Shown here: piece after piece, positions 1 to 64,000 of the stretch
Position numbering within the stretch: position 1 is the first letter of the stretch
Layout of the letters: each line of letters begins with the position of its first letter
NCBI RefSeq assembly: GCF_017571465.1
Contig: NZ_JAGETV010000001.1
Span: 62,001-126,000 of the forward strand
Direction: 5' to 3'
Source: Thiomicrorhabdus marina
GTDB taxonomy: Bacteria > Pseudomonadota > Gammaproteobacteria > Thiomicrospirales > Thiomicrospiraceae
Length of the DNA stretch: 64,000 nucleotides
Translations under genes and position numbers: made by a program
The notes under the pieces: generated by a model
Seen by the model: the letters and a program-made list of their open reading frames with translations, nothing else
Told to the model about the DNA's origin: nothing
The model's database searches: none

Positions 1-86
1 ATGGTTTGGCGAAATACAATCAAATCACCAAGAAAACCTTACTTCGTCCAGGACAAATCTTAAAAATTCCTTTTAAAACGATTTAG
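1..86 (+). CDS. C-terminal end of a LysM-domain protein (partial)
   Basis: The frame entering from the left edge (codons phased on position 3) reads LAKYNQITKKTLLRPGQILK, then IPFKTI and a TAG stop at 84-86. The order 'LAKYN-(x)n-L-RPGQ-L-IP' is the end of a LysM peptidoglycan-binding module. In related bacteria such modules end MltD-like lytic transglycosylases, which would suit the neighbouring slt gene, but the catalytic part lies outside the window, so the exact protein is unknown. A strong hairpin follows at once. Confidence 0.6.
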   Translation, partial: GLAKYNQITKKTLLRPGQILKIPFKTI

Positions 87-101
87 TGCTTTTTCCATAT
101 G

Positions 102-137
102 AAACGCGACAAAACAACAGGTAAAGTGTCGCGTTTT
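102..137 (+). terminator. Rho-independent terminator after the LysM gene
   Basis: A 10-bp perfect stem (AAACGCGACA at 102-111 with TGTCGCGTTT at 127-136) followed by a short T-rich stretch. It sits 16 nt after the LysM stop and separates that gene from slt. Confidence 0.6.
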
Positions 138-268
138 ATCAATTCACACCTCTACTGCGCTTATCAATAAATCTTTATTATCTTCAGCAAATAAAAGTAA
201 TTAGATCCTTAAGGAAACCCAATGTGTATTTGTTAGAATAATCGCATTGATAACAAATCGGTTTTCTT

Positions 269-2278
269 ATGCTCGCCCACACGCGCTCAACTCAAGCACT
301 CTTGAGATTCAATCTTCACGTTGCACTATTTATTTCCAGTTTGCTCACCCTGATTGCATTAACGCTGTACAGCACAAATGCTTCTGCGCAAGATAACCTT
401 TCCATTGAGCAAAAAGCCTATGTTAATGCTTATGAAGCGATTAAGCGTAATGACCGCCCTGCCATCGCCATGTACAAAAAACAATTACAGGATTACGCAC
501 TCTATCCTTATGTTTTGTACCACGATTATCGAGTCAATATTGAGCATACACCGCCTCGAGTTATTGAATTTTTCCTCAAACGCTACCAAAACCTTTATCT
601 CAGTGAAAAATTGCGCACACACTGGCTTAAACATCTTGCCAAGCAAAAGCAGTGGAAAAGCTATTTAAAGCACTACAGTCCACAAAGTAGCAAGTCGTTA
701 CAGTGCCACTTCTATAATGCGAGTTTGAAATTCGGAACAACCCAGCAAAAAGCCGTTGCCGTCGCAGAATCCCAACAACTCTGGCAAAATTTAACTAGCG
801 TTCCCAAAGCTTGTGTCGCCGTTGAAAACTATCTCCGTAACAACAAAAAATTTACCGCACAGATGGTCTGGAATCGCATTACTATGCTAATCCAGAAAAA
901 ACAGTACAGTCGCGCTGAAAAAGTGGCAAAAGACCTTTCCAATTCAGATCGAGCCATCGTTGCTAACTGGATTAAAATTGTCCGCAATCCAAAACTAACA
1001 ACCCAGTCAATTACCAACATCAGCGGGTTTGCTCGTAAAGAAGCCTTTATGCAAGGGGTTCGCTATCTGGCAAGCCAAGATCCGATTCTTGCCAAACAGT
1101 CTCTTGATCAATTTTCTGAACAATATGGTCTAAGCAAAAAACAATATCAGGATATTGAACGCAAAATCGCGCTTCGCAGCGCTTACCGTTACAAAGACGA
1201 AGCCAAAGATTTATTATTGGAAGTCAATCAAAACGGTGACCGCACTGAAGACACTCTACGCTGGCAAGCACAAATCGCTATTCGTAATTCACGCTGGATT
1301 GATTTGCTAGACACCATTGAATTAATGGACAAGAGCGATCAACAAGATAAACAGTGGCGTTACTGGCGAGCCCGTGCATTAGAGAAGCAAGGGGATAAGC
1401 AGACTGCGCAAAAGCTCTATCAAGAGCTTGCTAAACTACGCAATTACTACGGTTTTCTCGCTGCCGATCGAATCAATGCCGACTATCGCTTTAATCCAGA
1501 ACCTAAAGAAGAATTAGATCAAAAGGCACTGATAAAAAAATATCCGGCGCTACAACGCATTAAAGAACTTATTGCCATTGACTGGGTAAAAACGGCTCGC
1601 GTTGAGTGGCATCACTTTTTACCAACCGTCGATTCCAACGAATTAATTGCCATTGGCACCTTAGCTAAACAGTGGAAACAATACCCGCATGCGATTCGCA
1701 GTATGGCTTTGGCGAAAGAATGGAATCAAATCGATCTGCGCTTCCCAACCCCTCACAAACAGCCGGTCATGGAAAACGCTAAGAAAAATGATATCGATCC
1801 GGCTTGGATTTACGGCATTATCCGTCGCGAAAGCGCTTTTAACGAAGATATTCGATCCTCGGCCGGTGCTGTAGGCTTAATGCAATTAATGCCAAAAACC
1901 GCTAAATATATCGGTAAGAAAATAGGCAGTAAAAAGACTTCTGTCTATGCCCTAACCGAAGCGAAAAATAATATTCAACTCGGCAGTGCTTATATGCGTT
2001 ATCTATCGGAAAAATATAACGGCAATAAAGTCTTGGCGACCGCTGCTTATAATGCCGGGCCGCACCGTGTCACTCAATGGACTAAAAACTTAACTACCTT
2101 AGAAGCCGACCAATGGGTCGATTCGATTCCATTCACTGAAACGCGCAATTACGTTAAAGCGGTGATGGAATACACCACTGTGTTTAATTCCCTACTACAC
2201 GGTAAATATGCTCGTTTACGAGATCAAATGCCTTTAATTGGTAATGAGGCAACTTTGGCGGAAAATAAACTGGACTGA
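269..2278 (+). CDS. slt: Soluble lytic murein transglycosylase (Slt70 type)
   Basis: Cleaves the MurNAc-GlcNAc bond of peptidoglycan in the periplasm with formation of a 1,6-anhydro end. The 669-residue length fits the Slt70 family. A hydrophobic N-terminal segment ending ASAQD near residue 41 looks like a signal peptide. The middle is a long alpha-helical region (the superhelical U and L domains of Slt70). The catalytic domain is at the C-terminus: the RRESAFN motif puts the catalytic Glu at residue 521, followed by GLMQLMP near 535 and AYNAGP near 593, all diagnostic of family GH23 Slt enzymes. No strong ribosome-binding site precedes the chosen ATG, so the exact start is less sure than the function. 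Confidence 0.93.
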   Translation: MLAHTRSTQALLRFNLHVALFISSLLTLIALTLYSTNASAQDNLSIEQKAYVNAYEAIKRNDRPAIAMYKKQLQDYALYPYVLYHDYRVNIEHTPPRVIEFFLKRYQNLYLSEKLRTHWLKHLAKQKQWKSYLKHYSPQSSKSLQCHFYNASLKFGTTQQKAVAVAESQQLWQNLTSVPKACVAVENYLRNNKKFTAQMVWNRITMLIQKKQYSRAEKVAKDLSNSDRAIVANWIKIVRNPKLTTQSITNISGFARKEAFMQGVRYLASQDPILAKQSLDQFSEQYGLSKKQYQDIERKIALRSAYRYKDEAKDLLLEVNQNGDRTEDTLRWQAQIAIRNSRWIDLLDTIELMDKSDQQDKQWRYWRARALEKQGDKQTAQKLYQELAKLRNYYGFLAADRINADYRFNPEPKEELDQKALIKKYPALQRIKELIAIDWVKTARVEWHHFLPTVDSNELIAIGTLAKQWKQYPHAIRSMALAKEWNQIDLRFPTPHKQPVMENAKKNDIDPAWIYGIIRRESAFNEDIRSSAGAVGLMQLMPKTAKYIGKKIGSKKTSVYALTEAKNNIQLGSAYMRYLSEKYNGNKVLATAAYNAGPHRVTQWTKNLTTLEADQWVDSIPFTETRNYVKAVMEYTTVFNSLLHGKYARLRDQMPLIGNEATLAENKLD

Positions 2279-2293
2279 AAAAAGTCAAAAAAA

Positions 2294-2322
2294 AACCACG
2301 GTACTTACCAAGCCGTGGTTCT
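2294..2322 (+). terminator. Hairpin after slt
   Basis: AACCACGG (2294-2301) pairs with CCGTGGTT (2313-2320) and lies 15 nt past the slt stop. The A-tract is on the 5' side and there is little T-run on the plus strand, so termination is likely but not certain. Confidence 0.5.
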
Positions 2323-2508
2323 AAATAACTTATCTCATTAGAAATAATCAGAGGAGGATACTCATGAAGAAACATGAATAGGCGAAGTATATTAGTATTT
2401 CCTAATCCTGTCAATCATTAATTTAAATTAATTCTACATTAATCTTTTTTATACCTAATTTTACATATCATCCAACTCGACTGATTTTCTAATGCATTTC
2501 GCAGGCAT

Positions 2509-2534
2509 AAAAAAACGCCAACTAATGGCGCTTT
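2509..2534 (-). terminator. Terminator of cysS
   Basis: CGCCA (2516-2520) pairs with TGGCG (2526-2530). Read on the minus strand the hairpin is followed by a run of seven T. It lies about 35 nt beyond the cysS stop. Confidence 0.6.
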
Positions 2535-2565
2535 TAGAAAGGAGATGAAAAGAATCAGCAGTGAC

Positions 2566-3933
2566 TTAAACTTTACGCCAAGTTGTTCCTTCCGCACTAT
2601 CCAACAATTCAATTCCTTGTTCTTTTAATTGATCGCGAATTTCATCCGAACGAGCAAAATCCTTATTAACACGTGCTTGCTTACGCTCTTCAATCAATGC
2701 TTCAATTTGCGTTTCGTCCAAATCAGAATCAGATGGCTGCAACTTAAAGAAGGTATCAACTTCTTGTTCCAACAAGCCAATTTGGTTAGCCAACTTGACC
2801 AATAACCCAGCTAGAGCGGCATCCTTGGTTTTATTCACTTCTTTCGCCAGCTCAAACAATACCGCCATTGCTTTTGGTGTATTGAAATCATCGTTCATAA
2901 CCGCGATAAAATCTTTCTCGAAATGGGTATCTGTCGCTGCTGCACCAATTTCAACTTCTTGCAATGCCGAATACAAGCGACCAACCGACGCTTTAGCGAC
3001 TTCTAAGTTCTCTTCAGAATAATTCACCGGGCTGCGATAGTGGCTTGCTAACAGGAAGTAACGAATCACTTCCGGATGATACAGTTTTAGCACTTCACGG
3101 ATGGTGAAGAAATTGTTCAGAGACTTCGACATCTTCTCGTCATCAATGCGCACAAAACCACAGTGCATCCATGTATTGACATAGTGTTCGCCAGTCGCAC
3201 ATTCCGACTGCGCGATTTCGTTTTCATGGTGCGGGAAACTTAAATCCATGCCGCCACCGTGAATATCAAAATGGTTACCTAAACATTTGGTCGACATAGC
3301 TGAACATTCGATATGCCAACCCGGACGACCACCGCCCCAATTAGACTCCCAAGCAGGCTCATTCTCTTTAGACGCTTTCCAAAGTACAAAGTCCATAGGA
3401 TCTTGTTTTACTTCATTGACATCAACACGAGCACCGGCTTCTAAATCTTCCAAGTTTTTACCGGAAAGACGACCATAATTTTCAAACGCTTTTACTTTGA
3501 AATACACATCACCATTGCTTGCCGGATAAGCGAAACCTTTATCGATCAGGGCTTGAATCATATGTTTGATTTCATCCATATGCTCGGTTGCTTTTGGCTC
3601 CATATCCGGGCGCAATACATTCATTGCGGTTTCATCGGCATGCATCTCGGCAATCATGCGTTCAGTCAGCGCTTGAATCGACTCATTATTTTCAAGAGCA
3701 CGCTTAATAATTTTGTCGTCAATGTCCGTAATATTTCGAACATAAGTTACGTCATAACCAAGCGCTCGTAGGTGACGAACCACTGTATCAAAAACCACCA
3801 TGACACGTGCATGACCGATATGACACAAATCATAAACCGTGACACCACAAACGTAGATACCCACTTTATTCTCATGAATAGGGGTAAAAAGTTCTTTTTG
3901 ACGGGTTTCGGTATTATAGATCTGTAGGCTCAT
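2566..3933 (-). CDS. cysS: Cysteinyl-tRNA synthetase
   Basis: Charges tRNA-Cys with cysteine in the cytoplasm. The class I signatures are clear: HIGH at residues 38-41 within CHIGHAR, Cys29 in YVCGVTVYD (a zinc ligand in the family), and KMSKS at 267-271. The 455-residue length is normal for the bacterial enzyme, and the C-terminal anticodon-binding region is intact. It diverges from the cyclophilin genes; cysS next to ppiB and lpxH is a long-standing gammaproteobacterial gene neighbourhood. Confidence 0.97.
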
Positions 3934-4099
3934 TACGCATCCTAATTGCTGTTGGTTGAAATGTTACAATATAACAGTCTTGCCAGACTTCTGTCATCCT
4001 TTCGATGCCAAAATTCCACACCACCGGTTTACTCTATGCAGGGAGGTGTTAGAATGCGCCTATTGTATCTTATGGCTCGATTTTTTTCGGAGTGAATTC

Positions 4100-4687
4100 A
4101 TGACAAGACGTTTATTTTTAACCCTAAAAGCAGTGACTTTAGGAGCATTACTGAGCTTTTCCTTCAATGCGACTGCACAGACGGAAAACCCTCAAGTTTT
4201 GTTGGAAACTTCTAAGGGAAATATCACCCTTGAATTAAATGCGAACAAAGCGCCAAAGTCCGTCGCGAACTTTTTAGGTTACGTAAACAGCGGCTATTAT
4301 GATGGTTTGATTTTCCACCGAGTCATTAACGGTTTTATGATTCAAGGTGGCGGACTAGATGGATCTATGAAAAAGAAACCGAGTAAAGCGCCAATCATCA
4401 ATGAAGCCGATAATGGCTTAAGCAATGATCGCGGCACCATTGCGATGGCAAGAACCGGCGACCCGCATTCAGCCACCTCGCAATTTTTTATCAACCATAA
4501 AGACAACAATTTCCTGAACCATACAGGGAAAAATTCCCGAGGCTGGGGTTATGCCGTGTTCGGTAAAGTAACACAAGGAATGGATGTCGTTGATGCCATT
4601 GCTAAAGTCAGCACCACACGGGTAAACGGTCGCGGAGATGTTCCGGCTAAACCAATCATCATTATCAAAGCCAGTCAGATTAAATAA
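4100..4687 (+). CDS. Periplasmic cyclophilin-type peptidyl-prolyl isomerase, copy 1
   Basis: Catalyses cis-trans isomerisation of Xaa-Pro bonds. The open frame extends upstream to 3956, but ATG 4100 is chosen because GGAG stands 7 nt before it and it starts a clean signal peptide (MTRRLFLTLK to NATAQ). The mature part carries cyclophilin landmarks FHRVINGFMIQGGG, the substrate-site segment HSATSQFFIN, and WGYAVFGKV. Length is 195 residues. The N-terminus is almost identical to that of the next gene, so the two are recent tandem duplicates that have diverged in the mature domain. Confidence 0.9.
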   Translation: MTRRLFLTLKAVTLGALLSFSFNATAQTENPQVLLETSKGNITLELNANKAPKSVANFLGYVNSGYYDGLIFHRVINGFMIQGGGLDGSMKKKPSKAPIINEADNGLSNDRGTIAMARTGDPHSATSQFFINHKDNNFLNHTGKNSRGWGYAVFGKVTQGMDVVDAIAKVSTTRVNGRGDVPAKPIIIIKASQIK

Positions 4688-4871
4688 TCTGCTCTTCTTC
4701 TCTGCTAAAAGCCGCATCATTGTTTGCGGTTTTTTTATGCCTACCGTTCGCATCCATAGAATATTAAGGCTGTTTTCAATCTGCGTTTAACAACAAGCTT
4801 TCATCTCTGTTTTCAGGTGTTAAAATTGCGCCTAGTATTTTCAAGCATTTCATTAAATTTTGGAGCCAAGC

Positions 4872-5462
4872 ATGACTAGACGTCTATTTTTAGCCCTTAA
4901 AGCAATCGCCTTAGGTTCGTTATTGAGTTTTTCAATCAATGCCTCTGCCGCGACCAGCAATCCGCAAGTATTAATCGAAACCAACAAAGGGCCGATTTTG
5001 GTCGAACTTTATGCCGATAAAGCGCCAAAAACCGTTGAAAACTTTTTAACTTACGTTAATGAAAAATTCTACGACGGCACCATTTTCCACCGAGTTATCA
5101 AAAACTTTATGGTACAAGGCGGCGGTTTTGATAAATACCTGAACCGCAAACCAACCCATGCCGAAATCAAAAGCGAAGCCGACAACGGTCTGCGCAACCG
5201 CATTGGCACTCTGGCGATGGCACGTACGGATGATCCTCATTCGGCAAGTTCGCAGTTCTTCATCAACACCAACCAAAACGGTTTTCTTGACCACCGCGAA
5301 AAATCTTCTTCGCGTGCTTGGGGCTATACGGTGTTTGGTCGAGTGATTAAAGGCATGCGTGTGGTTAACGAAATCAGTCATGTACGTACCGGTTTTAAAG
5401 ATGGTATGGGTGACGTACCGGCAGAAACGATTGAAATTATTAAAGCAAGACAAGTAAAGTAA
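4872..5462 (+). CDS. Periplasmic cyclophilin-type peptidyl-prolyl isomerase, copy 2
   Basis: The start at ATG 4872 has GGAG 6 nt upstream and gives a signal peptide (MTRRLFLALK to NASAA) paralogous to that of the preceding gene. A TTG at 4860 overlaps the ribosome-binding site and is unlikely to be used. Cyclophilin motifs FHRVIKNFMVQGGG, HSASSQFFIN and WGYTVFGRV are present in 196 residues. It is likely co-transcribed with the third, cytoplasmic copy 19 nt downstream. Confidence 0.9.
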   Translation: MTRRLFLALKAIALGSLLSFSINASAATSNPQVLIETNKGPILVELYADKAPKTVENFLTYVNEKFYDGTIFHRVIKNFMVQGGGFDKYLNRKPTHAEIKSEADNGLRNRIGTLAMARTDDPHSASSQFFINTNQNGFLDHREKSSSRAWGYTVFGRVIKGMRVVNEISHVRTGFKDGMGDVPAETIEIIKARQVK

Positions 5463-5481
5463 AAACAAGGAATTAATTAGA

Positions 5482-5985
5482 ATGTCTAAAGTTATTATCA
5501 GCACCACCATGGGTGATATTACAGTCCAACTAGACGATGAAAAAGCACCGGTTGGCGCAGAAAACTTTATCCACTATGTGATGGAAGGTTTTTATAAAGG
5601 CACGCTATTCCACCGCATCATTCCTAATTTCATGGTACAAGGCGGCGGTCTATTACCAGGTATGGAAGATAAAGACGGCGGCGATCCAATTGAAAACGAA
5701 GCTGATAACGGTCTGAAAAATGTTCGCGGCAGCTTAGCTTACGCAAGAACGATGGACCCGCATTCAGCGACTTCGCAATTCTTTATCAACTTAAAAGACA
5801 ACAGCTTTTTAGACCATACCGGTAAAAACCCGCAAGGTTGGGGCTATGCCGTATTCGGACAAGTTGTCGAAGGGATGGACATTGTCGATGCGATGGCAGG
5901 CGTAGAAACCACTTCACGCCGTGGTCACCAAGATGTGCCGGTTGAAGACATTTTAATTACTAAAACAACACTTATCGAAGACTAA
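5482..5985 (+). CDS. ppiB: Cytoplasmic peptidyl-prolyl cis-trans isomerase B
   Basis: The third cyclophilin in the row, 167 residues, lacks a signal peptide and matches the length of cytoplasmic PpiB. Motifs: FHRIIPNFMVQGGG, HSATSQFFIN, WGYAVFGQV. The cysS-ppiB-lpxH arrangement seen in other gammaproteobacteria suggests this copy is the ancestral gene and the two signal-bearing copies were added between it and cysS. A strong terminator follows. Confidence 0.95.
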   Translation: MSKVIISTTMGDITVQLDDEKAPVGAENFIHYVMEGFYKGTLFHRIIPNFMVQGGGLLPGMEDKDGGDPIENEADNGLKNVRGSLAYARTMDPHSATSQFFINLKDNSFLDHTGKNPQGWGYAVFGQVVEGMDIVDAMAGVETTSRRGHQDVPVEDILITKTTLIED

Positions 5986-6007
5986 TTCTGTTCCGCTGTT
6001 TTCAATA

Positions 6008-6039
6008 AAAAAACCGAGGCTTAAAAGCTTCGGTTTTTT
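6008..6039 (+). terminator. Terminator of the cyclophilin cluster
   Basis: A 15-bp hairpin from AAAAAACCGA to TCGGTTTTTT with one wobble pair, followed by a T-run, starting 23 nt after the ppiB stop. Confidence 0.85.
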
Positions 6040-6102
6040 ATTTGTAGCACTCATAAACATCTTCCATTAAGATTGCATCGTACACATTATTAGACAAGCA
6101 TT

Positions 6103-6831
6103 ATGTCAACACTTGTTATTGCCGACATTCACCTACAACCGAACCAACCAAATCACCCTATCAACATTGCCTTTAAACGTTTTCTAAAAGAGAAAGCATT
6201 AAACGCTAAAACTCTGATCATTTTGGGCGACCTATTTGAAGTTTGGCTTGGTGACGATATCAGCCTAGCGTTATTTGAATCTGAAATCGCGGCCTTAAGG
6301 CAACTTAGCGAACAGAATGTAGAGATTTTGCTGCAATACGGTAATCGCGACTTCCTAATGCGTAAAAGCTTTTGTAAAGCCAGTGGCGCTAAACTTTTAC
6401 CGGAAGAGTATGAAATTCAAGTCGCCGATCAGAACATTATTATGGTGCATGGCGATCAACTCTGTACCGCTGATCAGCAATATCAAAAGATGCGCCGTTG
6501 GTTTAGAAACTCTATTATTCAGTGGATTTTCCTGCACCTTCCCAAAAGCAAACGCCTAAGCATCGGCAATAAAATGCGTAATGAATCCAAACAAGCGGGA
6601 TCGCATAAAAGCGGGCAATTAATGGACGTGACCAAAGAGGGAATCGCGGCACTTGTTCAACGCCACCCTTCCGCCAATATTTTAGTTCATGGTCACACCC
6701 ACAAGCCAACGCATGAGCAGCTACAGGTCAATGGCAAAAACGTCCAACGCTATGTACTAAGCGATTGGCGACCGCAAACCAGTTATCTATCTATTAACGA
6801 TAATCACATTCAAGTTTTGGATTTTGCATAA
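6103..6831 (+). CDS. lpxH: UDP-2,3-diacylglucosamine diphosphatase
   Basis: Hydrolyses UDP-2,3-diacylglucosamine to lipid X and UMP in lipid A synthesis, at the inner membrane face. Calcineurin-like metal ligands are in order: Asp8 and His10 (ADIHL), Asp43 (GDLFEVWLGDD), GNRDF, MVHGDQLC, and HGHTHKP near the C-terminus. GDLFE.W.GDD and the GNRDF loop are specific to LpxH. 242 residues is the usual length. Position after ppiB agrees with gammaproteobacterial synteny. Confidence 0.95.
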   Translation: MSTLVIADIHLQPNQPNHPINIAFKRFLKEKALNAKTLIILGDLFEVWLGDDISLALFESEIAALRQLSEQNVEILLQYGNRDFLMRKSFCKASGAKLLPEEYEIQVADQNIIMVHGDQLCTADQQYQKMRRWFRNSIIQWIFLHLPKSKRLSIGNKMRNESKQAGSHKSGQLMDVTKEGIAALVQRHPSANILVHGHTHKPTHEQLQVNGKNVQRYVLSDWRPQTSYLSINDNHIQVLDFA

Positions 6832-6857
6832 AAAAACCGCCTTTGAAGGCGGCTTTC
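6831..6857. terminator. Bidirectional terminator between lpxH and the symporter gene
   Basis: CCGCCT (6837-6842) pairs with AGGCGG (6847-6852). An A-tract on the left gives a T-run on the minus strand and a shorter T-run follows on the plus strand, so it can serve both convergent genes. Confidence 0.75.
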
Positions 6858-6879
6858 TGTAACAGCGATTAACGTTCGA

Positions 6880-8142
6880 TTAGAAGTTTTTACTTACTAG
6901 CACGTGCTGTTCACCTTCCGATTTAGCGATCACCGCCGCACCGACCGAATCACTAAACACATTGACAGTCGTTCGCATCATATCAAGAATTCGATCCACC
7001 ACCAGTAATAGTCCAATCGCTTCCGCTGGCAGGCCAACTGCGACCAGAATAATCGAAATCGCCACCAAACTGGCCGAAGGAATTCCTGCCACGCCAATCG
7101 ATGTAGTCAGCGCAATTAATACAATTAACAGCTGTGTACCTAAATCCAATGGCACTCCAAACAGCTGGGCAATAAAAATCGCCGCGACACATTCATACAA
7201 TGCGGTACCGTCCATATTCACCGTCGCCCCCAATGGCAACACAAAACTGCTCACCCGGTTGGAAACACCTGCGCGATGCTCTAGCGCATTCATTGTCACT
7301 GGTAAGGTCGAGGAGGAGGAACTGGTCGAAAATGCCGTCAGTAGAGCCGGTAGCATCGCTTGGTAATGCAACCAAGGGTTCTGGATTCCGCCAATAAAAC
7401 GCAGAATCAACGGCATAGCGATAGCAAAGTGAATTAACAAGGCTCCCGCAACCGTGACGAAGAACAACGCAAGGTTACCAAACTGATCAAAGCCGGTTTT
7501 GGCGACTGAAGCGGCAACTAAACCAAAAACCCCAATCGGCGCGAATTTCATAATCAACGTGGTCATCAACATCATTACATCAAACACACCTTGCCAAAAA
7601 TTGCGCAGTGTGTCAGCGCCATCGCCTTTTATCTGGGTCATAAAAAAGCCGAACAGCAAACTAAAGAAAATCAAACCTAACATCTGCCCTTGAGCGGCCG
7701 CATCAACAATATTAGTAGGAATCATCCGTAGGAAAACTTCAACGACATCACCGGCAGATTTGCCTTCGACTGCTGCGGTAACACTTTCATTAGTTTCAAT
7801 TGGCGGCGGCGGATTGTTACTGACTCCGGGCTCAATCAAATTGACCATCGTTAAACCGATAATAATGGCAATAAAACTGGTCATAACGTAATAACCAAGC
7901 GTTTTCATACCAAGGCGTCCGAAACCGCCATTTGAGCCAATATTGGCAATACCGGTAATAATCGCCGACATAACCAACGGCACCACGATCATTTTTAAGG
8001 CATTCAAGAAAAGCGTGCCGATAAAAGTGTAAACCGCTAACCAGTGAATACCAAAGATCGTGCCTTCAGTGCCACTCCAGCTTCCCATTATCGTAGCAAG
8101 AACCAAAGCAATTAATATCTGCCAATGCAGCGCGAGTTTCAT
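6880..8142 (-). CDS. Dicarboxylate/amino acid:cation symporter (DAACS family)
   Basis: A sodium- or proton-coupled importer of dicarboxylates or acidic amino acids in the inner membrane. It has 420 residues with the multi-helix fold of the family, the serine-rich reentrant loop (STSSSSSTLP) and the substrate-site motif NMDGTALYE. A longer-than-usual hydrophilic loop rich in Pro and Glu lies near residues 108-125. The motifs do not separate glutamate from C4-dicarboxylate transporters, so no symbol is given. For an autotroph such a carrier would allow limited use of organic acids (inference). Confidence 0.9.
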   Translation of the reverse strand: MKLALHWQILIALVLATIMGSWSGTEGTIFGIHWLAVYTFIGTLFLNALKMIVVPLVMSAIITGIANIGSNGGFGRLGMKTLGYYVMTSFIAIIIGLTMVNLIEPGVSNNPPPPIETNESVTAAVEGKSAGDVVEVFLRMIPTNIVDAAAQGQMLGLIFFSLLFGFFMTQIKGDGADTLRNFWQGVFDVMMLMTTLIMKFAPIGVFGLVAASVAKTGFDQFGNLALFFVTVAGALLIHFAIAMPLILRFIGGIQNPWLHYQAMLPALLTAFSTSSSSSTLPVTMNALEHRAGVSNRVSSFVLPLGATVNMDGTALYECVAAIFIAQLFGVPLDLGTQLLIVLIALTTSIGVAGIPSASLVAISIILVAVGLPAEAIGLLLVVDRILDMMRTTVNVFSDSVGAAVIAKSEGEQHVLVSKNF

Positions 8143-8176
8143 AATGAACTCCTTATTTTTATGAATTCAAAAAAAA

Positions 8177-8200
8177 AGCGCTTTGAAAAGCGCTCTCTTT
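8177..8200 (-). terminator. Terminator after the rhodanese gene
   Basis: Perfect 8-bp stem AGCGCTTT (8177-8184) with AAAGCGCT (8187-8194). On the minus strand it is followed by a long T-run (the A-tract at 8168-8176). It lies between the rhodanese stop and the symporter start. Confidence 0.8.
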
Positions 8201-8222
8201 TTTATAAATCTAGGATCACTTA

Positions 8223-8516
8223 TTAGCTATCCGGACACTGCATCCAAGTGGTAAAAGGCCCCATGTTCTTAACATCGGCAAACCCCATGCTTGTAAGCAT
8301 TTGCAAAGCCATCTGCGAACGCTGTCCTGAACGACAGAAAACAACAACTGGGCGTGATTTATCTAATTGCGCCGCTAGGCTATCAAGTTGTTGTAGTGGT
8401 AAGTTAATCGCTTCTTCGATTTTTGACGCCAAATACTCTTCAGGAGTACGAACATCGACCAATTGTGCGTTTTGGTTTTTTACAAGTTGCTTGGCTTCTT
8501 CACAAGAAATAAACAT
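8223..8516 (-). CDS. Single-domain rhodanese-like sulfurtransferase
   Basis: A 97-residue stand-alone rhodanese domain with no export signal, so cytoplasmic. The active-site loop CRSGQRS begins at Cys61, the persulfide-forming residue; the substrate-binding start VDVRTPEEY is at 20-28. Such proteins carry sulfane sulfur between donors and acceptors. The gene stands alone and its partner is not evident from context, though a sulfur-oxidising host makes a role in sulfur trafficking plausible (inference). Confidence 0.88.
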   Translation of the reverse strand: MFISCEEAKQLVKNQNAQLVDVRTPEEYLASKIEEAINLPLQQLDSLAAQLDKSRPVVVFCRSGQRSQMALQMLTSMGFADVKNMGPFTTWMQCPDS

Positions 8517-8769
8517 TTTCCTAGCTTCTCCAAAGTTTCATTATTTCAGTTTTTGCTAATAATACAGAAATAAACGCTAAACTCAATCTTAAGAGCTTAA
8601 TTTTTCTAAATATTTTTTGTAATAACCCTCGTAAATAGAACGGGTTAACCAGTCACTTGCTCAAAATATTTTTCTCAAAATAGCGCATAAACTTACCGAG
8701 AAATTGGCACGAACACTTTTGAAAAACAGTGACTAGCACATAGAATTTTAGTAGGTATCATCCGTTTCA

Positions 8770-9276
8770 CTAAATAAACAGTGCGTGTATAAACCAAATC
8801 GTTAGCGCTGCAAAGATCGCCGCCAAAACATCATCAGCCATAATCCCGAAACCACCTTCTAATTGATGATCAAGCCACTTAATCGGCCAAGGTTTAACAA
8901 TATCGAAAACACGAAAACTGACAAAGGCCGCTAACCACCAAATCCAAGTCTGTTCCGGCAGCAAAATCAGAACAATCCAAATACCGACAAATTCATCCCA
9001 GACAATTCCCCCATGGTCATGCACACCAATCGCATCGGCTGATTTCTGACAAATCCAACTACCGGCAAATAAACCCGCCAATAAAACAACCCATGCCGCA
9101 GTTTCCGACCAAAGCAAAATCGGTAAAAACAAAATCAAACCGGCAATGGTTCCCCAAGTGCCCGGAGCAGGCGTAATTAAACCAGAACCTAAACCATAGC
9201 CAAGAAACTGAGCGGGATCTTTAGTAATTTGCGAAAACGGCGGCGCAGGAACTCGATTTTTTTCGGAATTTTTCAC
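8770..9276 (-). CDS. pgpA: Phosphatidylglycerophosphatase A
   Basis: Dephosphorylates phosphatidylglycerol phosphate to phosphatidylglycerol at the inner membrane. Family landmarks: GLGSGLITPAPGTWGT, the acidic VWDEFVGIW motif, the hydrophobic segments, FDIVKPWPI, and GIMADDVLA near the end. The open frame extends to a TTG at 9366, but the extra 30 residues do not resemble the family; GTG 9276 gives 168 residues, close to the usual length. Neither start has a strong ribosome-binding site, so the N-terminus is uncertain. This gene forms the left flank of the cassette cluster. Confidence 0.9.
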   Translation of the reverse strand: MKNSEKNRVPAPPFSQITKDPAQFLGYGLGSGLITPAPGTWGTIAGLILFLPILLWSETAAWVVLLAGLFAGSWICQKSADAIGVHDHGGIVWDEFVGIWIVLILLPEQTWIWWLAAFVSFRVFDIVKPWPIKWLDHQLEGGFGIMADDVLAAIFAALTIWFIHALFI

Positions 9277-9552
9277 AAGCAGACTCAAAATAGTGGGTTG
9301 AAAATTTTCGGCATTACTATAGCAGACTATGCACCTAGTTTTGCTGACAAGAAATGGTTCAGACAACGTATTACAAGAAACAGAATGTGGCGCATTCGCC
9401 CTGCTGGCGGAACTAATACAGCCTCTGATTCGTAAAGTGCCAGCTTAATCTGTACGGGAGTATTTTCGTAGCCTACTTTCAATCCGTGTCAAAACCATGC
9501 TCAGGTTTATTGAAATTGTGAATAAATCAAAGAAGTATTTTTCCAGAGCTTT

Positions 9553-10008
9553 TTACATCACAGAAATATAGATATTGATAGCAGTTTCATTTTTGTAGTG
9601 TTCGAAATCGGTTTTATAAGCTCTTTTATACTCTGAATCATCGAGGCTGAAGTAATCCCATACTCTGCCCCAAGTCTCGATAACCGCTTGAATTCTTGCC
9701 TTATCATCAGCTGATTTCGCTTGGCTTTCAAAAACGAGATACTTCCCTTTCAAAATAGTTACTTTCTCAAGAGAATCATTTCGGCTCTCGGTTCCTGCGA
9801 GTACTTGAAACTCACCATTTGCATCAGATTGATAATCATAATAAACACCATAAACTCTCTCGCCGGCTTGATAATTAACCGGCACTTCACGGTCAAATTT
9901 TTGCCATGTTTTACCAATCTTTGCCGTTTCAGGATTCATCTCATTTGCATTCGTTGTCCTAACCGAAATTCCATAGATTTCTTTCTCATCAACATCAACA
10001 ACATTCAT
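9553..10008 (-). CDS. GyrI-like / Cass2-type effector-binding domain protein (cassette gene)
   Basis: A 151-residue free-standing effector-binding domain of the kind found at the C-terminus of AraC/MerR regulators. Features that match: GISVRTTNANEMNP near the start, VYGVYYDYQSDANGEF in the middle, ILKGKYLVFES, and the tail YKRAYKTDFEHY. Cass2, a known integron cassette protein that binds cationic drugs, belongs to this fold, and this gene abuts an attC-like site, which supports a cassette origin. It has no DNA-binding domain. GGAGG stands 5 nt before the ATG. No attC site is visible downstream (9367-9552), so the cassette end may be lost. The ligand is unknown. Confidence 0.75.
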   Translation of the reverse strand: MNVVDVDEKEIYGISVRTTNANEMNPETAKIGKTWQKFDREVPVNYQAGERVYGVYYDYQSDANGEFQVLAGTESRNDSLEKVTILKGKYLVFESQAKSADDKARIQAVIETWGRVWDYFSLDDSEYKRAYKTDFEHYKNETAINIYISVM

Positions 10009-10029
10009 AAAGCCTCCATTCTGCTCTTA

Positions 10030-10122
10030 CTATAACGGGACGGGAAAATCTTCGTGGCTTCGCGCACGGAAAATTTTAATTTTTTAGGTGTGAAACACGA
10101 CAGGTTGATTGCATTGTTAGAC
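10030..10122 (-). other. attC-like recombination site (long variant)
   Basis: Read on the minus strand it runs from GTCTAAC (10122-10116) to GTTATAG (10036-10030), the R'' and R' boxes of an attC site. An imperfect hairpin with a GCGAAGC loop lies between them. About 38 nt of its left arm (10075-10112) recur with two mismatches at 12404-12441. Confidence 0.65.
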
Positions 10123-10158
10123 TGCCGCAGGCGGTCTGACAAGGGAATCTGCGGTCGG

Positions 10159-10219
10159 CTCTAACGTTTAAGTTAAGGGGCGCGCCGTTAGGCGCGTCCC
10201 TTTGAACTGATTGTTAGGC
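10159..10219 (-). other. attC recombination site
   Basis: On the minus strand it begins GCCTAAC (R'') and ends GTTAGAG (R'). The inner arms AAAGGGACGCGCC and GGCGCGCCCCTT form the long imperfect stem typical of attC. L''-like text AATCAGTTCAA follows R'' as in class 1 integron sites. At 61 nt this is one of the two clearest sites. It lies only about 36 nt from the neighbouring site, so the cassette between them is essentially empty. Confidence 0.85.
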
Positions 10220-10258
10220 TTGGGAACCAGGACAATACAGCACAGTTAAATAAATGCT

Positions 10259-10513
10259 TTATAGTTTCATAGCAGTAAACAAGTGGCCATTGCCTACTAA
10301 AGTATAAAATATGCTGGCTTTGAGCCGTCCTTTAAAAAACCATTTGGCACTCTACAATACTCTCCCAAAAGTACTGGTAATCCGTTCAGAGCTATGCTGT
10401 GAGGTCGTACGCTTTTCACAAGGCCACCTTGCTTCCAGACGCCGCCTTAAATAGCTATATCCTGCCAGCTTACCTGGATAAATAGCACAGCGTTATTTCA
10501 AAAATTTAGCCAA
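10259..10513 (-). pseudogene. Degenerate cassette reading frame with two internal stops
   Basis: Between two attC sites an 85-codon frame opens at TTG 10513, just after a near-perfect ribosome-binding site (AAGGAGGTGA). The frame is interrupted by TAA at codon 7 (10493-10495) and TAG at codon 54 (10352-10354) and closes with TAA at 10259. The peptide between reads RCAIYPGKLAGYSYLRRR, later SERITSTFGRVL and KWFFKGRLKASIFYTLVGNG. It stays in one frame and has protein-like composition, so it looks like a gene inactivated by nonsense changes. An alternative is a non-coding cassette whose open frame is chance. No family is recognised. Confidence 0.45.
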
Positions 10514-10538
10514 TAAAATCACCTCCTTTATTCTTCAA

Positions 10539-10616
10539 GCCTAACGCTGAGCGCACCGGTGACCTTTACAGAGCGAAGCGACGTAAAGGACATCCGTGTG
10601 ACGCGTATTGTTAGCC
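10539..10616 (-). other. attC recombination site
   Basis: On the minus strand it runs from GGCTAAC (10616-10610) to GTTAGGC (10545-10539), with a long stem including GTCCTTTACGTCGC and GCTCTGTAAAGG. The stop codon of the HEPN-like cassette gene lies inside the R'' box, the usual arrangement in a gene cassette. 78 nt. Confidence 0.88.
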
Positions 10617-11279
10617 ATTGTAGCTTTGAATATGACTCTGAACCTCTAGATCAAGCTTTTCGAAAAAGGACTCCAGAACTTTGAGGAAGAAGTCAATGAA
10701 TTCAGGGTGAATATTTACAAAGCCACCTTCAACCCCGAGCAAATACTCAGAACTTTGAACAAACTTATTAACCTTAGATTTTGGATCATCAGGTAGGCCA
10801 CCACCATTATGCACTATCAAATTTCTAACTAGATTGACGCCTTTAATAATTGGCAGCTCATAGCCGAACTTCGATAAATCTATTTTGACCACCTTCGTCA
10901 AGTACAATAGTGCTCTTTCGACTCCATTGCCGTTCAAATCATTTAGCTTTAACTTGCTATCAATGCTTTCATAAAAAATTGAGCATAAGGTATTCAACTG
11001 GTGCTCTAAAAAATTGAAGATTGTTATGACTAGAGATTCCCTGTGTAATCCAGGATATTTACTTTGGCTTAAATGAAGCTCCCAAGAGTAATTATCTACA
11101 ATGTCTTCATGATGCTTTTCTGGATATTTCTCAAGAAGTTTACCAACCTCTTCCTGCAACTTGCTATCTTTTTCCTTCCAAGAGGCTTCAACCTCATGAT
11201 TGAATTACGCAAAGTCGATGAGCTCACTCTTGGCTAGGTGGCAGTGGATGCACAACCCATTCGCAAAAAAATCTACCAC
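10611..11279 (-). pseudogene. HEPN-like cassette gene interrupted by one in-frame stop
   Basis: The continuous open part runs 11159-10611 (182 residues, from a TTG). The same frame extends upstream to GTG 11279, which has AGAGG 5 nt before it; the only interruption is TAA at 11205-11207, codon 25 of 223. The upstream peptide reads VVDFFANGLCIHCHLAKSEL and the part after the stop reads FNHEVEASWKEKD, both protein-like. The largely helical protein carries VRNLIVHNGG, an R-N-x3-H motif (Arg152, His157 in the long frame) typical of HEPN domains, many of which are RNases in toxin-antitoxin or phage-defence systems. A C-to-T change (CAA to TAA) would explain the stop. A shorter product starting after the stop cannot be excluded. 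Confidence 0.6.
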
Positions 11280-11311
11280 TTCAGCCTCTCTTTAGCTTCT
11301 AAGGTTGGTCT

Positions 11312-11359
11312 GGCTAACGCCGCATTCAGCGGCTCGTCCGCTGCAATGCTTTGTTAGCC
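11312..11359 (-). other. attC recombination site (short)
   Basis: On the minus strand it runs from GGCTAAC (11359-11353) to GTTAGCC (11318-11312), which are perfect inverted repeats, with an inner hairpin CAGCGG/CCGCTG. It is 48 nt long and directly follows the stop of the next cassette gene (11363). Confidence 0.8.
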
Positions 11360-11362
11360 GAG

Positions 11363-12514
11363 TTATTTCTGTACTCGAATTTTCTCAAATTCCGTATACC
11401 CATAAAAAACATCCCCCACTGTATGAGACATAATCCCCGCCTTTAGAATTGAATCCATATCAATCTCTGATAACCTTAACGGTCGAGTCGAATACATGGG
11501 ATACTCCCAATTCCATAGTTCGTCGGTCTCTATACCATCTTCTCCCAATTTAAACATGTTAACCACTGCATAATGCGGCCCTAATACGGCGCCTCCATCA
11601 ATAAAAAAAGAAAGAGTTTGGATTTGGGCATACCCTTTGACTGTGTGATTTCTAAAAATGTAATCACCACCATTTCTTAGTGTAGAAAAATTCTGTTCTT
11701 CACCATTGTGATTTAAGGTCCATGATTCCTCTGAAATTCCTAGTTGTTTCAATTCGATTAGAGGCTTCGGCTTTGGATCTTCTTCGCCTACCATCCCAAA
11801 GTAATTATATGGTCTCCTACCACCCATTTTGGGGATTTTTAAAGGTGAGTTTATTGCATTAGATATTAACGGTAGGGTGTTCAAATTCCACTTGCTGTCA
11901 TCTTTTTTCGAAAGTATAAGCGGGCCTACAGAAGTTGAATCCGCCCAAATTGACTGTAATCTGATGTGTACTTCTGATATTCCATCGCCATCGAAATCAA
12001 TGACTTCTATCTTATCTACTAAAAGAGAGTTGAAATATGGAGCCTCATAACTAGTTAAAGAAGCTAAGTTGAAAAACCCTGTGCGCCCTACTAGTTTGTC
12101 GAAGACGCTGGGGGGCATTCTTTCAAAAATAGATACCCACCGGTAAATATTTTCATTTATTTTTGTCGAGCCAGACAAAATTATGCTCTTATCTGCACCT
12201 GCTTCGAGTTCTGTTGAAGAGATCTTATCGATATTGTTTTCAGTTATCACATCCCCATATCTCCTCTTCATTTCATCTAGGGATATCTCAAGCAACTCAT
12301 GCTTTACATCTTTCGGAGAAACCGGATTAGAGCTAAAGAAAAACAGTAAGATGGTTATAATTCCACCTAGCAGTAAAGAAAATACATAAGAGAATAGATT
12401 GTCTTTAATTTTTTGGGTGTGAAACACGTCAGGTTGATTGCCTTTGCAAATAGATAAAGTTTTCATCTGTTTTAATTTCATCAAAACCAGATTTTTTATA
12501 AAATCTGTAAGCAT
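11363..12514 (-). CDS. Membrane-anchored protein of unknown function (cassette gene)
   Basis: No family is recognised with confidence. Up to 383 residues: a strongly hydrophobic segment (about residues 40-63, SYVFSLLLGG to ILLFFF) followed by a large hydrophilic domain, so it is probably anchored in the inner membrane with the bulk outside. It contains IDFDGDGISEV, an Asp-rich motif like the calcium-binding loops of VCBS/FG-GAP repeats. The first 33 residues as drawn overlap the GNAT gene and run through a damaged attC half-site, so the real start is unresolved; no good ATG lies closer to the membrane segment. The 5' end may have been altered when two cassettes fused. An attC site follows the stop. 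Confidence 0.55.
   Translation of the reverse strand: MLTDFIKNLVLMKLKQMKTLSICKGNQPDVFHTQKIKDNLFSYVFSLLLGGIITILLFFFSSNPVSPKDVKHELLEISLDEMKRRYGDVITENNIDKISSTELEAGADKSIILSGSTKINENIYRWVSIFERMPPSVFDKLVGRTGFFNLASLTSYEAPYFNSLLVDKIEVIDFDGDGISEVHIRLQSIWADSTSVGPLILSKKDDSKWNLNTLPLISNAINSPLKIPKMGGRRPYNYFGMVGEEDPKPKPLIELKQLGISEESWTLNHNGEEQNFSTLRNGGDYIFRNHTVKGYAQIQTLSFFIDGGAVLGPHYAVVNMFKLGEDGIETDELWNWEYPMYSTRPLRLSEIDMDSILKAGIMSHTVGDVFYGYTEFEKIRVQK
12404..12441 (-). repeat. Half attC remnant shared with the site at 10030-10122
   Basis: These 38 nt match 10075-10112 at all but two positions (around GGTGTGAAACACG and CAGGTTGATTGC). In the intact site this is the R''-proximal arm; here the R' half is missing and the sequence runs straight into the next gene. 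The GNAT stop (TGA, 12431-12429) lies within it. Confidence 0.65.
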
Positions 12515-12863
12515 CTTTATTTACTTTGAAACAGTTGAGTTTTAAAAGGTTTCCAGAGGTTAAAGGTTGGAGCATATCTAGAATTTTAGTCCCAATGCCC
12601 TTTGACTGATATTCAGGTATTAAAATTAGCATCCTGATAAATAATGCATTTTCTTTTTGCTGGGTTTGCAAATATCCAGCTACGCATCCATTAACAAAAA
12701 TAATTTCTGTCTTACTTTGCTTGAGACCTAAATTGAAATCGTTTTCTTGCCAGTTTTGATCCCAACCCCATATTTTTCTAATATGAGGTTTCATCGCATT
12801 TACATATGTTCTCCATATGTATGCTTTATCATTATTATCGTATTTCTGAAAATGAATTTTCAT
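12429..12863 (-). CDS. GNAT-family N-acetyltransferase (cassette gene)
   Basis: A 144-residue acetyl-CoA-dependent acetyltransferase. ATG 12863 is chosen because the frame upstream runs through an attC site. The acetyl-CoA loop motif (Q/R-x2-G-x-G/A) is visible as QSKGIGTKIL, followed by the typical C-terminal NKDAYRFYKKSGF segment. The substrate is unknown; GNAT enzymes are among the commonest integron cassette products and range from antibiotic modification to toxin function. The end of the gene overlaps the attC remnant at 12404-12441. Confidence 0.85.
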   Translation of the reverse strand: MKIHFQKYDNNDKAYIWRTYVNAMKPHIRKIWGWDQNWQENDFNLGLKQSKTEIIFVNGCVAGYLQTQQKENALFIRMLILIPEYQSKGIGTKILDMLQPLTSGNLLKLNCFKVNKDAYRFYKKSGFDEIKTDENFIYLQRQST

Positions 12864-12866
12864 GAT

Positions 12867-12927
12867 ATATAACGACCAAAGTAAGTGTGCGGTGCGTAGC
12901 ACCATTCGCTTGAGTGCATTGTTATAA
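12867..12927 (-). other. attC recombination site
   Basis: On the minus strand it runs from TTATAAC near 12927 to GTTATAT near 12867, with an inner GGTGCTACGCACC hairpin and the R''-proximal text AATGCACTCAAGCG that resembles attC L'' boxes. The preceding gene's stop codon lies in R''. 61 nt. Confidence 0.8.
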
Positions 12928-13305
12928 ATTAAAGCCATACTGAATGATCTGTAGACCTATTAGATAATATGGGACACCTAGAAATAGCCACAGCGCATAG
13001 TCTGCTCTCTTTAACGTTTTAAATGCTTGCTTTAATGGTGTAGGTTTAAATTCAGGATCAACAAAAGGTATTTTGAAGTCTGGAAAATATAACTTTGTTA
13101 TTGATCCGCTTACATGGAACATTGCATAAAAAGTAGCTAATACTGAAAGTAGAATGATAATACTAATAAATAAGAGCTTATATGTAAGTGGTTCACTATT
13201 AAGTGAGGGCATAGCTAGTTTAAGCAAACCAGCGATAAAAACAAAATATGTGATAGCTTGAAAAAAATCTTTTAACAAATCTTTATTAGCAATGAACTTT
13301 TTCAT
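12922..13305 (-). CDS. Small multi-pass membrane protein (cassette gene)
   Basis: No family recognised. 127 residues with about three or four hydrophobic segments (near residues 13-30, 42-62 and 103-123) and a basic, proline-containing loop (FKIPFVDPEFKPTP). AGGA stands 5 nt before the ATG. The stop lies in the R'' box of the attC site, so this is a complete cassette. Small membrane proteins of unknown function are frequent in chromosomal integron arrays (established), but a role cannot be read from this sequence. Confidence 0.65.
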   Translation of the reverse strand: MKKFIANKDLLKDFFQAITYFVFIAGLLKLAMPSLNSEPLTYKLLFISIIILLSVLATFYAMFHVSGSITKLYFPDFKIPFVDPEFKPTPLKQAFKTLKRADYALWLFLGVPYYLIGLQIIQYGFNL

Positions 13306-13320
13306 AATATTCCTATTTAT

Positions 13321-13350
13321 TTATAACGGGGTGCTGAGGTCTGGTTAAGA
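13321..13350 (-). other. Possible reduced attC site
   Basis: On the minus strand TCTTAAC and GTTATAA stand in R''/R' order but only 16 nt apart, far shorter than a normal attC. It lies between two cassette genes where a site is expected. It may be a deleted site or chance. Confidence 0.35.
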
Positions 13351-13356
13351 GAATTG

Positions 13357-13716
13357 CTATCTTGTTGATTTATTGTGATAGTAATAAAGATACGCTAGAC
13401 CAACTGGCGCAATAAAAATAGCAAAAAACCAGCAAATCATTATTGTGAAAACTTTTACAAGAATGACTAGAAAAACATTAACGAAAAGCATATTTTCACC
13501 CATTACAAAATCAACAATACTTTCGTAAACAAACCTTGAGTATGGGTATAAAAAAGTACTCAGTACAACAAAAGGATAAAATGCCCATTCTGTAGGCCGA
13601 GTAGCATTCATTTCCATATATACAACAAATGCTGTTATGAACAGACCAAAAAATAAATTTCTAAAGTAGTACTGAGTTGTTAGACCGCCAAACGTTTTCT
13701 GAATAATTTCTTTCAT
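13357..13716 (-). CDS. Small three-helix membrane protein (cassette gene)
   Basis: 119 residues with three clear hydrophobic stretches (about 21-35, 47-58 and 78-112), the last ending IFIAPVGLAYLYYY. GGGAA precedes the ATG. No enzymatic motif is seen. It is the rightmost gene of the cassette cluster and lies between two short attC-like sites, so it would be the cassette nearest the platform if an integrase once stood to the right. Function unknown. Confidence 0.6.
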   Translation of the reverse strand: MKEIIQKTFGGLTTQYYFRNLFFGLFITAFVVYMEMNATRPTEWAFYPFVVLSTFLYPYSRFVYESIVDFVMGENMLFVNVFLVILVKVFTIMICWFFAIFIAPVGLAYLYYYHNKSTR

Positions 13717-13936
13717 TTGATTCCCATAGTTTTGATACTAATTTTAAATATAGATTTGTTTCTGAGACATTGCTCTAACAAACTTAGAAAAAGTCGTTAC
13801 CGCGACTATTCTATATCAAAAATATCACATTTAATTGCATAAAACGCATTTACCAAGATCAATTCATAAAGCCTTTGTGTGTAAATACTTACTAGCCCAC
13901 TTACCCTTTTTATAGAACGAGGTTTTAAAAACCAAA

Positions 13937-13967
13937 AAGGCGCTAGAGACTATTGCTCTAACGCCTT
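13937..13967 (-). terminator. Terminator of argG
   Basis: A 12-bp stem (13937-13948 with 13956-13967), fully paired on the minus strand if one G-U pair is allowed, followed there by five T. It contains GTTAGAG but is better explained as a terminator than as an attC box. Confidence 0.7.
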
Positions 13968-13981
13968 CTTATGCTTCACAG

Positions 13982-14001
13982 ATTCCCACTTTCGTGGGAA
14001 T
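13982..14001. repeat. REP-like palindrome
   Basis: Perfect 8-bp inverted repeat ATTCCCAC/GTGGGAAT with loop TTTC, followed by TGACG. This resembles the REP-type palindromes (GTCATTCCC...GGGAATC) found widely in proteobacterial intergenic regions. Only one copy was noticed here. Confidence 0.5.
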
Positions 14002-14022
14002 GACGCGACAAATCTAGATGTA

Positions 14023-15234
14023 TTACTTACCGCGTTTTTTCGCCGCTGTACGTAAACGTAGAGAGTTTAGTTTAATAAACCCTTCTGCGTCTTTATGGTT
14101 ATATGCACCGCCGTCTTCTTCAAAGGTTGCGATTGCTTCGTCGAACAAGCTGTTTTCAGAAGTACGACCGACAACGACGACGTTACCTTTGTAAAGTTTA
14201 ACTCGGACATTACCCGATACGTTTTCTTGTGATTTGTCGATCATCGCTTGCAACATTTCACGCTCTGGCGCAAACCAGAAACCGTTGTAAATCATCTCTG
14301 CATATTTCGGCATTAGCTCGTCTTTCAAGTGAGCCGCATTACGGTCTAGCGTTAGCGATTCCATAGCACGGTGCGCTTTTAGCATAATGGTTCCCGCCGG
14401 CGTTTCGTAACAACCGCGCGCCTTCATACCAACAAAGCGGTTTTCAACGATGTCATCGCGACCAATACCATTTTCGCCACCGACTTTGTTCAGGAATTCC
14501 ATTACTGTCGCTGGAGACATAGCATCACCGTTGATTGCCACGATATCGCCTTTCTCGAAAGTGATGTCTAGGTAAGTTGGTGCATCTGGAGCTGCTTCTG
14601 GCGCAACTGTCCATAGCCACATATCTTCTTCCGGCTCGTTAGCAGGATCTTCGATAATGCCACCTTCATAGGAGATGTGCAGTAGGTTTGCATCCATTGA
14701 GTAAGGTGATTTCTTACCTTTTTTCTTCTCGATAGAAATATTGTGCTCTTCGGCATACGCCATCAGTTTTTCACGAGACATTAGATCCCACTCACGCCAA
14801 GGCGCGATGACTTTAACGTCCGGCATTAGCGCGTAAGCGTTCATTTCAAAACGAACTTGGTCATTCCCTTTACCGGTCGCACCGTGAGAGATAGCATCTG
14901 CGCCAGTCTCTTGCGCGATTTCTACCAAACGCTTAGAAATAAGTGGGCGAGCAATCGATGTTCCTAGACGGTATTCACCTTCATAGATGGCGTTAGCACG
15001 CATCATCGGGAATACAAAGTCACGCGCAAATTCTTCACGTAGGTCTTCAATGTAGATTTCTTTGATCCCCATTGCCTGTGCTTTAGCACGTGCCGGCTCA
15101 ATCTCTTCACCTTGCCCGATATCGGCAGTGAAAGTCACCACTTCGCAGTTATATTCTTCTTGTAACCACTTAGCGATAATTGAAGTATCAAGACCACCTG
15201 AATAGGCAAGAACGACTTTTTTTACGTCAGACAT
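14023..15234 (-). CDS. argG: Argininosuccinate synthase
   Basis: Joins citrulline and aspartate with ATP in arginine synthesis. The N-type ATP pyrophosphatase P-loop SGGLDTS is at residues 12-18; [20 protein letters not shown] and EDMWLWTV, conserved in the family, follow. 403 residues is the normal length. It is a single gene with its own terminator, diverging from psd, and marks the right flank of the cassette cluster. Confidence 0.97.
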
Positions 15235-15350
15235 TTGTGTCCCCTTGGTAAAACTTTAAGAAATATTTAAATTGCGCGCGATTATACATTAAAATTCAAA
15301 ACCTAGCTTGCGCTTCAGCAAATTTCTTTAGAGAGAAAGAGTAATAAGGT

Positions 15351-16238
15351 ATGACCAAAATCATAGACTTTTTTAAAGTCACACCACAGTATTTAATTCC
15401 AAAGCATTTGCTGTCCGAAATGATGCATCGTTTTATGCATATCGAAGTTAAATGGATTAAGAACAGCACCATTAAATTACTGACCCGCCTCTATGGAATC
15501 AACCTGTCTGAAGCGGCGAGCGATGATCTAGATGATTACCCGCACTTCAATGCTTTTTTCACTCGCGCTTTAAAAGAAGATGTCCGTCCTTTGGATGACA
15601 ACCCGAATGCATGGTGTTCGCCGGTTGACGGCTTAATCAGTCAATCGCAGTCGATTGAAGGCAATAAGCTGATTCAAGCGAAATGCCATATGTACACCAC
15701 CGAAGCCTTAGTCGGCGGCGACATTGAATATGCTAAGAAGTTTCAGAACGGTGACTCGGCGGTGATTTATCTATCGCCAAAAGATTATCACCGTATCCAT
15801 ATGCCGACCGATGCCAAGTTATTGTCCATGACTTATGTTCCAGGAGACCTGTTTGCCGTTAACCCTGCAACGGTGCGCAATGTTGAAGGTTTATTCGCAC
15901 GAAATGAACGCCTAGTGCTTCGCTTTGAAAACCAACACGGCCCTTTCTGCCTGATTATGGTTGGTGCGATCTTTGTGGGATCGATGGAAACCGTATTTGC
16001 CGGTAAAATTACACCGGAATATGAACCGACTATTCGTCATTGGGATTATAGTGATCAAGACTTACACTTTGCCAAAGGCGAAGAAATCGGCCGTTTTAAT
16101 ATGGGGTCAACCGTGGTTTTATTGACGCCACAGCAACAAATGCCAAGTTTAGGAAAAATCCAGGCCAACACCCCTATTCAAATGGGTCAACATCTGGCAG
16201 ACTATCCAGATAATAATAAATCCGCCGAAACAGACTGA
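15351..16238 (+). CDS. psd: Phosphatidylserine decarboxylase proenzyme
   Basis: Makes phosphatidylethanolamine from phosphatidylserine at the inner membrane. It self-cleaves at a Gly-Ser bond to create a pyruvoyl group: the motif here is MGST, with cleavage predicted between Gly252 and Ser253. Other landmarks: [18 protein letters not shown] near 103, and the YHRIHMP segment. The usual L of LGST is M here, a mild change. 295 residues is typical. glnB follows 9 nt downstream, so the two are probably transcribed together. Confidence 0.95.
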
Positions 16239-16586
<348 letters not shown>

Positions 16587-16608
16587 TCGCTCTCCTCAAT
16601 GCCTAACG

Positions 16609-16638
16609 AAACAGCCCTTGAATGGGCTGTTTTTGTTT
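16609..16638 (+). terminator. Terminator of psd-glnB
   Basis: AAACAGCCC (16609-16617) pairs perfectly with GGGCTGTTT (16624-16632) and is followed by TTGTTT. Its presence argues against a translation start at 16622 for the next gene. Confidence 0.85.
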
Positions 16639-16651
16639 GCGCCTCTTTGAC

Positions 16652-17080
16652 ATGCTTTTCGATTACCTCACTCTTTTTATTCTCGCCCTTCTCTCCGCGA
16701 CCTTACTACCTGGCGGTTCGGAAGTTTATCTGCTTACCCTTTCACAAAAACCAGAATACGCCCTTTCGATTCTTTGGTTAATTGCTACGCTTGGCAACAC
16801 GCTCGGTTCAGCGATCAACTATATTCTCGGACGCTATTTACTGCACTGGAAGAATAAAAAATGGTTTCCAGTCACACAAAAACAACTGGATAAGAGCCAA
16901 CATTGGTTCAACCGATATGGCTATTGGTCAATGTTATTAGCCTGGGCACCGTTAATTGGCGACGCACTAACCTTAATTGCCGGCATGATGCGCATGCATT
17001 TTGGGCTATTTATATTACTGGTTCTGATCGGTAAAGGCGTACGTTACGCAATCATTTTAGGGCTGTTACAGTTAATCTAA
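16652..17080 (+). CDS. YqaA-family (DedA/SNARE-associated like) membrane protein
   Basis: A small inner-membrane protein of 142 residues. ATG 16652 is chosen over 16622 because the longer frame starts inside the terminator hairpin. Motifs typical of YqaA: LLSATLLPGGSEVYLL, ATLGNTLGSAINYILGR and WAPLIGDALTLIAGMMR, the last being the conserved G-D segment of the DedA-like core. The exact substrate is unknown; DedA relatives move lipid carriers across the membrane, but this is not shown for YqaA. Its 3' end overlaps the convergent gene by 9 bp. Confidence 0.85.
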   Translation: MLFDYLTLFILALLSATLLPGGSEVYLLTLSQKPEYALSILWLIATLGNTLGSAINYILGRYLLHWKNKKWFPVTQKQLDKSQHWFNRYGYWSMLLAWAPLIGDALTLIAGMMRMHFGLFILLVLIGKGVRYAIILGLLQLI

Positions 17081-17887
17081 CTCACCATTGCCTTGAAAAT
17101 AACTCACGCCAACTTGATGAATCTGACAACGATTTCGGCTGATCTCACCATAAGGAGCTAATAGCCATTGCCATGATTCTTGGGCTTCTGGTGGCTCGAC
17201 TTCCCACCAAGGATTGTAGCCATCGATATAGTGATTGTGGCGGTCAAACTCTTCGATATTCCGGTCGGCAATCAGGCAAACCGGGCATTCAAAGCGACGC
17301 AGATAAGCCAAATGCTGTTGAATCAAGGTTTGCGAAATCTCTTGCGCTTGCTGCAAAGTGAAACCGAAATGCTTTATTAAATATTTAGCAGGCAATAACG
17401 GTAGCTGTGTAATCAGGTTTAGCGACACCACTAACCCGATATCTTCTGTCAAATAACCTTGTGGCGGTGTTAATTGCTGAGCTGATTCCAGCTCCCCTTG
17501 ATAAATCGTCTGAAGATTTTCGGTAACATCCTGCTCAACTAACTCAATATTAGCAAAACGCTTAAGCTGTCGGCGCGCCTCTTGGCTAAAAAGCAAATCC
17601 ACCAGAACCACTTGCTGGAATTTTTGGGAAAGGTATTCGAGCGGAATATCGTGCAAATGACCCGCGCCCAAGATTAGGGCTGTTTTTTGCTGTGTTTTGT
17701 TTTGCTCTTCAGCTAACTGAATTGCCTGAAGAATACTGTGTTGACAGTGCTGATAATGCTCATGCCAAGCAGTTTGACAACGTTTGGCACGAGCGCGCAT
17801 AGCGATGGACTCATGCAAAAATCCCATTGGCTTGACATAAGGCAAGCTAACCGGCGTTCGCCAAACTTGCCAATATTCCCATAACAT
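17072..17887 (-). CDS. SAM-dependent methyltransferase-like protein
   Basis: 271 residues. A Rossmann-like nucleotide-binding start is visible: TALILGAGHLHDIPLEYL near residues 69-86, then VVLVDLLF where the acidic residue that binds the SAM ribose would be. The rest is unrecognised and holds CPVCLIADR near residue 200. Substrate unknown. Only 7 nt separate its start from the ntrC stop, so it is probably the last gene of the ntrB-ntrC transcript. The methyltransferase call rests on the single motif region. Confidence 0.55.
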   Translation of the reverse strand: MLWEYWQVWRTPVSLPYVKPMGFLHESIAMRARAKRCQTAWHEHYQHCQHSILQAIQLAEEQNKTQQKTALILGAGHLHDIPLEYLSQKFQQVVLVDLLFSQEARRQLKRFANIELVEQDVTENLQTIYQGELESAQQLTPPQGYLTEDIGLVVSLNLITQLPLLPAKYLIKHFGFTLQQAQEISQTLIQQHLAYLRRFECPVCLIADRNIEEFDRHNHYIDGYNPWWEVEPPEAQESWQWLLAPYGEISRNRCQIHQVGVSYFQGNGELD

Positions 17888-17894
17888 TGCGTGC

Positions 17895-19346
17895 TTAGTC
17901 GTCTAAACCTAAAGACTGCGTCTTACGGGTTAGCGTATTACGTCCCCACCCCAATAAAGCCGCAGCTTTCTGGCGATGGCCATTACTGTGTTTTAGGGCT
18001 TCTTCAATCAGAACCGTTTCAAATTTCGGTTCTGCCGAAGTGTGTAAACCTTCCTTACCGGATGCCAAGAAGTTTTGCGCCCAACGACGTAGCGGGCCTT
18101 CCCAGTTATCATTACTTAAATCACCGCCGGAGTCTTCAGACGGCATCTGCAATTCCAATGGCAAATCTTCGATATACACGGTTTTATCCGGAGCCATAAT
18201 CGTCAACCAAGTACAAAGGCTGCGTAGCTGGCGAACGTTACCCGGCCATGGAAGATTTGATAGGAATTTCTCGACATCTTTGCTGAGAATTTTTTCTTCT
18301 AAACCCAGTGCCTTCGCTTCCAAATCCAGATAAAAGCGCGCCAATAACGGAATATCTTCGCGACGCTCACGCAACGCCGGAACCTTAATACGAATAATAT
18401 TCAGTCGGTATAACAAATCCTCACGGAACTTGCCTTCACGTACCAAACGCTCCATATTTTGGTGCGTCGCCGCAACGATACGTACATTGGTATTAATCGC
18501 ATTACGACCACCAACACGGTAGAAACTGCCGTCATTCAAAACACGAAGCAAACGGGTCTGCAAATCGACCGGCATATCCCCGATCTCATCCAAGAATAGT
18601 GTTCCGCCGTCAGCTTGTTCAAAACGCCCAACGCGTTGCGAATGCGCACCGGTAAAAGAGCCTTTCTCGTGACCAAAAAGTTCCGACTCCAATAATTCAC
18701 GAGGAATCGCCGCCGTGTTCAACGCCACAAACGGCCCTTCAGAACGCGGACTTAACTCATGCAATGCACGTGCCACCAGCTCTTTACCGGTACCGGTTTC
18801 ACCATTAATCAACACCGTAACATCCAGTTTCGAGACGCGACCAAGTACACGAAAGACTTCCTGCATTGCCGGAGCGCCGCCGATAATATTCAACGGTTGC
18901 TTGCTACTCTTTTTCGGATGATGTTTACGTGATTGACCACCGGATAAGTGGCGTTTTACCCCACGCTCAATCAAAGAGATCGCTTCATCAATATCAAACG
19001 GTTTCGGCAAATACTCGAAGGCTTCACTCTGGAAAGATTTAACGGCGGTATCCAAGTCAGCATGCGCAGTCATAATAATGACCGGAATTTGCTTGTCATG
19101 TTCATGAATCGCTTCCATGAACGTCAAGCCATCCATATCCGGCATTCGCACATCAGACAAGACTGCTGCCGGCGGAAACGCTTCAATATTCTTTAACGCC
19201 ATCAACGGCGAGTCAAAGACTTTAACGATATACGGTTTTTCTTCTAATGCCGCCTCAAGCACCCAGCGAATTGACGCATCATCATCAACCACCCAAACAA
19301 TTGGGGCGTCTTCCATGTCGTTAACGTTTTTGTTTTCCTCACGCAT
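17895..19346 (-). CDS. ntrC: Nitrogen regulation response regulator NtrC
   Basis: A sigma-54 activator that turns on nitrogen-scavenging genes when phosphorylated. Order: receiver domain ([12 protein letters not shown], phosphoacceptor Asp65 in SDVRMPD), AAA+ domain (Walker [15 protein letters not shown]-class loop as [18 protein letters not shown]-finger region), and a C-terminal Fis-type helix-turn-helix ([20 protein letters not shown]). 483 residues is typical. The first position of the GAFTGA loop is G-S, a common variant. Starts 3 nt after the ntrB stop with AAGGAA upstream. Confidence 0.95.
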
Positions 19347-19349
19347 TGC

Positions 19350-20432
19350 TTAGCGTTCCTTTTGCTTAAGTGGTAGATATACATTAAAAGTGGTTTTACC
19401 CGGTTCGCTTTCGGCGACAATCAAGCCATCATGTTGGCGCAAAACATTCTGTGCAACCGGCAACCCGAGTCCGCTACCTTCCTTCTTAGAACTAACCATC
19501 GGATAGAAAATCGAATCGAAAACTTCTGGCGGAATACCCTCGCCTTCATCAGTAATACTAATTAATGCCACTAACGGATAGGTCTGTGTACCGAGTGTAA
19601 ATTTATGTTCAACACGCGTTTTGATAGTGAGCATACCGCCAAACTGTTCCATCGCTTGAATGGCATTTTTAATTAAGTTCAGAATGGCTTGCACCATCGC
19701 TTCAAAATCAATCATCACTTCCGGAATAGACGGGTCGTAATCCAGCTTCACATAGACATTATTCGGTTTTTCACCTTCAACAATCTGCAATACATAACGA
19801 ATTAATTCATGCACATTGTGTAATTCTTTTTCACTTGATTGTTTAGGGCCTAACATGCGATCAACCAAGTTTTTCAAGCGCTGGACTTCTTTAGAGATAA
19901 TCTCTAGAAAATCATTTGCTTTGTCTTCCGGCTTATAACGACGCTGTAACAGTTGCGTCGCGCCAAGAATACCTGCTAACGGATTTTTCACCTCATGAGC
20001 CAAGGTTCGCACCAGCAAATTACCCGCTTCGTATTGATGCCAGCGCTCGTCTTCTTCCACAATTCGGTGATGCCTTTCGGTATTAAACAATTCAAACAAC
20101 CACCCTTTTTCGGTACCCAAGTCATAAGGTGAAATAGTGCAACTGACACGAACTTTAAACAGATCTTTCTGTTCAATCACATATTCGTGAATAGTGACCT
20201 TCTTTTCTTTGGCTTGGTCTAAAGACTCAATTAAGTCCGGCATCATTTTTTCCCAATGCATGCCCATAACACGTGAAGGACTGGTCTGAAAAATCTCACC
20301 TGCCGCCACGTTCATAAAAGTAATTTTCTGTTCGTGGTTGACCCAAAGTACTGCGGTTGTCAGGCCTTCTAAGACTTCCCGAAAGAAGCCGGACGTTTCC
20401 AGAGGTAATTTTTGCAGGGTTTGTTTGCTCAT
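19350..20432 (-). CDS. ntrB: Nitrogen regulation sensor kinase NtrB
   Basis: Phosphorylates or dephosphorylates NtrC under control of PII. An N-terminal PAS domain (about 12-110) is followed by the H-box LAHEVKNPLAG with phospho-accepting His146, the N-box NLIKNAIQAM, and G-boxes DEGEGIPPE and GSGLGLPVAQN. No membrane segment, so cytoplasmic, as expected for NtrB. 360 residues. glnA, which often precedes ntrBC, is not in the neighbourhood. Confidence 0.94.
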   Translation of the reverse strand: MSKQTLQKLPLETSGFFREVLEGLTTAVLWVNHEQKITFMNVAAGEIFQTSPSRVMGMHWEKMMPDLIESLDQAKEKKVTIHEYVIEQKDLFKVRVSCTISPYDLGTEKGWLFELFNTERHHRIVEEDERWHQYEAGNLLVRTLAHEVKNPLAGILGATQLLQRRYKPEDKANDFLEIISKEVQRLKNLVDRMLGPKQSSEKELHNVHELIRYVLQIVEGEKPNNVYVKLDYDPSIPEVMIDFEAMVQAILNLIKNAIQAMEQFGGMLTIKTRVEHKFTLGTQTYPLVALISITDEGEGIPPEVFDSIFYPMVSSKKEGSGLGLPVAQNVLRQHDGLIVAESEPGKTTFNVYLPLKQKER

Positions 20433-20837
20433 TAAAAATCTCTATTAATTGAGTAGTGACTAATCATGTCAGCTGTTACGAAACTCAAATCTTAGTGCCC
20501 TAATCAAATAATGTTCCAACTTGGGGTTTTTCGCACCAAAACAGCAAAATTTATTATTCGATTTACTTTACGAAAACAAACAAAAGAGAGAAATTTCAGT
20601 CATTCTCAATGGTTTAACTCAATGGTAAATTGTGTTTAAAAATAGCAAAAAGAGTCTTTATTCAAACCACGGCCACAGATAGTCAGAACGCACAAATGGG
20701 TTTAGCCAAGGCTTGAAATTATTTTAAAAATAACGAATTGTTTTCAGCTATCGCTAGATGCCTAAAACAACGAATCGGAATCAACGCATAAAAAATAAAA
20801 TAAATTAATTATCAATAACTTAAGGTAAGAAATTAAA
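20433..20837. other. Intergenic region upstream of ntrB; no gene seen
   Basis: About 400 bp, AT-rich, between ntrB and a small membrane-protein gene that faces away from it on the left. No coding frame, tRNA or clear hairpin. It must hold the ntrBC promoter, but no confident promoter or NtrC-box could be picked by eye. Confidence 0.4.
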
Positions 20838-21092
20838 TCAGTTTGGCTGAGACATCATCTCTCTAACTACCTCAGGGTCGGGAAACGCGAAGACGTAAAT
20901 CACCAAAAAAATGGCATAAAAAACAAAACGACCGACACCTTGAAATTGAATTTTAGGATGACTCAAAACCGCGATTGCCAAACCGGAAACCACGCCACCC
21001 CAAGCTCCCAAAGTTGCCGCGAGCATCGACAACAAAGCACCAAATGCCATGACATAATAGTGCCAAGTGAACTTTGCTTTTGCTTGATTCAT
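20838..21092 (-). CDS. Small two-helix membrane protein, unknown function
   Basis: 84 residues from ATG 21092, which has AAGGA upstream; the frame upstream of this ATG is not protein-like. Two or three hydrophobic stretches (WHYYVMAFGALLSMLAATLG; VVSGLAIAVL; FVFYAIFLVIYVFAF) and a short acidic tail. No family recognised. Confidence 0.6.
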   Translation of the reverse strand: MNQAKAKFTWHYYVMAFGALLSMLAATLGAWGGVVSGLAIAVLSHPKIQFQGVGRFVFYAIFLVIYVFAFPDPEVVREMMSQPN

Positions 21093-21238
21093 TGTTAATA
21101 TCCTTGCTAATAATTTAGGTTGTTTTGCTGCGCCTATTCTAAAACAAAGCTCGCCCAAATAACGAAATTTTTACAGTTTTAGTGCAACCATGCACCAAAT
21201 TAACACCATAGAATTTTCATCAAATCATAGGAATCTAT

Positions 21239-22006
21239 ATGAAAAATCCCATTATTGTTGTCGGCCTAGGAGAACTCGGCAGCGTTTTTGCACGTGGTTT
21301 TTTACGTCTTGGCTATCCGGTTCAAGGTGCCATGCGCGGTCAAGATTTACAGGCCTTAGCGAAAGATATACCAAATCCGGAAGCGGTGTTAATCGCAGTC
21401 GGTGAAGCCGATATTAGTTCGGTGCTACAAGATATTCCTAATGCATGGCAAGATCGCTTAATTTTGTTACAAAACGAACTACTTCCTAGAGATTGGCAAG
21501 CCGCCAGTTTACCGACGCCAACGGTAATTTCTGTTTGGTTCGAAAAGAAAAAAGGCATGGATTCCAAAGTAGTCATCCCATCTCCTATCTTCGGGACTAA
21601 AGCCAAGCTGGTTTTTGATGCTCTTGCAAAAGTTGACCTACCTTCCTACATTGTCGACAGCGAAGAAGAGTTGCTGTACGAATTGGTTCGTAAAAACCTC
21701 TACATTCTAACCACCAATATCGCCGGACTGGAAGTTGGCGGCAATGTACAACAACTACAGCAAGAACACGCTGAAGTGATGAACGCAGTTGCCCATGATA
21801 TCTTGGAAATTCAAGCCTATCTGACCGGTCAAACACATGCGATCGACAATTTAATCAAGGGTATGTTAGAAGCCTTTGCCGGTGATCCGGAACACGGCTG
21901 CATGGGACGTTCCGCACCAGCACGCTTAAAACGCGCACTGACTTTTGCCGACCAAGCAAATCTTGAAGTTGCCAAGCTAAGAGAAATCGCTAAGCAAGCT
22001 CAATAA
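21239..22006 (+). CDS. Ketopantoate reductase-like NAD(P)-binding protein
   Basis: 255 residues with an N-terminal dinucleotide-binding motif GLGELGS (9-15) and a helical C-terminal part with NLYILTTNIAGLEVGG and CMGRSAPARLKRAL, which recall the substrate domain of 6-phosphogluconate/ketopantoate-type dehydrogenases. It is shorter than PanE (about 300) and the PanE catalytic Lys/Glu pair is not obvious, so a PanE function is not claimed. Single gene followed by a stem-loop. Confidence 0.6.
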   Translation: MKNPIIVVGLGELGSVFARGFLRLGYPVQGAMRGQDLQALAKDIPNPEAVLIAVGEADISSVLQDIPNAWQDRLILLQNELLPRDWQAASLPTPTVISVWFEKKKGMDSKVVIPSPIFGTKAKLVFDALAKVDLPSYIVDSEEELLYELVRKNLYILTTNIAGLEVGGNVQQLQQEHAEVMNAVAHDILEIQAYLTGQTHAIDNLIKGMLEAFAGDPEHGCMGRSAPARLKRALTFADQANLEVAKLREIAKQAQ

Positions 22007-22047
22007 TCTACGCTATCCGGTATGCACTTCACATGCCGGGTAGATTA
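22004..22047 (+). terminator. Bulged stem-loop at the end of the reductase-like gene
   Basis: TAATCTAC (22004-22011) pairs with GTAGATTA (22040-22047) and CCGGTATG (22017-22024) with CATGCCGG (22032-22039), one wobble. A 5-nt bulge (GCTAT) lies on one side. It includes the stop codon and has no T-run, so it may protect the mRNA end rather than terminate. Confidence 0.5.
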
Positions 22048-22417
22048 CGACTGATTCACTTACCATTGCACCATTGAGAAAGGTCGTTTTATGATTCATG
22101 AAATTCAACATCCTGTTACCGAAAGCCGCCAGTGGTTTTATAGCAATGAAGCGCGATGAAACAACCCATGTGGCGAAATTGTGCAGAAGAAGTCCCCATT
22201 TGGCTTTAGCAAGGGATTTGACAAGCATAGCCATCGCTCTGGTTGAGCGCGCTAGCTACGAAGTGACTTTTTAAAACATCGCCAAAAAGACAACGCTGTT
22301 CACGAAGTGAATTGGTCAATTAAAGTAGGAGATTGCCACGGTCTATAAAAAGGAATGAGCCTCGCTACGACGGTCATTGTGAACGGAGTGAACAATCCTT
22401 ATGTCTTAAGCAATAAA
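22048..22417. other. Gene-free stretch with a decayed repeat
   Basis: No credible gene. Positions about 22183-22265 resemble the left part of the 56.3-kb MITE-like element: GCAGAAGAAGTCCCCATT matches its terminal repeat and GCATAGCCATCGCTCTGG matches its inner part with few changes. Short palindromes such as TTCACGAAGTGAA (22309-22321) are also present. Confidence 0.45.
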
Positions 22418-22450
22418 AAACCCCGTTAAGAACAAGCCTTAACGGGGTTT
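22418..22450 (-). terminator. Terminator of the tRNA-Lys genes
   Basis: A perfect 13-bp stem AAACCCCGTTAAG/CTTAACGGGGTTT, followed on the minus strand by a T-run. It lies 8 nt beyond the second tRNA in transcription order. Confidence 0.85.
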
Positions 22451-22457
22451 AAAAATA

Positions 22458-22533
22458 TGGTGGGTCGTGAGCGATTCGAACGCTCGACCAATTGATTAAA
22501 AGTCAACTGCTCTACCGGCTGAGCTAACGACCC
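22458..22533 (-). tRNA. tRNA-Lys (anticodon TTT)
   Basis: Minus-strand cloverleaf of 76 nt starting GGGTCGTTAGCTCAG and ending GACCCACCA with encoded CCA. The anticodon loop is CTTTTAA, the T-arm GGTTCGAATC-like (GCGTTCGAATCGC). It differs from its neighbour in the D-loop (GCCGGT in place of GTTGGT). Confidence 0.97.
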
Positions 22534-22584
22534 ATATTGTAAAGGGTAACCAGTTCCTAATGATTAAAGAAGTGGTTTATTCCG

Positions 22585-22660
22585 TGGTGGGTCGTGAGCG
22601 ATTCGAACGCTCGACCAATTGATTAAAAGTCAACTGCTCTACCAACTGAGCTAACGACCC
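22585..22660 (-). tRNA. tRNA-Lys (anticodon TTT), second copy
   Basis: 76 nt on the minus strand, same body as the other copy apart from the D-loop (AGTTGGTAGAGC), with encoded CCA. The 51-nt spacer indicates co-transcription as a two-tRNA operon ending at the hairpin at 22418-22450. Confidence 0.97.
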
Positions 22661-22840
22661 TTTCGGAATGCGGCGTATTATACAAGTATGAACATTGAGC
22701 GCAAGCCTTTTGATAGTTTTTTTATAAGTTTTTTTCGTTTTTTTTAAAGCACTATTTTCAGGGAAACGCTGAGTTTTGTAATAGCGCTTTAAAAACAAAA
22801 ACTTAGCAAAATACAGCGCTTAAGCTTTCATTTCCAGCCG

Positions 22841-23524
22841 TTACTGATAAAGTGTCGGATCGCTAACACCTGCCTGACGGAAACCTTCTTTACGCAGACG
22901 ACAAGAATCGCAAACTCCGCAAGCTTTACCTTGATCATCCGCTTGGTAACAAGAAACCGTTAAAGCGTAATCAACGCCCAATGCATCACCGGCTTGAATA
23001 ATCTGCGCTTTGCTTAGATCTATCAACGGAGTCTGCACCTTTAACTTATGTCCTTCTACGCCGGCTTTAGTCGCAAGATTAGCCATCACTTCATAAGCGT
23101 TAATAAACTCTGGGCGACAATCAGGGTAACCGGAATAATCGACCGCATTGACGCCGATAAAAATATCATCTGCCTCAACGACTTCCGCTAAAGCCAACGC
23201 ATAGGATAAAAACACCGTGTTACGAGCCGGTACATAAGTGATTGGAATCTCACCCTCGACCACACCTTCCGTTGGTACCTCCATAGAATCGTCGGTAAGC
23301 GCTGAACCGCCAATCTTACGCATGTCGACATCCATGACTCTATGGGTCGCAGCGCCCATCTGCTTAGCCAGATTTTCCGCCGCTTTTAATTCCGCACGAT
23401 GGCGCTGTCCATAATCAAAGCTCATGGTATGACATTCATAGCCTTCGTCATTAGCAATCGCTAAGACCGTGGCCGAATCCAAGCCACCAGAGAGCAAGAT
23501 AACCGCCTTCTTTTTCTTATTCAT
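22841..23524 (-). CDS. queC: 7-cyano-7-deazaguanine synthase
   Basis: Converts 7-carboxy-7-deazaguanine to preQ0 with ATP and ammonia in queuosine synthesis. The PP-loop SGGLDS is at 12-17 and the four zinc cysteines at 192, 202, 205 and 208 (CGVCDSC). 227 residues is the family length. queD, an earlier step, is 14 kb away; queE is not in the window. Confidence 0.96.
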
Positions 23525-23595
23525 TTTCTAATCTCTTATTGTTGACCGCAAGGTCGTAAATTCAGCGCTATTATAACCAGAGCGATGGCAATAAT

Positions 23596-23632
23596 AAAAA
23601 ACCCGCCAAAGCAGAAGCTTATGGCGGGTTAT
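23596..23632 (-). terminator. Terminator of the tol-pal cluster
   Basis: AACCCGCCA (23600-23608) pairs with TGGCGGGTT (23622-23630). On the minus strand a T-run follows. It is 25 nt past the cpoB stop. Confidence 0.8.
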
Positions 23633-23656
23633 CGACAACTTAAGATTTAGGTTAAA

Positions 23657-24607
23657 TTACATTTTTTCCAAAATCTTAGTCGCATTGGATGCTGCACGAC
23701 TGTCAGGAAAATCTTCAACAACGCGTTGATAAACCTTTTTTGCATCGTCGTTACGTTTCAACTTCGTCAAGCAATCACCGGCACGCAACATCGCATCACT
23801 GGCTTTACTCGATTCAGGAAACAGTTGCACAAGCTTACTGTAGACCTCAAGCGCCTGCTCATATTTATTATCGATAAACATCCCTTCAGCACGCCAATAG
23901 TAGGCATTCGGCAATAAATCTGACTGCGGATATTTTTCAATAAATTCGCCGAAAGAACTAACCGAAGCGGCGTAATCCGTATTACGCATCAAGCCAAACG
24001 CAGCTTGATAAGCCTTCTGTTCTTCAGCCGTTGCCGGACGAAGCTCTGAACGCGCCGGAGTCACAATTGGAGTGGCTGTAGCCGGTTCAGCTTGTGCTGC
24101 AACTGTCGGCTGCTCCGGCGTTTCCTCCACTTTAGGGCTGGTCGATGCAGGATTAGCCGCCACTGTTGAACCGCCTTGAGCCTGTAACTTACGAAGATCA
24201 TCTTGCAGAACGATTAAACGCGCAGCTTGAACTTCCTGTTTATCAACAGCCTGTTTAAGCTGAGCTTGAAGATTAACCACCATCTGTTGCAGTTGTGTTA
24301 CTTGATCGCCGGATTGCGGATTCTGAACATTACCTGCCGGTACTGTTGCCGGTTCTGGCATCAAAGAGATATCGCGCTTTAGGCGGTCAACTTGGTCTTG
24401 CAGATTTTGAATTTCGCGCTCTTGGTCATTCAATTTACGGGTCATATCCAGTAAAACCGGATTATTACTCATGCGCTCCAAACGGTCGATACGCTGCTCA
24501 AGGGTTTGCGCCTGGACTTGATTGCTAAATATAGCCATTGCGACAGCGCCGGTTATTAAGGATTTTTTAACTAGAGCGTCAATTGCCAACATTCTATTGC
24601 CTTTCAT
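23657..24607 (-). CDS. cpoB: Cell division coordinator CpoB (YbgF, Tol-Pal system)
   Basis: A periplasmic protein that links Tol-Pal constriction to septal peptidoglycan synthesis. It has a signal peptide (to VQAQ near residue 34), an N-terminal coiled coil (LEQRIDRLERM ... LQDQVDRLKRDI), a Pro/Ala/Thr-rich linker (about 140-190), and C-terminal TPR repeats (QKAYQAAFGLMRNTDYAASV onward). 316 residues is longer than the E. coli protein (about 263), mainly through a second coiled-coil segment and the linker. Confidence 0.92.
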   Translation of the reverse strand: MKGNRMLAIDALVKKSLITGAVAMAIFSNQVQAQTLEQRIDRLERMSNNPVLLDMTRKLNDQEREIQNLQDQVDRLKRDISLMPEPATVPAGNVQNPQSGDQVTQLQQMVVNLQAQLKQAVDKQEVQAARLIVLQDDLRKLQAQGGSTVAANPASTSPKVEETPEQPTVAAQAEPATATPIVTPARSELRPATAEEQKAYQAAFGLMRNTDYAASVSSFGEFIEKYPQSDLLPNAYYWRAEGMFIDNKYEQALEVYSKLVQLFPESSKASDAMLRAGDCLTKLKRNDDAKKVYQRVVEDFPDSRAASNATKILEKM

Positions 24608-24619
24608 CTCTTTGAAAAT

Positions 24620-25258
24620 CTACTTAAGAATAATTTCTACACGACGGTTTTTTGCATAAACCGATTCATTAGAGCCGAATACCGCAGGCTCTTCTTCACC
24701 CATACTGCTGACACCTAAGCGCTTTGGATCAATCCCCAATACAACTAAAGCATCAAAAACCGCTTTGGCACGTTTTTCTCCTAGTGCCAAGTTATATTCA
24801 GGTGAACCGCGTTCATCGGTATGCCCATAAAGAGCCGCAATGCGTCGAGGGTCTTGCGCCAGAACATCTGCATAATAACGCAGTACTTCCATCCCTTTTT
24901 CATCGACCGAATATTGGTCATAGCCAAAATACACTACATTTTCATGCAGTGCATTAAGCAACTTATACTCAGGTAAACGTGGGTCAAGCGGATCACTGTC
25001 ACCAATATTCTGCATACCGTCTAACGGATCGATAGTGGTTAATAATTGCCCATCCGGACCGTAAACTTCGACCGGGGTCATCGTCGCCCCACCGTCTAAA
25101 TCTTGTTGCTGAATTTGGTAACGCCCATCCAGACCGGGAGCGGTATCTTGCATTGAGTCGCCATCAAGAATCGCATCCATTTCTTTTTGCGGCGGTGTAC
25201 TACAAGCAGCAAGTGAAGCAGCCAGAACTGCTACCGCTAGTTTTGATAAGGTTTTCAT
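24620..25258 (-). CDS. pal: Peptidoglycan-associated lipoprotein Pal
   Basis: An outer-membrane lipoprotein that binds peptidoglycan and TolB. The lipobox LAAC gives lipidation at Cys19. The OmpA-like domain at the C-terminus has YFGYDQYSVD, LYGHTDERGSPEYNLALGEKRA and NRRVEI, covering the diaminopimelate-binding residues. The 212-residue length exceeds E. coli Pal (173), with a longer acidic linker (about 25-95). Confidence 0.96.
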   Translation of the reverse strand: MKTLSKLAVAVLAASLAACSTPPQKEMDAILDGDSMQDTAPGLDGRYQIQQQDLDGGATMTPVEVYGPDGQLLTTIDPLDGMQNIGDSDPLDPRLPEYKLLNALHENVVYFGYDQYSVDEKGMEVLRYYADVLAQDPRRIAALYGHTDERGSPEYNLALGEKRAKAVFDALVVLGIDPKRLGVSSMGEEEPAVFGSNESVYAKNRRVEIILK

Positions 25259-25349
25259 CTCTACTCCTTAGAACTTAAATCCATAATGAATTTAAGATTT
25301 CATTCGATAAGCATTGTAACTTAGCTTCGACTGTATGCAATCAAAGTCA

Positions 25350-26648
25350 TTATTCCGCTGAATAAGGTCCCCAAGCCGGTTCACGCACTTCGGCATTCTT
25401 AACCTGAAGGGTTTGCGAGAAACGTCCATCTGTGGTTGTTACCGCTAATTGTCCGCGCCCACCTTTATTCATCGCGTACAGAATAAGTTCACTGTTTGGC
25501 GAGAAGCTCGGTGACTCATCGAGGAAGGTATCGGTAATCACTTCAAAGCGTTTAGTCTGGTTATCCACTAAACCGATGTGATAACCCTTGCTACCGTGTA
25601 CGACCGCAACATAACGACCATCCGGAGACATCTGTGGATCAGAGTTATACTTACCTTCAAAGGTGATACGAACTTCATCACGGGTATCAAAGAAATACTG
25701 GAAAATTTGCGGCTGCCCGCGACGATCCGAGTTATAGAGAATAGACTGACCATCCGGTGCCCAAGTCGCTTCAGTTTCAATCGCACGGTCGCGTGTAATT
25801 TGCTGAAGACGGTTGGTATTTAAATCCAAAATATAGATATCAGCATTACCACCTTTAGAAAGCGTCACCGCCAGTTTTTGGCCGTCCGGAGACCATGCCG
25901 GTGCACCGTTAATTCCTTTATAACCGGCAACCATCTTGCGGTACTTTCCATCCAGACTTTGCACATAAACTTTAGAGCGCCCGTCTTCAAATGATACATA
26001 AGCCAGTTTTTTACCATCCGGAGACCAACTTGGCGACATAATCGGCTTGGTCGATTTCAATAATGGTTGTGCGTTATAACCGTCGGCATCGGCAACTTCC
26101 AAAGTATAGAAACGTTGTTTAGAGCCCTTAACCATCGTCACATAAGCGATTTGCGTATTGAATGCACCGCGTTTACCAGTCAACTCTTGATAAACGGCAT
26201 CACTGATTTGGTGAGCTACTTGACGCAACCCTTTGGCCGGAACATTACTCCAACGTTTCCCCATCATCTGCTCTTTACGCAGTACATTAATCAAACGCAT
26301 ATCAACTTGATAAAGGCCGTTCGCCATTTGCGAGACTTTACCGATCACCATATTATCAATCATTAAGGTACGCCATTGATTGTAATCGATTTGATTCAAC
26401 TCACTTGGCAACGACGGCATCTGATTACTCGCTAGAGGCTTGAACTGGCCACTACGCTTTAAGTCGGCAGCAACCACATTGGAAACATTCGCTAAACCAG
26501 AGTTTTCATTTGCAAACGGAACTACAGCAATCGGCAATGCATTATCAAACCCTTCATTAATTTCAATCGTTAAAGCCGCTTTTGCAGACAAACTAAATAA
26601 GCTCAAAAACAGACTTAAACTCAAAATCCATAGCTTTGTATAACGCAT
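25350..26648 (-). CDS. tolB: Tol-Pal system protein TolB
   Basis: A periplasmic beta-propeller that connects Pal with TolA. A signal peptide (to SAKA near 24) precedes the N-terminal alpha/beta domain, and the propeller blades show repeated MSPSWSPDGKKLAYVS, GAPAWSPDGQKLAVT, TEATWAPDGQSILY, DPQMSPDGRYVAV and SPSFSPNSELILY. 432 residues is the family length. Confidence 0.97.
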   Translation of the reverse strand: MRYTKLWILSLSLFLSLFSLSAKAALTIEINEGFDNALPIAVVPFANENSGLANVSNVVAADLKRSGQFKPLASNQMPSLPSELNQIDYNQWRTLMIDNMVIGKVSQMANGLYQVDMRLINVLRKEQMMGKRWSNVPAKGLRQVAHQISDAVYQELTGKRGAFNTQIAYVTMVKGSKQRFYTLEVADADGYNAQPLLKSTKPIMSPSWSPDGKKLAYVSFEDGRSKVYVQSLDGKYRKMVAGYKGINGAPAWSPDGQKLAVTLSKGGNADIYILDLNTNRLQQITRDRAIETEATWAPDGQSILYNSDRRGQPQIFQYFFDTRDEVRITFEGKYNSDPQMSPDGRYVAVVHGSKGYHIGLVDNQTKRFEVITDTFLDESPSFSPNSELILYAMNKGGRGQLAVTTTDGRFSQTLQVKNAEVREPAWGPYSAE

Positions 26649-26663
26649 TGGGATGTCCTATTT

Positions 26664-27851
26664 TTATGGTTTAAAGGTAAACAAGATTTCTTTATCAAAT
26701 ACTTCCGGAACCGGTGCTAAAGGAAGTGGCGCAGCACGATAAACCGCATCAATAGCCGCATTCTGGAACTGTCTATCGGCAAACGAATTACAGTTGGTCA
26801 CATTCGCACCAACAATGGTGCCGTCTCGACGTTGCACAATGCGCAAATCACACTGCGCTTGCGGCGATACGCGAGCTGGCGTACGCCAGTTATTTTTAAC
26901 CTTTGCCGCAATTGAGGTCACATAACGCTGTTGCAGAGTGCGTAGCTGTTTTTGGTTTTCCGCATTAATCCGCGCTTGCTCTTCCGCCTTCAACTGTCGT
27001 TGTAGTTCGGCTTCCCGCGCTAAGCGCTCTTGTTCCATTCGTCGCTGTAATTCCGCCTCGGCACGTTTACGCTCTTGCTCAGCTTTACGTTCTGCTTCAA
27101 GGCGTTTTTTCTCAGCTTCTTTAGCCTTGCGCTCTGCTTCTAAACGTTTTTTCTCGGCTTCGGCTTTCTTACGTGCAATCTCTTCTTCCGCTTTGCGTTT
27201 TTCTTCAGCCGCCTTAGCCGCCGCTTCTTTCGCCTTACGTTCTTCTATGCGTTTTTTCTCAGCTTCTTCCTGACGCTTTTTCTCTTCGGCAGCTTTGCGT
27301 TTCGCTTCAGCCGCTTTACGCTCCTCTTCCTCACGCTGTCTTTTTGCTTCCAATTGGCGCTTGGTTTCTTCTTCAGCTTTACGCTTTGCCTCTAATTCTT
27401 TTTTACGCTCAATTTCTGCCTTTTTACGCGCTTCTTCCGCCTTGCGTTCCTCTTCTTGACGCTGCTTTTTCGCCTCTTCTTGACGTTTTTTCTCTTCTTC
27501 GGCCAGACGTTTTTCCTCTGCCGCTTTTTGCTTAGCTTCTTGTAAACGCTGCTCTTCTAATTCACGTTCTTGCTGTAAACGCTTACTTTCATCTAAACGC
27601 TGCTGTTGGCGTTCTTGTAAAAGTTGCATCTGTTGCTGTATCAATGTCGCATCAACCGCTGTCGTCTGCATAGGCTCTACCACATTCGGCTCGATCACAT
27701 CGATTTTAGTTGGCTGATTATTGCCATTGATTTCAATCGGTGTCTTATCGGCAAACATATCCCAGTTAAATGCCAATAAACCAACCAATACTAAATGCAA
27801 TGCCAGTGCCAGAGAAAAAGCTTTTGGATGCGTTTTTATGAAGTCCAACAT
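26664..27851 (-). CDS. tolA: Tol-Pal system protein TolA
   Basis: Inner-membrane anchor spanning the periplasm. One transmembrane segment (about 13-30), a long charged Ala/Lys/Glu/Arg-rich helix (about 80-300), and a C-terminal globular domain with YVTSIAAKVKNNWRTPA and CDLRIVQRRDGTIVGANVTNCN, typical of TolA. 395 residues. The helical region is repetitive at the DNA level and makes a spurious open frame on the other strand. Confidence 0.94.
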   Translation of the reverse strand: MLDFIKTHPKAFSLALALHLVLVGLLAFNWDMFADKTPIEINGNNQPTKIDVIEPNVVEPMQTTAVDATLIQQQMQLLQERQQQRLDESKRLQQERELEEQRLQEAKQKAAEEKRLAEEEKKRQEEAKKQRQEEERKAEEARKKAEIERKKELEAKRKAEEETKRQLEAKRQREEEERKAAEAKRKAAEEKKRQEEAEKKRIEERKAKEAAAKAAEEKRKAEEEIARKKAEAEKKRLEAERKAKEAEKKRLEAERKAEQERKRAEAELQRRMEQERLAREAELQRQLKAEEQARINAENQKQLRTLQQRYVTSIAAKVKNNWRTPARVSPQAQCDLRIVQRRDGTIVGANVTNCNSFADRQFQNAAIDAVYRAAPLPLAPVPEVFDKEILFTFKP

Positions 27852-27854
27852 TAA

Positions 27855-28316
27855 TTACTGCTCCTGCACTTCAGGCTGAGTAATTAAAGAAACATTGGCA
27901 ACGCCGTTACTTTTCAGCAAAGTGAAGATTTTAATAACCTTACCATAGGGAGCCGCGCGGTCACCTTGAATATAAAACTGCTGAGTTTGATTCAACTGCG
28001 ACTGCGCAATCACTTGCGCGACCAGTGTCTGTACTTCTCGGTCGCTAATAACCACTTCCGGCTGTACCGAAGTTTTATAAAGACCGTCTGACGTAATGGT
28101 GATGACAAATGGCGGAGCCGCTTCAAGTTGTTCGACCGTCTGCTCATTCACTTGCGGAGTTTGCGGTAATTCAACACTGACGGCCTGTTGCACAATTGGC
28201 GCAGTAACCATGAAGATAATCAACAAGACCAAAGTGACATCAATATACGGCACAACATTAATTTCGGCCATTAAACGACGTTTTTGGCGGTTGCTACGAA
28301 AACCTTGATTAAACAT
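27855..28316 (-). CDS. tolR: Tol-Pal system protein TolR
   Basis: ExbD-family subunit of the TolQ-TolR proton channel. A single transmembrane helix (about 20-42) with the proton-path Asp in NVVPYIDVTLVLLIIFMVT, followed by the periplasmic domain (VISDREVQTLV, FYIQGDRAAPYGKVI). 153 residues. 3 nt from tolA. Confidence 0.96.
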   Translation of the reverse strand: MFNQGFRSNRQKRRLMAEINVVPYIDVTLVLLIIFMVTAPIVQQAVSVELPQTPQVNEQTVEQLEAAPPFVITITSDGLYKTSVQPEVVISDREVQTLVAQVIAQSQLNQTQQFYIQGDRAAPYGKVIKIFTLLKSNGVANVSLITQPEVQEQ

Positions 28317-28350
28317 GAGTCGTTCTCCTAAAAAGTTAAATCAACGGCTG

Positions 28351-29088
28351 TTAAGCAACCGGAGCTTGCACTTCCGGCGCAGACTCTTCAGTTTTCGATT
28401 TTGACTGTTGTTTCGACTCGATGACATGTGCCTGACGTTGCAGAATACTCATAAAACCTTCGGCAAAGTTTTCATATTCAGCAAGCAGTCGGTCAATTTT
28501 ATTCGACAAACGGTTATAGGCGATAACGGCTGGAATGGCTGCAAACAGACCAATTGCTGTCGCAATCAACGCTTCAGAAATACCTGGTGCTACGGTTGCG
28601 AGTGTCGCATTCTGAACATCACCCAGTGATTGGAAAGCATGCATTACCCCCCAAACCGTTCCAAACAACCCAATATAAGGCGCTGAAGAACCAACCGTAG
28701 CCAGTAATGATAAACGCTGCTCAAGAACGTCCGCTTGGCGGCTAAAAGCGATTTTCATAGCTCGTTGCGAACCGGACAGTAAATCTGCCGAGGTAGTTAC
28801 ACCTTGTTTTTGCAAACGCATGAATTCTTTAAAACCATCCGCAAAAATCAGCGCCATACCTTCCGAGGTATCGCGAGTTGCTTCAACTTTGTAATACAGA
28901 TTCGTTAAATCTTGTGCTTCCCAAAAATCGTTTTCAAAGGCGTAGGCAATCCGTTTCGACTTTTTAACCTGATAAGATTTAGCGATAGCGACCGTCCAAG
29001 CTGCAATCGACATGATTGCCAAAATCAACATCACTGCCTGTACTACCGGGCTAGCCAGTAATATGAGTTCAAATAAATCGCTATCCAT
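28351..29088 (-). CDS. tolQ: Tol-Pal system protein TolQ
   Basis: ExbB-family subunit of the proton channel that energises TolA. Three transmembrane segments are visible (about 13-35, 130-155 and 172-195) with VGSSAPYIGLFGTVWGVMHAF and ISEALIATAIGLFAAIPAVIAYN. 245 residues. It is the first gene of tolQRAB-pal-cpoB. The thioesterase gene ybgC that often leads this operon is absent; ruvB lies upstream instead. Confidence 0.96.
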   Translation of the reverse strand: MDSDLFELILLASPVVQAVMLILAIMSIAAWTVAIAKSYQVKKSKRIAYAFENDFWEAQDLTNLYYKVEATRDTSEGMALIFADGFKEFMRLQKQGVTTSADLLSGSQRAMKIAFSRQADVLEQRLSLLATVGSSAPYIGLFGTVWGVMHAFQSLGDVQNATLATVAPGISEALIATAIGLFAAIPAVIAYNRLSNKIDRLLAEYENFAEGFMSILQRQAHVIESKQQSKSKTEESAPEVQAPVA

Positions 29089-29229
29089 TATCGTTAGTCC
29101 TACTCTTTAAAGCTCAAGAAATAATTTATATTTAATTACAAAACCTACACGATTCACCTAGAGTTCGCACATAAACTGTGCCTAACCCATTAAGGGTAAA
29201 TAATGTTTATGAAAATCTAGCAAAGCACT

Positions 29230-30243
29230 TTACTCATTCGCTTCCGGTTTTTCAACACCCAAATGTTGGTAACCTTTATTGGTCGCAATTCGCCCACGAG
29301 AAGTACGTATCACGAAACCTTGCTGCACCAAAAACGGTTCAATCACATCTTCAATCGTTCCACGCTCTTCACCGAGCGCAGCGGAAATACTATCAATTCC
29401 AACCGGGCCACCGTCAAATTTATTAACCAGTGCATCCAAAAAACGTAAATCCATCTTATCGAGACCGAGCTGATCAACTTCCAACAAATTCAAAGCAAAA
29501 TCAGCAATTTGCTGAGTGATGATACCATCGCCTTTCACTTGTGCATAATCACGAACCCGTCTCAACAAACGATTGGCAATACGAGGCGTACCACGCGAAC
29601 GACGTGCAACTTCCAAAGCACCTTCTAACTCTGAATCCATGCCCAAAATACTCGCCGAGCGCTGTACAATTTGACAGAGTTCATCATGCGAATAGAATTC
29701 CAAACGCTGCACTAATCCGAAACGGTCACGTAATGGCGATGTTAGCAATCCGGCACGGGTAGTGGCACCCACCAAGGTAAACGGCGGTAAATCAATCTTC
29801 ACACTTTGCGCTGCCGGCCCTTCGCCAATCACAATATCAATTTGGAAATCTTCCATTGCCGGATAGAGAACTTCTTCAACCACTGGGCTGAGGCGGTGAA
29901 TCTCATCAACAAACAACACATCATGCGGTTCAAGGCGAGTCAAAATAGCCGCCAAATCACCGGGTTTTTCAATTACCGGCCCAGACGTCTGGCGCAGTGT
30001 CACGCCCATTTCTTGGGCAATAATATTTGATAATGTGGTTTTCCCTAAACCCGGCGGGCCATACAACAACACATGATCTAAAGGCTCGCCACGCATTTTG
30101 GCGGCCTGCATCGATAGACTTAGCTGCTCACGCACCGCAGTTTGTCCAATGTAATCGAACATCTGTTGCGGACGCACCGATGGCACGTTGTAAATATCAT
30201 CATCGGTTTGCTGAGCGCCAACAATACGATCCGTTTCAATCAT
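29230..30243 (-). CDS. ruvB: Holliday junction branch migration helicase RuvB
   Basis: The AAA+ motor of the RuvAB complex. Walker A GPPGLGKT at 62-69, Walker [12 protein letters not shown], sensor TTRAGLL, arginine-finger segment SPLRDRFG, and the C-terminal winged helix ([13 protein letters not shown] to [10 protein letters not shown]). 337 residues. Its ATG overlaps the ruvA stop (ATGA), so the two are translationally coupled. Confidence 0.97.
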
Positions 30244-30902
30244 GCTAATTTAACTCCTTGAAGAGCTGCTTTGATGACCTCTTCTAAAGCCATGCCTTCC
30301 TGATACGCCTGCTTGACCATTTTCTCAGCCTGGGCTGATTTATAACCCAACGCCAATAATGCCTCAACTGCCTTGGAGGAAACCATGACATCATTTTGAA
30401 GTTTATTGGAAAGTGCATCAGAAGTCGTGCCTAAATCCCCGGAATGCTGCAAAGAAAACTCTGTCGAACCGTAATCCAATAGACCTGCTTCGATGAGTGG
30501 CTTTAGACGATCACGAATTTCAATTTGTAGACGCTCCGCCGTTTTTTTACCTACGCCTGGAATACGAGTCAAAGCAGTAACGTCACTCTGCTCAATCGAT
30601 TGGCAAAACTCATTAACTGACATAGACGACAATACCGCTAAAGCCATTTTGGCACCAATGCCATTTACCTTAATTAAGGTTTTAAATAAAGTTCGTTCCG
30701 CTTCGGTGGCAAAACCGAACAGCTGCATAATGTCTTCGCGTACATGCAAATGCGTCAACAGTAAAACTTCAGCCTCCGCTTCTTGGCTCAGCTGATAGAA
30801 GGTTGACATCGGTGCTTCCACTTCATAGCCGACACCACGTACATCTAACCATAACAACGGCGGCTGCTTTTTAACCAAGATTCCTTTTAAAAAACCAATC
30901 AT
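30240..30902 (-). CDS. ruvA: Holliday junction DNA-binding protein RuvA
   Basis: Binds four-way junctions and loads RuvB. OB-fold N-terminal domain starting [12 protein letters not shown], helix-hairpin-helix motifs [13 protein letters not shown] and [15 protein letters not shown], and a C-terminal RuvB-binding domain ([22 protein letters not shown]). 220 residues; the linker before the last domain is a little longer than in E. coli (203). Confidence 0.97.
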
Positions 30903-30925
30903 AACTTCCTGTTTCCAAATAACTT

Positions 30926-31447
30926 TTAGAACTTAGACCCCTTAGACATCACTTCTGGATCAATACCCAAAGACATATAGCGGTCGTGACATAATGCACA
31001 AGCCAAGGCATCCGCCGCATCTTCTTGAGGTGCTTCGGTTAACTTGAGAAGATTCTGAACCATAAACTGAACTTGCGTCTTACCAGCATGCCCCTTGCCG
31101 ACAATGGTACTTTTGACTTGGGTTGGCGTGTATTCCATTATCGGCACATCATACATCGCGGCGGCGCACAGAATAACCCCTCGTGCCTGTCCAAGCGTAA
31201 TTGCCGATTTCGGGTTTTTATAGACAAAGACTTTTTCAATCGCCAAAACATCCGGCTGATATTGCTCGATAATCTGGCAGATAGATTGATAGATGTTTTT
31301 TAGGCGCTGTGCACCTGAGTATTTTTCGACTCGGATAACACCACTGATAAGATAATTAGGATTGAAACGACCAGATTCGATAATACCGAATCCGGTTTTG
31401 CGGGAACCAGGGTCAACGCCTAAGATTCGTTTGCGTGCTTGTTGCAA
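30926..31447 (-). CDS. ruvC: Holliday junction resolvase RuvC
   Basis: Endonuclease that cuts Holliday junctions. Acidic catalytic residues: Asp12 in ILGVDPGS, Glu in LAIEKVFV, and the aspartates of [14 protein letters not shown]. 173 residues. The start is TTG 31447, with GGGAG 8 nt upstream. Gene order ruvC-ruvA-ruvB with short gaps indicates one transcript. Confidence 0.96.
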
Positions 31448-31480
31448 GCTAAGCTCCCTGTCTGATAAAAAACAATGCGG

Positions 31481-32557
31481 CTATTTAGACTGCACTAATC
31501 CGGCTTGGCGTGAGAAGTCCAGCATGCGTTGCAATGACTCTAAAGCCTTAACTCGCGTTGCTTCTTCCACGTCGACCAATGGTGCCATATTACGTAAACA
31601 TTCTGCTAAGTTTTGCAGACCATTCATCGCCATCCAAGGGCAGTGCGCACAACTCTTACAAGTCGCACCGTGCCCGCCGGTCGGCGCCACCAACAGTTTC
31701 TTGTTTGGTGCCAATTGCTGCATCTTATAGAAGATATTGTAATCGGTGGCGACAATAAACTCGTCGTCGTCCATAGCCTGTACCGCATTCAAAAGCACCT
31801 TAGTCGAACCGACCACATCAGCCTGCTCAACCACTGAAGAAGGCGATTCCGGGTGAACCAAAACCTTAGCATTCGGATATTGCTGACGTAACTCGTCTAA
31901 CTCAAAGCTTTTGAATTCGTCATGCACAATACAATGTCCCTGCCAACGAATCATCTCAATGCCGGTCTCTTTTTCAATCCAGTTACCCAAATGGCGATCC
32001 GGCGCCCAGATAATCTTTTCGCCCTGCTCTTTTAGGTGACTAACGATTTGCAAGGCATTACCGGAAGTAACCACCCAGTCAGCTAACGCTTTCACCTCGG
32101 CACTGGTATTGGCATAAACCACGACCTTGTGTTCTGGGTACTGTGCGCAGAATTCTGCGAATTCTTTTGCCGGACAACCAACATCCAAAGAGCAGGTTGC
32201 ATCTAAATCCGGCATGAGTACGGTCTTTTCAGGGCTGAAAATTTTAGCGCTTTCCCCCATAAAGCGTACGCCGCAGACAACCAATACATCGGCGTCCGAC
32301 TGCGCGCCGAAATTCGCCATTTCTAACGAGTCTGCAACCACGCCGCCAGTTTCTTCCGCTAGAGCCTGTAAATCATCATCAACATAATAATGCGCAACCA
32401 ACTGCGCATTATTCGCTTTGAGAAGTTGTTTAATTTCTTCTCTAAGCACTTGTTTCTGCTGATTATTCAACCAAGGCTGAGTCGGTGCGTTTTGCACCAG
32501 ACTCTGAATACTGGCTTCGAGTTCAACCGGAATCTGTTGTAACTGATCTGCAGACAT
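31481..32557 (-). CDS. nadA: Quinolinate synthase A
   Basis: A [4Fe-4S] enzyme that condenses iminoaspartate and dihydroxyacetone phosphate in NAD synthesis. Cysteines in the family positions are visible in [14 protein letters not shown], in [11 protein letters not shown] and in the C-terminal [19 protein letters not shown]. 358 residues. nadB is not in the window. Confidence 0.95.
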
Positions 32558-32571
32558 AAAACTAGCTCGCT

Positions 32572-34356
32572 TTACTTATCCGCACCGCGTTGAGGCTTGC
32601 GGAAACGCAACAATAGATCTTCCAACTGAGCGTTATCAACCAGACCCGGGGCTTCAGTCAGAGGACATGCTGCCGACTGCGTTTTAGGGAAAGCAATAAC
32701 ATCACGAATCGAAGGAATATTACCAAGAATCATCACGAGACGATCAAGACCAAATGCCATACCCGCGTGTGGAGGACAACCAAACTTTAATGCATCCAAT
32801 AGGAAGCCGAATTTCTCTTGCGCTTCATCGTCAGAAATACCAAGCAACTTAAATACTGCTGCCTGCATATTTGTATCGTGAATACGCACTGAACCACCAC
32901 CAACTTCTAGACCATTGATAACAAGGTCATAAGCACGCGATAGCATTTGCTCCGGCTCGTCATGATTTAGAATCTCTTCGGTAGTCGCTTTCGGCTGAGT
33001 GAACGGATGGTGAATCGCCGTCATACGTGCAGTTTCTTCGTCGGCTTCAAACATCGGGAAATCAACAACCCATACCGGTTTGAAACGCCCGTTTAACATG
33101 TCTAGGTCTTCGCCCAGCTTGACACGTAGCGCGCCGATTGCATCGTTAACTACTTTCGCTGAATCCGCACCGAAGAAGACAATATCGCCGTCTTGCGCGC
33201 CAACGCGCTCCATAATTTGCATCACTTGGTCAGGGAAGAATTTGATGATTGGCGATTGCAGACCATCAAGACCGGCAGACATATCATTAACTTTAATGTA
33301 AGCCAAGCCTTTTGCCCCGTAGATGCCAACAAATTTGGTATAGGCATCAATCTCTTTGCGCGACATTGAGCCAGCACCCGGAACACGCAGTGCAACCACA
33401 CGCCCTTTCGGATCTTTTGCAGGACCTGCAAATACTTTGAATTCAATATCTTGCAACAAATCCGCAATATCAACCAACTGCATATCAATACGAAGATCTG
33501 GACGGTCAATACCGTATTTCTCAATCGCATCCGCGTAAGTCATGCGCGGAAATTCACCGTCGAATTCATAACCAATCGCTTCTTTAAAGATGGTTTTGGT
33601 CAAGCCTTCCATGGTCTGCATGACTTGTTCTTCAGTCATAAAAGAGGTTTCAATATCTAACTGAGTGAATTCCGGCTGACGATCGGCACGTAAATCTTCA
33701 TCACGGAAACAACGAGTGATTTGGTAATAACGATCAAAACCGGACATCATCAGCAACTGTTTAAATAGCTGCGGGGACTGCGGTAGTGCAAAGAATTTAT
33801 TAGCGTGGGTACGGCTCGGAACCAGATAATCACGCGCGCCTTCAGGCGTTGATTTAGTCAGGATAGGCGTTTCCATATCCATAAAACCGTTGTCATCAAG
33901 GTAACGACGCATAGAACACGTGATGGCATAACGCAGTTTTAGATTGTTTTGCATTTCGTCGCGACGTAGATCGATATAACGGTATTTTAGACGCGTCTCT
34001 TCACCAACATTCTTTTCATCAAGCTGGAATGGAATCGGCTCAGCCATTGACAATACATCTAGCTGATCAGCAACAATTTCGATTTTACCGGTTTTCATAT
34101 TCGGGTTAATCGTACCTTCCGAACGCGAAATCACCTTACCGGTAATACTTAATACACACTCCGCTCGTAGTTTTTCCGCTTTTGCGAAATTATCCGCAGC
34201 GCTAGGGTTTACTACTACCTGAACAAGTCCTTCACGATCACGAAGATCGATAAAGATAACGCCGCCGTGGTCACGACGACGATGCACCCAACCAGCAACC
34301 TGTACCGTTTGGTCGATTAAAGTTTCTGTTACTTGTCCACAATAATGCGTACGCAT
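32572..34356 (-). CDS. aspS: Aspartyl-tRNA synthetase
   Basis: Class II synthetase, bacterial type. N-terminal OB-fold ([24 protein letters not shown]), motif 2 ([23 protein letters not shown]), the bacterial insertion domain, and motif 3 ([10 protein letters not shown]). 594 residues. Family knowledge allows either a discriminating or a non-discriminating (Asp/Asn) enzyme; the sequence alone was not used to decide. Confidence 0.97.
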
Positions 34357-34405
34357 ATTTTTAAACCCTTTTACTCAAAGTTCTTTATAAATTATTCAAA
34401 ACAAA

Positions 34406-34435
34406 ACCGCTCTGCCGAATGTTCGACAGAACGGT
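34406..34435 (-). terminator. Terminator between the DUF502 gene and aspS
   Basis: On the minus strand the arms ACCGTTCTGTCGAA and TTCGGCAGAGCGGT pair along their whole length if two G-U pairs are allowed, followed by TTTTGTTTT. The G-U pairs work only on the minus strand, which fixes the orientation. It would end or attenuate the DUF502 transcript before aspS. Confidence 0.75.
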
Positions 34436-34450
34436 AAAAATTTGTGCCTA

Positions 34451-35119
34451 CTATTTGTCGGTTGCTCGAGGCGAAGCGCCTGAATCAGATTCAGACTCTA
34501 ATGGCAGAGCAATTTGCTTCTCTTCCGGGGCAACCACGCCACCGGAAATAACCATTTTTAAAGCGTCGTCTACTTCCATATCAAGTTTAATAATCTCCGC
34601 ACGATCCGCCATAATAAAAAAACCGGAAGTGGGGTTTGGCGTAGTTGGAACAAATAAATTCACTACATCCGCTATCCCGGTCTTCTTTTGCGGTTCAGCA
34701 ATATTTTTTCCGGTCTGGAATGCCAAAGTCCACAAACCCTTGCGAGGATACTCAATCAGATAGACATTTTGAAATGTCTGTTCACCAGAACCGAATACCG
34801 CCTCTGCAATTTGTTTAACTGCCTTATAGATACTGCGGACAAGCGGGATGCGCGACAACATAGCTTCCCAAATTTTGACCAGCTTGCTGCCTAGTAAGTT
34901 GGCCGCTAGAATCCCGGTTACCAGAATCAGTAAAAACGACAGCAAAATACCTAAGCCAGGAATGTCTACACCAAGTAGCACCTCCGGTCGATATTGCATT
35001 GGTAACAGCAATAGACTTCGGTCAAAGAGGTCAACCAAAAACTTGATTACCGCGATAGTGACACCTAATGGCAACCAGACTAGAAGCCCAGCAATCAAAT
35101 AACGTTTTAAGAAGGCCAT
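34451..35119 (-). CDS. DUF502 family inner-membrane protein
   Basis: 222 residues with two N-terminal membrane segments (about 8-28 and 53-78) and a soluble C-terminal domain. Family signatures: LKRYLIAGLLVWLPLGVTI, SRIPLVRSIYKAVKQ and FVPTTPNPTSGFF. DUF502 genes often stand just upstream of aspS in proteobacteria, as here. No biochemical role is established. Confidence 0.88.
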   Translation of the reverse strand: MAFLKRYLIAGLLVWLPLGVTIAVIKFLVDLFDRSLLLLPMQYRPEVLLGVDIPGLGILLSFLLILVTGILAANLLGSKLVKIWEAMLSRIPLVRSIYKAVKQIAEAVFGSGEQTFQNVYLIEYPRKGLWTLAFQTGKNIAEPQKKTGIADVVNLFVPTTPNPTSGFFIMADRAEIIKLDMEVDDALKMVISGGVVAPEEKQIALPLESESDSGASPRATDK

Positions 35120-35263
35120 ACCGCACCCAAGACCGTCGGAAAATATAAACGACTCATTATAAAGGAATATTGAAGGGATTTGAAAATGAAAGGTTTATGT
35201 TTTTACCGTGCATGCAAAATTGGCTTTAGTAGAAACGAAGTATGAAGTTTCAACCGCTCCTAG

Positions 35264-35893
35264 TTAAACATAAATCTCTAATGGCGGCTCTTTTGCCAAA
35301 CGTTTAACCAGATCGCCACGGGTAACAATCCCGACCGGCTGTTCCATCGAATTCATAATAACTAAAGCACCGACATCAAACTGTGTGAAAACTTGCGCTA
35401 CTTGGCGGATATCAGTATCCAACTCAGTAGTAATAATTTGCTGCTGCATGACCGCGCCAACCAAACGCTCCCCGCCAAGCTCCAAGTCACCATTTTCAGC
35501 AACAATAACTTTTCTAAGCACCTGTTCGCGACTCAGTAAACCAATCAGACGTTTATCGTCCAATACCGGCAGATAATCAATTTGTAAACGAGACATTCGA
35601 TCATAAGCCTGCGCAAGCAAAGCTTCTTGATTAATCGTGATGATCGGCTCAGACATAATTTCCGCCACCTTAACCACTACACGATGCTGAGACTCTTTTT
35701 TATTCTGCTGATAAGCATTGACCTCTTTGGAAGGCTTAGCCAATAAACTTTTTTCATCCGGTTTCAGTTCATCTAACCACGAATTTTCAATCTGATTGAC
35801 CCGCGTAGAGGGATCGACGCGCAAGACAGGTATTTGTTGCACTGTGGAAGCCAGTGACTGACCTTCGGGACTGTAAACAACAAACATAATCAC
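35264..35893 (-). CDS. Tandem CBS-domain protein
   Basis: 209 residues: a poorly conserved N-terminal part (1-80) and two CBS motifs, VAEIMSEPIITINQEALLAQAYDRM (about 81-135) and VMQQQIITTELDTDIRQVAQVF (about 150-205), each closing with a G-x-V/L-(S/T)R-(E/D) strand. CBS pairs sense adenine nucleotides or c-di-AMP and regulate partners; no partner domain is fused. Start may be ATG 35893 or 35887. Confidence 0.85.
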   Translation of the reverse strand: MIMFVVYSPEGQSLASTVQQIPVLRVDPSTRVNQIENSWLDELKPDEKSLLAKPSKEVNAYQQNKKESQHRVVVKVAEIMSEPIITINQEALLAQAYDRMSRLQIDYLPVLDDKRLIGLLSREQVLRKVIVAENGDLELGGERLVGAVMQQQIITTELDTDIRQVAQVFTQFDVGALVIMNSMEQPVGIVTRGDLVKRLAKEPPLEIYV

Positions 35894-36030
35894 TCTCTTA
35901 CTCTAAACATTAAGTCATATTAACTATAACGGCCAAGCATTGCTTTTTATAATTAAATTTCATTACTTTAGATAAAGTATCTTACAAAACATCTTCTGCA
36001 ATCACACACAGATAAGCACCTGATATTCAG

Positions 36031-36113
36031 GGAAACGCAGAATAAGTCCCCATTGACTTCAGCGAGGCTTTGTAAAATTTGCCTGAAGTCATTTGGACTT
36101 GTTCTGCGCTTCC
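36031..36113. mobile_element. MITE-like element, 83-bp deleted form
   Basis: The left terminal repeat at 36031-36062 (GGAAACGCAGAATAAGTCCC then CATTGACTTCAG) and the right repeat at 36083-36113 (CTGAAGTC ... TCTGCGCTTCC) are imperfect inverted copies. Only about 20 bp lie between them. Both ends match the 275-bp element at 56274-56548. It sits directly upstream of ispA. No transposase is encoded. Confidence 0.65.
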
Positions 36114-36186
36114 TTAGTTGGCAACCGCTGACAGTTTCATTAAAATGCCAATCATTTTTCATCAATGCCTAAAATTCGGAGTCATT

Positions 36187-37068
36187 TTGCAAAAGCAGCT
36201 CAGTCAATACCAACAGCGCATCAATCAAGTACTTGCAATTCATTTACAAAATCTTAAGCACCTGAACTGCCCAGCGAGACTGCATGAAGCGCTTGAATAT
36301 GCCACACTTGACCAAGGAAAGCGTCTTCGCCCAGCACTGGTTTACGCATGTGGCGGAGCTTTGCAAATCCCCGAAGAAGACTTAGATGCGCCAGCTGCTG
36401 CAGTCGAGTTAATTCATTGCTATTCACTCGTACATGATGATCTTCCGGCAATGGATGACGATGACCTGCGGCGTGGCAAAGCGACCACACATATAAAATA
36501 CGACGAAGCAACAGCAATTTTGGTTGGCGATGCTCAACAAACGATGGCGTTTGAAATTTTGGCAAATGTCGAAGAAATTAACGCCGATGACAAGGTTGAA
36601 ATGATCCGACTTCTTAGCAAAGCGGCCGGCCCATACGGCATGATCGGCGGACAACAGATCGACATAGACTCGGCGGGTCATTTACCGGAACGCAAACAAT
36701 TAGAAAACATGCACGCATTAAAAACCGGTGCCTTAATCGAAGCCTCGCTTTTAATAGGTGCATGCCAACACCCCGCCTATAACGAAATCAAAGCCGACCT
36801 TAGCCAATATGCGCGTGCTCTAGGACTGGCTTTCCAAGTGCAAGACGATATTCTCGATATTGAATCCGACACCGAAACACTCGGCAAACCGCAAGGCTCG
36901 GATGAACAAGCCGACAAATCCACCTACCCAAAACTACTAGGACTGGATGAAGCAAAAAAGTATCGCGACAATCTAGTCATCGAAGCGAAAAAATCCCTAC
37001 AGAAACTTCCATTTGAAAGCGAATTCCTCTGGGACTTAACCGATTACATTGCATCGCGCGACTATTAA
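36187..37068 (+). CDS. ispA: (2E,6E)-farnesyl diphosphate synthase
   Basis: Condenses dimethylallyl and isopentenyl diphosphates to farnesyl diphosphate. First Asp-rich motif DDLPAMDDDDLRRG and second QDDILDIESD are intact, with GKRLRPALVYA and GGQQIDID. TTG 36187 is preferred as the start: GGAG stands 5 nt before it and it gives LQKQLSQYQQRINQVL, the usual N-terminus, for 293 residues. An ATG at 36145 in frame has no ribosome-binding site. The MITE-like element ends 73 bp upstream. dxs, often next to ispA, is absent. Confidence 0.92.
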   Translation: MQKQLSQYQQRINQVLAIHLQNLKHLNCPARLHEALEYATLDQGKRLRPALVYACGGALQIPEEDLDAPAAAVELIHCYSLVHDDLPAMDDDDLRRGKATTHIKYDEATAILVGDAQQTMAFEILANVEEINADDKVEMIRLLSKAAGPYGMIGGQQIDIDSAGHLPERKQLENMHALKTGALIEASLLIGACQHPAYNEIKADLSQYARALGLAFQVQDDILDIESDTETLGKPQGSDEQADKSTYPKLLGLDEAKKYRDNLVIEAKKSLQKLPFESEFLWDLTDYIASRDY

Positions 37069-37165
37069 TGACTAAAAAGCAATAAATTTCAGTAGCTTAC
37101 CTTTTCATTAACACGAACATTGCGATATAATTATTTGCTTAACTAAAATTTTCGAGAAGGCTTTC

Positions 37166-37546
37166 ATGGCACAACAATTTGTTCTAAAAACGATGTTGGA
37201 TTTCGCTGCGGCGCACACGCTAAGCGGCTACCCGGGCGACTGTGCCAAATTACATGGTCACAATTGGAAAATCGAAGTACAAATTGTCGGTAATAAACTA
37301 AATGAAATCGGTATGGTCGTCGATTTCAAAGAAATTAAACGCCACGCGAAAGAAGTCATTAAAGAGCTAGACCATACTTATTTGAATGACCATCCGCATT
37401 TTAAAGAAACCAACCCTACGGCGGAGAGCATTGCCGCTTATCTGTATCAGGAAATCGATAAACGCATCGGTTCGGAGCTGGTTCGCATGCACAGCATTAC
37501 TGTTTGGGAAAATGACCGCAACTGCGTTATCTACTCGCAGGACTAA
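37166..37546 (+). CDS. queD: 6-carboxy-5,6,7,8-tetrahydropterin synthase
   Basis: Converts dihydroneopterin triphosphate to carboxytetrahydropterin in queuosine synthesis. Zinc histidines at 17, 30 and 32 (AAAHTL, KLHGHNW), catalytic Cys26 in YPGDCAKLHGHN, and DHTYLND/PTAESIAAYL. 126 residues matches QueD. AGAAGG precedes the ATG. Confidence 0.95.
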   Translation: MAQQFVLKTMLDFAAAHTLSGYPGDCAKLHGHNWKIEVQIVGNKLNEIGMVVDFKEIKRHAKEVIKELDHTYLNDHPHFKETNPTAESIAAYLYQEIDKRIGSELVRMHSITVWENDRNCVIYSQD

Positions 37547-37566
37547 GGAAACACAGAATAAATCCC
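37547..37566 (+). repeat. Solo end of the MITE-like element after queD
   Basis: The 20 nt from GGAAACACAG to AATCCC match the left terminal repeat of the 56.3-kb element exactly and begin at once after the queD stop. No right end is seen. Confidence 0.55.
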
Positions 37567-37572
37567 ACTCTC

Positions 37573-37595
37573 AAGGCATCGTCGACCGATGCCTT
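37573..37595 (+). terminator. Hairpin after queD
   Basis: Perfect 9-bp stem AAGGCATCG/CGATGCCTT with a 5-nt loop, 27 nt past the stop. No T-run follows, so termination strength is doubtful. Confidence 0.5.
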
Positions 37596-37683
37596 TGCCC
37601 AGCCTTTATGCTTGACCTTTAACCAGCTAACTCTTAGCATGAGCAAATCTTTTAGCCCTTTCATTTAGCTTAGGATTGCGACC

Positions 37684-38499
37684 ATGCCCGCTGATTTTCA
37701 GACCCCTTTCCTTGAACTGAATCCTCTTATTACCGCTCTTTTCGGCATTGTTTTCGGATTAATTATCGGCAGCTTTTTAAGCATGCTGACTTGGCGCATG
37801 CCATTGGCACTGTTTGACGAAGAGGAAGAAACACCACACTATAAAATCATGAGTACCGGCCGTTCGCACTGTCCACACTGTCAAGCCGAACTTCCTTGGT
37901 ATCGATTGATTCCACTTTTTAGTTGGCTATACAGCAAAGGAAAGTGTCATAACTGCCATACCGACATCTCCAAGCGCTACCCATTGATTGAATTGTCGTC
38001 AGCGATTTTGACGACAGCGGTACTGATTTACTTCGGCTTCACGCCAATTGGCATGGCCGCTCTGCTTTTCAGTTGGATTCTATTGGCGATTACCGTCATC
38101 GATTTTGAACACCAATTGATTCTCGATGATCTAAGTTTGCCGCTGCTTTGGCTAGGTCTTCTGCTAAACAGTCAAGGCATGTTTACCAGTCTGGAAATGG
38201 CGGTTTGGGGCGCAGCACTTGGCTACCTTTTATTGTGGCTGGTATTTCACAGTTTCCGAATCTTGACCGGCAAAGAAGGCATGGGCTACGGGGACTTTAA
38301 AATGCTGGCTGCTCTAGGAGCTTGGTTTGGTGTCTTTGCGATTGCACAAATGATCTTTATTGCTGCACTCAGTAGCATCATTATTGGATTATTAATGGCC
38401 GTGTTAAAACTGCGTTCGCATGATGCACCTTTTGCTTTTGGGCCTTATTTAGCGCTCGCAGGACTTGTTACGCTTTTTGGCGGAAGCAATTTACTATAG
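37684..38499 (+). CDS. pilD: Type IV prepilin peptidase/methyltransferase
   Basis: Cleaves and N-methylates type IV pilins and type II secretion pseudopilins in the inner membrane. The cytoplasmic zinc loop has cysteines 63, 66, 88 and 91 (CPHC, CHNC). The catalytic aspartates fall in VIDFEHQLILDDLSLPLLW and in GMGYGDFKMLAALG. Eight hydrophobic segments. 271 residues. The usual partners pilB, pilC and coaE are not next to it. Confidence 0.95.
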   Translation: MPADFQTPFLELNPLITALFGIVFGLIIGSFLSMLTWRMPLALFDEEEETPHYKIMSTGRSHCPHCQAELPWYRLIPLFSWLYSKGKCHNCHTDISKRYPLIELSSAILTTAVLIYFGFTPIGMAALLFSWILLAITVIDFEHQLILDDLSLPLLWLGLLLNSQGMFTSLEMAVWGAALGYLLLWLVFHSFRILTGKEGMGYGDFKMLAALGAWFGVFAIAQMIFIAALSSIIIGLLMAVLKLRSHDAPFAFGPYLALAGLVTLFGGSNLL

Positions 38500-38674
38500 A
38501 GCGCTTTGCATGAGCTGATTAATGACCAAAAATCCCCCCCCTGAACATCGTTAAAAATCTAGCGAATATCTCGATATTCCCTGCACTTTTTGCCTTGTTC
38601 AGCAAAATTTTTCCTCATTTTATGTATCACTTCTCACTCATACAAAGCACTCTTACTCTTATAGCCGCAAAAGC

Positions 38675-38705
38675 AAAAAAGCCGGCTATTACACCGGCTT
38701 TTTAC
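38675..38705. terminator. Bidirectional terminator between pilD and the DUF3579-like gene
   Basis: AAAGCCGG (38678-38685) pairs with CCGGCTTT (38694-38701); A-tract on the left and T-run on the right serve both convergent genes. Confidence 0.8.
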
Positions 38706-38729
38706 AACGGATAAGAATACAGACAGGGA

Positions 38730-39050
38730 TTATTCGCTAACCGCCTCTTCCTTTTCAACTTTGGACCATTCACCTTCATCACTCATGCAAACTTGATGCA
38801 TGACCAACCCGTTACTTTTTACAAAATTCATAACGTAGCTGAACATATTCGGGTTTTTCACTTCCAACTCGGTATCGATCATCAAACACTTCTGACCTTC
38901 AAAAAGTTCAGGATGCAACAAATCTGAATAAACCAAGCGATGCGAATCACCAAAACTCGCACACATCGATGAGATACGGTCGATCCAGTCACTTGGTCGG
39001 AACTTTCGCCCGTCTTCGGTAAACCCTTTGATGATATATTTACAATGCAC
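38730..39050 (-). CDS. DUF3579-like small protein
   Basis: 106 residues from a GTG start. The order GFTEDGRKFRPSDWIDRISS, HRLVYSDLLHPELFEGQKCLMID and FSYVMNFVKSNGL matches the DUF3579 family as remembered. No signal peptide or enzymatic motif. Function unknown; the gene stands alone between pilD and the DAHP synthase gene. Confidence 0.7.
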   Translation of the reverse strand: MHCKYIIKGFTEDGRKFRPSDWIDRISSMCASFGDSHRLVYSDLLHPELFEGQKCLMIDTELEVKNPNMFSYVMNFVKSNGLVMHQVCMSDEGEWSKVEKEEAVSE

Positions 39051-39309
39051 TATTTTTTGCCTACATAAGCATGTTCTAAAATTTGGTGTGGGATTTTAAC
39101 ACTAACTATCCGCAAATCCGAGAGGCTAGGGAATTATTTTTTCCTATCAAATCCATATAGGTTATCAATGGATGAAGTTCACAGAGAAAAGCAATATCCA
39201 CCGAGTAGATAATCGCAAAGAATAAGGCGATAACCCTCCCAAACCCAGACTATTAATGGCATAATAAGCGGCTTGATTATTTTTTCGTTTTTTGCCTTTA
39301 AAAATACCA

Positions 39310-39339
39310 TTGGCAAAGACGAATTACAGCCGTTATAAC
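39310..39339 (+). promoter_or_regulatory. Sigma-70 promoter candidate for the DAHP synthase gene
   Basis: TTGGCA at 39310-39315 and TATAAC at 39334-39339, 18 bp apart, each one mismatch from consensus, 18 nt before the ATG. The transcript leader would be very short. The rest of the 306-bp gap (39051-39309) shows no gene. Confidence 0.45.
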
Positions 39340-39356
39340 GACAGAAGAAGTAGACA

Positions 39357-40427
39357 ATGAGCAAGTATCAAACTGACGATTTACGAATCAAAAATATTAC
39401 CGAAGTGCGTTCTCCTCGTGAGCTGCATGAGCTATATCCGCTAACCGATACAGCTTCACAAACGGTATATGACACTCGTCAGCAAATCCATAATATCTTA
39501 GCGGGTCGTGACGATCGTCTGCTTGTAATTATCGGGCCTTGCTCAATCCACGACCCGGCAGCGGCACGTGACTATGCAGCGCAATTGAAAGGCCAAATCG
39601 AAAAGCATAAAGAAGACCTTTTAGTGGTCATGCGCGTCTACTTTGAAAAACCTCGTACCACTGTTGGCTGGAAAGGCTTGATTAATGACCCGAACCTAGA
39701 TGAATCTTTCGAAATCAACAAAGGTCTTGGTCTTGCTCGTCAACTACTATCAGACATCAACAACCTTGGTGTTCCGGCGGCAACTGAATTCCTAGATTTG
39801 ATTTCTCCGCAGTACATCTCAGACCTAGTCTCCTGGGGTGCAATCGGCGCACGCACTACGGAAAGCCAAGGCCATCGTGAACTGGCTTCCGGTCTTTCGT
39901 GCCCGGTTGGTTTCAAAAACGGTACCGACGGTAGTTTCCGTATTGCAGTAGATGCAATCCGTGCCGCGAATAATCCACATATTTTCATGTCCTTGACCAA
40001 GGAAGGCCACTCGGCAATCTTTGAAACGACTGGTAATGGCGATTGTCACGTTATTCTTCGCGGCGGCAACGATGGCCCGAACTACGAGCCACAATATGTT
40101 GCTGAAGCAGTAAAACAGCTGAACGAAGCCGGCGTACAAAACAAACTAATGATTGACTGTAGCCACGCTAACAGCCAGAAAGACCATACTCGCCAAATGA
40201 TTGTTGCGCAATCGATCAGCGATCAACTGAAAGGCGGCAACCAAGAAATCATGGGCGCCATGGTGGAAAGCCACCTTGTCGGTGGACGCCAAGATGTTCA
40301 CCCGGGTCAACAACTGACTTACGGGCAAAGCATTACTGACGCTTGTATCGACTGGGATACCAGCATTGAGTTGCTAAACCTATTGGCTGACGGTGTTCGT
40401 ACTCGCCGCGAAAAAAATGCGAGTTAG
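39357..40427 (+). CDS. 3-deoxy-7-phosphoheptulonate (DAHP) synthase, class I
   Basis: First step of the shikimate pathway, joining phosphoenolpyruvate and erythrose 4-phosphate. Class I-alpha signatures: IIGPCSIHDPAAARDYA, RVYFEKPRTTVGWKGLINDP, AIGARTTESQ, CHVILRGG and MIDCSHANSQKDH. 356 residues matches the AroF/G/H type. The isozyme (Phe-, Tyr- or Trp-sensitive) cannot be told by eye, so no symbol is set. Confidence 0.95.
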   Translation: MSKYQTDDLRIKNITEVRSPRELHELYPLTDTASQTVYDTRQQIHNILAGRDDRLLVIIGPCSIHDPAAARDYAAQLKGQIEKHKEDLLVVMRVYFEKPRTTVGWKGLINDPNLDESFEINKGLGLARQLLSDINNLGVPAATEFLDLISPQYISDLVSWGAIGARTTESQGHRELASGLSCPVGFKNGTDGSFRIAVDAIRAANNPHIFMSLTKEGHSAIFETTGNGDCHVILRGGNDGPNYEPQYVAEAVKQLNEAGVQNKLMIDCSHANSQKDHTRQMIVAQSISDQLKGGNQEIMGAMVESHLVGGRQDVHPGQQLTYGQSITDACIDWDTSIELLNLLADGVRTRREKNAS

Positions 40428-40461
40428 ATTGAAGAGATTGAAGCATTTTTCTTGCCCAACA

Positions 40462-40490
40462 AAATCCCGCTTTAATGCGGGATTTTTTGT
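40462..40490 (+). terminator. Terminator of the DAHP synthase gene
   Basis: AAATCCCGC (40462-40470) pairs perfectly with GCGGGATTT (40477-40485), followed by TTTGTTTT. Confidence 0.9.
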
Positions 40491-40505
40491 TTTATAGGAA
40501 ACCCA

Positions 40506-41537
40506 TTAAAAATGCTGAAAGCCGGCTTCAGTCTGCTGAACTAACTTGCCATCTAAATAGGTTTTGATGCCTGCGCCATCTGTAACCTCACCAATAACAG
40601 CAATCTCAACCCCAAGCTCATCAGCTCTCAGTTTTAGCTCGGTCAATTTATCCGGTGAAACCGTCATGCAAAGCTGATAATCATCGCCGCCACTTAATGC
40701 TAACGACCAACTCACCTTACTCGCAAACAGCTGCTGCATGCCAGAAGACAGAGGAATCTTCTCCAAGAAAATCTTTGCGCCCAGTTGTACTGTTTTGCCT
40801 AAAACAACCTGTCTTTTAGTGGAACTTTTTATGATATGCCCTAAGTCTTGCAATAGCCCGTCGGAAATATCAATCGCGCTATTAGCAATTTGCTTTAAGC
40901 ACATTCCCAAAGCCAATTGCGGCTGTGGGCGATTTAAAGCGTTCAGTGCAGTTTGCTTTTGTTCTGCGGTTAGCTCAGAATCAATATTGCCAAACGCGAC
41001 TTGCAGACCCAAAGCCCCCTCGCCTAACACACCGGTCACAGCAATCAAATCACCGGATTGCGCACCGCTACGAAGGACAGCCTGACCATTTCCAACCAAA
41101 CCTTTAGCACTTACCGTTAGAGTCAGCGTTTTTGAACGGGTAGTATCGCCGCCAACCAATGCAATCGGTAAACCGGTTGATTTAACCAACCCTGCAAAGC
41201 CTTGCACAAAGTCTTGCATCCACTCCTCGTCGCTTGCGCATTCCAAAGGTAAACTTAAACCTAAAGAGTAAGCAAACGGCGTCGCCCCCATCGCCGCCAA
41301 ATCACTCAAATTAACCGCTAAAGCCTTCCAGGCAATGTCATAGGCCGAAGTATTTTCAGGAAAGTGCACGCCAGAAACCAGAGTATCGGTAACCACCACA
41401 AGTTGCTGACCGGCAGGAATACTGAGTACAGCACCATCATCACCAATGCCGATATCCGTACCATCGATTGCCGCCTGCTCAGCACTCTTAGTTAAACCAA
41501 GCGGAGCAAAATAACGGTGTATTAAATCGAATTCCAT
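40506..41537 (-). CDS. thiL: Thiamine-monophosphate kinase
   Basis: Phosphorylates thiamine monophosphate to thiamine diphosphate. Motifs: GIGDDGAVLSIP, AVNLSDLAAMGATP, LVGGDTTRS, AIDISDGLLQDLGHI and LSGGDDYQL. ATG 41537 is chosen over GTG 41543: the Shine-Dalgarno AGGA is well spaced for the former and the protein then begins MEFDLIHRYF like other ThiL. 343 residues. Follows nusB, a common pairing (nusB-thiL). Confidence 0.95.
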   Translation of the reverse strand: MEFDLIHRYFAPLGLTKSAEQAAIDGTDIGIGDDGAVLSIPAGQQLVVVTDTLVSGVHFPENTSAYDIAWKALAVNLSDLAAMGATPFAYSLGLSLPLECASDEEWMQDFVQGFAGLVKSTGLPIALVGGDTTRSKTLTLTVSAKGLVGNGQAVLRSGAQSGDLIAVTGVLGEGALGLQVAFGNIDSELTAEQKQTALNALNRPQPQLALGMCLKQIANSAIDISDGLLQDLGHIIKSSTKRQVVLGKTVQLGAKIFLEKIPLSSGMQQLFASKVSWSLALSGGDDYQLCMTVSPDKLTELKLRADELGVEIAVIGEVTDGAGIKTYLDGKLVQQTEAGFQHF

Positions 41538-41559
41538 ATTCACTATCCTAAAAAAACAA

Positions 41560-41581
41560 AAACCCTCTACTGAGGGCTTTT
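41560..41581 (-). terminator. Hairpin with T-run between nusB and thiL
   Basis: CCCTC (41563-41567) with GAGGG (41572-41576), loop of four; on the minus strand followed by TTTTTGTTTTTTT. The stem is short, so it may only reduce read-through into thiL. Confidence 0.6.
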
Positions 41582-41604
41582 ATCTATGATTAATTGGGCA
41601 ATAC

Positions 41605-42099
41605 CTATTTGTCAGCTTGTGTCGATATTTCTAATTCGCGAGTCTGCTTCGCTACCTTATCCAAAACACCGTTAACAAATTTGTGACTCTCTTCTGCACC
41701 AAAACGCTTCGCCAACTCCACCGCCTCGTTGATTACAACACGGTATGGAATTTCAATCTTTGAACGTAATTCATATGAACCGATACGTAAGATTGCTCTC
41801 TCGATTGGGTCAAGACGCTTGATATCACGATCAATGAATTCAGCATACATCTCATCAAGCTGTTCAGCTTCATCAGTGATTGTGAAAAGCAAATCTTTAA
41901 ATAAATCAAAGTCCAATTTTTCCAGATAACCATCTTCGCTAAACTGCTGCATGATCTGCAATGCTGCTGCATTAGTCATCTGCCACTGGTAAATCGCCTG
42001 TAGCGCAGCACGACGTGCTTGACTACGAGGACTTACCGGTTTTTCTTTTTCAACAATTTCTTCGCCTTGACCAGGCTGAATAGAGTCACTAATTTTCAT
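41605..42099 (-). CDS. nusB: Transcription antitermination protein NusB
   Basis: Binds boxA with NusE/S10 in rRNA antitermination. Family landmarks: ARRAALQAIYQWQMT, IERAILRIGSYEL, IPYRVVINEAVELAKRFGAEESHKFVNGVLDKV. 164 residues, slightly longer at both ends than E. coli NusB (139). Its ATG overlaps the ribH stop (TAATG), indicating coupling. Confidence 0.96.
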   Translation of the reverse strand: MKISDSIQPGQGEEIVEKEKPVSPRSQARRAALQAIYQWQMTNAAALQIMQQFSEDGYLEKLDFDLFKDLLFTITDEAEQLDEMYAEFIDRDIKRLDPIERAILRIGSYELRSKIEIPYRVVINEAVELAKRFGAEESHKFVNGVLDKVAKQTRELEISTQADK

Positions 42100-42560
42100 T
42101 AAATCTGCTTCAATACATTAACCATTTCAATGGCAGCAAGCGTGGCTTCTTCACCCTTATTGCCCATCTTCGTGCCCGAACGCTCAATCGCCTGCTCAAT
42201 CGAGTTGACCGTAAGAATTCCAAAGGCGACAGGTACGCCGTGTTTCAACATAACTTGGCTAATACCCTTAACAGCCTCACCTGCAACATAATCAAAGTGC
42301 GGCGTACCGCCTTGAATCACAGCACCCAGGGCAACAATCGCATCATAGTTTCCTGAAGCAGCCATTTTTTCTACTGCCAAAGGAACCTCAAAAGAACCCG
42401 GAACCATAACTTGAGTAATATTCTCTGCCGAACCACCATGGCGTTCAATGGTTTCAATTGAACCTTTTACCAAGTGATCAACCACAAAGCTATTCCAACG
42501 CGTCACCACAAAACCAATTTTCATATCTTGTGCGCTTAGGTTTCCTTCGATCATTTTCAT
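42099..42560 (-). CDS. ribH: 6,7-dimethyl-8-ribityllumazine synthase
   Basis: Penultimate step of riboflavin synthesis. Motifs: [40 protein letters not shown] and [20 protein letters not shown] 42560 has AGGA just upstream; the longer frame to 42611 is not family-like. About 153 residues. A second in-frame ATG lies 6 nt downstream. Confidence 0.96.
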
Positions 42561-42677
42561 GTTTCCTGAGCCTCTTTTTATTTTTATACATTTATAACCG
42601 CTAGACAGCATTTTGTTTAGCGGCCGCTTATTTTGCCATAAATCACTCTACGATGGATAGGTAATGGCGTTTAGCGA

Positions 42678-43793
42678 TTAATCTTTTTTCGCGAGTACGT
42701 CGCAAACTTCTAAGCCAAAACCGCTTAAGGCATTCATCTTCATCGCAGAACCAATAACATTCAACTTAGTCATCCCCAAATCTGCAATAATCTGAGCCCC
42801 CAAACCATAGGTCTTCGTATCATCAGGATTAGAGGTTTCAGGCGCATTTACACCCAAATCTTTCATTTGGTAGCTTTGAATCTTATCCAATAACTCAGTG
42901 GCATCCTCATGCTTACGTAGAACAACAATCGCACCGGCACCTTCTTCAACAATTTGTTTCATTGCCAATTGTAGAGACCAGCCACATTCAGGACGCTGCG
43001 AGCCAAACACGTCACACAAGGTGTCCAACATATGCACACGCACCGCGACCGGCTCATCGGTATCAACCTTGCCGTATACCAAAGCAAAATGCGCTTTCTG
43101 ATCTAGAATATCTTGGTAACCAATTAAGCGGAATTCGCCAAACTCGGTAGGCAGCTTACACTCGGAAACGCGCTCGATGGTTTTTTCGTTTTGCAGGCGA
43201 TATTCAATCAGATCAGCAATGGTACCGATCTTAATCCCATGCTCGGCAGCATAGGTTTCCAAATCATCACGACGTGCCATAGAACCGTCTTCATTCATAA
43301 TTTCCACAATCACTGACGATGCTTCAAATCCGGCCAAACGCGCTAAATCACAACCCGCTTCAGTATGCCCGGCACGAGTCAAAACACCGCCCGGCTGCGC
43401 CATCAAAGGAAAAATATGACCCGGCGTGACGATGTCCTGCGGACCCGCTCCTTGCTTAACCGCTGTGCGAACGGTGACCGCACGATCTGCCGCTGAAATC
43501 CCCGTGGTAACCCCTTCTGCCGCTTCAATTGAAACCGTAAAGTTAGTACCATGCGGATCAGTATTGTTATGCACCATCAACGGCAAGTGCAGTTGATTGC
43601 AACGGTCACGAGTCATAGTCAAGCAGATTAAACCACGCCCGTAACGCGCCATAAAATTGATGTCTTCCGGTGTAACCGTTTCTGCAGGAACCAATAAATC
43701 ACCTTCATTTTCCCGATCTTCGTCATCCATCAGGATAACCATTTTGCCTTGTTTATAATCTTCAATCAGTTCTTCAATGGTGTTTAATGACAT
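42678..43793 (-). CDS. ribB: 3,4-dihydroxy-2-butanone 4-phosphate synthase fused to a degenerate GTP cyclohydrolase II domain
   Basis: The N-terminal half is an intact DHBP synthase: [33 protein letters not shown], and [16 protein letters not shown]. The C-terminal half (from about 200) has the GTP cyclohydrolase II fold but lacks its zinc site: where RibA has C-x10-C-x-C, this protein aligns Asp257, Pro268 and Cys270, and the GRNIGL-type arginine segment is replaced by [12 protein letters not shown]. It is therefore expected to supply only the RibB activity (a RibBX-type protein, known in proteobacteria). A separate ribA must lie elsewhere. 371 residues. Confidence 0.92.
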
Positions 43794-43794
43794 C

Positions 43795-44457
43795 TTATTT
43801 AAATCCGTTTTCTGCTAAAAATTGTTCGGTAATACTAGAAACTTGCGCATCATTTTCGCTCGCCTGCGGCGCACTCAACATACGCTCAAGGTAACGCGCT
43901 AAAAGATCTACTTCAAGGTTAACCTTAGTTCCAACTAGGAAATGCTTAATCGTGGTTTCTTGACGAGTATGCGGCACGATATTGACATCAAACACACACC
44001 CATCAACATGATTGACGGTCAAGCTAATGCCGTTTATACAAACAGAACCTTTGGTAGCGATATACTTACAAATCGCCAGAGGCGCTTCGACTTGGTAACG
44101 CCATGAGCGTGCATCTTGTGAAATAGTCTTAACCGTTCCGACACCATCAACATGGCCGGAAACCAAGTGTCCGCCAAGACGGTCTTGCAAACGTAACGCC
44201 TTCTCAAGGTTAACCGGAGTACCAACCGACCAGTCAGTTGCAGTGGTTACGCTCAAGGTCTCACCCGAAACATCGGCAACGTAATAGTCTCTACCAAATT
44301 CGATAGCGGTAAGACAGATACCGTTAGCAGCAATTGAGTCACCTAAAGCAACATCGCTCATATCCAACTTGCCGGTATTAATGGTTACTTTCCAATCGCC
44401 ATCACGCGGTTCTATTTTGCTGATACTCCCCTCAGCTTCAATTATTCCTGTAAACAT
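43795..44457 (-). CDS. ribE: Riboflavin synthase, alpha subunit
   Basis: Dismutates two ribityllumazines to riboflavin. Two lumazine-binding repeats start MFTGIIEAEGSI and GHLVSGHVDGVGTV; the first has IAANGICLTAIEF and the second SVCINGISLTVNHVDG. 220 residues. One nucleotide separates it from the ribB start. Confidence 0.96.
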   Translation of the reverse strand: MFTGIIEAEGSISKIEPRDGDWKVTINTGKLDMSDVALGDSIAANGICLTAIEFGRDYYVADVSGETLSVTTATDWSVGTPVNLEKALRLQDRLGGHLVSGHVDGVGTVKTISQDARSWRYQVEAPLAICKYIATKGSVCINGISLTVNHVDGCVFDVNIVPHTRQETTIKHFLVGTKVNLEVDLLARYLERMLSAPQASENDAQVSSITEQFLAENGFK

Positions 44458-44481
44458 GTTTTCTGTTTTTCTCTGTTTTTA

Positions 44482-45633
44482 TTATGTATTTTTGGGTTGT
44501 AGAATCAGACGAACATCGTCACCAAACTTATCAATATCGGTAATCGAAAATTGAAGTTTATCGCTCATATTAACGATACTTGGTAACTCAAACATCGGAC
44601 GAGCTTTATCCCCCATTAAAACTGGAGCAATAAATGCATGCACTTCATTCACATAACCTGATTCGATAAAAGCGCCCGCGGCAACCGCTCCGGTCTCGAC
44701 CATGACATCATTAACCTGCTCTTCGTCAGCCAAATAATGCAAAACCGATTCGATATCCAGCTTATCTTCTACGGAAGCAACCGCAACGATTTCGGCATTT
44801 TGTGCTAAAAGCTGCTCAACCATTGGCGACTCCGCTTCCACAGAATGCTTAGAAGTCATTAATATTGTACGACCCGGCAAATCCAGCATTTTAGCAGACA
44901 GCGGCATGCTCAAGTGCGGATCAAGAACAACGCGAATGGGATTGGCGTCTTCGGCAGTCAGCCCCATTTCAGCTAAAGTTGCATCATCTAGGCGCACCGT
45001 CATACTTGGGTCATCCGCCAAAACCGTACCGATCCCCATAATCACCGCACCGCATTGAGCACGCATTTTATGCACTTCTTCGCGAGCAGCCGATCCAGTA
45101 ATCCATTGACTTGAACCATCCGCCATTGCTGTGCGCCCATCCAAGCTGGCGGCCATCTTCACGCGAACATAAGGTAATCCATCCTGCATGCGTTGTAAAA
45201 ACCCTGTATTCAGAGCTCGCGCTTGCGTTTCAAGCACACCAACATCAACCGTTATACCGGCTGCTTGTATTTTTTTAATTCCGTTACCTGCCACTAGAGG
45301 GTTTGGGTCTTGCATCGCCACCACGACTCTGGCGACTTTTGCTTCAATCAACCCATCGCTACAAGGCGGCGTTTTACCATGATGTGAACAAGGTTCAAGA
45401 GTGACATACGCCGTCGCTCCAGCGACCTCAACACCCTTTTCTTTTGCATTCGCCAAGGCAACGCGTTCAGCATGTGGCTGTCCCGCTTTTTGATGCCATC
45501 CCTCGGCAATAATCTGCTTGTCACGAACTAACACACAACCCACTGCCGGATTCGGCTTAGTTGAGTATTTCCCTTTCGCGGCCAAATCAATGGCTCGCTG
45601 CATAAATTGAATATCTTGTTCGCTAATCGCCAC
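44482..45633 (-). CDS. ribD: Riboflavin biosynthesis deaminase/reductase RibD
   Basis: Bifunctional. The N-terminal deaminase has the zinc site HAERVAL and PCSHHGKTPPC; the reductase half has VRVKMAASLDGRTAM, QWITGSAAREEVHKMRAQCGAVIMGIGTV and the ETGAVAAGAFIESG segment. 383 residues. Start is GTG 45633 with AAAGG upstream. Second gene of the nrdR-ribD-ribE-ribB-ribH-nusB-thiL string. Confidence 0.96.
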   Translation of the reverse strand: MAISEQDIQFMQRAIDLAAKGKYSTKPNPAVGCVLVRDKQIIAEGWHQKAGQPHAERVALANAKEKGVEVAGATAYVTLEPCSHHGKTPPCSDGLIEAKVARVVVAMQDPNPLVAGNGIKKIQAAGITVDVGVLETQARALNTGFLQRMQDGLPYVRVKMAASLDGRTAMADGSSQWITGSAAREEVHKMRAQCGAVIMGIGTVLADDPSMTVRLDDATLAEMGLTAEDANPIRVVLDPHLSMPLSAKMLDLPGRTILMTSKHSVEAESPMVEQLLAQNAEIVAVASVEDKLDIESVLHYLADEEQVNDVMVETGAVAAGAFIESGYVNEVHAFIAPVLMGDKARPMFELPSIVNMSDKLQFSITDIDKFGDDVRLILQPKNT

Positions 45634-45649
45634 AATAGACCTTTAATTG

Positions 45650-46117
45650 TTAAGATTTTGCCGTAGTAGAAACCATTAGACGTTCAATCTCTTCGCGGAA
45701 AGCATTAACATCTTGGAAAGAGCGGTATACCGAGGCAAAGCGCACGTAAGCAACTTGATCTAACTCACCCAGTTGATCCATTAACCACTCTCCAATCATA
45801 CTGGAAGAGATTTCACGCACGCCTTCAGTCATGGCTTTTTTCATGATTTGGTTAACGACCTTATCAATGGCATCACTTTGCACCGGACGTTTTTCTAAGG
45901 CTTTCACCAAACCGCTACGAATTTTCTCTTCATCAAAACGCTCACGGTTGCCATCACTCTTTATCACTCGCGGCAAAGATAACTCCGCTGACTCATAAGT
46001 CGTAAACCGTTCCGCACACTGAATACATTCACGTCTGCGGCGAACTTGCACACCTTCCGTCGCTAAACGAGAATCAACTACTTTTGTATCAGGAGCATTA
46101 CAGAAAGGACAGTGCAT
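45650..46117 (-). CDS. nrdR: Transcriptional repressor NrdR
   Basis: Represses ribonucleotide reductase genes in response to (d)ATP. N-terminal zinc ribbon [13 protein letters not shown] ... [12 protein letters not shown], then an ATP-cone ([29 protein letters not shown]). 155 residues. nrdR-ribD is a conserved pair, usually with glyA upstream, as here. Confidence 0.97.
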
Positions 46118-46244
46118 AAGACTTTTCTCAACTTTTTAAATAGTGAACCAACTAAAGCAAAATATAAATAAAGCGCCCACATGAAGAAACATATTAACAA
46201 TGCTTAAATTAAGCAAACACTTATTTATATTGTGCCTAGATGCG

Positions 46245-46272
46245 AAAAAACCACCAGATTTGGTGGTTTTTC
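46245..46272 (-). terminator. Terminator of glyA
   Basis: AACCACCA (46249-46256) pairs perfectly with TGGTGGTT (46261-46268), with A-tract and T-run on both sides. A separate short palindrome, TGCTTAA-A-TTAAGCA, lies at 46201-46215. Confidence 0.85.
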
Positions 46273-46354
46273 CATTTGCATAACGTTTATATCACAAGCA
46301 ACGGTGGATAGCCATATTTTCGCAACATCTCGACCATTACCAAGTGCTTCAACA

Positions 46355-47626
46355 TTACTTATAGACTGGTTTTGCCGCACACAGTGCAGATACTTTTTCA
46401 CGTACTTCAGTGACAACCGCTTCGTCCCAAGATTCAGATTCTTGGTTACAAGCGTCGATTACGTCACACATCCAAGTTGCTAGGTTCGTGCAATCTTCTA
46501 CATCGAAACCACGAGTCGTTGCTGCTGCCGTACCAACACGAATACCGGAAGTCACGAATGGAGACATTGGATCATTTGGAACCGAGTTTTTGTTGATCGT
46601 AATGTGCGCTGCATCCAGAGCGGCATCAACCAGCTTACCAGTCAGCCCTTTCTCGATTAGAGAAACTAGGAACAAGTGGTTTTCAGTGCCGCCTGAAACT
46701 ACGTCACAACCGCGTGCTTTAAATACTTCAGCCATCGCTTGCGCATTTTTAATTACGTTAACGCAGTACTCTTTCCAAGAAGGTTCCAAACACTCTTTGA
46801 ATGCCACTGCTTTCGCCGCCATAACGTGAACCAAAGGCCCGCCTTGACCGCCCGGGAAAATTGCCGAGTTCAATTTCTTCTCGATTTCCGGATTTGATTT
46901 TGCCAGAATCAGACCACCACGTGGACCACGTAGCGTTTTGTGAGTCGTAGTCGTTACTACATCAGCAAATGGCACTGGGTTTGGATATTCACCGCCCGCG
47001 ATTAGGCCCGCAACGTGAGCCATATCGACGAATAGATATGCGCCAACAGAATCCGCGATTTCACGGAATTTAGACCAATCGATAACCTGCGAGTAGGCAG
47101 AGAAACCGGCAATAATCATTTTTGGCTTGTGCTCGTCAGCGAGTTTTTGGACTTCGTCGTAATCGATTTGACCAGAAACCGGATCAATTCCGTACTGAAC
47201 TGCGTTGTAGATTTTACCTGAGAAACTAACGTGAGAACCGTGCGTCAAGTGACCACCGTGTGCAAGGCTCATACCAAGAACCGTATCGCCCGGCTCACAA
47301 AGTGCCATATAAACAGCTGCGTTCGCCTGTGAACCAGAGTGTGGCTGAACGTTTGCGTAGTCTGCACCAAACAATTCTTTCGCACGATCGATAGCCGCTT
47401 GTTCAACAATATCAGCAAACTCACAACCACCGTAGTAACGTTTACCAGGATAACCTTCCGCATATTTATTGGTGAAATAAGAACCTTGCGCTTCCATTAC
47501 ACGCGGGCTGGTGTAGTTTTCAGAAGCGATTAATTCAATATGCGATTCTTGACGGTTTTCTTCGTTTTTAATCGCATCAGCAATTAGATCATCGTATCCA
47601 GCGATAGTCATGGACTTGGTAAACAT
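46355..47626 (-). CDS. glyA: Serine hydroxymethyltransferase
   Basis: Interconverts serine and glycine with tetrahydrofolate. PLP-binding Lys is in [44 protein letters not shown] and [10 protein letters not shown] are family motifs. ATG 47626 is chosen because GGAG lies 9 nt upstream and the longer frame to 47761 is not conserved in type; another in-frame ATG is at 47611. 423 residues. Confidence 0.97.
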
Positions 47627-47914
47627 TCTTCGGCACTCCATACAAACAGTAGACTGGATAAAGTTCGTATACCGCAAATTGATTATTTGACGATTAACGA
47701 GCATTACCCTAAATTTCAAAGCGCAAATTTTACCGCTTTTAGCCTGTTTAACCAAATACAAAAGCGCCCTTTTTCCGTAACGACAGACTTTTTAAAAGAT
47801 TTTTTCTAACAATTTGTTATTCAAAGCTATTCCGAAAGGCTTTATATAGGCAATAAATCTCGGTAAACTTGCGCACAATTACATTTTTGATAAACACATA
47901 TCTCAGGAATTAGC

Positions 47915-49585
47915 ATGGCACAGTTTGTATATACCATGAACCGAGTGGGCAAAGTTGTTCCACCAAATCGCCACATCTTAAAAGACATTTCTTTATCTTT
48001 TTTCCCTGGCGCCAAAATCGGCGTACTCGGTTTAAACGGTTCAGGTAAATCAACACTTCTAAAAATCATGGCCGGACTGGATACCGACATCGTTGGTGAA
48101 GCGCGCCCGCAACCGGGGATTAAAGTCGGTTATTTACCACAAGAACCACAACTGGACGAAAGCCTAGATGTTCGCGGCAATATTGAACTCGCGGTAAGCG
48201 AAGTTAAGAATGCAATGGCGGAGCTGGACGCGGTTTATGCCGCTTATGCTGAACCGGATGCTGACTTTGATGCGCTGGCTAAGAAGCAAGCCGAGATCGA
48301 AGACATCATCCAAGCGATGGACGGTCACAACTTAGACCGCAATTTGGAAATCGCTGCCGATGCATTACGTCTACCGGCATGGGATGCCGATGTGTCTAAA
48401 CTATCTGGTGGTGAAAAGCGTCGTGTCGCGCTTTGCAAACTACTGCTTGAAAAACCGGACATGCTACTTCTTGATGAACCGACTAACCACTTGGATGCGG
48501 AATCTATCGCATGGTTAGAACGTTTCCTACTTGAATTCCCTGGCACCGTTGTCGCCATCACCCACGACCGTTACTTCTTGGATAACGCCGCCGAATGGAT
48601 TCTGGAACTGGACCGTGGTGAAGGAATTCCTTACCAAGGCAACTACTCTTCTTGGCTAGAGCAGAAAGAAAAACGTCTGGAACAAGAAGCGAAGTCTGAA
48701 GCAGCACGCATGAAAACCATTAAGAGCGAGCTAGAATGGGTCCGCCAAGGGGCTAAAGGTCGTCATGCTAAATCGAAAGCGCGTCTATCTCGCTTTGAAG
48801 AACTGAGCTCGTACGAATCGCAAAAACGTAACGAGACCAGCGAAATCTTTATCCCGGTTGCGGAGCGTTTGGGCGAAAAAGTTATCGAAATATCGAATGT
48901 TTCAAAATCCTTCGGTGACCGACTATTAATTGAAGACTTGTCATTCCGTTTACCGCAAGGCGGTATTGTCGGCATTATCGGGGCTAACGGTGCCGGTAAA
49001 TCAACTCTGTTTAAAATGCTGACAGGCCAAGAACCACCAACCGAAGGTTCGATTGAATTTGGTGAAACGGTACAACTTTCTTATGTTGACCAAAGCCGTG
49101 ATGCGCTTGATGACAACAAATCGGTTTGGGAAGAAATTTCTGAAGGCGACGATAACTTCATGGTCGGCAATATTGAAGTCAACTCGCGCGCTTACTGCTC
49201 TCGCTTCAACTTCAAAGGCGGCGATCAACAGAAAAAAATCGGCCAACTGTCCGGTGGTGAACGAAACCGTGTGCACTTAGCGAAAACGCTTCGTTCTGGT
49301 GGTAACGTACTGTTACTCGATGAACCGACCAATGACCTAGATGTGGAAACACTACGAGCTTTGGAAGAAGCCCTGCTGGAATTTGCCGGCTGTGCGGTCG
49401 TAATTTCCCACGACCGCTGGTTCCTAGACCGTATTGCGACGCATATGCTTGCCTTTGAAGGTGACTCTCATGTAGAGTGGTTCGAGGGTAACTTCTCGGA
49501 TTACGAAGAAGACCTGAAACGCCGTAAAGGTGCTGATGCTGCACAGCCGCACAGAATTAAATATAAGCCGATCAGTAAAGATTAA
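47915..49585 (+). CDS. ettA: Energy-dependent translational throttle protein EttA
   Basis: An ABC-F ATPase that binds the ribosomal E site and gates the start of elongation according to ATP/ADP. It begins MAQFVYTMNRVGKVVPP as EttA does. Two ABC domains: Walker A GLNGSGKS (39-46) and GANGAGKS; signatures LSGGEKRRVALC and LSGGERNRVHLA; Walker B LLLDEPTNHLD and LLLDEPTNDLD. The linker (PtIM) lies between. 556 residues. Diverges from glyA. Confidence 0.96.
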   Translation: MAQFVYTMNRVGKVVPPNRHILKDISLSFFPGAKIGVLGLNGSGKSTLLKIMAGLDTDIVGEARPQPGIKVGYLPQEPQLDESLDVRGNIELAVSEVKNAMAELDAVYAAYAEPDADFDALAKKQAEIEDIIQAMDGHNLDRNLEIAADALRLPAWDADVSKLSGGEKRRVALCKLLLEKPDMLLLDEPTNHLDAESIAWLERFLLEFPGTVVAITHDRYFLDNAAEWILELDRGEGIPYQGNYSSWLEQKEKRLEQEAKSEAARMKTIKSELEWVRQGAKGRHAKSKARLSRFEELSSYESQKRNETSEIFIPVAERLGEKVIEISNVSKSFGDRLLIEDLSFRLPQGGIVGIIGANGAGKSTLFKMLTGQEPPTEGSIEFGETVQLSYVDQSRDALDDNKSVWEEISEGDDNFMVGNIEVNSRAYCSRFNFKGGDQQKKIGQLSGGERNRVHLAKTLRSGGNVLLLDEPTNDLDVETLRALEEALLEFAGCAVVISHDRWFLDRIATHMLAFEGDSHVEWFEGNFSDYEEDLKRRKGADAAQPHRIKYKPISKD

Positions 49586-49606
49586 GCCATAGCTGGAGAC
49601 CAACCC

Positions 49607-50521
49607 ATGAGCGATGCTTTAAAACATACCTATTCCCATCTCGAGGCGATTGCCAGTGCTATGCCAGACCCGATATTTATTATGGGTGAGGATGGAACTT
49701 ATCTGGACATCGTCGGTGGTCAGGAGCGTACGCTTTATGCTGACGGCTCAAGCTTAATTGGTAAAAAATACCAAGACGTTCTGCCGGAGAAAATGGCGCA
49801 GCGTTTCTTGAAAGTCGTGCAGAAATCGATTGCCTCCAACACCTTGCAAGAGATTGAATACCAACTGGCAAATGATGAGGTAGATGGCATCTCGGAAGGC
49901 CCTACTGGTGGTCAGTGGTATGAGGCTCGTGTCTATCCGCTAACGGATGGCTCTTATGATCAACCTGCGGCGATTTGGCTAGCGATTAACATTACTTCTC
50001 GTAAGCACATGGAAGAACAGATTGAACACCTGTCTTCAAATGACCCGCTGACGAATTTGTATAACCGCGATTTCTTCTTGGATTTACTGAATGAAGAGAT
50101 GAACCGCGCCAAAATGAATAATCAGCCGCTGTCTTTAATTAAGATTAACCTGGATTGCTTTAAGAACATTACCGATGGCTACGGTCATGAAATGGGCGAT
50201 AAAGCGATTCTGGGGGCAGCACATGCAATCAAATCAGTGATTAAAGACATGGGGCCAATTGGCCGTCTAAGCTGTGATCAGTTTATGGTTGCTCTACCGG
50301 AAGTTAAAGCGGTGGATGCGTACCGTATCGGCAAGCTGATTCAAGAGAAAATCTCCGGTCATAAGTTCAAACTGGATGACGGCACCACCACCTGCTTAAC
50401 TTCTCATGCTGGCGTCACCGAACTGCGTGATCCTGCGGAAGATAGCCAAGTATTATTCAAACGGGTAAATGAAGCCATTGGCGCATTAAAAGGCACACGA
50501 GAAATCATCAAGATTCAGTAA
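49607..50521 (+). CDS. PAS domain protein with a degenerate GGDEF domain
   Basis: 304 residues: an N-terminal PAS sensor (about 10-130: IASAMPDPIFIMGEDGTYLDIVGG) and a GGDEF fold (SSNDPLTNLYNRDFFLDLL onward). The signature GGDEF is replaced by S-C-D-Q-F at residues 222-226, so diguanylate cyclase activity is unlikely; no EAL domain is attached. Such domains often act as GTP or c-di-GMP sensors. 21 nt from the ettA stop, so probably in the same transcript. Confidence 0.88.
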   Translation: MSDALKHTYSHLEAIASAMPDPIFIMGEDGTYLDIVGGQERTLYADGSSLIGKKYQDVLPEKMAQRFLKVVQKSIASNTLQEIEYQLANDEVDGISEGPTGGQWYEARVYPLTDGSYDQPAAIWLAINITSRKHMEEQIEHLSSNDPLTNLYNRDFFLDLLNEEMNRAKMNNQPLSLIKINLDCFKNITDGYGHEMGDKAILGAAHAIKSVIKDMGPIGRLSCDQFMVALPEVKAVDAYRIGKLIQEKISGHKFKLDDGTTTCLTSHAGVTELRDPAEDSQVLFKRVNEAIGALKGTREIIKIQ

Positions 50522-50530
50522 TTTAAAACT

Positions 50531-50562
50531 AAGCGGTTATCTTCGGGTTACCGCTTTTTTTT
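50531..50562 (+). terminator. Terminator of ettA and the PAS gene
   Basis: AAGCGGT (50531-50537) pairs with ACCGCTT (50550-50556), followed by a run of T. Confidence 0.8.
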
Positions 50563-50614
50563 TCGCATTCACAATACATAAAAATAAAACTGTCATCTCT
50601 AGAGGAGACTCGCT

Positions 50615-51109
50615 ATGAAAAATCTATTTAAACCCCTACTTACCGCAATCGCATTCTCTATTGCCTTTTTTGGACTCGTCCATACCGCTCAAGCAGCAGA
50701 TGACGGAGCCAAGGTGGTTTACCATGTCGACTTTAAAGACCCGACTCGTTATTCAGCCACCCTAACCTCTATCAATAACATTATGAACTTCTACGAGAAT
50801 GAATTGATGGAGCCAGAGGTGCATTTAGTGTTTGTTGGGTTTGGGCTGCGCTTCACCACTGATGATGCCTTAAAAGGGACGCCTTATGAACATGATGCGC
50901 CACTACTAGAACGTCGTGATGAATTTAAAGGCCGTCTGGATGCTTTGATGAATGTGCGTGGTGTTAAGGTCCATCTGTGTGATAAAACCCGTGATGAAGT
51001 CGGTCTGCCTCAAGATAAAGTCTATAAAGGCATTGAGTTCGCCAAATCGGGTGTCGCGAAAATTGCCATTCTACAAAGTGAAGGATTTGCGTATTTGAAG
51101 ATACAGTGA
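50615..51109 (+). CDS. Periplasmic DsrE/DsrF-like protein
   Basis: 164 residues with a signal peptide (MKNLFKPLLT to AQAAD near 28) and a DsrE-like domain: KVVYHVDFKDPTRYSATLTSINNIMNFY, VHLVFVGFGLRF, and VKVHLCDKTRDEVGL, with a Cys in the strand-end position used by this family. DsrE relatives carry or bind sulfur intermediates; an exported version in a thiosulfate oxidiser suggests periplasmic sulfur handling (inference). AGAGGAG precedes the ATG. Confidence 0.8.
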   Translation: MKNLFKPLLTAIAFSIAFFGLVHTAQAADDGAKVVYHVDFKDPTRYSATLTSINNIMNFYENELMEPEVHLVFVGFGLRFTTDDALKGTPYEHDAPLLERRDEFKGRLDALMNVRGVKVHLCDKTRDEVGLPQDKVYKGIEFAKSGVAKIAILQSEGFAYLKIQ

Positions 51110-51130
51110 TCGACAAACTGTAGGCAACTG

Positions 51131-51155
51131 AAAAGCCCTTTTTAGGGCTTTTTGC
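51131..51155 (+). terminator. Terminator of the DsrE-like gene
   Basis: AAAAGCCCT/AGGGCTTTTT with a TTTT loop and T-run. Confidence 0.9.
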
Positions 51156-51386
51156 ATTTTTGGCGTGAATAAAACTTATCAAAACTTAAATTCCCTTTCT
51201 TACCATGAAATCAAACCAGCTCAATCAGAATGCAAATATTTTTATTTATAGGTGAAATTTAACTTTTGTTTTGCCGCATTTTGCCTTACATTTTGTTTTG
51301 TTTCAGACCTTAGCAACAGCGCCTTCTGCACTGCCAATAATGTTCCGAAAAACCGTTTGTTTTTAAGCACTTTTTGGAGACCTCTT

Positions 51387-52508
51387 ATGCCAAAGAAAAC
51401 CTCATCATCATTTTTAGTAAACGCCTTTAAAACATCAGCTATGGCTCTATCAATCGGCTTCTCTGCCAATGCTGTGGCACAAGAGAGCGTACATATTTAT
51501 AACTGGTCGGATTATATTACCGATGAAGCAATTGCCGATTTTGAAAAACAATCCGGCATCAAGGTGGTTTACGATGTTTATGATTCAAATGAGGTCTTGG
51601 AAGCTAAATTACTAGCAGGCAAAAGTGGTTATGACTTGGTATTTCCGACTGCGCGCCCTTTTGTTGATCGACACATTCAAGCAGGTATTTACCAAAAACT
51701 CGACAAAACCCAATTACCTAATTACCAACATCTCGATGCTGACATCATGAAATCGCTGGCAGATATTGACTCAGGAAATGCTTACGCTGTTCCGTACATG
51801 TGGGGAACGTCGGGAATAGGCATCAATATCAAAAAGGTCAAAGAAATTTTAGGGGATGAGATGCCACTGGATACATGGGCACTATTATTTGACCCTAAAA
51901 TTACCGCCAAACTAAAACAATGCGGTATCTCTTTAATGGATGATGTCACCGAAGTTTTTGCTGCTGCACACGCTTATAAAGGTCAAGATAGTAACGATTA
52001 CAGCAAAAACGCAATCAATGACGCCAGTGAAACCGTACGAGCAGTTCGCGATAATATCCGTTATTTCCACTCGTCACAATATATCAATGACTTAGCCAAT
52101 GGTGATTTATGCGTTGCGCACGGCTATTCAGGTGATATTTTACAGGCACGAGATCGAGCAGACGAAGCGAAAAACGGCGTTGAAATTGCCTATTTAGCGC
52201 CAAAAGAAGGCGCTGTAGTCTGGACCGATGTCATGGTGATTCCGGCAGACGCACCTAATGCTAAGGCCGCACATACTTTTATCAACTATATCTTAGAACC
52301 AAAAGTCATTGCGCCGATTACAAATTACGTTGCTTACGCTAATGCCAATAAGGATGCTACCGATCTTGTCGATGAGGAAGTCCGCAATGACCAAGGAATC
52401 TATCCTCCGGCAGAAACTCGTGCCAACTTTTTAGTGATCAAAACCCCAACCGACAAACAAGCCCGCAATATGAATCGCGCTTGGACACGTGTTAAAACGG
52501 GGCAATAA
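51387..52508 (+). CDS. potF: Polyamine ABC transporter, periplasmic binding protein
   Basis: Binds putrescine or spermidine in the periplasm. ATG 51387 is chosen: GGAG lies 7 nt upstream and a signal peptide (MPKKTSSSF to NAVAQ) starts there; the frame upstream to 51252 has no such support. Family motifs: VHIYNWSDYITDEAIADFEKQSGIKVVYDVYDSNEVLEAKLLAG, VPYMWGTSGIGIN, GDLCVAHGYSGDILQA. 373 residues. It leads potFGHI-type genes; PotF rather than PotD is suggested by gene order only. Confidence 0.92.
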   Translation: MPKKTSSSFLVNAFKTSAMALSIGFSANAVAQESVHIYNWSDYITDEAIADFEKQSGIKVVYDVYDSNEVLEAKLLAGKSGYDLVFPTARPFVDRHIQAGIYQKLDKTQLPNYQHLDADIMKSLADIDSGNAYAVPYMWGTSGIGINIKKVKEILGDEMPLDTWALLFDPKITAKLKQCGISLMDDVTEVFAAAHAYKGQDSNDYSKNAINDASETVRAVRDNIRYFHSSQYINDLANGDLCVAHGYSGDILQARDRADEAKNGVEIAYLAPKEGAVVWTDVMVIPADAPNAKAAHTFINYILEPKVIAPITNYVAYANANKDATDLVDEEVRNDQGIYPPAETRANFLVIKTPTDKQARNMNRAWTRVKTGQ

Positions 52509-52514
52509 ACCTTC

Positions 52515-53615
52515 ATGTCATTAGAACAACAACCGATTGTTGAGATCCAAAATGTCAGCAAACATTTTGGCTCACTCTATGCCGTTGATGACGTTAGTTT
52601 AAGCATCTACCCTGGCGAGTTTTTCTCTCTTTTGGGGGCTTCTGGCTGTGGTAAAACCACCTTGCTACGAATGCTAGCAGGCTTTGAATCCCCTTCCAGC
52701 GGGCGTATTTTTATCGATGGCGAGGACATCACTGATTTACCTCCATACAAACGTCCAGTAAATATGATGTTTCAATCCTACGCGCTGTTTCCGCATATGA
52801 ATGTCGCCGACAATATCGCTTTTGGACTTAAGCAAGAGCGCATGCCGAAGGCCGAACGCGATGCTCGGGTGCAAGAAATGTTGCATCTGGTACAGATTGA
52901 AAAACTCGCCAAACGAAAGCCGCATCAACTTTCCGGTGGACAGCGACAGCGTGTTGCCTTGGCTCGCGCCTTAGCCAAACACCCAAAAATTCTATTGCTG
53001 GATGAGCCGCTTGGCGCACTGGATAAAAAACTGCGCGAACAGACTCAGTTTGAATTAGTTAACTTACAAGAGCGTCTCGGCATCACTTTTATTGTAGTGA
53101 CTCACGACCAAGAAGAAGCAATGACAATGAGCTCTCGGATTGCGTTACTTCGAGAAGGTCGAGTGCTTCAAGTCGATGCTCCACGACGCCTCTACGAATA
53201 CCCTAACTGCCGCTATTCCGCCGATTTTATCGGGACTATCAACTTGTTAGATGCAGAGGTGATTAAACAAGAGGACGATTTGGTCACGCTCAAAACCGAT
53301 GCGTTTTCACAAAAAATGCAGGTCTATCATGGTCAACCTTTAATTGAGGGCATGGATGTTACCGTTGCCGTTCGGCCGGAAAAAATTCGCGTTGTACCGC
53401 AATGTGAAGCCGGCCGCCCGAATCAAATACAGGGTGTCATCAAAGAGATTGCTTACCTTGGCGATGTGTCGATTTACCATGTCGAATTGGCGAGTGGCAA
53501 ACGTGTGCAATTTACCCAGTCCAACATTCAAGCGTTAGCAGAACAACCGCTCAACTGGGAAGACAAAGTCTGCCTGACGTGGCAAGCAGATGCTTGCAAT
53601 CTATTGCTGGAATAA
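52515..53615 (+). CDS. potG: Polyamine ABC transporter, ATPase subunit
   Basis: Powers import. Walker A GASGCGKTT, signature LSGGQRQRVALARAL, Walker B ILLLDEPLGALD, H-loop VTHDQEEAMTMSSR, and a C-terminal TOBE-type domain (about 280-366: VTVAVRPEKIRV). 366 residues. Starts 6 nt after the binding-protein gene. Confidence 0.95.
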   Translation: MSLEQQPIVEIQNVSKHFGSLYAVDDVSLSIYPGEFFSLLGASGCGKTTLLRMLAGFESPSSGRIFIDGEDITDLPPYKRPVNMMFQSYALFPHMNVADNIAFGLKQERMPKAERDARVQEMLHLVQIEKLAKRKPHQLSGGQRQRVALARALAKHPKILLLDEPLGALDKKLREQTQFELVNLQERLGITFIVVTHDQEEAMTMSSRIALLREGRVLQVDAPRRLYEYPNCRYSADFIGTINLLDAEVIKQEDDLVTLKTDAFSQKMQVYHGQPLIEGMDVTVAVRPEKIRVVPQCEAGRPNQIQGVIKEIAYLGDVSIYHVELASGKRVQFTQSNIQALAEQPLNWEDKVCLTWQADACNLLLE

Positions 53616-53617
53616 CC

Positions 53618-54565
53618 ATGCCGTTAGAGTCAAGTCTTATAGCGTCAAACAAGCCCACCAAGGTAAATTGGCGTGCTAGCCTGAGCAAGAAAACCCTAAT
53701 CGGAATCCCTTATCTGTGGATGGCGATTTTCTTTGTCTTGCCGTTTCTGTTTATTCTGAAAATCAGCCTTTCGGAAGCAGCGCTAATGCAACCGCCGTAT
53801 TTACCGTTTATTCGGGAAATTGAAGATGGCGCAGTGACTTTGGTGATTAATTTCAGCAATTTCATGCTCATTTTTGAAGACGCTCTATACTGGCAAGCAT
53901 TGGTGAATTCAATAGAAATCGCCGCAATCGCTACCTTATTAACGCTTCTGCTTGGCTACCCGATGGCCTATGCAATTGCCAAAGCACCGGCGGCATGGCG
54001 TTTACCACTACTAATGCTAATCATTCTGCCGTTTTGGACCTCTTTTCTTATTCGCGTTTATGCTTGGATAGGAATCTTGAAAAACAACGGCTTATTAAAC
54101 CAAACATTAATGGCAATGGGCGTTATTGACCAGCCTCTTGAGATTCTTTATACCCAAACCGCAGTCTATATCGGACTGGTTTACACCTATTTACCGTTTA
54201 TGATTCTGCCGCTGTATGCAACCTTAATTCGCATGGATGACACCCTGCTTGAAGCCGCCGCCGATTTAGGCTGCCCGCCGTGGAAGCAATTTCTTACCGT
54301 GACATTGCCACTTTCAATGCCCGGCATTATTGCCGGATCAATGTTGGTATTTATTCCAGTGATGGGTGAATTCGTTATTCCCGATTTATTGGGAGGACCA
54401 AACACTCTGATGATTGGTAAACTGATGTGGACCGAGTTCTTTAGCAATAAGGACTGGCCGGTCGCAAGTGCACTTGCGGCAGTGTTGTTATTGGTGTTGA
54501 TTGTGCCGTTCGTACTCTGGCAACATTTTGAACAACGTCAGCAACGGATAGAGGAGCAAAGCTAA
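53618..54565 (+). CDS. potH: Polyamine ABC transporter, permease 1
   Basis: Inner-membrane subunit with six hydrophobic segments and the EAA loop (LLEAAADLGCPPWKQFLTVTLPLSMPGIIAG). ATG 53618, 2 nt after the ATPase stop, is preferred to the longer frame that overlaps it. 315 residues. Confidence 0.93.
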   Translation: MPLESSLIASNKPTKVNWRASLSKKTLIGIPYLWMAIFFVLPFLFILKISLSEAALMQPPYLPFIREIEDGAVTLVINFSNFMLIFEDALYWQALVNSIEIAAIATLLTLLLGYPMAYAIAKAPAAWRLPLLMLIILPFWTSFLIRVYAWIGILKNNGLLNQTLMAMGVIDQPLEILYTQTAVYIGLVYTYLPFMILPLYATLIRMDDTLLEAAADLGCPPWKQFLTVTLPLSMPGIIAGSMLVFIPVMGEFVIPDLLGGPNTLMIGKLMWTEFFSNKDWPVASALAAVLLLVLIVPFVLWQHFEQRQQRIEEQS

Positions 54566-55383
54566 TGGCTCGTAAGCTACCTTTATTGACCATCCTCTTA
54601 TTTGGCTACGCTTTTTTGTATGGTCCGATTCTTAGTCTAATTATCTATTCGTTTAATGAAAGCCGCCTAGTCACCGTCTGGTCAGGCTGGAGTACTAAAT
54701 GGTATGGCGAGCTATTACAAAACCAACAGATTTTAGATGCCGCTTGGCTAAGCGTTAAAATTGCCTTTATCAGCGCCAGTCTTGCCGTGGTTTTGGGTGT
54801 GCTTGCCTCGATGGCATTGATTAAATTCAAGCGTTTTCGCGGCCGCGGCAGCTTACGCCTAATGATGGCCGCCCCATTAGTCATGCCGGAAGTGATTATT
54901 GGCCTATCACTACTGCTGTTATTTGTCAGTATGGAAGAAGTGTTTGGTTGGCCGCAAGGACGAGGACAAACCACGATTATCCTTGCACACATGACCTTTG
55001 CCACAGCTTATGTCACCGTGGTCGTAACATCACGTTTGGCGCACTTTGACTTTAGCTTAGAAGAAGCCGCGATGGACTTGGGAGCCAAACCGATTAAAGT
55101 ATTTTTCACAATTACTCTGCCGCTCATCGCGCCGGCTTTATTAGCTGGATGGCTGCTCGCCTTTACCTTATCCTTAGATGACCTAGTGGTCGCTAGCTTT
55201 GTCTCAGGTCCGGGAGCCACAACGCTACCGATGGTCGTGTACTCTAGCGTACGTCTCGGCGTTAGCCCTGAAATCAATGCTTTAGCTACTATCATTGTTG
55301 CTCTAGTCAGTACGGCAGTACTCATTGCCGGCGTTGTTATGTATCGCCAAGAAAAACACCGGCAAAAAGAAATCAATTCCTAA
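54565..55383 (+). CDS. potI: Polyamine ABC transporter, permease 2
   Basis: Second permease, six hydrophobic segments, EAA loop EEAAMDLGAKPIKVFFTITLPLIAPAL. Its ATG overlaps the previous stop (TAATG), so the two are coupled. 272 residues. Last gene of the transporter operon; a solo end of the MITE-like repeat follows within 10 nt. Confidence 0.94.
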   Translation: MARKLPLLTILLFGYAFLYGPILSLIIYSFNESRLVTVWSGWSTKWYGELLQNQQILDAAWLSVKIAFISASLAVVLGVLASMALIKFKRFRGRGSLRLMMAAPLVMPEVIIGLSLLLLFVSMEEVFGWPQGRGQTTIILAHMTFATAYVTVVVTSRLAHFDFSLEEAAMDLGAKPIKVFFTITLPLIAPALLAGWLLAFTLSLDDLVVASFVSGPGATTLPMVVYSSVRLGVSPEINALATIIVALVSTAVLIAGVVMYRQEKHRQKEINS

Positions 55384-55387
55384 AAAA

Positions 55388-55406
55388 TCTAAGAAACGCA
55401 GAATAA
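55388..55406 (+). repeat. Solo end of the MITE-like element after potI
   Basis: CTAAGAAACGCAGAATAAT resembles the left terminal repeat (CTAAGGAAACRCAGAATAA) with one base missing. It sits 5 nt past the potI stop. Confidence 0.35.
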
Positions 55407-55424
55407 TTCTCTTTGGGGGTAGAA

Positions 55425-56219
55425 ATGCAAAACTCTAACTTTATTTCCATTTACCTACCCCCTGACTATTCTGTGCAAGAGATTTCCGAACAGCTCACTA
55501 TTCCCCTCCGTAAAGGCATTGAAGCGACCCACTATGCTCAACTGACCGATAACCGTTGGCTTTTTTTCTGTCAGTTTGACGTGCTAACGTTTATCAATTG
55601 GAATCGTCTGCAAATTATAGATGCTCTGGAAAAACTCGGCATTGACAGAGCGCACCACTTCACTGAGAATTTGCTGCATCAAGATTATCAAATCACCCAC
55701 GATGCCAAGCTAGAGCGTGCATTTAAAATCGATAATGACATTATCCGGTTACAGGAATTTAATCATTCCTCTCTCATAATTGTGGCTTTGGTGTTAGCAC
55801 AAAGTGTTGGCTTAGAACATTTCGAAATCGAAGTTGAACGCAACTACACCAAAGGCCGAAAGCTTCTAGAAAAAAGCAGCCGTTTTAGCTGGATTCAGCG
55901 TAAACAATTCTCTGACTACGCTAAACAAATTAGTCTATTGCGGCACGATATGGTTCTGGATTTAATGCTATTGGATAAACCCGATGTATTATGGGATAAC
56001 GAAGATTTAGAACGACTATACACGCAACTCTCCGAGAGTTTAGAACTTAAATCGCGCTTTGATATTATCAGCTACAAGCTCGATACGCTAAAAGACGATA
56101 TCGCGATGATAATGGATTTACATCATCATAAACACAGCTCTTTTCTGGAGTGGATTATTATCTTATTAATTCTTTTTGAGGTCATTATGGGCTTAGGCGA
56201 ACACTTTAATTGGTTTTAA
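55425..56219 (+). CDS. RMD1/DUF155 (YagE) family protein
   Basis: 264 residues from ATG 55425, which follows GGGGG; a TTG at 55413 is less likely. A soluble N-terminal domain, a helical middle, and a C-terminal membrane segment (FLEWIIILLILFEVIMGL) form the layout of the RMD1/RMND1 family, with LLEKSSRFSWIQRKQ and LDTLKDDIAMIMDLHHHKHSSFLEW as conserved parts. Eukaryotic relatives act in mitochondrial translation; the bacterial role is unknown. The MITE-like element follows 54 nt later. Confidence 0.8.
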   Translation: MQNSNFISIYLPPDYSVQEISEQLTIPLRKGIEATHYAQLTDNRWLFFCQFDVLTFINWNRLQIIDALEKLGIDRAHHFTENLLHQDYQITHDAKLERAFKIDNDIIRLQEFNHSSLIIVALVLAQSVGLEHFEIEVERNYTKGRKLLEKSSRFSWIQRKQFSDYAKQISLLRHDMVLDLMLLDKPDVLWDNEDLERLYTQLSESLELKSRFDIISYKLDTLKDDIAMIMDLHHHKHSSFLEWIIILLILFEVIMGLGEHFNWF

Positions 56220-56273
56220 AGTCGTTTAAAAACAAAAGTCGGATTCTGTTTTAATACTTCTAGCGGTTTCTAA

Positions 56274-56548
56274 GGAAACACAGAATAAATCCCCATTGAC
56301 TTCAGCGTGGAATTTGAAGAGATAAGTTCTAGGCAGCATTTGCTAAGCATAGCCTTAGCTATGGTTGAGAACGTTAACAACGAACGAAGAACTCGACGCC
56401 CGAAGGGAGAAGTCGAGACAGAGCTTAGTAAAATTTGTCTAAGCGGTGTTGTCTGTTTTTGCCAGGTCTAGACATGACGGCAAACAGACGCCTTTCTTAG
56501 ACAAAATTTTACTTTGCCTGAAGTCATTTGGACTTGTTCTGCATTTCC
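56274..56548. mobile_element. MITE-like element, 275-bp form
   Basis: Terminal inverted repeats at 56274-56305 (GGAAACACAG ... GACTTCAG) and 56518-56548 (CTGAAGTC ... TTCTGCATTTCC). Inside lies a large secondary hairpin: AGTAAAATTTGTCTAAG (56427-56443) against CTTAGACAAAATTTTACT (56496-56513), with TGTCTGTTTTTGCC against GGCAAACAGACG nested in it. No open frame or transposase. The 83-bp element at 36031 is an internally deleted copy. Confidence 0.7.
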
Positions 56549-56572
56549 CTAAATTTTATAAGGACAAAGTAG

Positions 56573-57019
56573 ATGCCATTAATTACCGTCAACTTACCTG
56601 AAAATGCCTTTTCTGCCGAGCAAAAACAAGATTTTGCTAAACGTGCTACGGACACCTTACTCAGTCTTGAAGGAATGCAAAACAACCATCTAGCAGAGAA
56701 TTTGAGTTGGGTGCAATTTCAAACATTTAAACAAGAAGATTTTTATTTAGCCGGACACCCTGTCGATAAACCGCACTATCGAATTGAAGTTCGTGTCTTT
56801 CAAGGGACGATGACAGCCGCTATTAAGGAAAAGCTGACCGCACAATTAACCGATTTAGTATTAAATACAGAAGCAACCGATCATAATTTACTGAATGCAG
56901 CGCGCGTTTGGATAATGATAGAAGAAGTACCTGATGGTAACTGGGGTGGTGCAGGAAAAATTTATCGAATTAAGGATCTCATGCAGATGATGCAACATGA
57001 GAAAAAATCCAATATATAG
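56573..57019 (+). CDS. Tautomerase-superfamily protein
   Basis: 148 residues beginning MPLITVNLPE, which would expose Pro2, the catalytic base of the 4-oxalocrotonate tautomerase superfamily after Met removal. The C-terminal VWIMIEEVPDGNWGGAGKIYRI is also like this superfamily. It is about twice the length of a single 4-OT unit, so probably a fused two-unit form. Substrate unknown. The MITE-like element ends 24 bp before the ATG and may carry its promoter (inference). Confidence 0.78.
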   Translation: MPLITVNLPENAFSAEQKQDFAKRATDTLLSLEGMQNNHLAENLSWVQFQTFKQEDFYLAGHPVDKPHYRIEVRVFQGTMTAAIKEKLTAQLTDLVLNTEATDHNLLNAARVWIMIEEVPDGNWGGAGKIYRIKDLMQMMQHEKKSNI

Positions 57020-57056
57020 CTTGTAACAGCCAGATTATCCAATAAACACGATAATT

Positions 57057-57072
57057 TAGGAAAGCACAGAAT
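57057..57072 (+). repeat. Solo end of the MITE-like element
   Basis: TAGGAAAGCACAGAAT is close to the left terminal repeat and lies 38 nt past the tautomerase-like gene. One base is inserted. Weak on its own. Confidence 0.3.
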
Positions 57073-57073
57073 A

Positions 57074-57472
57074 TTAACTTTGCTTAGTTTCAATTAGTTC
57101 GATCAGGCTTTTGTACCAAACTTCAGCATGTTTATATTTCTTATCATATAAAACATCTAAAACAGAATCGCCATCTCTCTCAAGTAATAAATCCTCAAAG
57201 ATAGCTTGCAAGTTCTGTAATAAAGAAAGCTCATAATTTAAAGTCAATTCAAAATAGGTAATCTTTGAGAGCAACACTTCGGATAACAGAGCTGGCCAAT
57301 TATTTATCTTGGAGAATTTTCTCTCAATCAACTCACCCGGAGAGCCTTCATAATAAAATTTCAATAAATCTTTAAATTGCTTACTGCCAATTAAGAACTC
57401 TGCAGCTTGCTGTTCATAATGGCTTAAAGCTTGTAAGTTTTCGTTCTCATTTTGATGGGTAAAACTTGCCAT
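57074..57472 (-). CDS. Hypothetical protein
   Basis: 132 residues, helical and acidic, rich in Leu, Glu and Tyr; no motif recognised (SHYEQQAAEFLIGSKQFKDLL, ELTLNYELSLLQNLQAIFEDLL). No signal peptide. It starts 4 nt after the PilZ gene stop, so the two are probably co-transcribed and may act together. Confidence 0.6.
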   Translation of the reverse strand: MASFTHQNENENLQALSHYEQQAAEFLIGSKQFKDLLKFYYEGSPGELIERKFSKINNWPALLSEVLLSKITYFELTLNYELSLLQNLQAIFEDLLLERDGDSVLDVLYDKKYKHAEVWYKSLIELIETKQS

Positions 57473-57476
57473 AAAA

Positions 57477-58385
57477 TCATCTGCCTCGGAATACTTTACA
57501 GCCCTCTTTGGCTTCTAAAATTTGTAACTGTTGAAGTAAAGCAAATTGCGAAATAGCATCTGGAATATAAAAATCCAGCTTAGTTTCAAAACAGTATGAC
57601 GACGGTAAATAAGTCGATGAGATAACCTTAGCTTCTAAGGCAATGGCTTGATTTTCTAAATCAGGTAATAAAAAGTGCATCTTTAAATGCGCCCCAAAAA
57701 CAAATTCAGTCAGTGAACTAAACTTAACGCCTGAAGCAGATATATTTAACGCGCTTGAACGCCAAAAACCCGATTGAAAATGATCATTCAAATAAGTTGA
57801 ATACGAACAAAAAATGACATCAAATGCGTAACAAACTGCCTTTACCGCAATAGCGGACTGCCCTGAGATGTCTTTATCAGCTTGCTTAATAAAAACACGC
57901 CACTCCTTAATCTTTTCATTAAACTCGCTGAGTGTCCGTCGGTCGTTTTCAATGCATAGGCCTACAATAATTTGACCTAAATCACTTTGAAAAAGCCGTA
58001 ATTTTTCAAGCGCATGAGCTAGGTCAGCCGGCAATGCATAAATAATATTTAAATTTTTATGGATTGTTCTTGCACAACGATAAATAAAATCTGGATCTGG
58101 CGTTCCCGGTTTCTCTAACTCTTCCAGAATTTGATAATGCGCTTGTAATTTAGCTGAAATTTGACTAACTAAAAATTCTACATATTCAGAATTCGGGTAC
58201 TCACTCGCCAAGAGATTCTTAAATGCTAAATGATACTTTGCTGAAAAATCCAAAACAGCCTGATTAGCATGTTTTATATTATGGTTTTGTAAAGGTTCAT
58301 GAGATTCAATTCGATAGCGCATCTTCGCATCAATACGAAAATATCTCCGCGTCATCACATCACTTTGATGCTTATATGAGTACAT
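57477..58385 (-). CDS. PilZ-domain protein
   Basis: 302 residues. A helical N-terminal region (about 40-200) precedes a C-terminal PilZ-like barrel. An R-x3-R-type segment TRRYFRIDAKMRY sits near residue 12 and the N-x-S-x2-G motif is LNISASGVKF near residue 227, the two c-di-GMP contact elements of PilZ domains, here far apart in sequence. Binding is therefore plausible but not certain. Partner and output unknown; it faces the soxB gene's downstream side. Confidence 0.7.
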   Translation of the reverse strand: MYSYKHQSDVMTRRYFRIDAKMRYRIESHEPLQNHNIKHANQAVLDFSAKYHLAFKNLLASEYPNSEYVEFLVSQISAKLQAHYQILEELEKPGTPDPDFIYRCARTIHKNLNIIYALPADLAHALEKLRLFQSDLGQIIVGLCIENDRRTLSEFNEKIKEWRVFIKQADKDISGQSAIAVKAVCYAFDVIFCSYSTYLNDHFQSGFWRSSALNISASGVKFSSLTEFVFGAHLKMHFLLPDLENQAIALEAKVISSTYLPSSYCFETKLDFYIPDAISQFALLQQLQILEAKEGCKVFRGR

Positions 58386-58494
58386 ATCGCCATCCCCTAT
58401 TAACCTTAGTTAAATTTCAGCTAGAAAGTCAATTTCTATCATAATAGCTGAAACCAGTAAGCATGTAAATTACACATACTCCAAGCTAAAACTG

Positions 58495-58794
58495 CTAGCT
58501 AAAGTCATAGTCAACTAACTGGCATACACTTTCAGCCGTCACAACACTCGCAAGAACATCGTCAATCCAATCAGGCTGTTGCTCATTTGGCTCAAAGTAG
58601 GCATAGCCAATCTTTAGTTCATCTCCCAACTTTGCCAACATAAAGACAAATTTCTTACCACTTGTTTGCTCAGTCCAACTACAAGAGCCATTTTCTTGCT
58701 GAGTCACTTCAAATGACTTACTCGGATTTTTCTGTTGATATAACACACTTGCCTGTTGAATCAATTGATATAAATCTTGATAATTCTCTACCAT
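58495..58794 (-). CDS. Hypothetical small acidic protein
   Basis: 99 residues, no signal peptide or membrane segment. Reads NYQDLYQLIQQASVLYQQ at the start and YFEPNEQQPDWIDDVLASVV later. No family recognised. Single gene between soxB and the PilZ gene, followed by no clear terminator. Confidence 0.55.
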   Translation of the reverse strand: MVENYQDLYQLIQQASVLYQQKNPSKSFEVTQQENGSCSWTEQTSGKKFVFMLAKLGDELKIGYAYFEPNEQQPDWIDDVLASVVTAESVCQLVDYDFS

Positions 58795-58832
58795 CTACAT
58801 TCCTTAATCAGCGCTTTCGCTTTACATAAAAA

Positions 58833-58864
58833 TAAAAAACCCAGCTCAAGGCTGGGTTTTTTTG
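58833..58864 (-). terminator. Terminator of soxB
   Basis: AAAAACCCAGC/GCTGGGTTTTT with a 5-nt loop, T-run on the minus strand. 23 nt past the soxB stop. Confidence 0.9.
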
Positions 58865-58886
58865 AGTGTTAAAACTTAATTCAGAA

Positions 58887-60806
58887 TTAAGCCATTTCAC
58901 CTGGGTATGCTTCGATACCTGGGTTGTTTTTAACACCTTTAAGCTTAGGATGGTTAACTTTCTTAAGCTTCATGTCACCTTTGTTGCGACGTAGGTAGTC
59001 AGCAGTAACGTCCCACATTAGGCGACCTTCTCCGATTGCTTCAACTTGCGCCCAACCAGCAACTGAGTAAGTTTTGTTCGCTTCAAGTGGCGTACCATCA
59101 TCAAGACGCATGTCAGAGATACGGTTACCGAATGAACCGTTTGGCTCACAAGTGTAGTCCATACCACCAAGACGAACCATATCACCACCAGATTGTAGGT
59201 ATGGGTCTTTTTGGAATAGGTTTTCACAGATACCTTCTAGGATATCTTTCATTTGCGCACCAGTAACTTCTGACTTGTAAGTTTCACCGTAAGTCATAGA
59301 CGTTTCATCCATTACACGTTCCATAGTGATGGTTTCACCCGCTAGAACCGAAGTACCCCAACGAACACCAGCAGACATAGCGATTTGCGTGTCATGCTCT
59401 TCACGTAGTGAGTTTACGATGATTTGGTCCCAAGTACCCATGAAGTTACCACGACGGTATAGCGTGTCTTCCGCTACCGCTAGTTCTTCACCTAGGATCT
59501 CACCGTAAGTTTTACCTAGACGGTCTTTGTTTACATAAGCATCTTCACGACGTGATTCAACGATGTTGTTGTCGTACTTAGTTGCGTATAGATCGTCAAT
59601 GAACTTCTGAACACCAGCATCCGCTTTAACTACGTTAGAGAAGACTGGTAGTAGAGAGTAGTTAACACCTTTCAATTTACCGCCTTGGATGTCAAGATCC
59701 ATACAACCAACGTATTTACCGTTAGAACCAGCGTTAGTTACGTAACAAACACCACCGTTTGGCGTTTTAACGTCGATCGTTTTTGGAATACCGTCGTGCG
59801 TGTGACCACCGAATACCGCATCGATACCGTTAACGCGAGAAGCCATCTTGATATCAACGTCCATACCGTTGTGAGAGATCATCACAACCGCAGCAACTTT
59901 TTCTTCTGCACGGATCTTGTCTACTGTTTCTTGTAGCGCGTCTTCACGAAGACCGAAAGACCAATCTGGGAAGTTAGATTGTGGGTTAGCGTTTGCAGTA
60001 CGTGGGAACGCTTGACCAACAACAGCGATACGCTCACCGTTTATAACTTTAACAACGTAAGGTTTGAATGCACGTGCTTCATCTTCGTCAAATAGACCCG
60101 TACCGTTGTTCGCATCAACCATATCACGGTATGCATCACCGAATAGAGAGTCTTCTTTAATACGGATATTTTGTGCAACGAACTCACCTTTGAAGTTGTT
60201 CAAGTTTTTAAGAACTTCTTCAGCTTTGTAAGTGAATTCCCAGTGACCAGTCATGATGTCTACACCGATTTGGTTAGATGCTTCTACCATGTCCGCACCA
60301 CGAGTCCAAAGCGCAGTACCAGAACCGTGCCACAAATCACCACCATCCATAGTAATCGTATTAGCAGAACCACCTGCTTGATCACGTAGCATGTCTAGAA
60401 CCGTTTTAAGGTGCGCGAAACCGCCAACTTTACCGTAAGTCTCAGACGCGTCTTGGAAGTTTAGGTAAGTGAAAGCGTGCGCAAGCTCTGGGTTTGCGTT
60501 CTTGTCGATACCTAATTCTTTAAGAAGTTTTTCACCAACAACGTGAGGAAGTTGACCAAACGCAGGACCTGTACCCAAGTTTACATTCGGCTCACGGAAG
60601 TAGATTGGCTTCAATTGAGCGTGTGTATCTGTAATGTGTAGCAGACGAACCTTACCTTTCATAGGCTTGTTGTAGATCTCCGCAGATGCTTTTGCAGCAG
60701 CAGCTTTATCCGCACCACCAGACATTGCAGAAGCAGTACCAGGTAACATACCTGCCGCAGCAGCCAATGACATTACATGTAGAAATTCTCGGCGATTTAA
60801 AGACAT
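58887..60806 (-). CDS. soxB: Thiosulfohydrolase SoxB
   Basis: Dimanganese enzyme of the Sox pathway that releases sulfate from SoxYZ-bound thiosulfate in the periplasm. A twin-arginine signal (NRREFLHVMSLAAAAG, Arg5-Arg6, cleaved after TASA near 27) exports it folded. Metallophosphatase motifs: LHITDTHAQLKP, TMDGGDLWHGSG, GHWEFTY, MISHNGMDVD and FGGHTHDGIP. 639 residues is longer than some SoxB but within the range of this group. No other sox gene is near; scattered sox loci are known in Thiomicrospira-type genomes. Confidence 0.97.
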   Translation of the reverse strand: MSLNRREFLHVMSLAAAAGMLPGTASAMSGGADKAAAAKASAEIYNKPMKGKVRLLHITDTHAQLKPIYFREPNVNLGTGPAFGQLPHVVGEKLLKELGIDKNANPELAHAFTYLNFQDASETYGKVGGFAHLKTVLDMLRDQAGGSANTITMDGGDLWHGSGTALWTRGADMVEASNQIGVDIMTGHWEFTYKAEEVLKNLNNFKGEFVAQNIRIKEDSLFGDAYRDMVDANNGTGLFDEDEARAFKPYVVKVINGERIAVVGQAFPRTANANPQSNFPDWSFGLREDALQETVDKIRAEEKVAAVVMISHNGMDVDIKMASRVNGIDAVFGGHTHDGIPKTIDVKTPNGGVCYVTNAGSNGKYVGCMDLDIQGGKLKGVNYSLLPVFSNVVKADAGVQKFIDDLYATKYDNNIVESRREDAYVNKDRLGKTYGEILGEELAVAEDTLYRRGNFMGTWDQIIVNSLREEHDTQIAMSAGVRWGTSVLAGETITMERVMDETSMTYGETYKSEVTGAQMKDILEGICENLFQKDPYLQSGGDMVRLGGMDYTCEPNGSFGNRISDMRLDDGTPLEANKTYSVAGWAQVEAIGEGRLMWDVTADYLRRNKGDMKLKKVNHPKLKGVKNNPGIEAYPGEMA

Positions 60807-60974
60807 CAGGTCTCTCCGTTGTTATTAAAGTTGTTCCGTTTAAGCGGAAGTTTATATATCAATGCAAAAAAGTCATTTTTCATGGCTTTTTTGTCAGACG
60901 GGAACTACCCGCCAAAAAATTCAGTCAAATTTAAGGGTTATACCTTTTAAAGTCAAATAAATGAAAATTATTTC

Positions 60975-60994
60975 CTATTAGAATTTTCTAATAG
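60975..60994. promoter_or_regulatory. Inverted repeat upstream of soxB, possible operator
   Basis: Perfect 9-bp arms CTATTAGAA/TTCTAATAG with a 2-nt spacer, about 170-190 nt before the soxB start. The symmetry and size suit a dimeric regulator, but the sequence is AT-rich and no regulator gene is adjacent. Confidence 0.35.
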
Positions 60995-61040
60995 ACTTAA
61001 TGAATTCATTTATAAGGCATACTTTTTCAACGCAGAAATA

Positions 61041-61069
61041 ACAAAGGCAGCGATAAACGCTGCCTTTGT
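61041..61069 (-). terminator. Terminator-like hairpin after purL
   Basis: Perfect 12-bp stem ACAAAGGCAGCG/CGCTGCCTTTGT with a 5-nt loop. On the minus strand it is followed by TATTT only, so it is a strong hairpin with a weak T-run. It lies 345 nt past the purL stop. Confidence 0.6.
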
Positions 61070-61120
61070 ATAAAAGCGACCTAACATAGCTTGCAAACTC
61101 TTCTATCTAAAGAAAACCAA

Positions 61121-61376
61121 GAAGCCTGAAGTTCAAAGCGAACTTCTTCTCAAGTATTAGAAACCAAATAAAACTTGTTAGATCGCGGCAGAAGTTACAG
61201 CTAATAGTACAACTAACTATTAGCACAACCCTCCACGACAAAAATCCACCCTTGTTAAAAAGAGATAAAAGGCTGAAGGTCAAGGCGAGTTTCGAAGCGA
61301 ACTTTCAAGTATTAGAAACGGAATAAATTTTTCCTAATCGCGGCAAAGATTGAAGCCAATAGTATACCTATTGGCA
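61121..61376. repeat. Diverged tandem pair of about 110-bp units
   Basis: Unit 1 (61121-61226) and unit 2 (61268-61376) share GAAG/GGCTGAAG near the start, CAAGTATTAGAAAC and ATCGCGGCA in the middle, and a terminal hairpin. In unit 1 the hairpin is GCTAATAG/CTATTAGC, in unit 2 GCCAATAG/CTATTGGC: the third pair changes from T-A to C-G on both arms. No open frame. It fills most of the gap between purL and soxB. Confidence 0.6.
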
Positions 61377-61413
61377 AAATCTTTAACAAAGAGTAGGGAA
61401 AATTTAGACGTTT

Positions 61414-64000
61414 CTAACCAACCCACTTACGTGCATTGCGGAACAGTCGCATCCACGGCGCATCCTCTTGCCACTCGTCAGGACACCAAGAGTTTTGCAC
61501 AGCGCGGAACACACGCTCAGGGTGCGGCATCATAATGGTGACACGACCATCTGGTGTAGTCAGACCCGTCATACCATTTGCGGTACCGTTCGGGTTAAAC
61601 GGATAGGTTTCAGTCGCTTGACCTTGTGCATCCACATAACGCACACCGACCAGACCTTCAACTTGCGAGGAATCACCGGCACCAAAGTCCATACGTCCTT
61701 CACCGTGAGCTACTGCTACAGGAATACGCGTACCCGCCATCCCTTTAAGAAGGATAGACGGCGACTCTTCAATTTGAACTTGCGAGAAACGCGCTTCAAA
61801 TTGCTCTGATTCATTGCGAACAAATGCCGGCCAGTTTTCCGCACCCGGGATAATCTCTTTCAAATTAGATAGCATCTGACAACCGTTACAAACACCTAGC
61901 GAGAAGGTATCTTCACGCTGGAAGAAGTTCTCGAAAGTGCTGCGTGCATTGTCATTGAACAAAATTGAATTCGCCCAGCCGCGCCCAGCACCTAAGACAT
62001 CACCATAAGAGAAACCACCACAAGCCACTAGACCGCGGAAATCATCGAACTTCACTTCACCGGAAAGCACGTCACTCATGTGAACGTCGATTGCATCGAA
62101 ACCGGCCTTAGTGAAAGCTGCCGCCATCTCTTGCTGACCGTTAACCCCCTGCTCACGCAGAATTGCCACTTTCGGACGCGGCGCATCGGCAAATTCAGCA
62201 GTAATATCATCATTAATATCGAAAGTGACTACTGGATTGATTTCAGTGTTCGCGTCGTTTTCAATCGCATCAAATTCTTGTTTCGCACAATCTTCGTTGT
62301 CACGAATTGCTTGCATGCGGTAAGAGGTTTCCGTCCACCACTTCTGTAGTTGCTTACGAGGCATATTGAAAATTTCTGCACCGTTTGCAGAAATCGAGAT
62401 TGTATCGTCTTCTGAAACCGAACCGATAAAGTGTGACATAGCAGACAGGTTATTTGTAGCAAGTACCGCTTCAACCGCTGCTTTATCTGCAGATTTAACT
62501 TGCAGAACCACACCGACTTCTTCAGCACAAAGTGCTGCAACCGGCTCATTACCAAGCGCTGTAATATCGACGCTAATACCGGTGTGACCCGCAAACGCCA
62601 TTTCCGCTAGGGTGACCAATAGGCCACCATCGGCACGATCATGGTAAGCAACAATCTTATCGTCAGCCATTAGCTGCTGAGTTGCATTAAATAGATTTAG
62701 CAGATCATCCGCAGAGTCCAAATCAGCGGTATTTTCACCCACTTGACCATAAACCTGCGCTAGACAGCTTGCGCCGACACGGTTTTGACCTTTACCTAAG
62801 TCAATCACCAATAGTTCAGTATCACCTAAATCTGTACGCAGTTGCGGCGTTACCGTTTTACGGACATCTTCCACAGGCGCAAAAGTGGTGATGTTTAAAG
62901 ACATTGGCGAGATAACGGCTTTGTCTTCACCATTGTCATTCCAAACGGTTTTCATCGACATAGAGTCCTTACCAACCGGAACCGCAATTCCTAGCGCCGG
63001 ACATAGCTCTAAACCAACCGTTTCAACGGCGTCGTAAAGAGCCGAATCTTCACCCGGATGCCCTGCTGCAGCCATCCAGTTTGCCGAAATCTTAATATCC
63101 GACATCTTGCCGATTTTCGCACAAGCAATGTTCGTGATTGCTTCAGCAATCGATAAACGTGCAGACGCCTTAGGATTAACCAGTGCTACAGGAGGACGTT
63201 CACCAGAAGCCATGGCTTCACCGGTGTAACCCTTATAGTCAGAAGCGGTAATACCTGCGTTGGCAACCGGAACCTGCCAAGGCCCCACCATCTGGTCACG
63301 TGTAACCATACCGGTGATGGTACGGTCACCAATAGTAATCAGGAAGTTTTTCGACGCAATCGTCGGCAACTTCATCAAGCGTTCCGCTACGTCGTTCAAA
63401 TCCAAATTAGCAGTTTCAAAACCGGCTTGCGGAATAGAACGTGTTTCAGCGGTACGATGCATCTTAGGCGGCTTACCAAGCAATACGTTTAGCGGCATAT
63501 CGACCGGATTGTTGTCAAATACGGTATCGTTAACAACCAATTCTTGTTCTTTAGTCGCTTCACCGACGATAGCGTAAATCGCACGTTCACGCTTACAGAT
63601 TTCAACAAACTGGTCAATCTTATCTGGATAAACTGCGATAACGTAACGCTCTTGCGATTCATTCGACCAGATTTCCATTGGCGACATGCCCGGTTCATCA
63701 TTTGGCACAGAACGTAGGTCAATTTTTCCACCCTTACCAGCATCGTTTACCAGTTCAGGGAATGCATTGGAGATACCGCCGGCACCGACATCGTGAATCG
63801 ACGCAATCGGTGACTCTTCACCGAGGTAAGTACAACGGTCAATAACTTCTTGTGCACGACGCTCCATCTCAGGGTTTTCACGCTGTACTGAAGCGAAGTC
63901 TAGGTTTTCCGCACCAGAACCGGTTTCAACCGATGATGCCGCACCACCACCTAGGCCGATCAACATGGCAGGACCACCCAGAATAACCAGTTTCGCACCA
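61414..64000 (-). CDS. purL: Phosphoribosylformylglycinamidine synthase (partial, C-terminal part)
   Basis: Makes FGAM from FGAR, ATP and glutamine in purine synthesis. The frame runs through the right edge; 861 codons are visible of an enzyme of about 1,290 residues. It covers the second synthase half ([50 protein letters not shown]) and the C-terminal class I glutaminase (catalytic Cys in GVCNGCQML; later AVAHGEGRM and PHPERVFR). The large single-chain form is the gammaproteobacterial type. The ATG at 63966 is internal, not the start. Confidence 0.96.

What the first reader, a model, noticed from the sequence alone, without database searches (positions are those of the whole stretch)
10611..11279. 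HEPN-like cassette gene with a single in-frame stop: decay or re-initiation
A 223-codon frame with a good ribosome-binding site before GTG 11279 is broken only by TAA at codon 25. Both sides of the stop read as protein, and a CAA-to-TAA change would explain it. The main part has the R-N-x3-H motif of HEPN RNases, which often act in toxin-antitoxin or phage defence. A toxin-like gene carried without a visible antitoxin would be under pressure to be inactivated.
Basis: partly seen in the sequence, partly recalled or inferred. Interest (0 to 1): 0.65.

Follow-up and report, generated by a model that had tools for sequence, protein, structure and literature searches.

The report
Broken HEPN gene in integron cassette
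A mobile gene cassette in this bacterium carries a probable RNA-cutting (HEPN) defence protein gene that has been cut short by a single stop codon, while intact relatives sit on plasmids, in prophages and in another bacterium's cassette.

Summary
On the minus strand, GTG 11279 to TAA 10611 is one 222-codon frame broken only by TAA at codon 25 (11207-11205). The frame is a single-gene integron cassette: attC-type hairpins lie at 11359-11312 and 10616-10539, and the gene's own stop lies in the second. The segment before the stop is genuine: an intact homologue of identical length (222 aa, 70% identical, Alloalcanivorax gelatiniphagus) aligns without gaps there too, with most differences at third codon positions; no intact homologue examined starts after codon 40. 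The protein fits the HEPN superfamily: Rx4H nearly invariant, an acidic residue in the helix before it, HEPN toxins as the top seven structural matches (Z about 9, moderate), repeated weak hits to an RT-associated HEPN defence profile. Relatives are single genes on plasmids and in prophages, some beside known defence genes. Not supported: CAA to TAA (no homologue has Gln; the nearest have Ser and Gly) and re-initiation (a TTG restart loses about 40 of 50 residues of helix 1). The 'no antitoxin' argument is weakened by many intact stand-alone copies. Best reading: a recently inactivated member of an unnamed, probably defensive HEPN family. Sequencing error is not excluded.

The parts
10611..11279 (-). 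Reading frame of the cassette gene (222 codons + stop), GTG start, interrupted at codon 25
   Evidence: gap-free alignment to intact 222-aa homologue L039
11205..11207 (-). Premature stop TAA, codon 25, in the middle of predicted helix 1
   Evidence: homologous column is Ser (L039), Gly (L010/L040), His (L002), never Gln; helix H2-51 in model
11285..11290 (-). Shine-Dalgarno-like GAGAGG, 5 nt before GTG
10611..11159 (-). 182-codon open frame after the stop, from TTG (codon 41); possible but unlikely re-initiation product
10809..10826 (-). R152-N-L-I-V-H157, the HEPN Rx4H motif, at the end of predicted helix H141-158
   Evidence: (R152, H157 at least 90% conserved)
11312..11359 (-). attC-type site 5' of the gene (belongs to the upstream cassette); perfect end boxes, hairpin -16.8 kcal/mol
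10539..10616 (-). attC-type site of this cassette; the gene's own stop TAA lies in its first box
10545..11317 (-). Inferred cassette (773 bp) between the two recombination points
   Evidence: inferred from the attC positions
9553..10008 (-). Neighbouring cassette-type gene, Cass2 / GyrI-like effector-binding protein, intact
   Evidence: PF14526, E 1.7e-20
11363..12514 (-). Upstream cassette-type gene, 383 aa, no family found

Best explanation
A single-gene integron cassette that once made a 222-aa HEPN-superfamily protein, most likely a metal-independent RNase of the abortive-infection type, carried in an integrase-less cassette cluster between pgpA and argG. This copy is recently inactivated by an in-frame TAA at codon 25, inside the long first helix, so at most a 24-residue peptide or an N-terminally truncated, probably non-functional product is made. 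Shown: frame, cassette limits, homology on both sides of the stop, past purifying selection, intact relatives. Inferred: HEPN fold and RNase function, defence role, loss of function.
For: Gap-free alignment with the intact homologue and third-position bias on both sides of the stop; synonymous differences saturated (pS 0.87) against pN 0.195 versus the Hydrogenovibrio SC-1 copy, and pN 0.10 before the stop. attC hairpins flank the gene; 2 such sites in the 4.75-kb cluster, 0 in 48.7 kb of the same window. R152 and H157 are conserved and E92 lies in the preceding long helix. The seven best solved structures are HEPN toxins (Z 8.7-9.6). RTasHEPN profile hits occur in the window protein and several relatives. 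Neighbours of relatives include PARIS-like AriA/AriB, PD-T4-5, AbiJ and AbiQ, and a prophage position beside int (L050). An intact frame is the rule in relatives.
Against: No Pfam or NCBIfam family matches. The structural Z is below the level trusted for helical bundles and Foldseek E-values are 0.5 or more. No activity data exist. The stop cannot be checked against reads, and TAA differs from the codons of the two nearest homologues (AGC, GGT) at all three positions, so its history is unclear.
Confidence: 0.72

Rival explanations
1. The gene is still functional through re-initiation at TTG 11159, giving a 182-aa HEPN core.
For: The frame after the stop is open to the end; a purine-rich AAGGAAAA lies upstream of TTG, with about 13 nt spacing; the motif residues are retained.
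Against: All intact homologues examined begin well before codon 40; the restart removes about 40 of 50 residues of helix 1; the start codon is weak and the spacing long.
Confidence: 0.1
2. The TAA is a sequencing or assembly error and the gene is intact.
For: It is the only lesion in the frame; constraint on both sides is strong.
Against: The draft is 99.99% complete with 0.64% contamination; a single substitution error in a unique region of an assembly is uncommon (own knowledge) and no homopolymer lies there. Not testable here, as reads and other isolates are not held.
Confidence: 0.12
3. About the cause of the loss, not about the loss itself: it is passive. Cassettes far from an integron promoter are silent, so the gene drifted rather than being purged as toxic.
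For: The cluster has no integrase beside it; the genome's intI is on another contig. The other close cassette copy, Hydrogenovibrio SC-1, is independently broken by an indel in an A8 run.
Against: The neighbouring Cass2 and GNAT genes look intact. Two of three known cassette copies broken is too few to tell drift from purging.
Confidence: 0.5
4. The stop is read through or recoded on purpose.
For: The frame is conserved beyond the stop.
Against: The column is variable among homologues and none of those aligned carries a stop there.
Confidence: 0.02

Closest known systems
Integron cassette HEPN family (PDB 3jrt; Anantharaman et al. 2013, PMC3710099)
   Same: HEPN with Rx4-6H carried in a gammaproteobacterial integron cassette, proposed there to act as an RNase in stress or conflict
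   Different: No sequence match to that chain was listed with three different profiles; this copy is interrupted
RTasHEPN of PADLOC-DB (listed under DRT)
   Same: The C-terminal half matches the profile (E about 2e-5) in the window protein and several relatives
   Different: The match is weak and partial; no reverse transcriptase was recognised in the neighbouring genes
HEPN/MNT toxin-antitoxin (PDB 7ae6, 7ae8, 8xdj)
   Same: Best structural matches (Z 8.7-9.6), Rx4-6H active site
   Different: About 10% identity, a longer first helix, no nucleotidyltransferase antitoxin gene beside it
Plasmid and prophage homologues found here (e.g. L002, L007, L041, L050, L054)
   Same: Same family by sequence, 19-36% identity, same Rx4H motif, single genes
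   Different: Intact, not seen in integron cassettes, some beside known defence genes

Membership tests
HEPN superfamily | Rx4-6H motif at the end of helix 3, polar residue after R | tested here: met
   R152-N-x3-H157; R and H at least 90% conserved; end of helix H141-158; definition from PMC3710099
HEPN superfamily | Acidic residue in helix 2 near the motif, often Ex3[KR] | tested here: inconclusive
   E92 is conserved and in helix H77-106, but the window has N at +4 (E. coli plasmid copies have K)
HEPN superfamily | All-alpha HEPN bundle | tested here: inconclusive
   Model pLDDT 84, pTM 0.80; HEPN toxins are the top seven, Z 8.7-9.6, rmsd 4.3-5.5 over 130-146 residues, next unrelated row Z 8.1; no significant Foldseek E-value
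HEPN superfamily | RNase activity | not testable with these tools
   needs biochemistry
Integron gene cassette | Single gene bounded by attC sites in the same orientation, stop codon at or in attC | tested here: met
   control
Complete integron | Integrase gene beside the cassettes | tested here: not met
   intI is at C81:76892-77842, the window on C11; the cluster is an integrase-less array
Integron cassette HEPN (3jrt family) | Sequence relationship to 3jrt | tested here: inconclusive
   not listed by profile searches of the PDB
DRT / RT-associated HEPN | Partner reverse transcriptase gene | tested here: not met
   no reverse transcriptase among the neighbouring cassette genes 9553-13716 by Pfam
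HEPN/MNT toxin-antitoxin | Adjacent MNT nucleotidyltransferase antitoxin | tested here: not met
   Pfam scan of the neighbours

The most novel reading that the evidence does not exclude
The intact relatives form an uncharacterised, self-sufficient one-protein HEPN defence family that needs no antitoxin and moves by integron cassettes, conjugative plasmids and prophages; cassette copies are repeatedly inactivated (stop here, frameshift in Hydrogenovibrio SC-1).
Probability: 0.4. Interest if true: 0.5.

Novelty: new member of a known kind. Interest (0 to 1): 0.32.

Why it matters
HEPN proteins in integron cassettes were already noted in 2013. What this adds is a sequence family without a Pfam or NCBIfam entry that links integron cassettes, plasmids and prophages, and a clear case of a cassette gene caught early in decay. 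The intact homologues make the family's function directly testable.

Tried and rejected
CAA-to-TAA origin: no homologue has Gln at codon 25. Pfam, NCBIfam and PHROGs: no family. PDB sequence searches gave only chance coiled-coil or helical matches. A single-protein scan of viral contigs and genome contigs found nothing; alignments were needed. The first structure model with 6 sequences was poor (pLDDT 66) and was replaced by a 17-sequence model. A conserved downstream partner was considered: a 150-aa gene follows some Enterobacteriaceae copies (L004, L007, L033, L043) but not others (L006, L034, L035, L036, L044) and has no counterpart in the cassette, so it is not a general antitoxin. No other copy was found in the other genomes of the genus that are held. 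A first attC scan with a strict pattern gave nothing and was relaxed.

Full report
Observation. The minus-strand frame from GTG 11279 to TAA 10611 has 222 codons plus the stop and one internal stop, TAA at codon 25 (11207-11205). GAGAGG lies 5 nt before the GTG. The first downstream in-frame start is TTG 11159, codon 41.

Anatomy. The gene fills one integron cassette. An attC-type hairpin with perfectly matching end boxes lies upstream at 11359-11312 (48 nt, -16.8 kcal/mol) and another lies downstream at 10616-10539 (78 nt, -15.8 kcal/mol); the gene's own stop is inside the first box of the second. The same kind of scan finds two such sites in the 4.75-kb cluster and none in 48.7 kb of the rest of the window. 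Neighbouring genes include a Cass2-type protein (PF14526) and a GNAT acetyltransferase. The genome has an intact integron integrase, but on another contig, so this is an integrase-less cassette cluster. It sits between pgpA and argG, which lie within roughly 30-200 bp of each other in many species of the genus, while the closest relatives carry inserts of about 4-14 kb there.

Is the part before the stop real? Yes. The nearest intact homologue, in Alloalcanivorax gelatiniphagus (L039:3926-4594, 222 aa, 70% identity), has exactly the same length and aligns without gaps; of 24 codons before the stop 19 are identical in amino acid and 14 of 21 nucleotide differences are at third positions. The second close copy, Hydrogenovibrio sp. 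SC-1 (L010/L040), begins MVDFFGNGLCIHCHLAKNELRDLAGFNQ against VVDFFANGLCIHCHLAKSELIDFA*FNH. Synonymous differences are saturated (pS 0.87) while pN is 0.195 overall and 0.10 before the stop. Had all 230 differences from the intact copy accrued without constraint, about 8.6 stops would be expected (P of at most one = 0.0015); with half of them neutral P is 0.036. The lesion is therefore young relative to the divergence; this bound is rough and ignores indels.

What was codon 25? Not evidently Gln. Across 17 homologues the column holds H, A, G, N, T, L, D, S or E, and the two nearest have AGC Ser and GGT Gly. The CAA-to-TAA route is possible but has no support. The column is variable, which also speaks against purposeful read-through.

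What is the protein? No Pfam or NCBIfam entry matches. PADLOC's RTasHEPN profile matches the C-terminal half of the window protein (E 2.7e-5) and of several relatives. R152 and H157 of R-N-L-I-V-H are at least 90% conserved, with E92 in the preceding long helix. A model from 17 aligned sequences (the window protein read through the stop as first row) has mean pLDDT 84 and pTM 0.80; helix 1 spans residues 2-51 and the stop falls in its middle. The seven best structures are HEPN toxins, Z 8.7-9.6, rmsd 4.3-5.5 over 130-146 residues. For a helical bundle this is moderate, and Foldseek alone gives no significant match. Motif position, conserved acid and fold together make HEPN the most likely assignment by the criteria of Anantharaman et al. 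2013 (PMC3710099).

Where do relatives live? 113 plasmid records match, mostly conjugative or mobilizable, and phage or prophage contigs match as well. Copies are single genes of about 200-260 aa. Neighbours include PARIS-like AriA and AriB (L041), PD-T4-5 (L003), AbiJ (L027) and AbiQ/ToxN (L006); in L050 the gene follows a tyrosine-recombinase-like gene, and in L054 it lies between tail-completion-like and baseplate-like genes (both assignments are my own reading of the ORFs). This is guilt by association for defence cargo, not proof.

Broken copies. Window (stop), Hydrogenovibrio SC-1 (1-nt indel in an A8 run), Enterobacter asburiae L033 (frameshift) and Serratia L003 (N-terminal region disrupted). 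The other copies that I translated were intact. Two of three cassette copies broken is suggestive but too few to test. Passive drift of silent cassettes and purging of a costly gene cannot be told apart here. The many intact stand-alone copies argue against a simple 'toxin without antitoxin must die' account.

Could it still work? A restart at TTG 11159 would keep the motif but lose about 40 of 50 residues of helix 1; no intact homologue examined lacks them all. I consider loss of function most likely, with re-initiation (about 0.1) and sequencing error (about 0.12) as the live rivals.

Verdict. A real, well-delimited, fairly ordinary event: a recently inactivated cassette gene of an unnamed HEPN family. 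The family is more interesting than the lesion.

Noticed in passing
window 9367-14022; L060-L065: The pgpA-argG interval looks like an insertion hotspot: about 30-200 bp in many species of the genus, but about 4-14 kb in the closest relatives. attC-like sites are sparse there in the siblings. In G028 a copy of the last 36 argG codons lies about 7 kb from the gene, as if an element had integrated at its 3' end.
   Followed up: partly
window 10075-10115 and 12404-12444; L062 near 4606: A 41-nt repeat (93% identical; GCAATCAACCTG..GTGTTTCACACC) occurs twice in the cassette cluster and in similar form in a sibling species at the same locus; possibly a shared attC half-site.
   Followed up: no
L010:5361-6036 (same gene in L040): The Hydrogenovibrio SC-1 homologue, also next to an attC-like sequence, is split by a 1-nt indel in a run of eight A; true indel, assembly slip and slippage cannot be told apart.
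   Followed up: partly
L041:1442-4774: Prophage contig with a PARIS-like AriA/AriB pair directly upstream of an intact HEPN homologue: a candidate defence locus.
   Followed up: partly
L045-L057: A phage-borne branch of the same family (motif RN[SA]CAHND), in L050 beside a tyrosine-recombinase-like gene and in L054 among late phage genes; the reading frame was intact in all copies seen.
   Followed up: partly
G000:C81:76892-77842: An intact integron integrase gene in the same genome, on another contig, with no strict attC pattern match near it.
   Followed up: partly
window 3956-5985: Three consecutive genes that look like peptidyl-prolyl isomerases (cyclophilin type); a 212-nt stretch of the first and third is 72% identical.
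   Followed up: no
window 22458-22533 and 22585-22660: Two near-identical tRNA-like sequences in tandem, differing at two bases.
   Followed up: no
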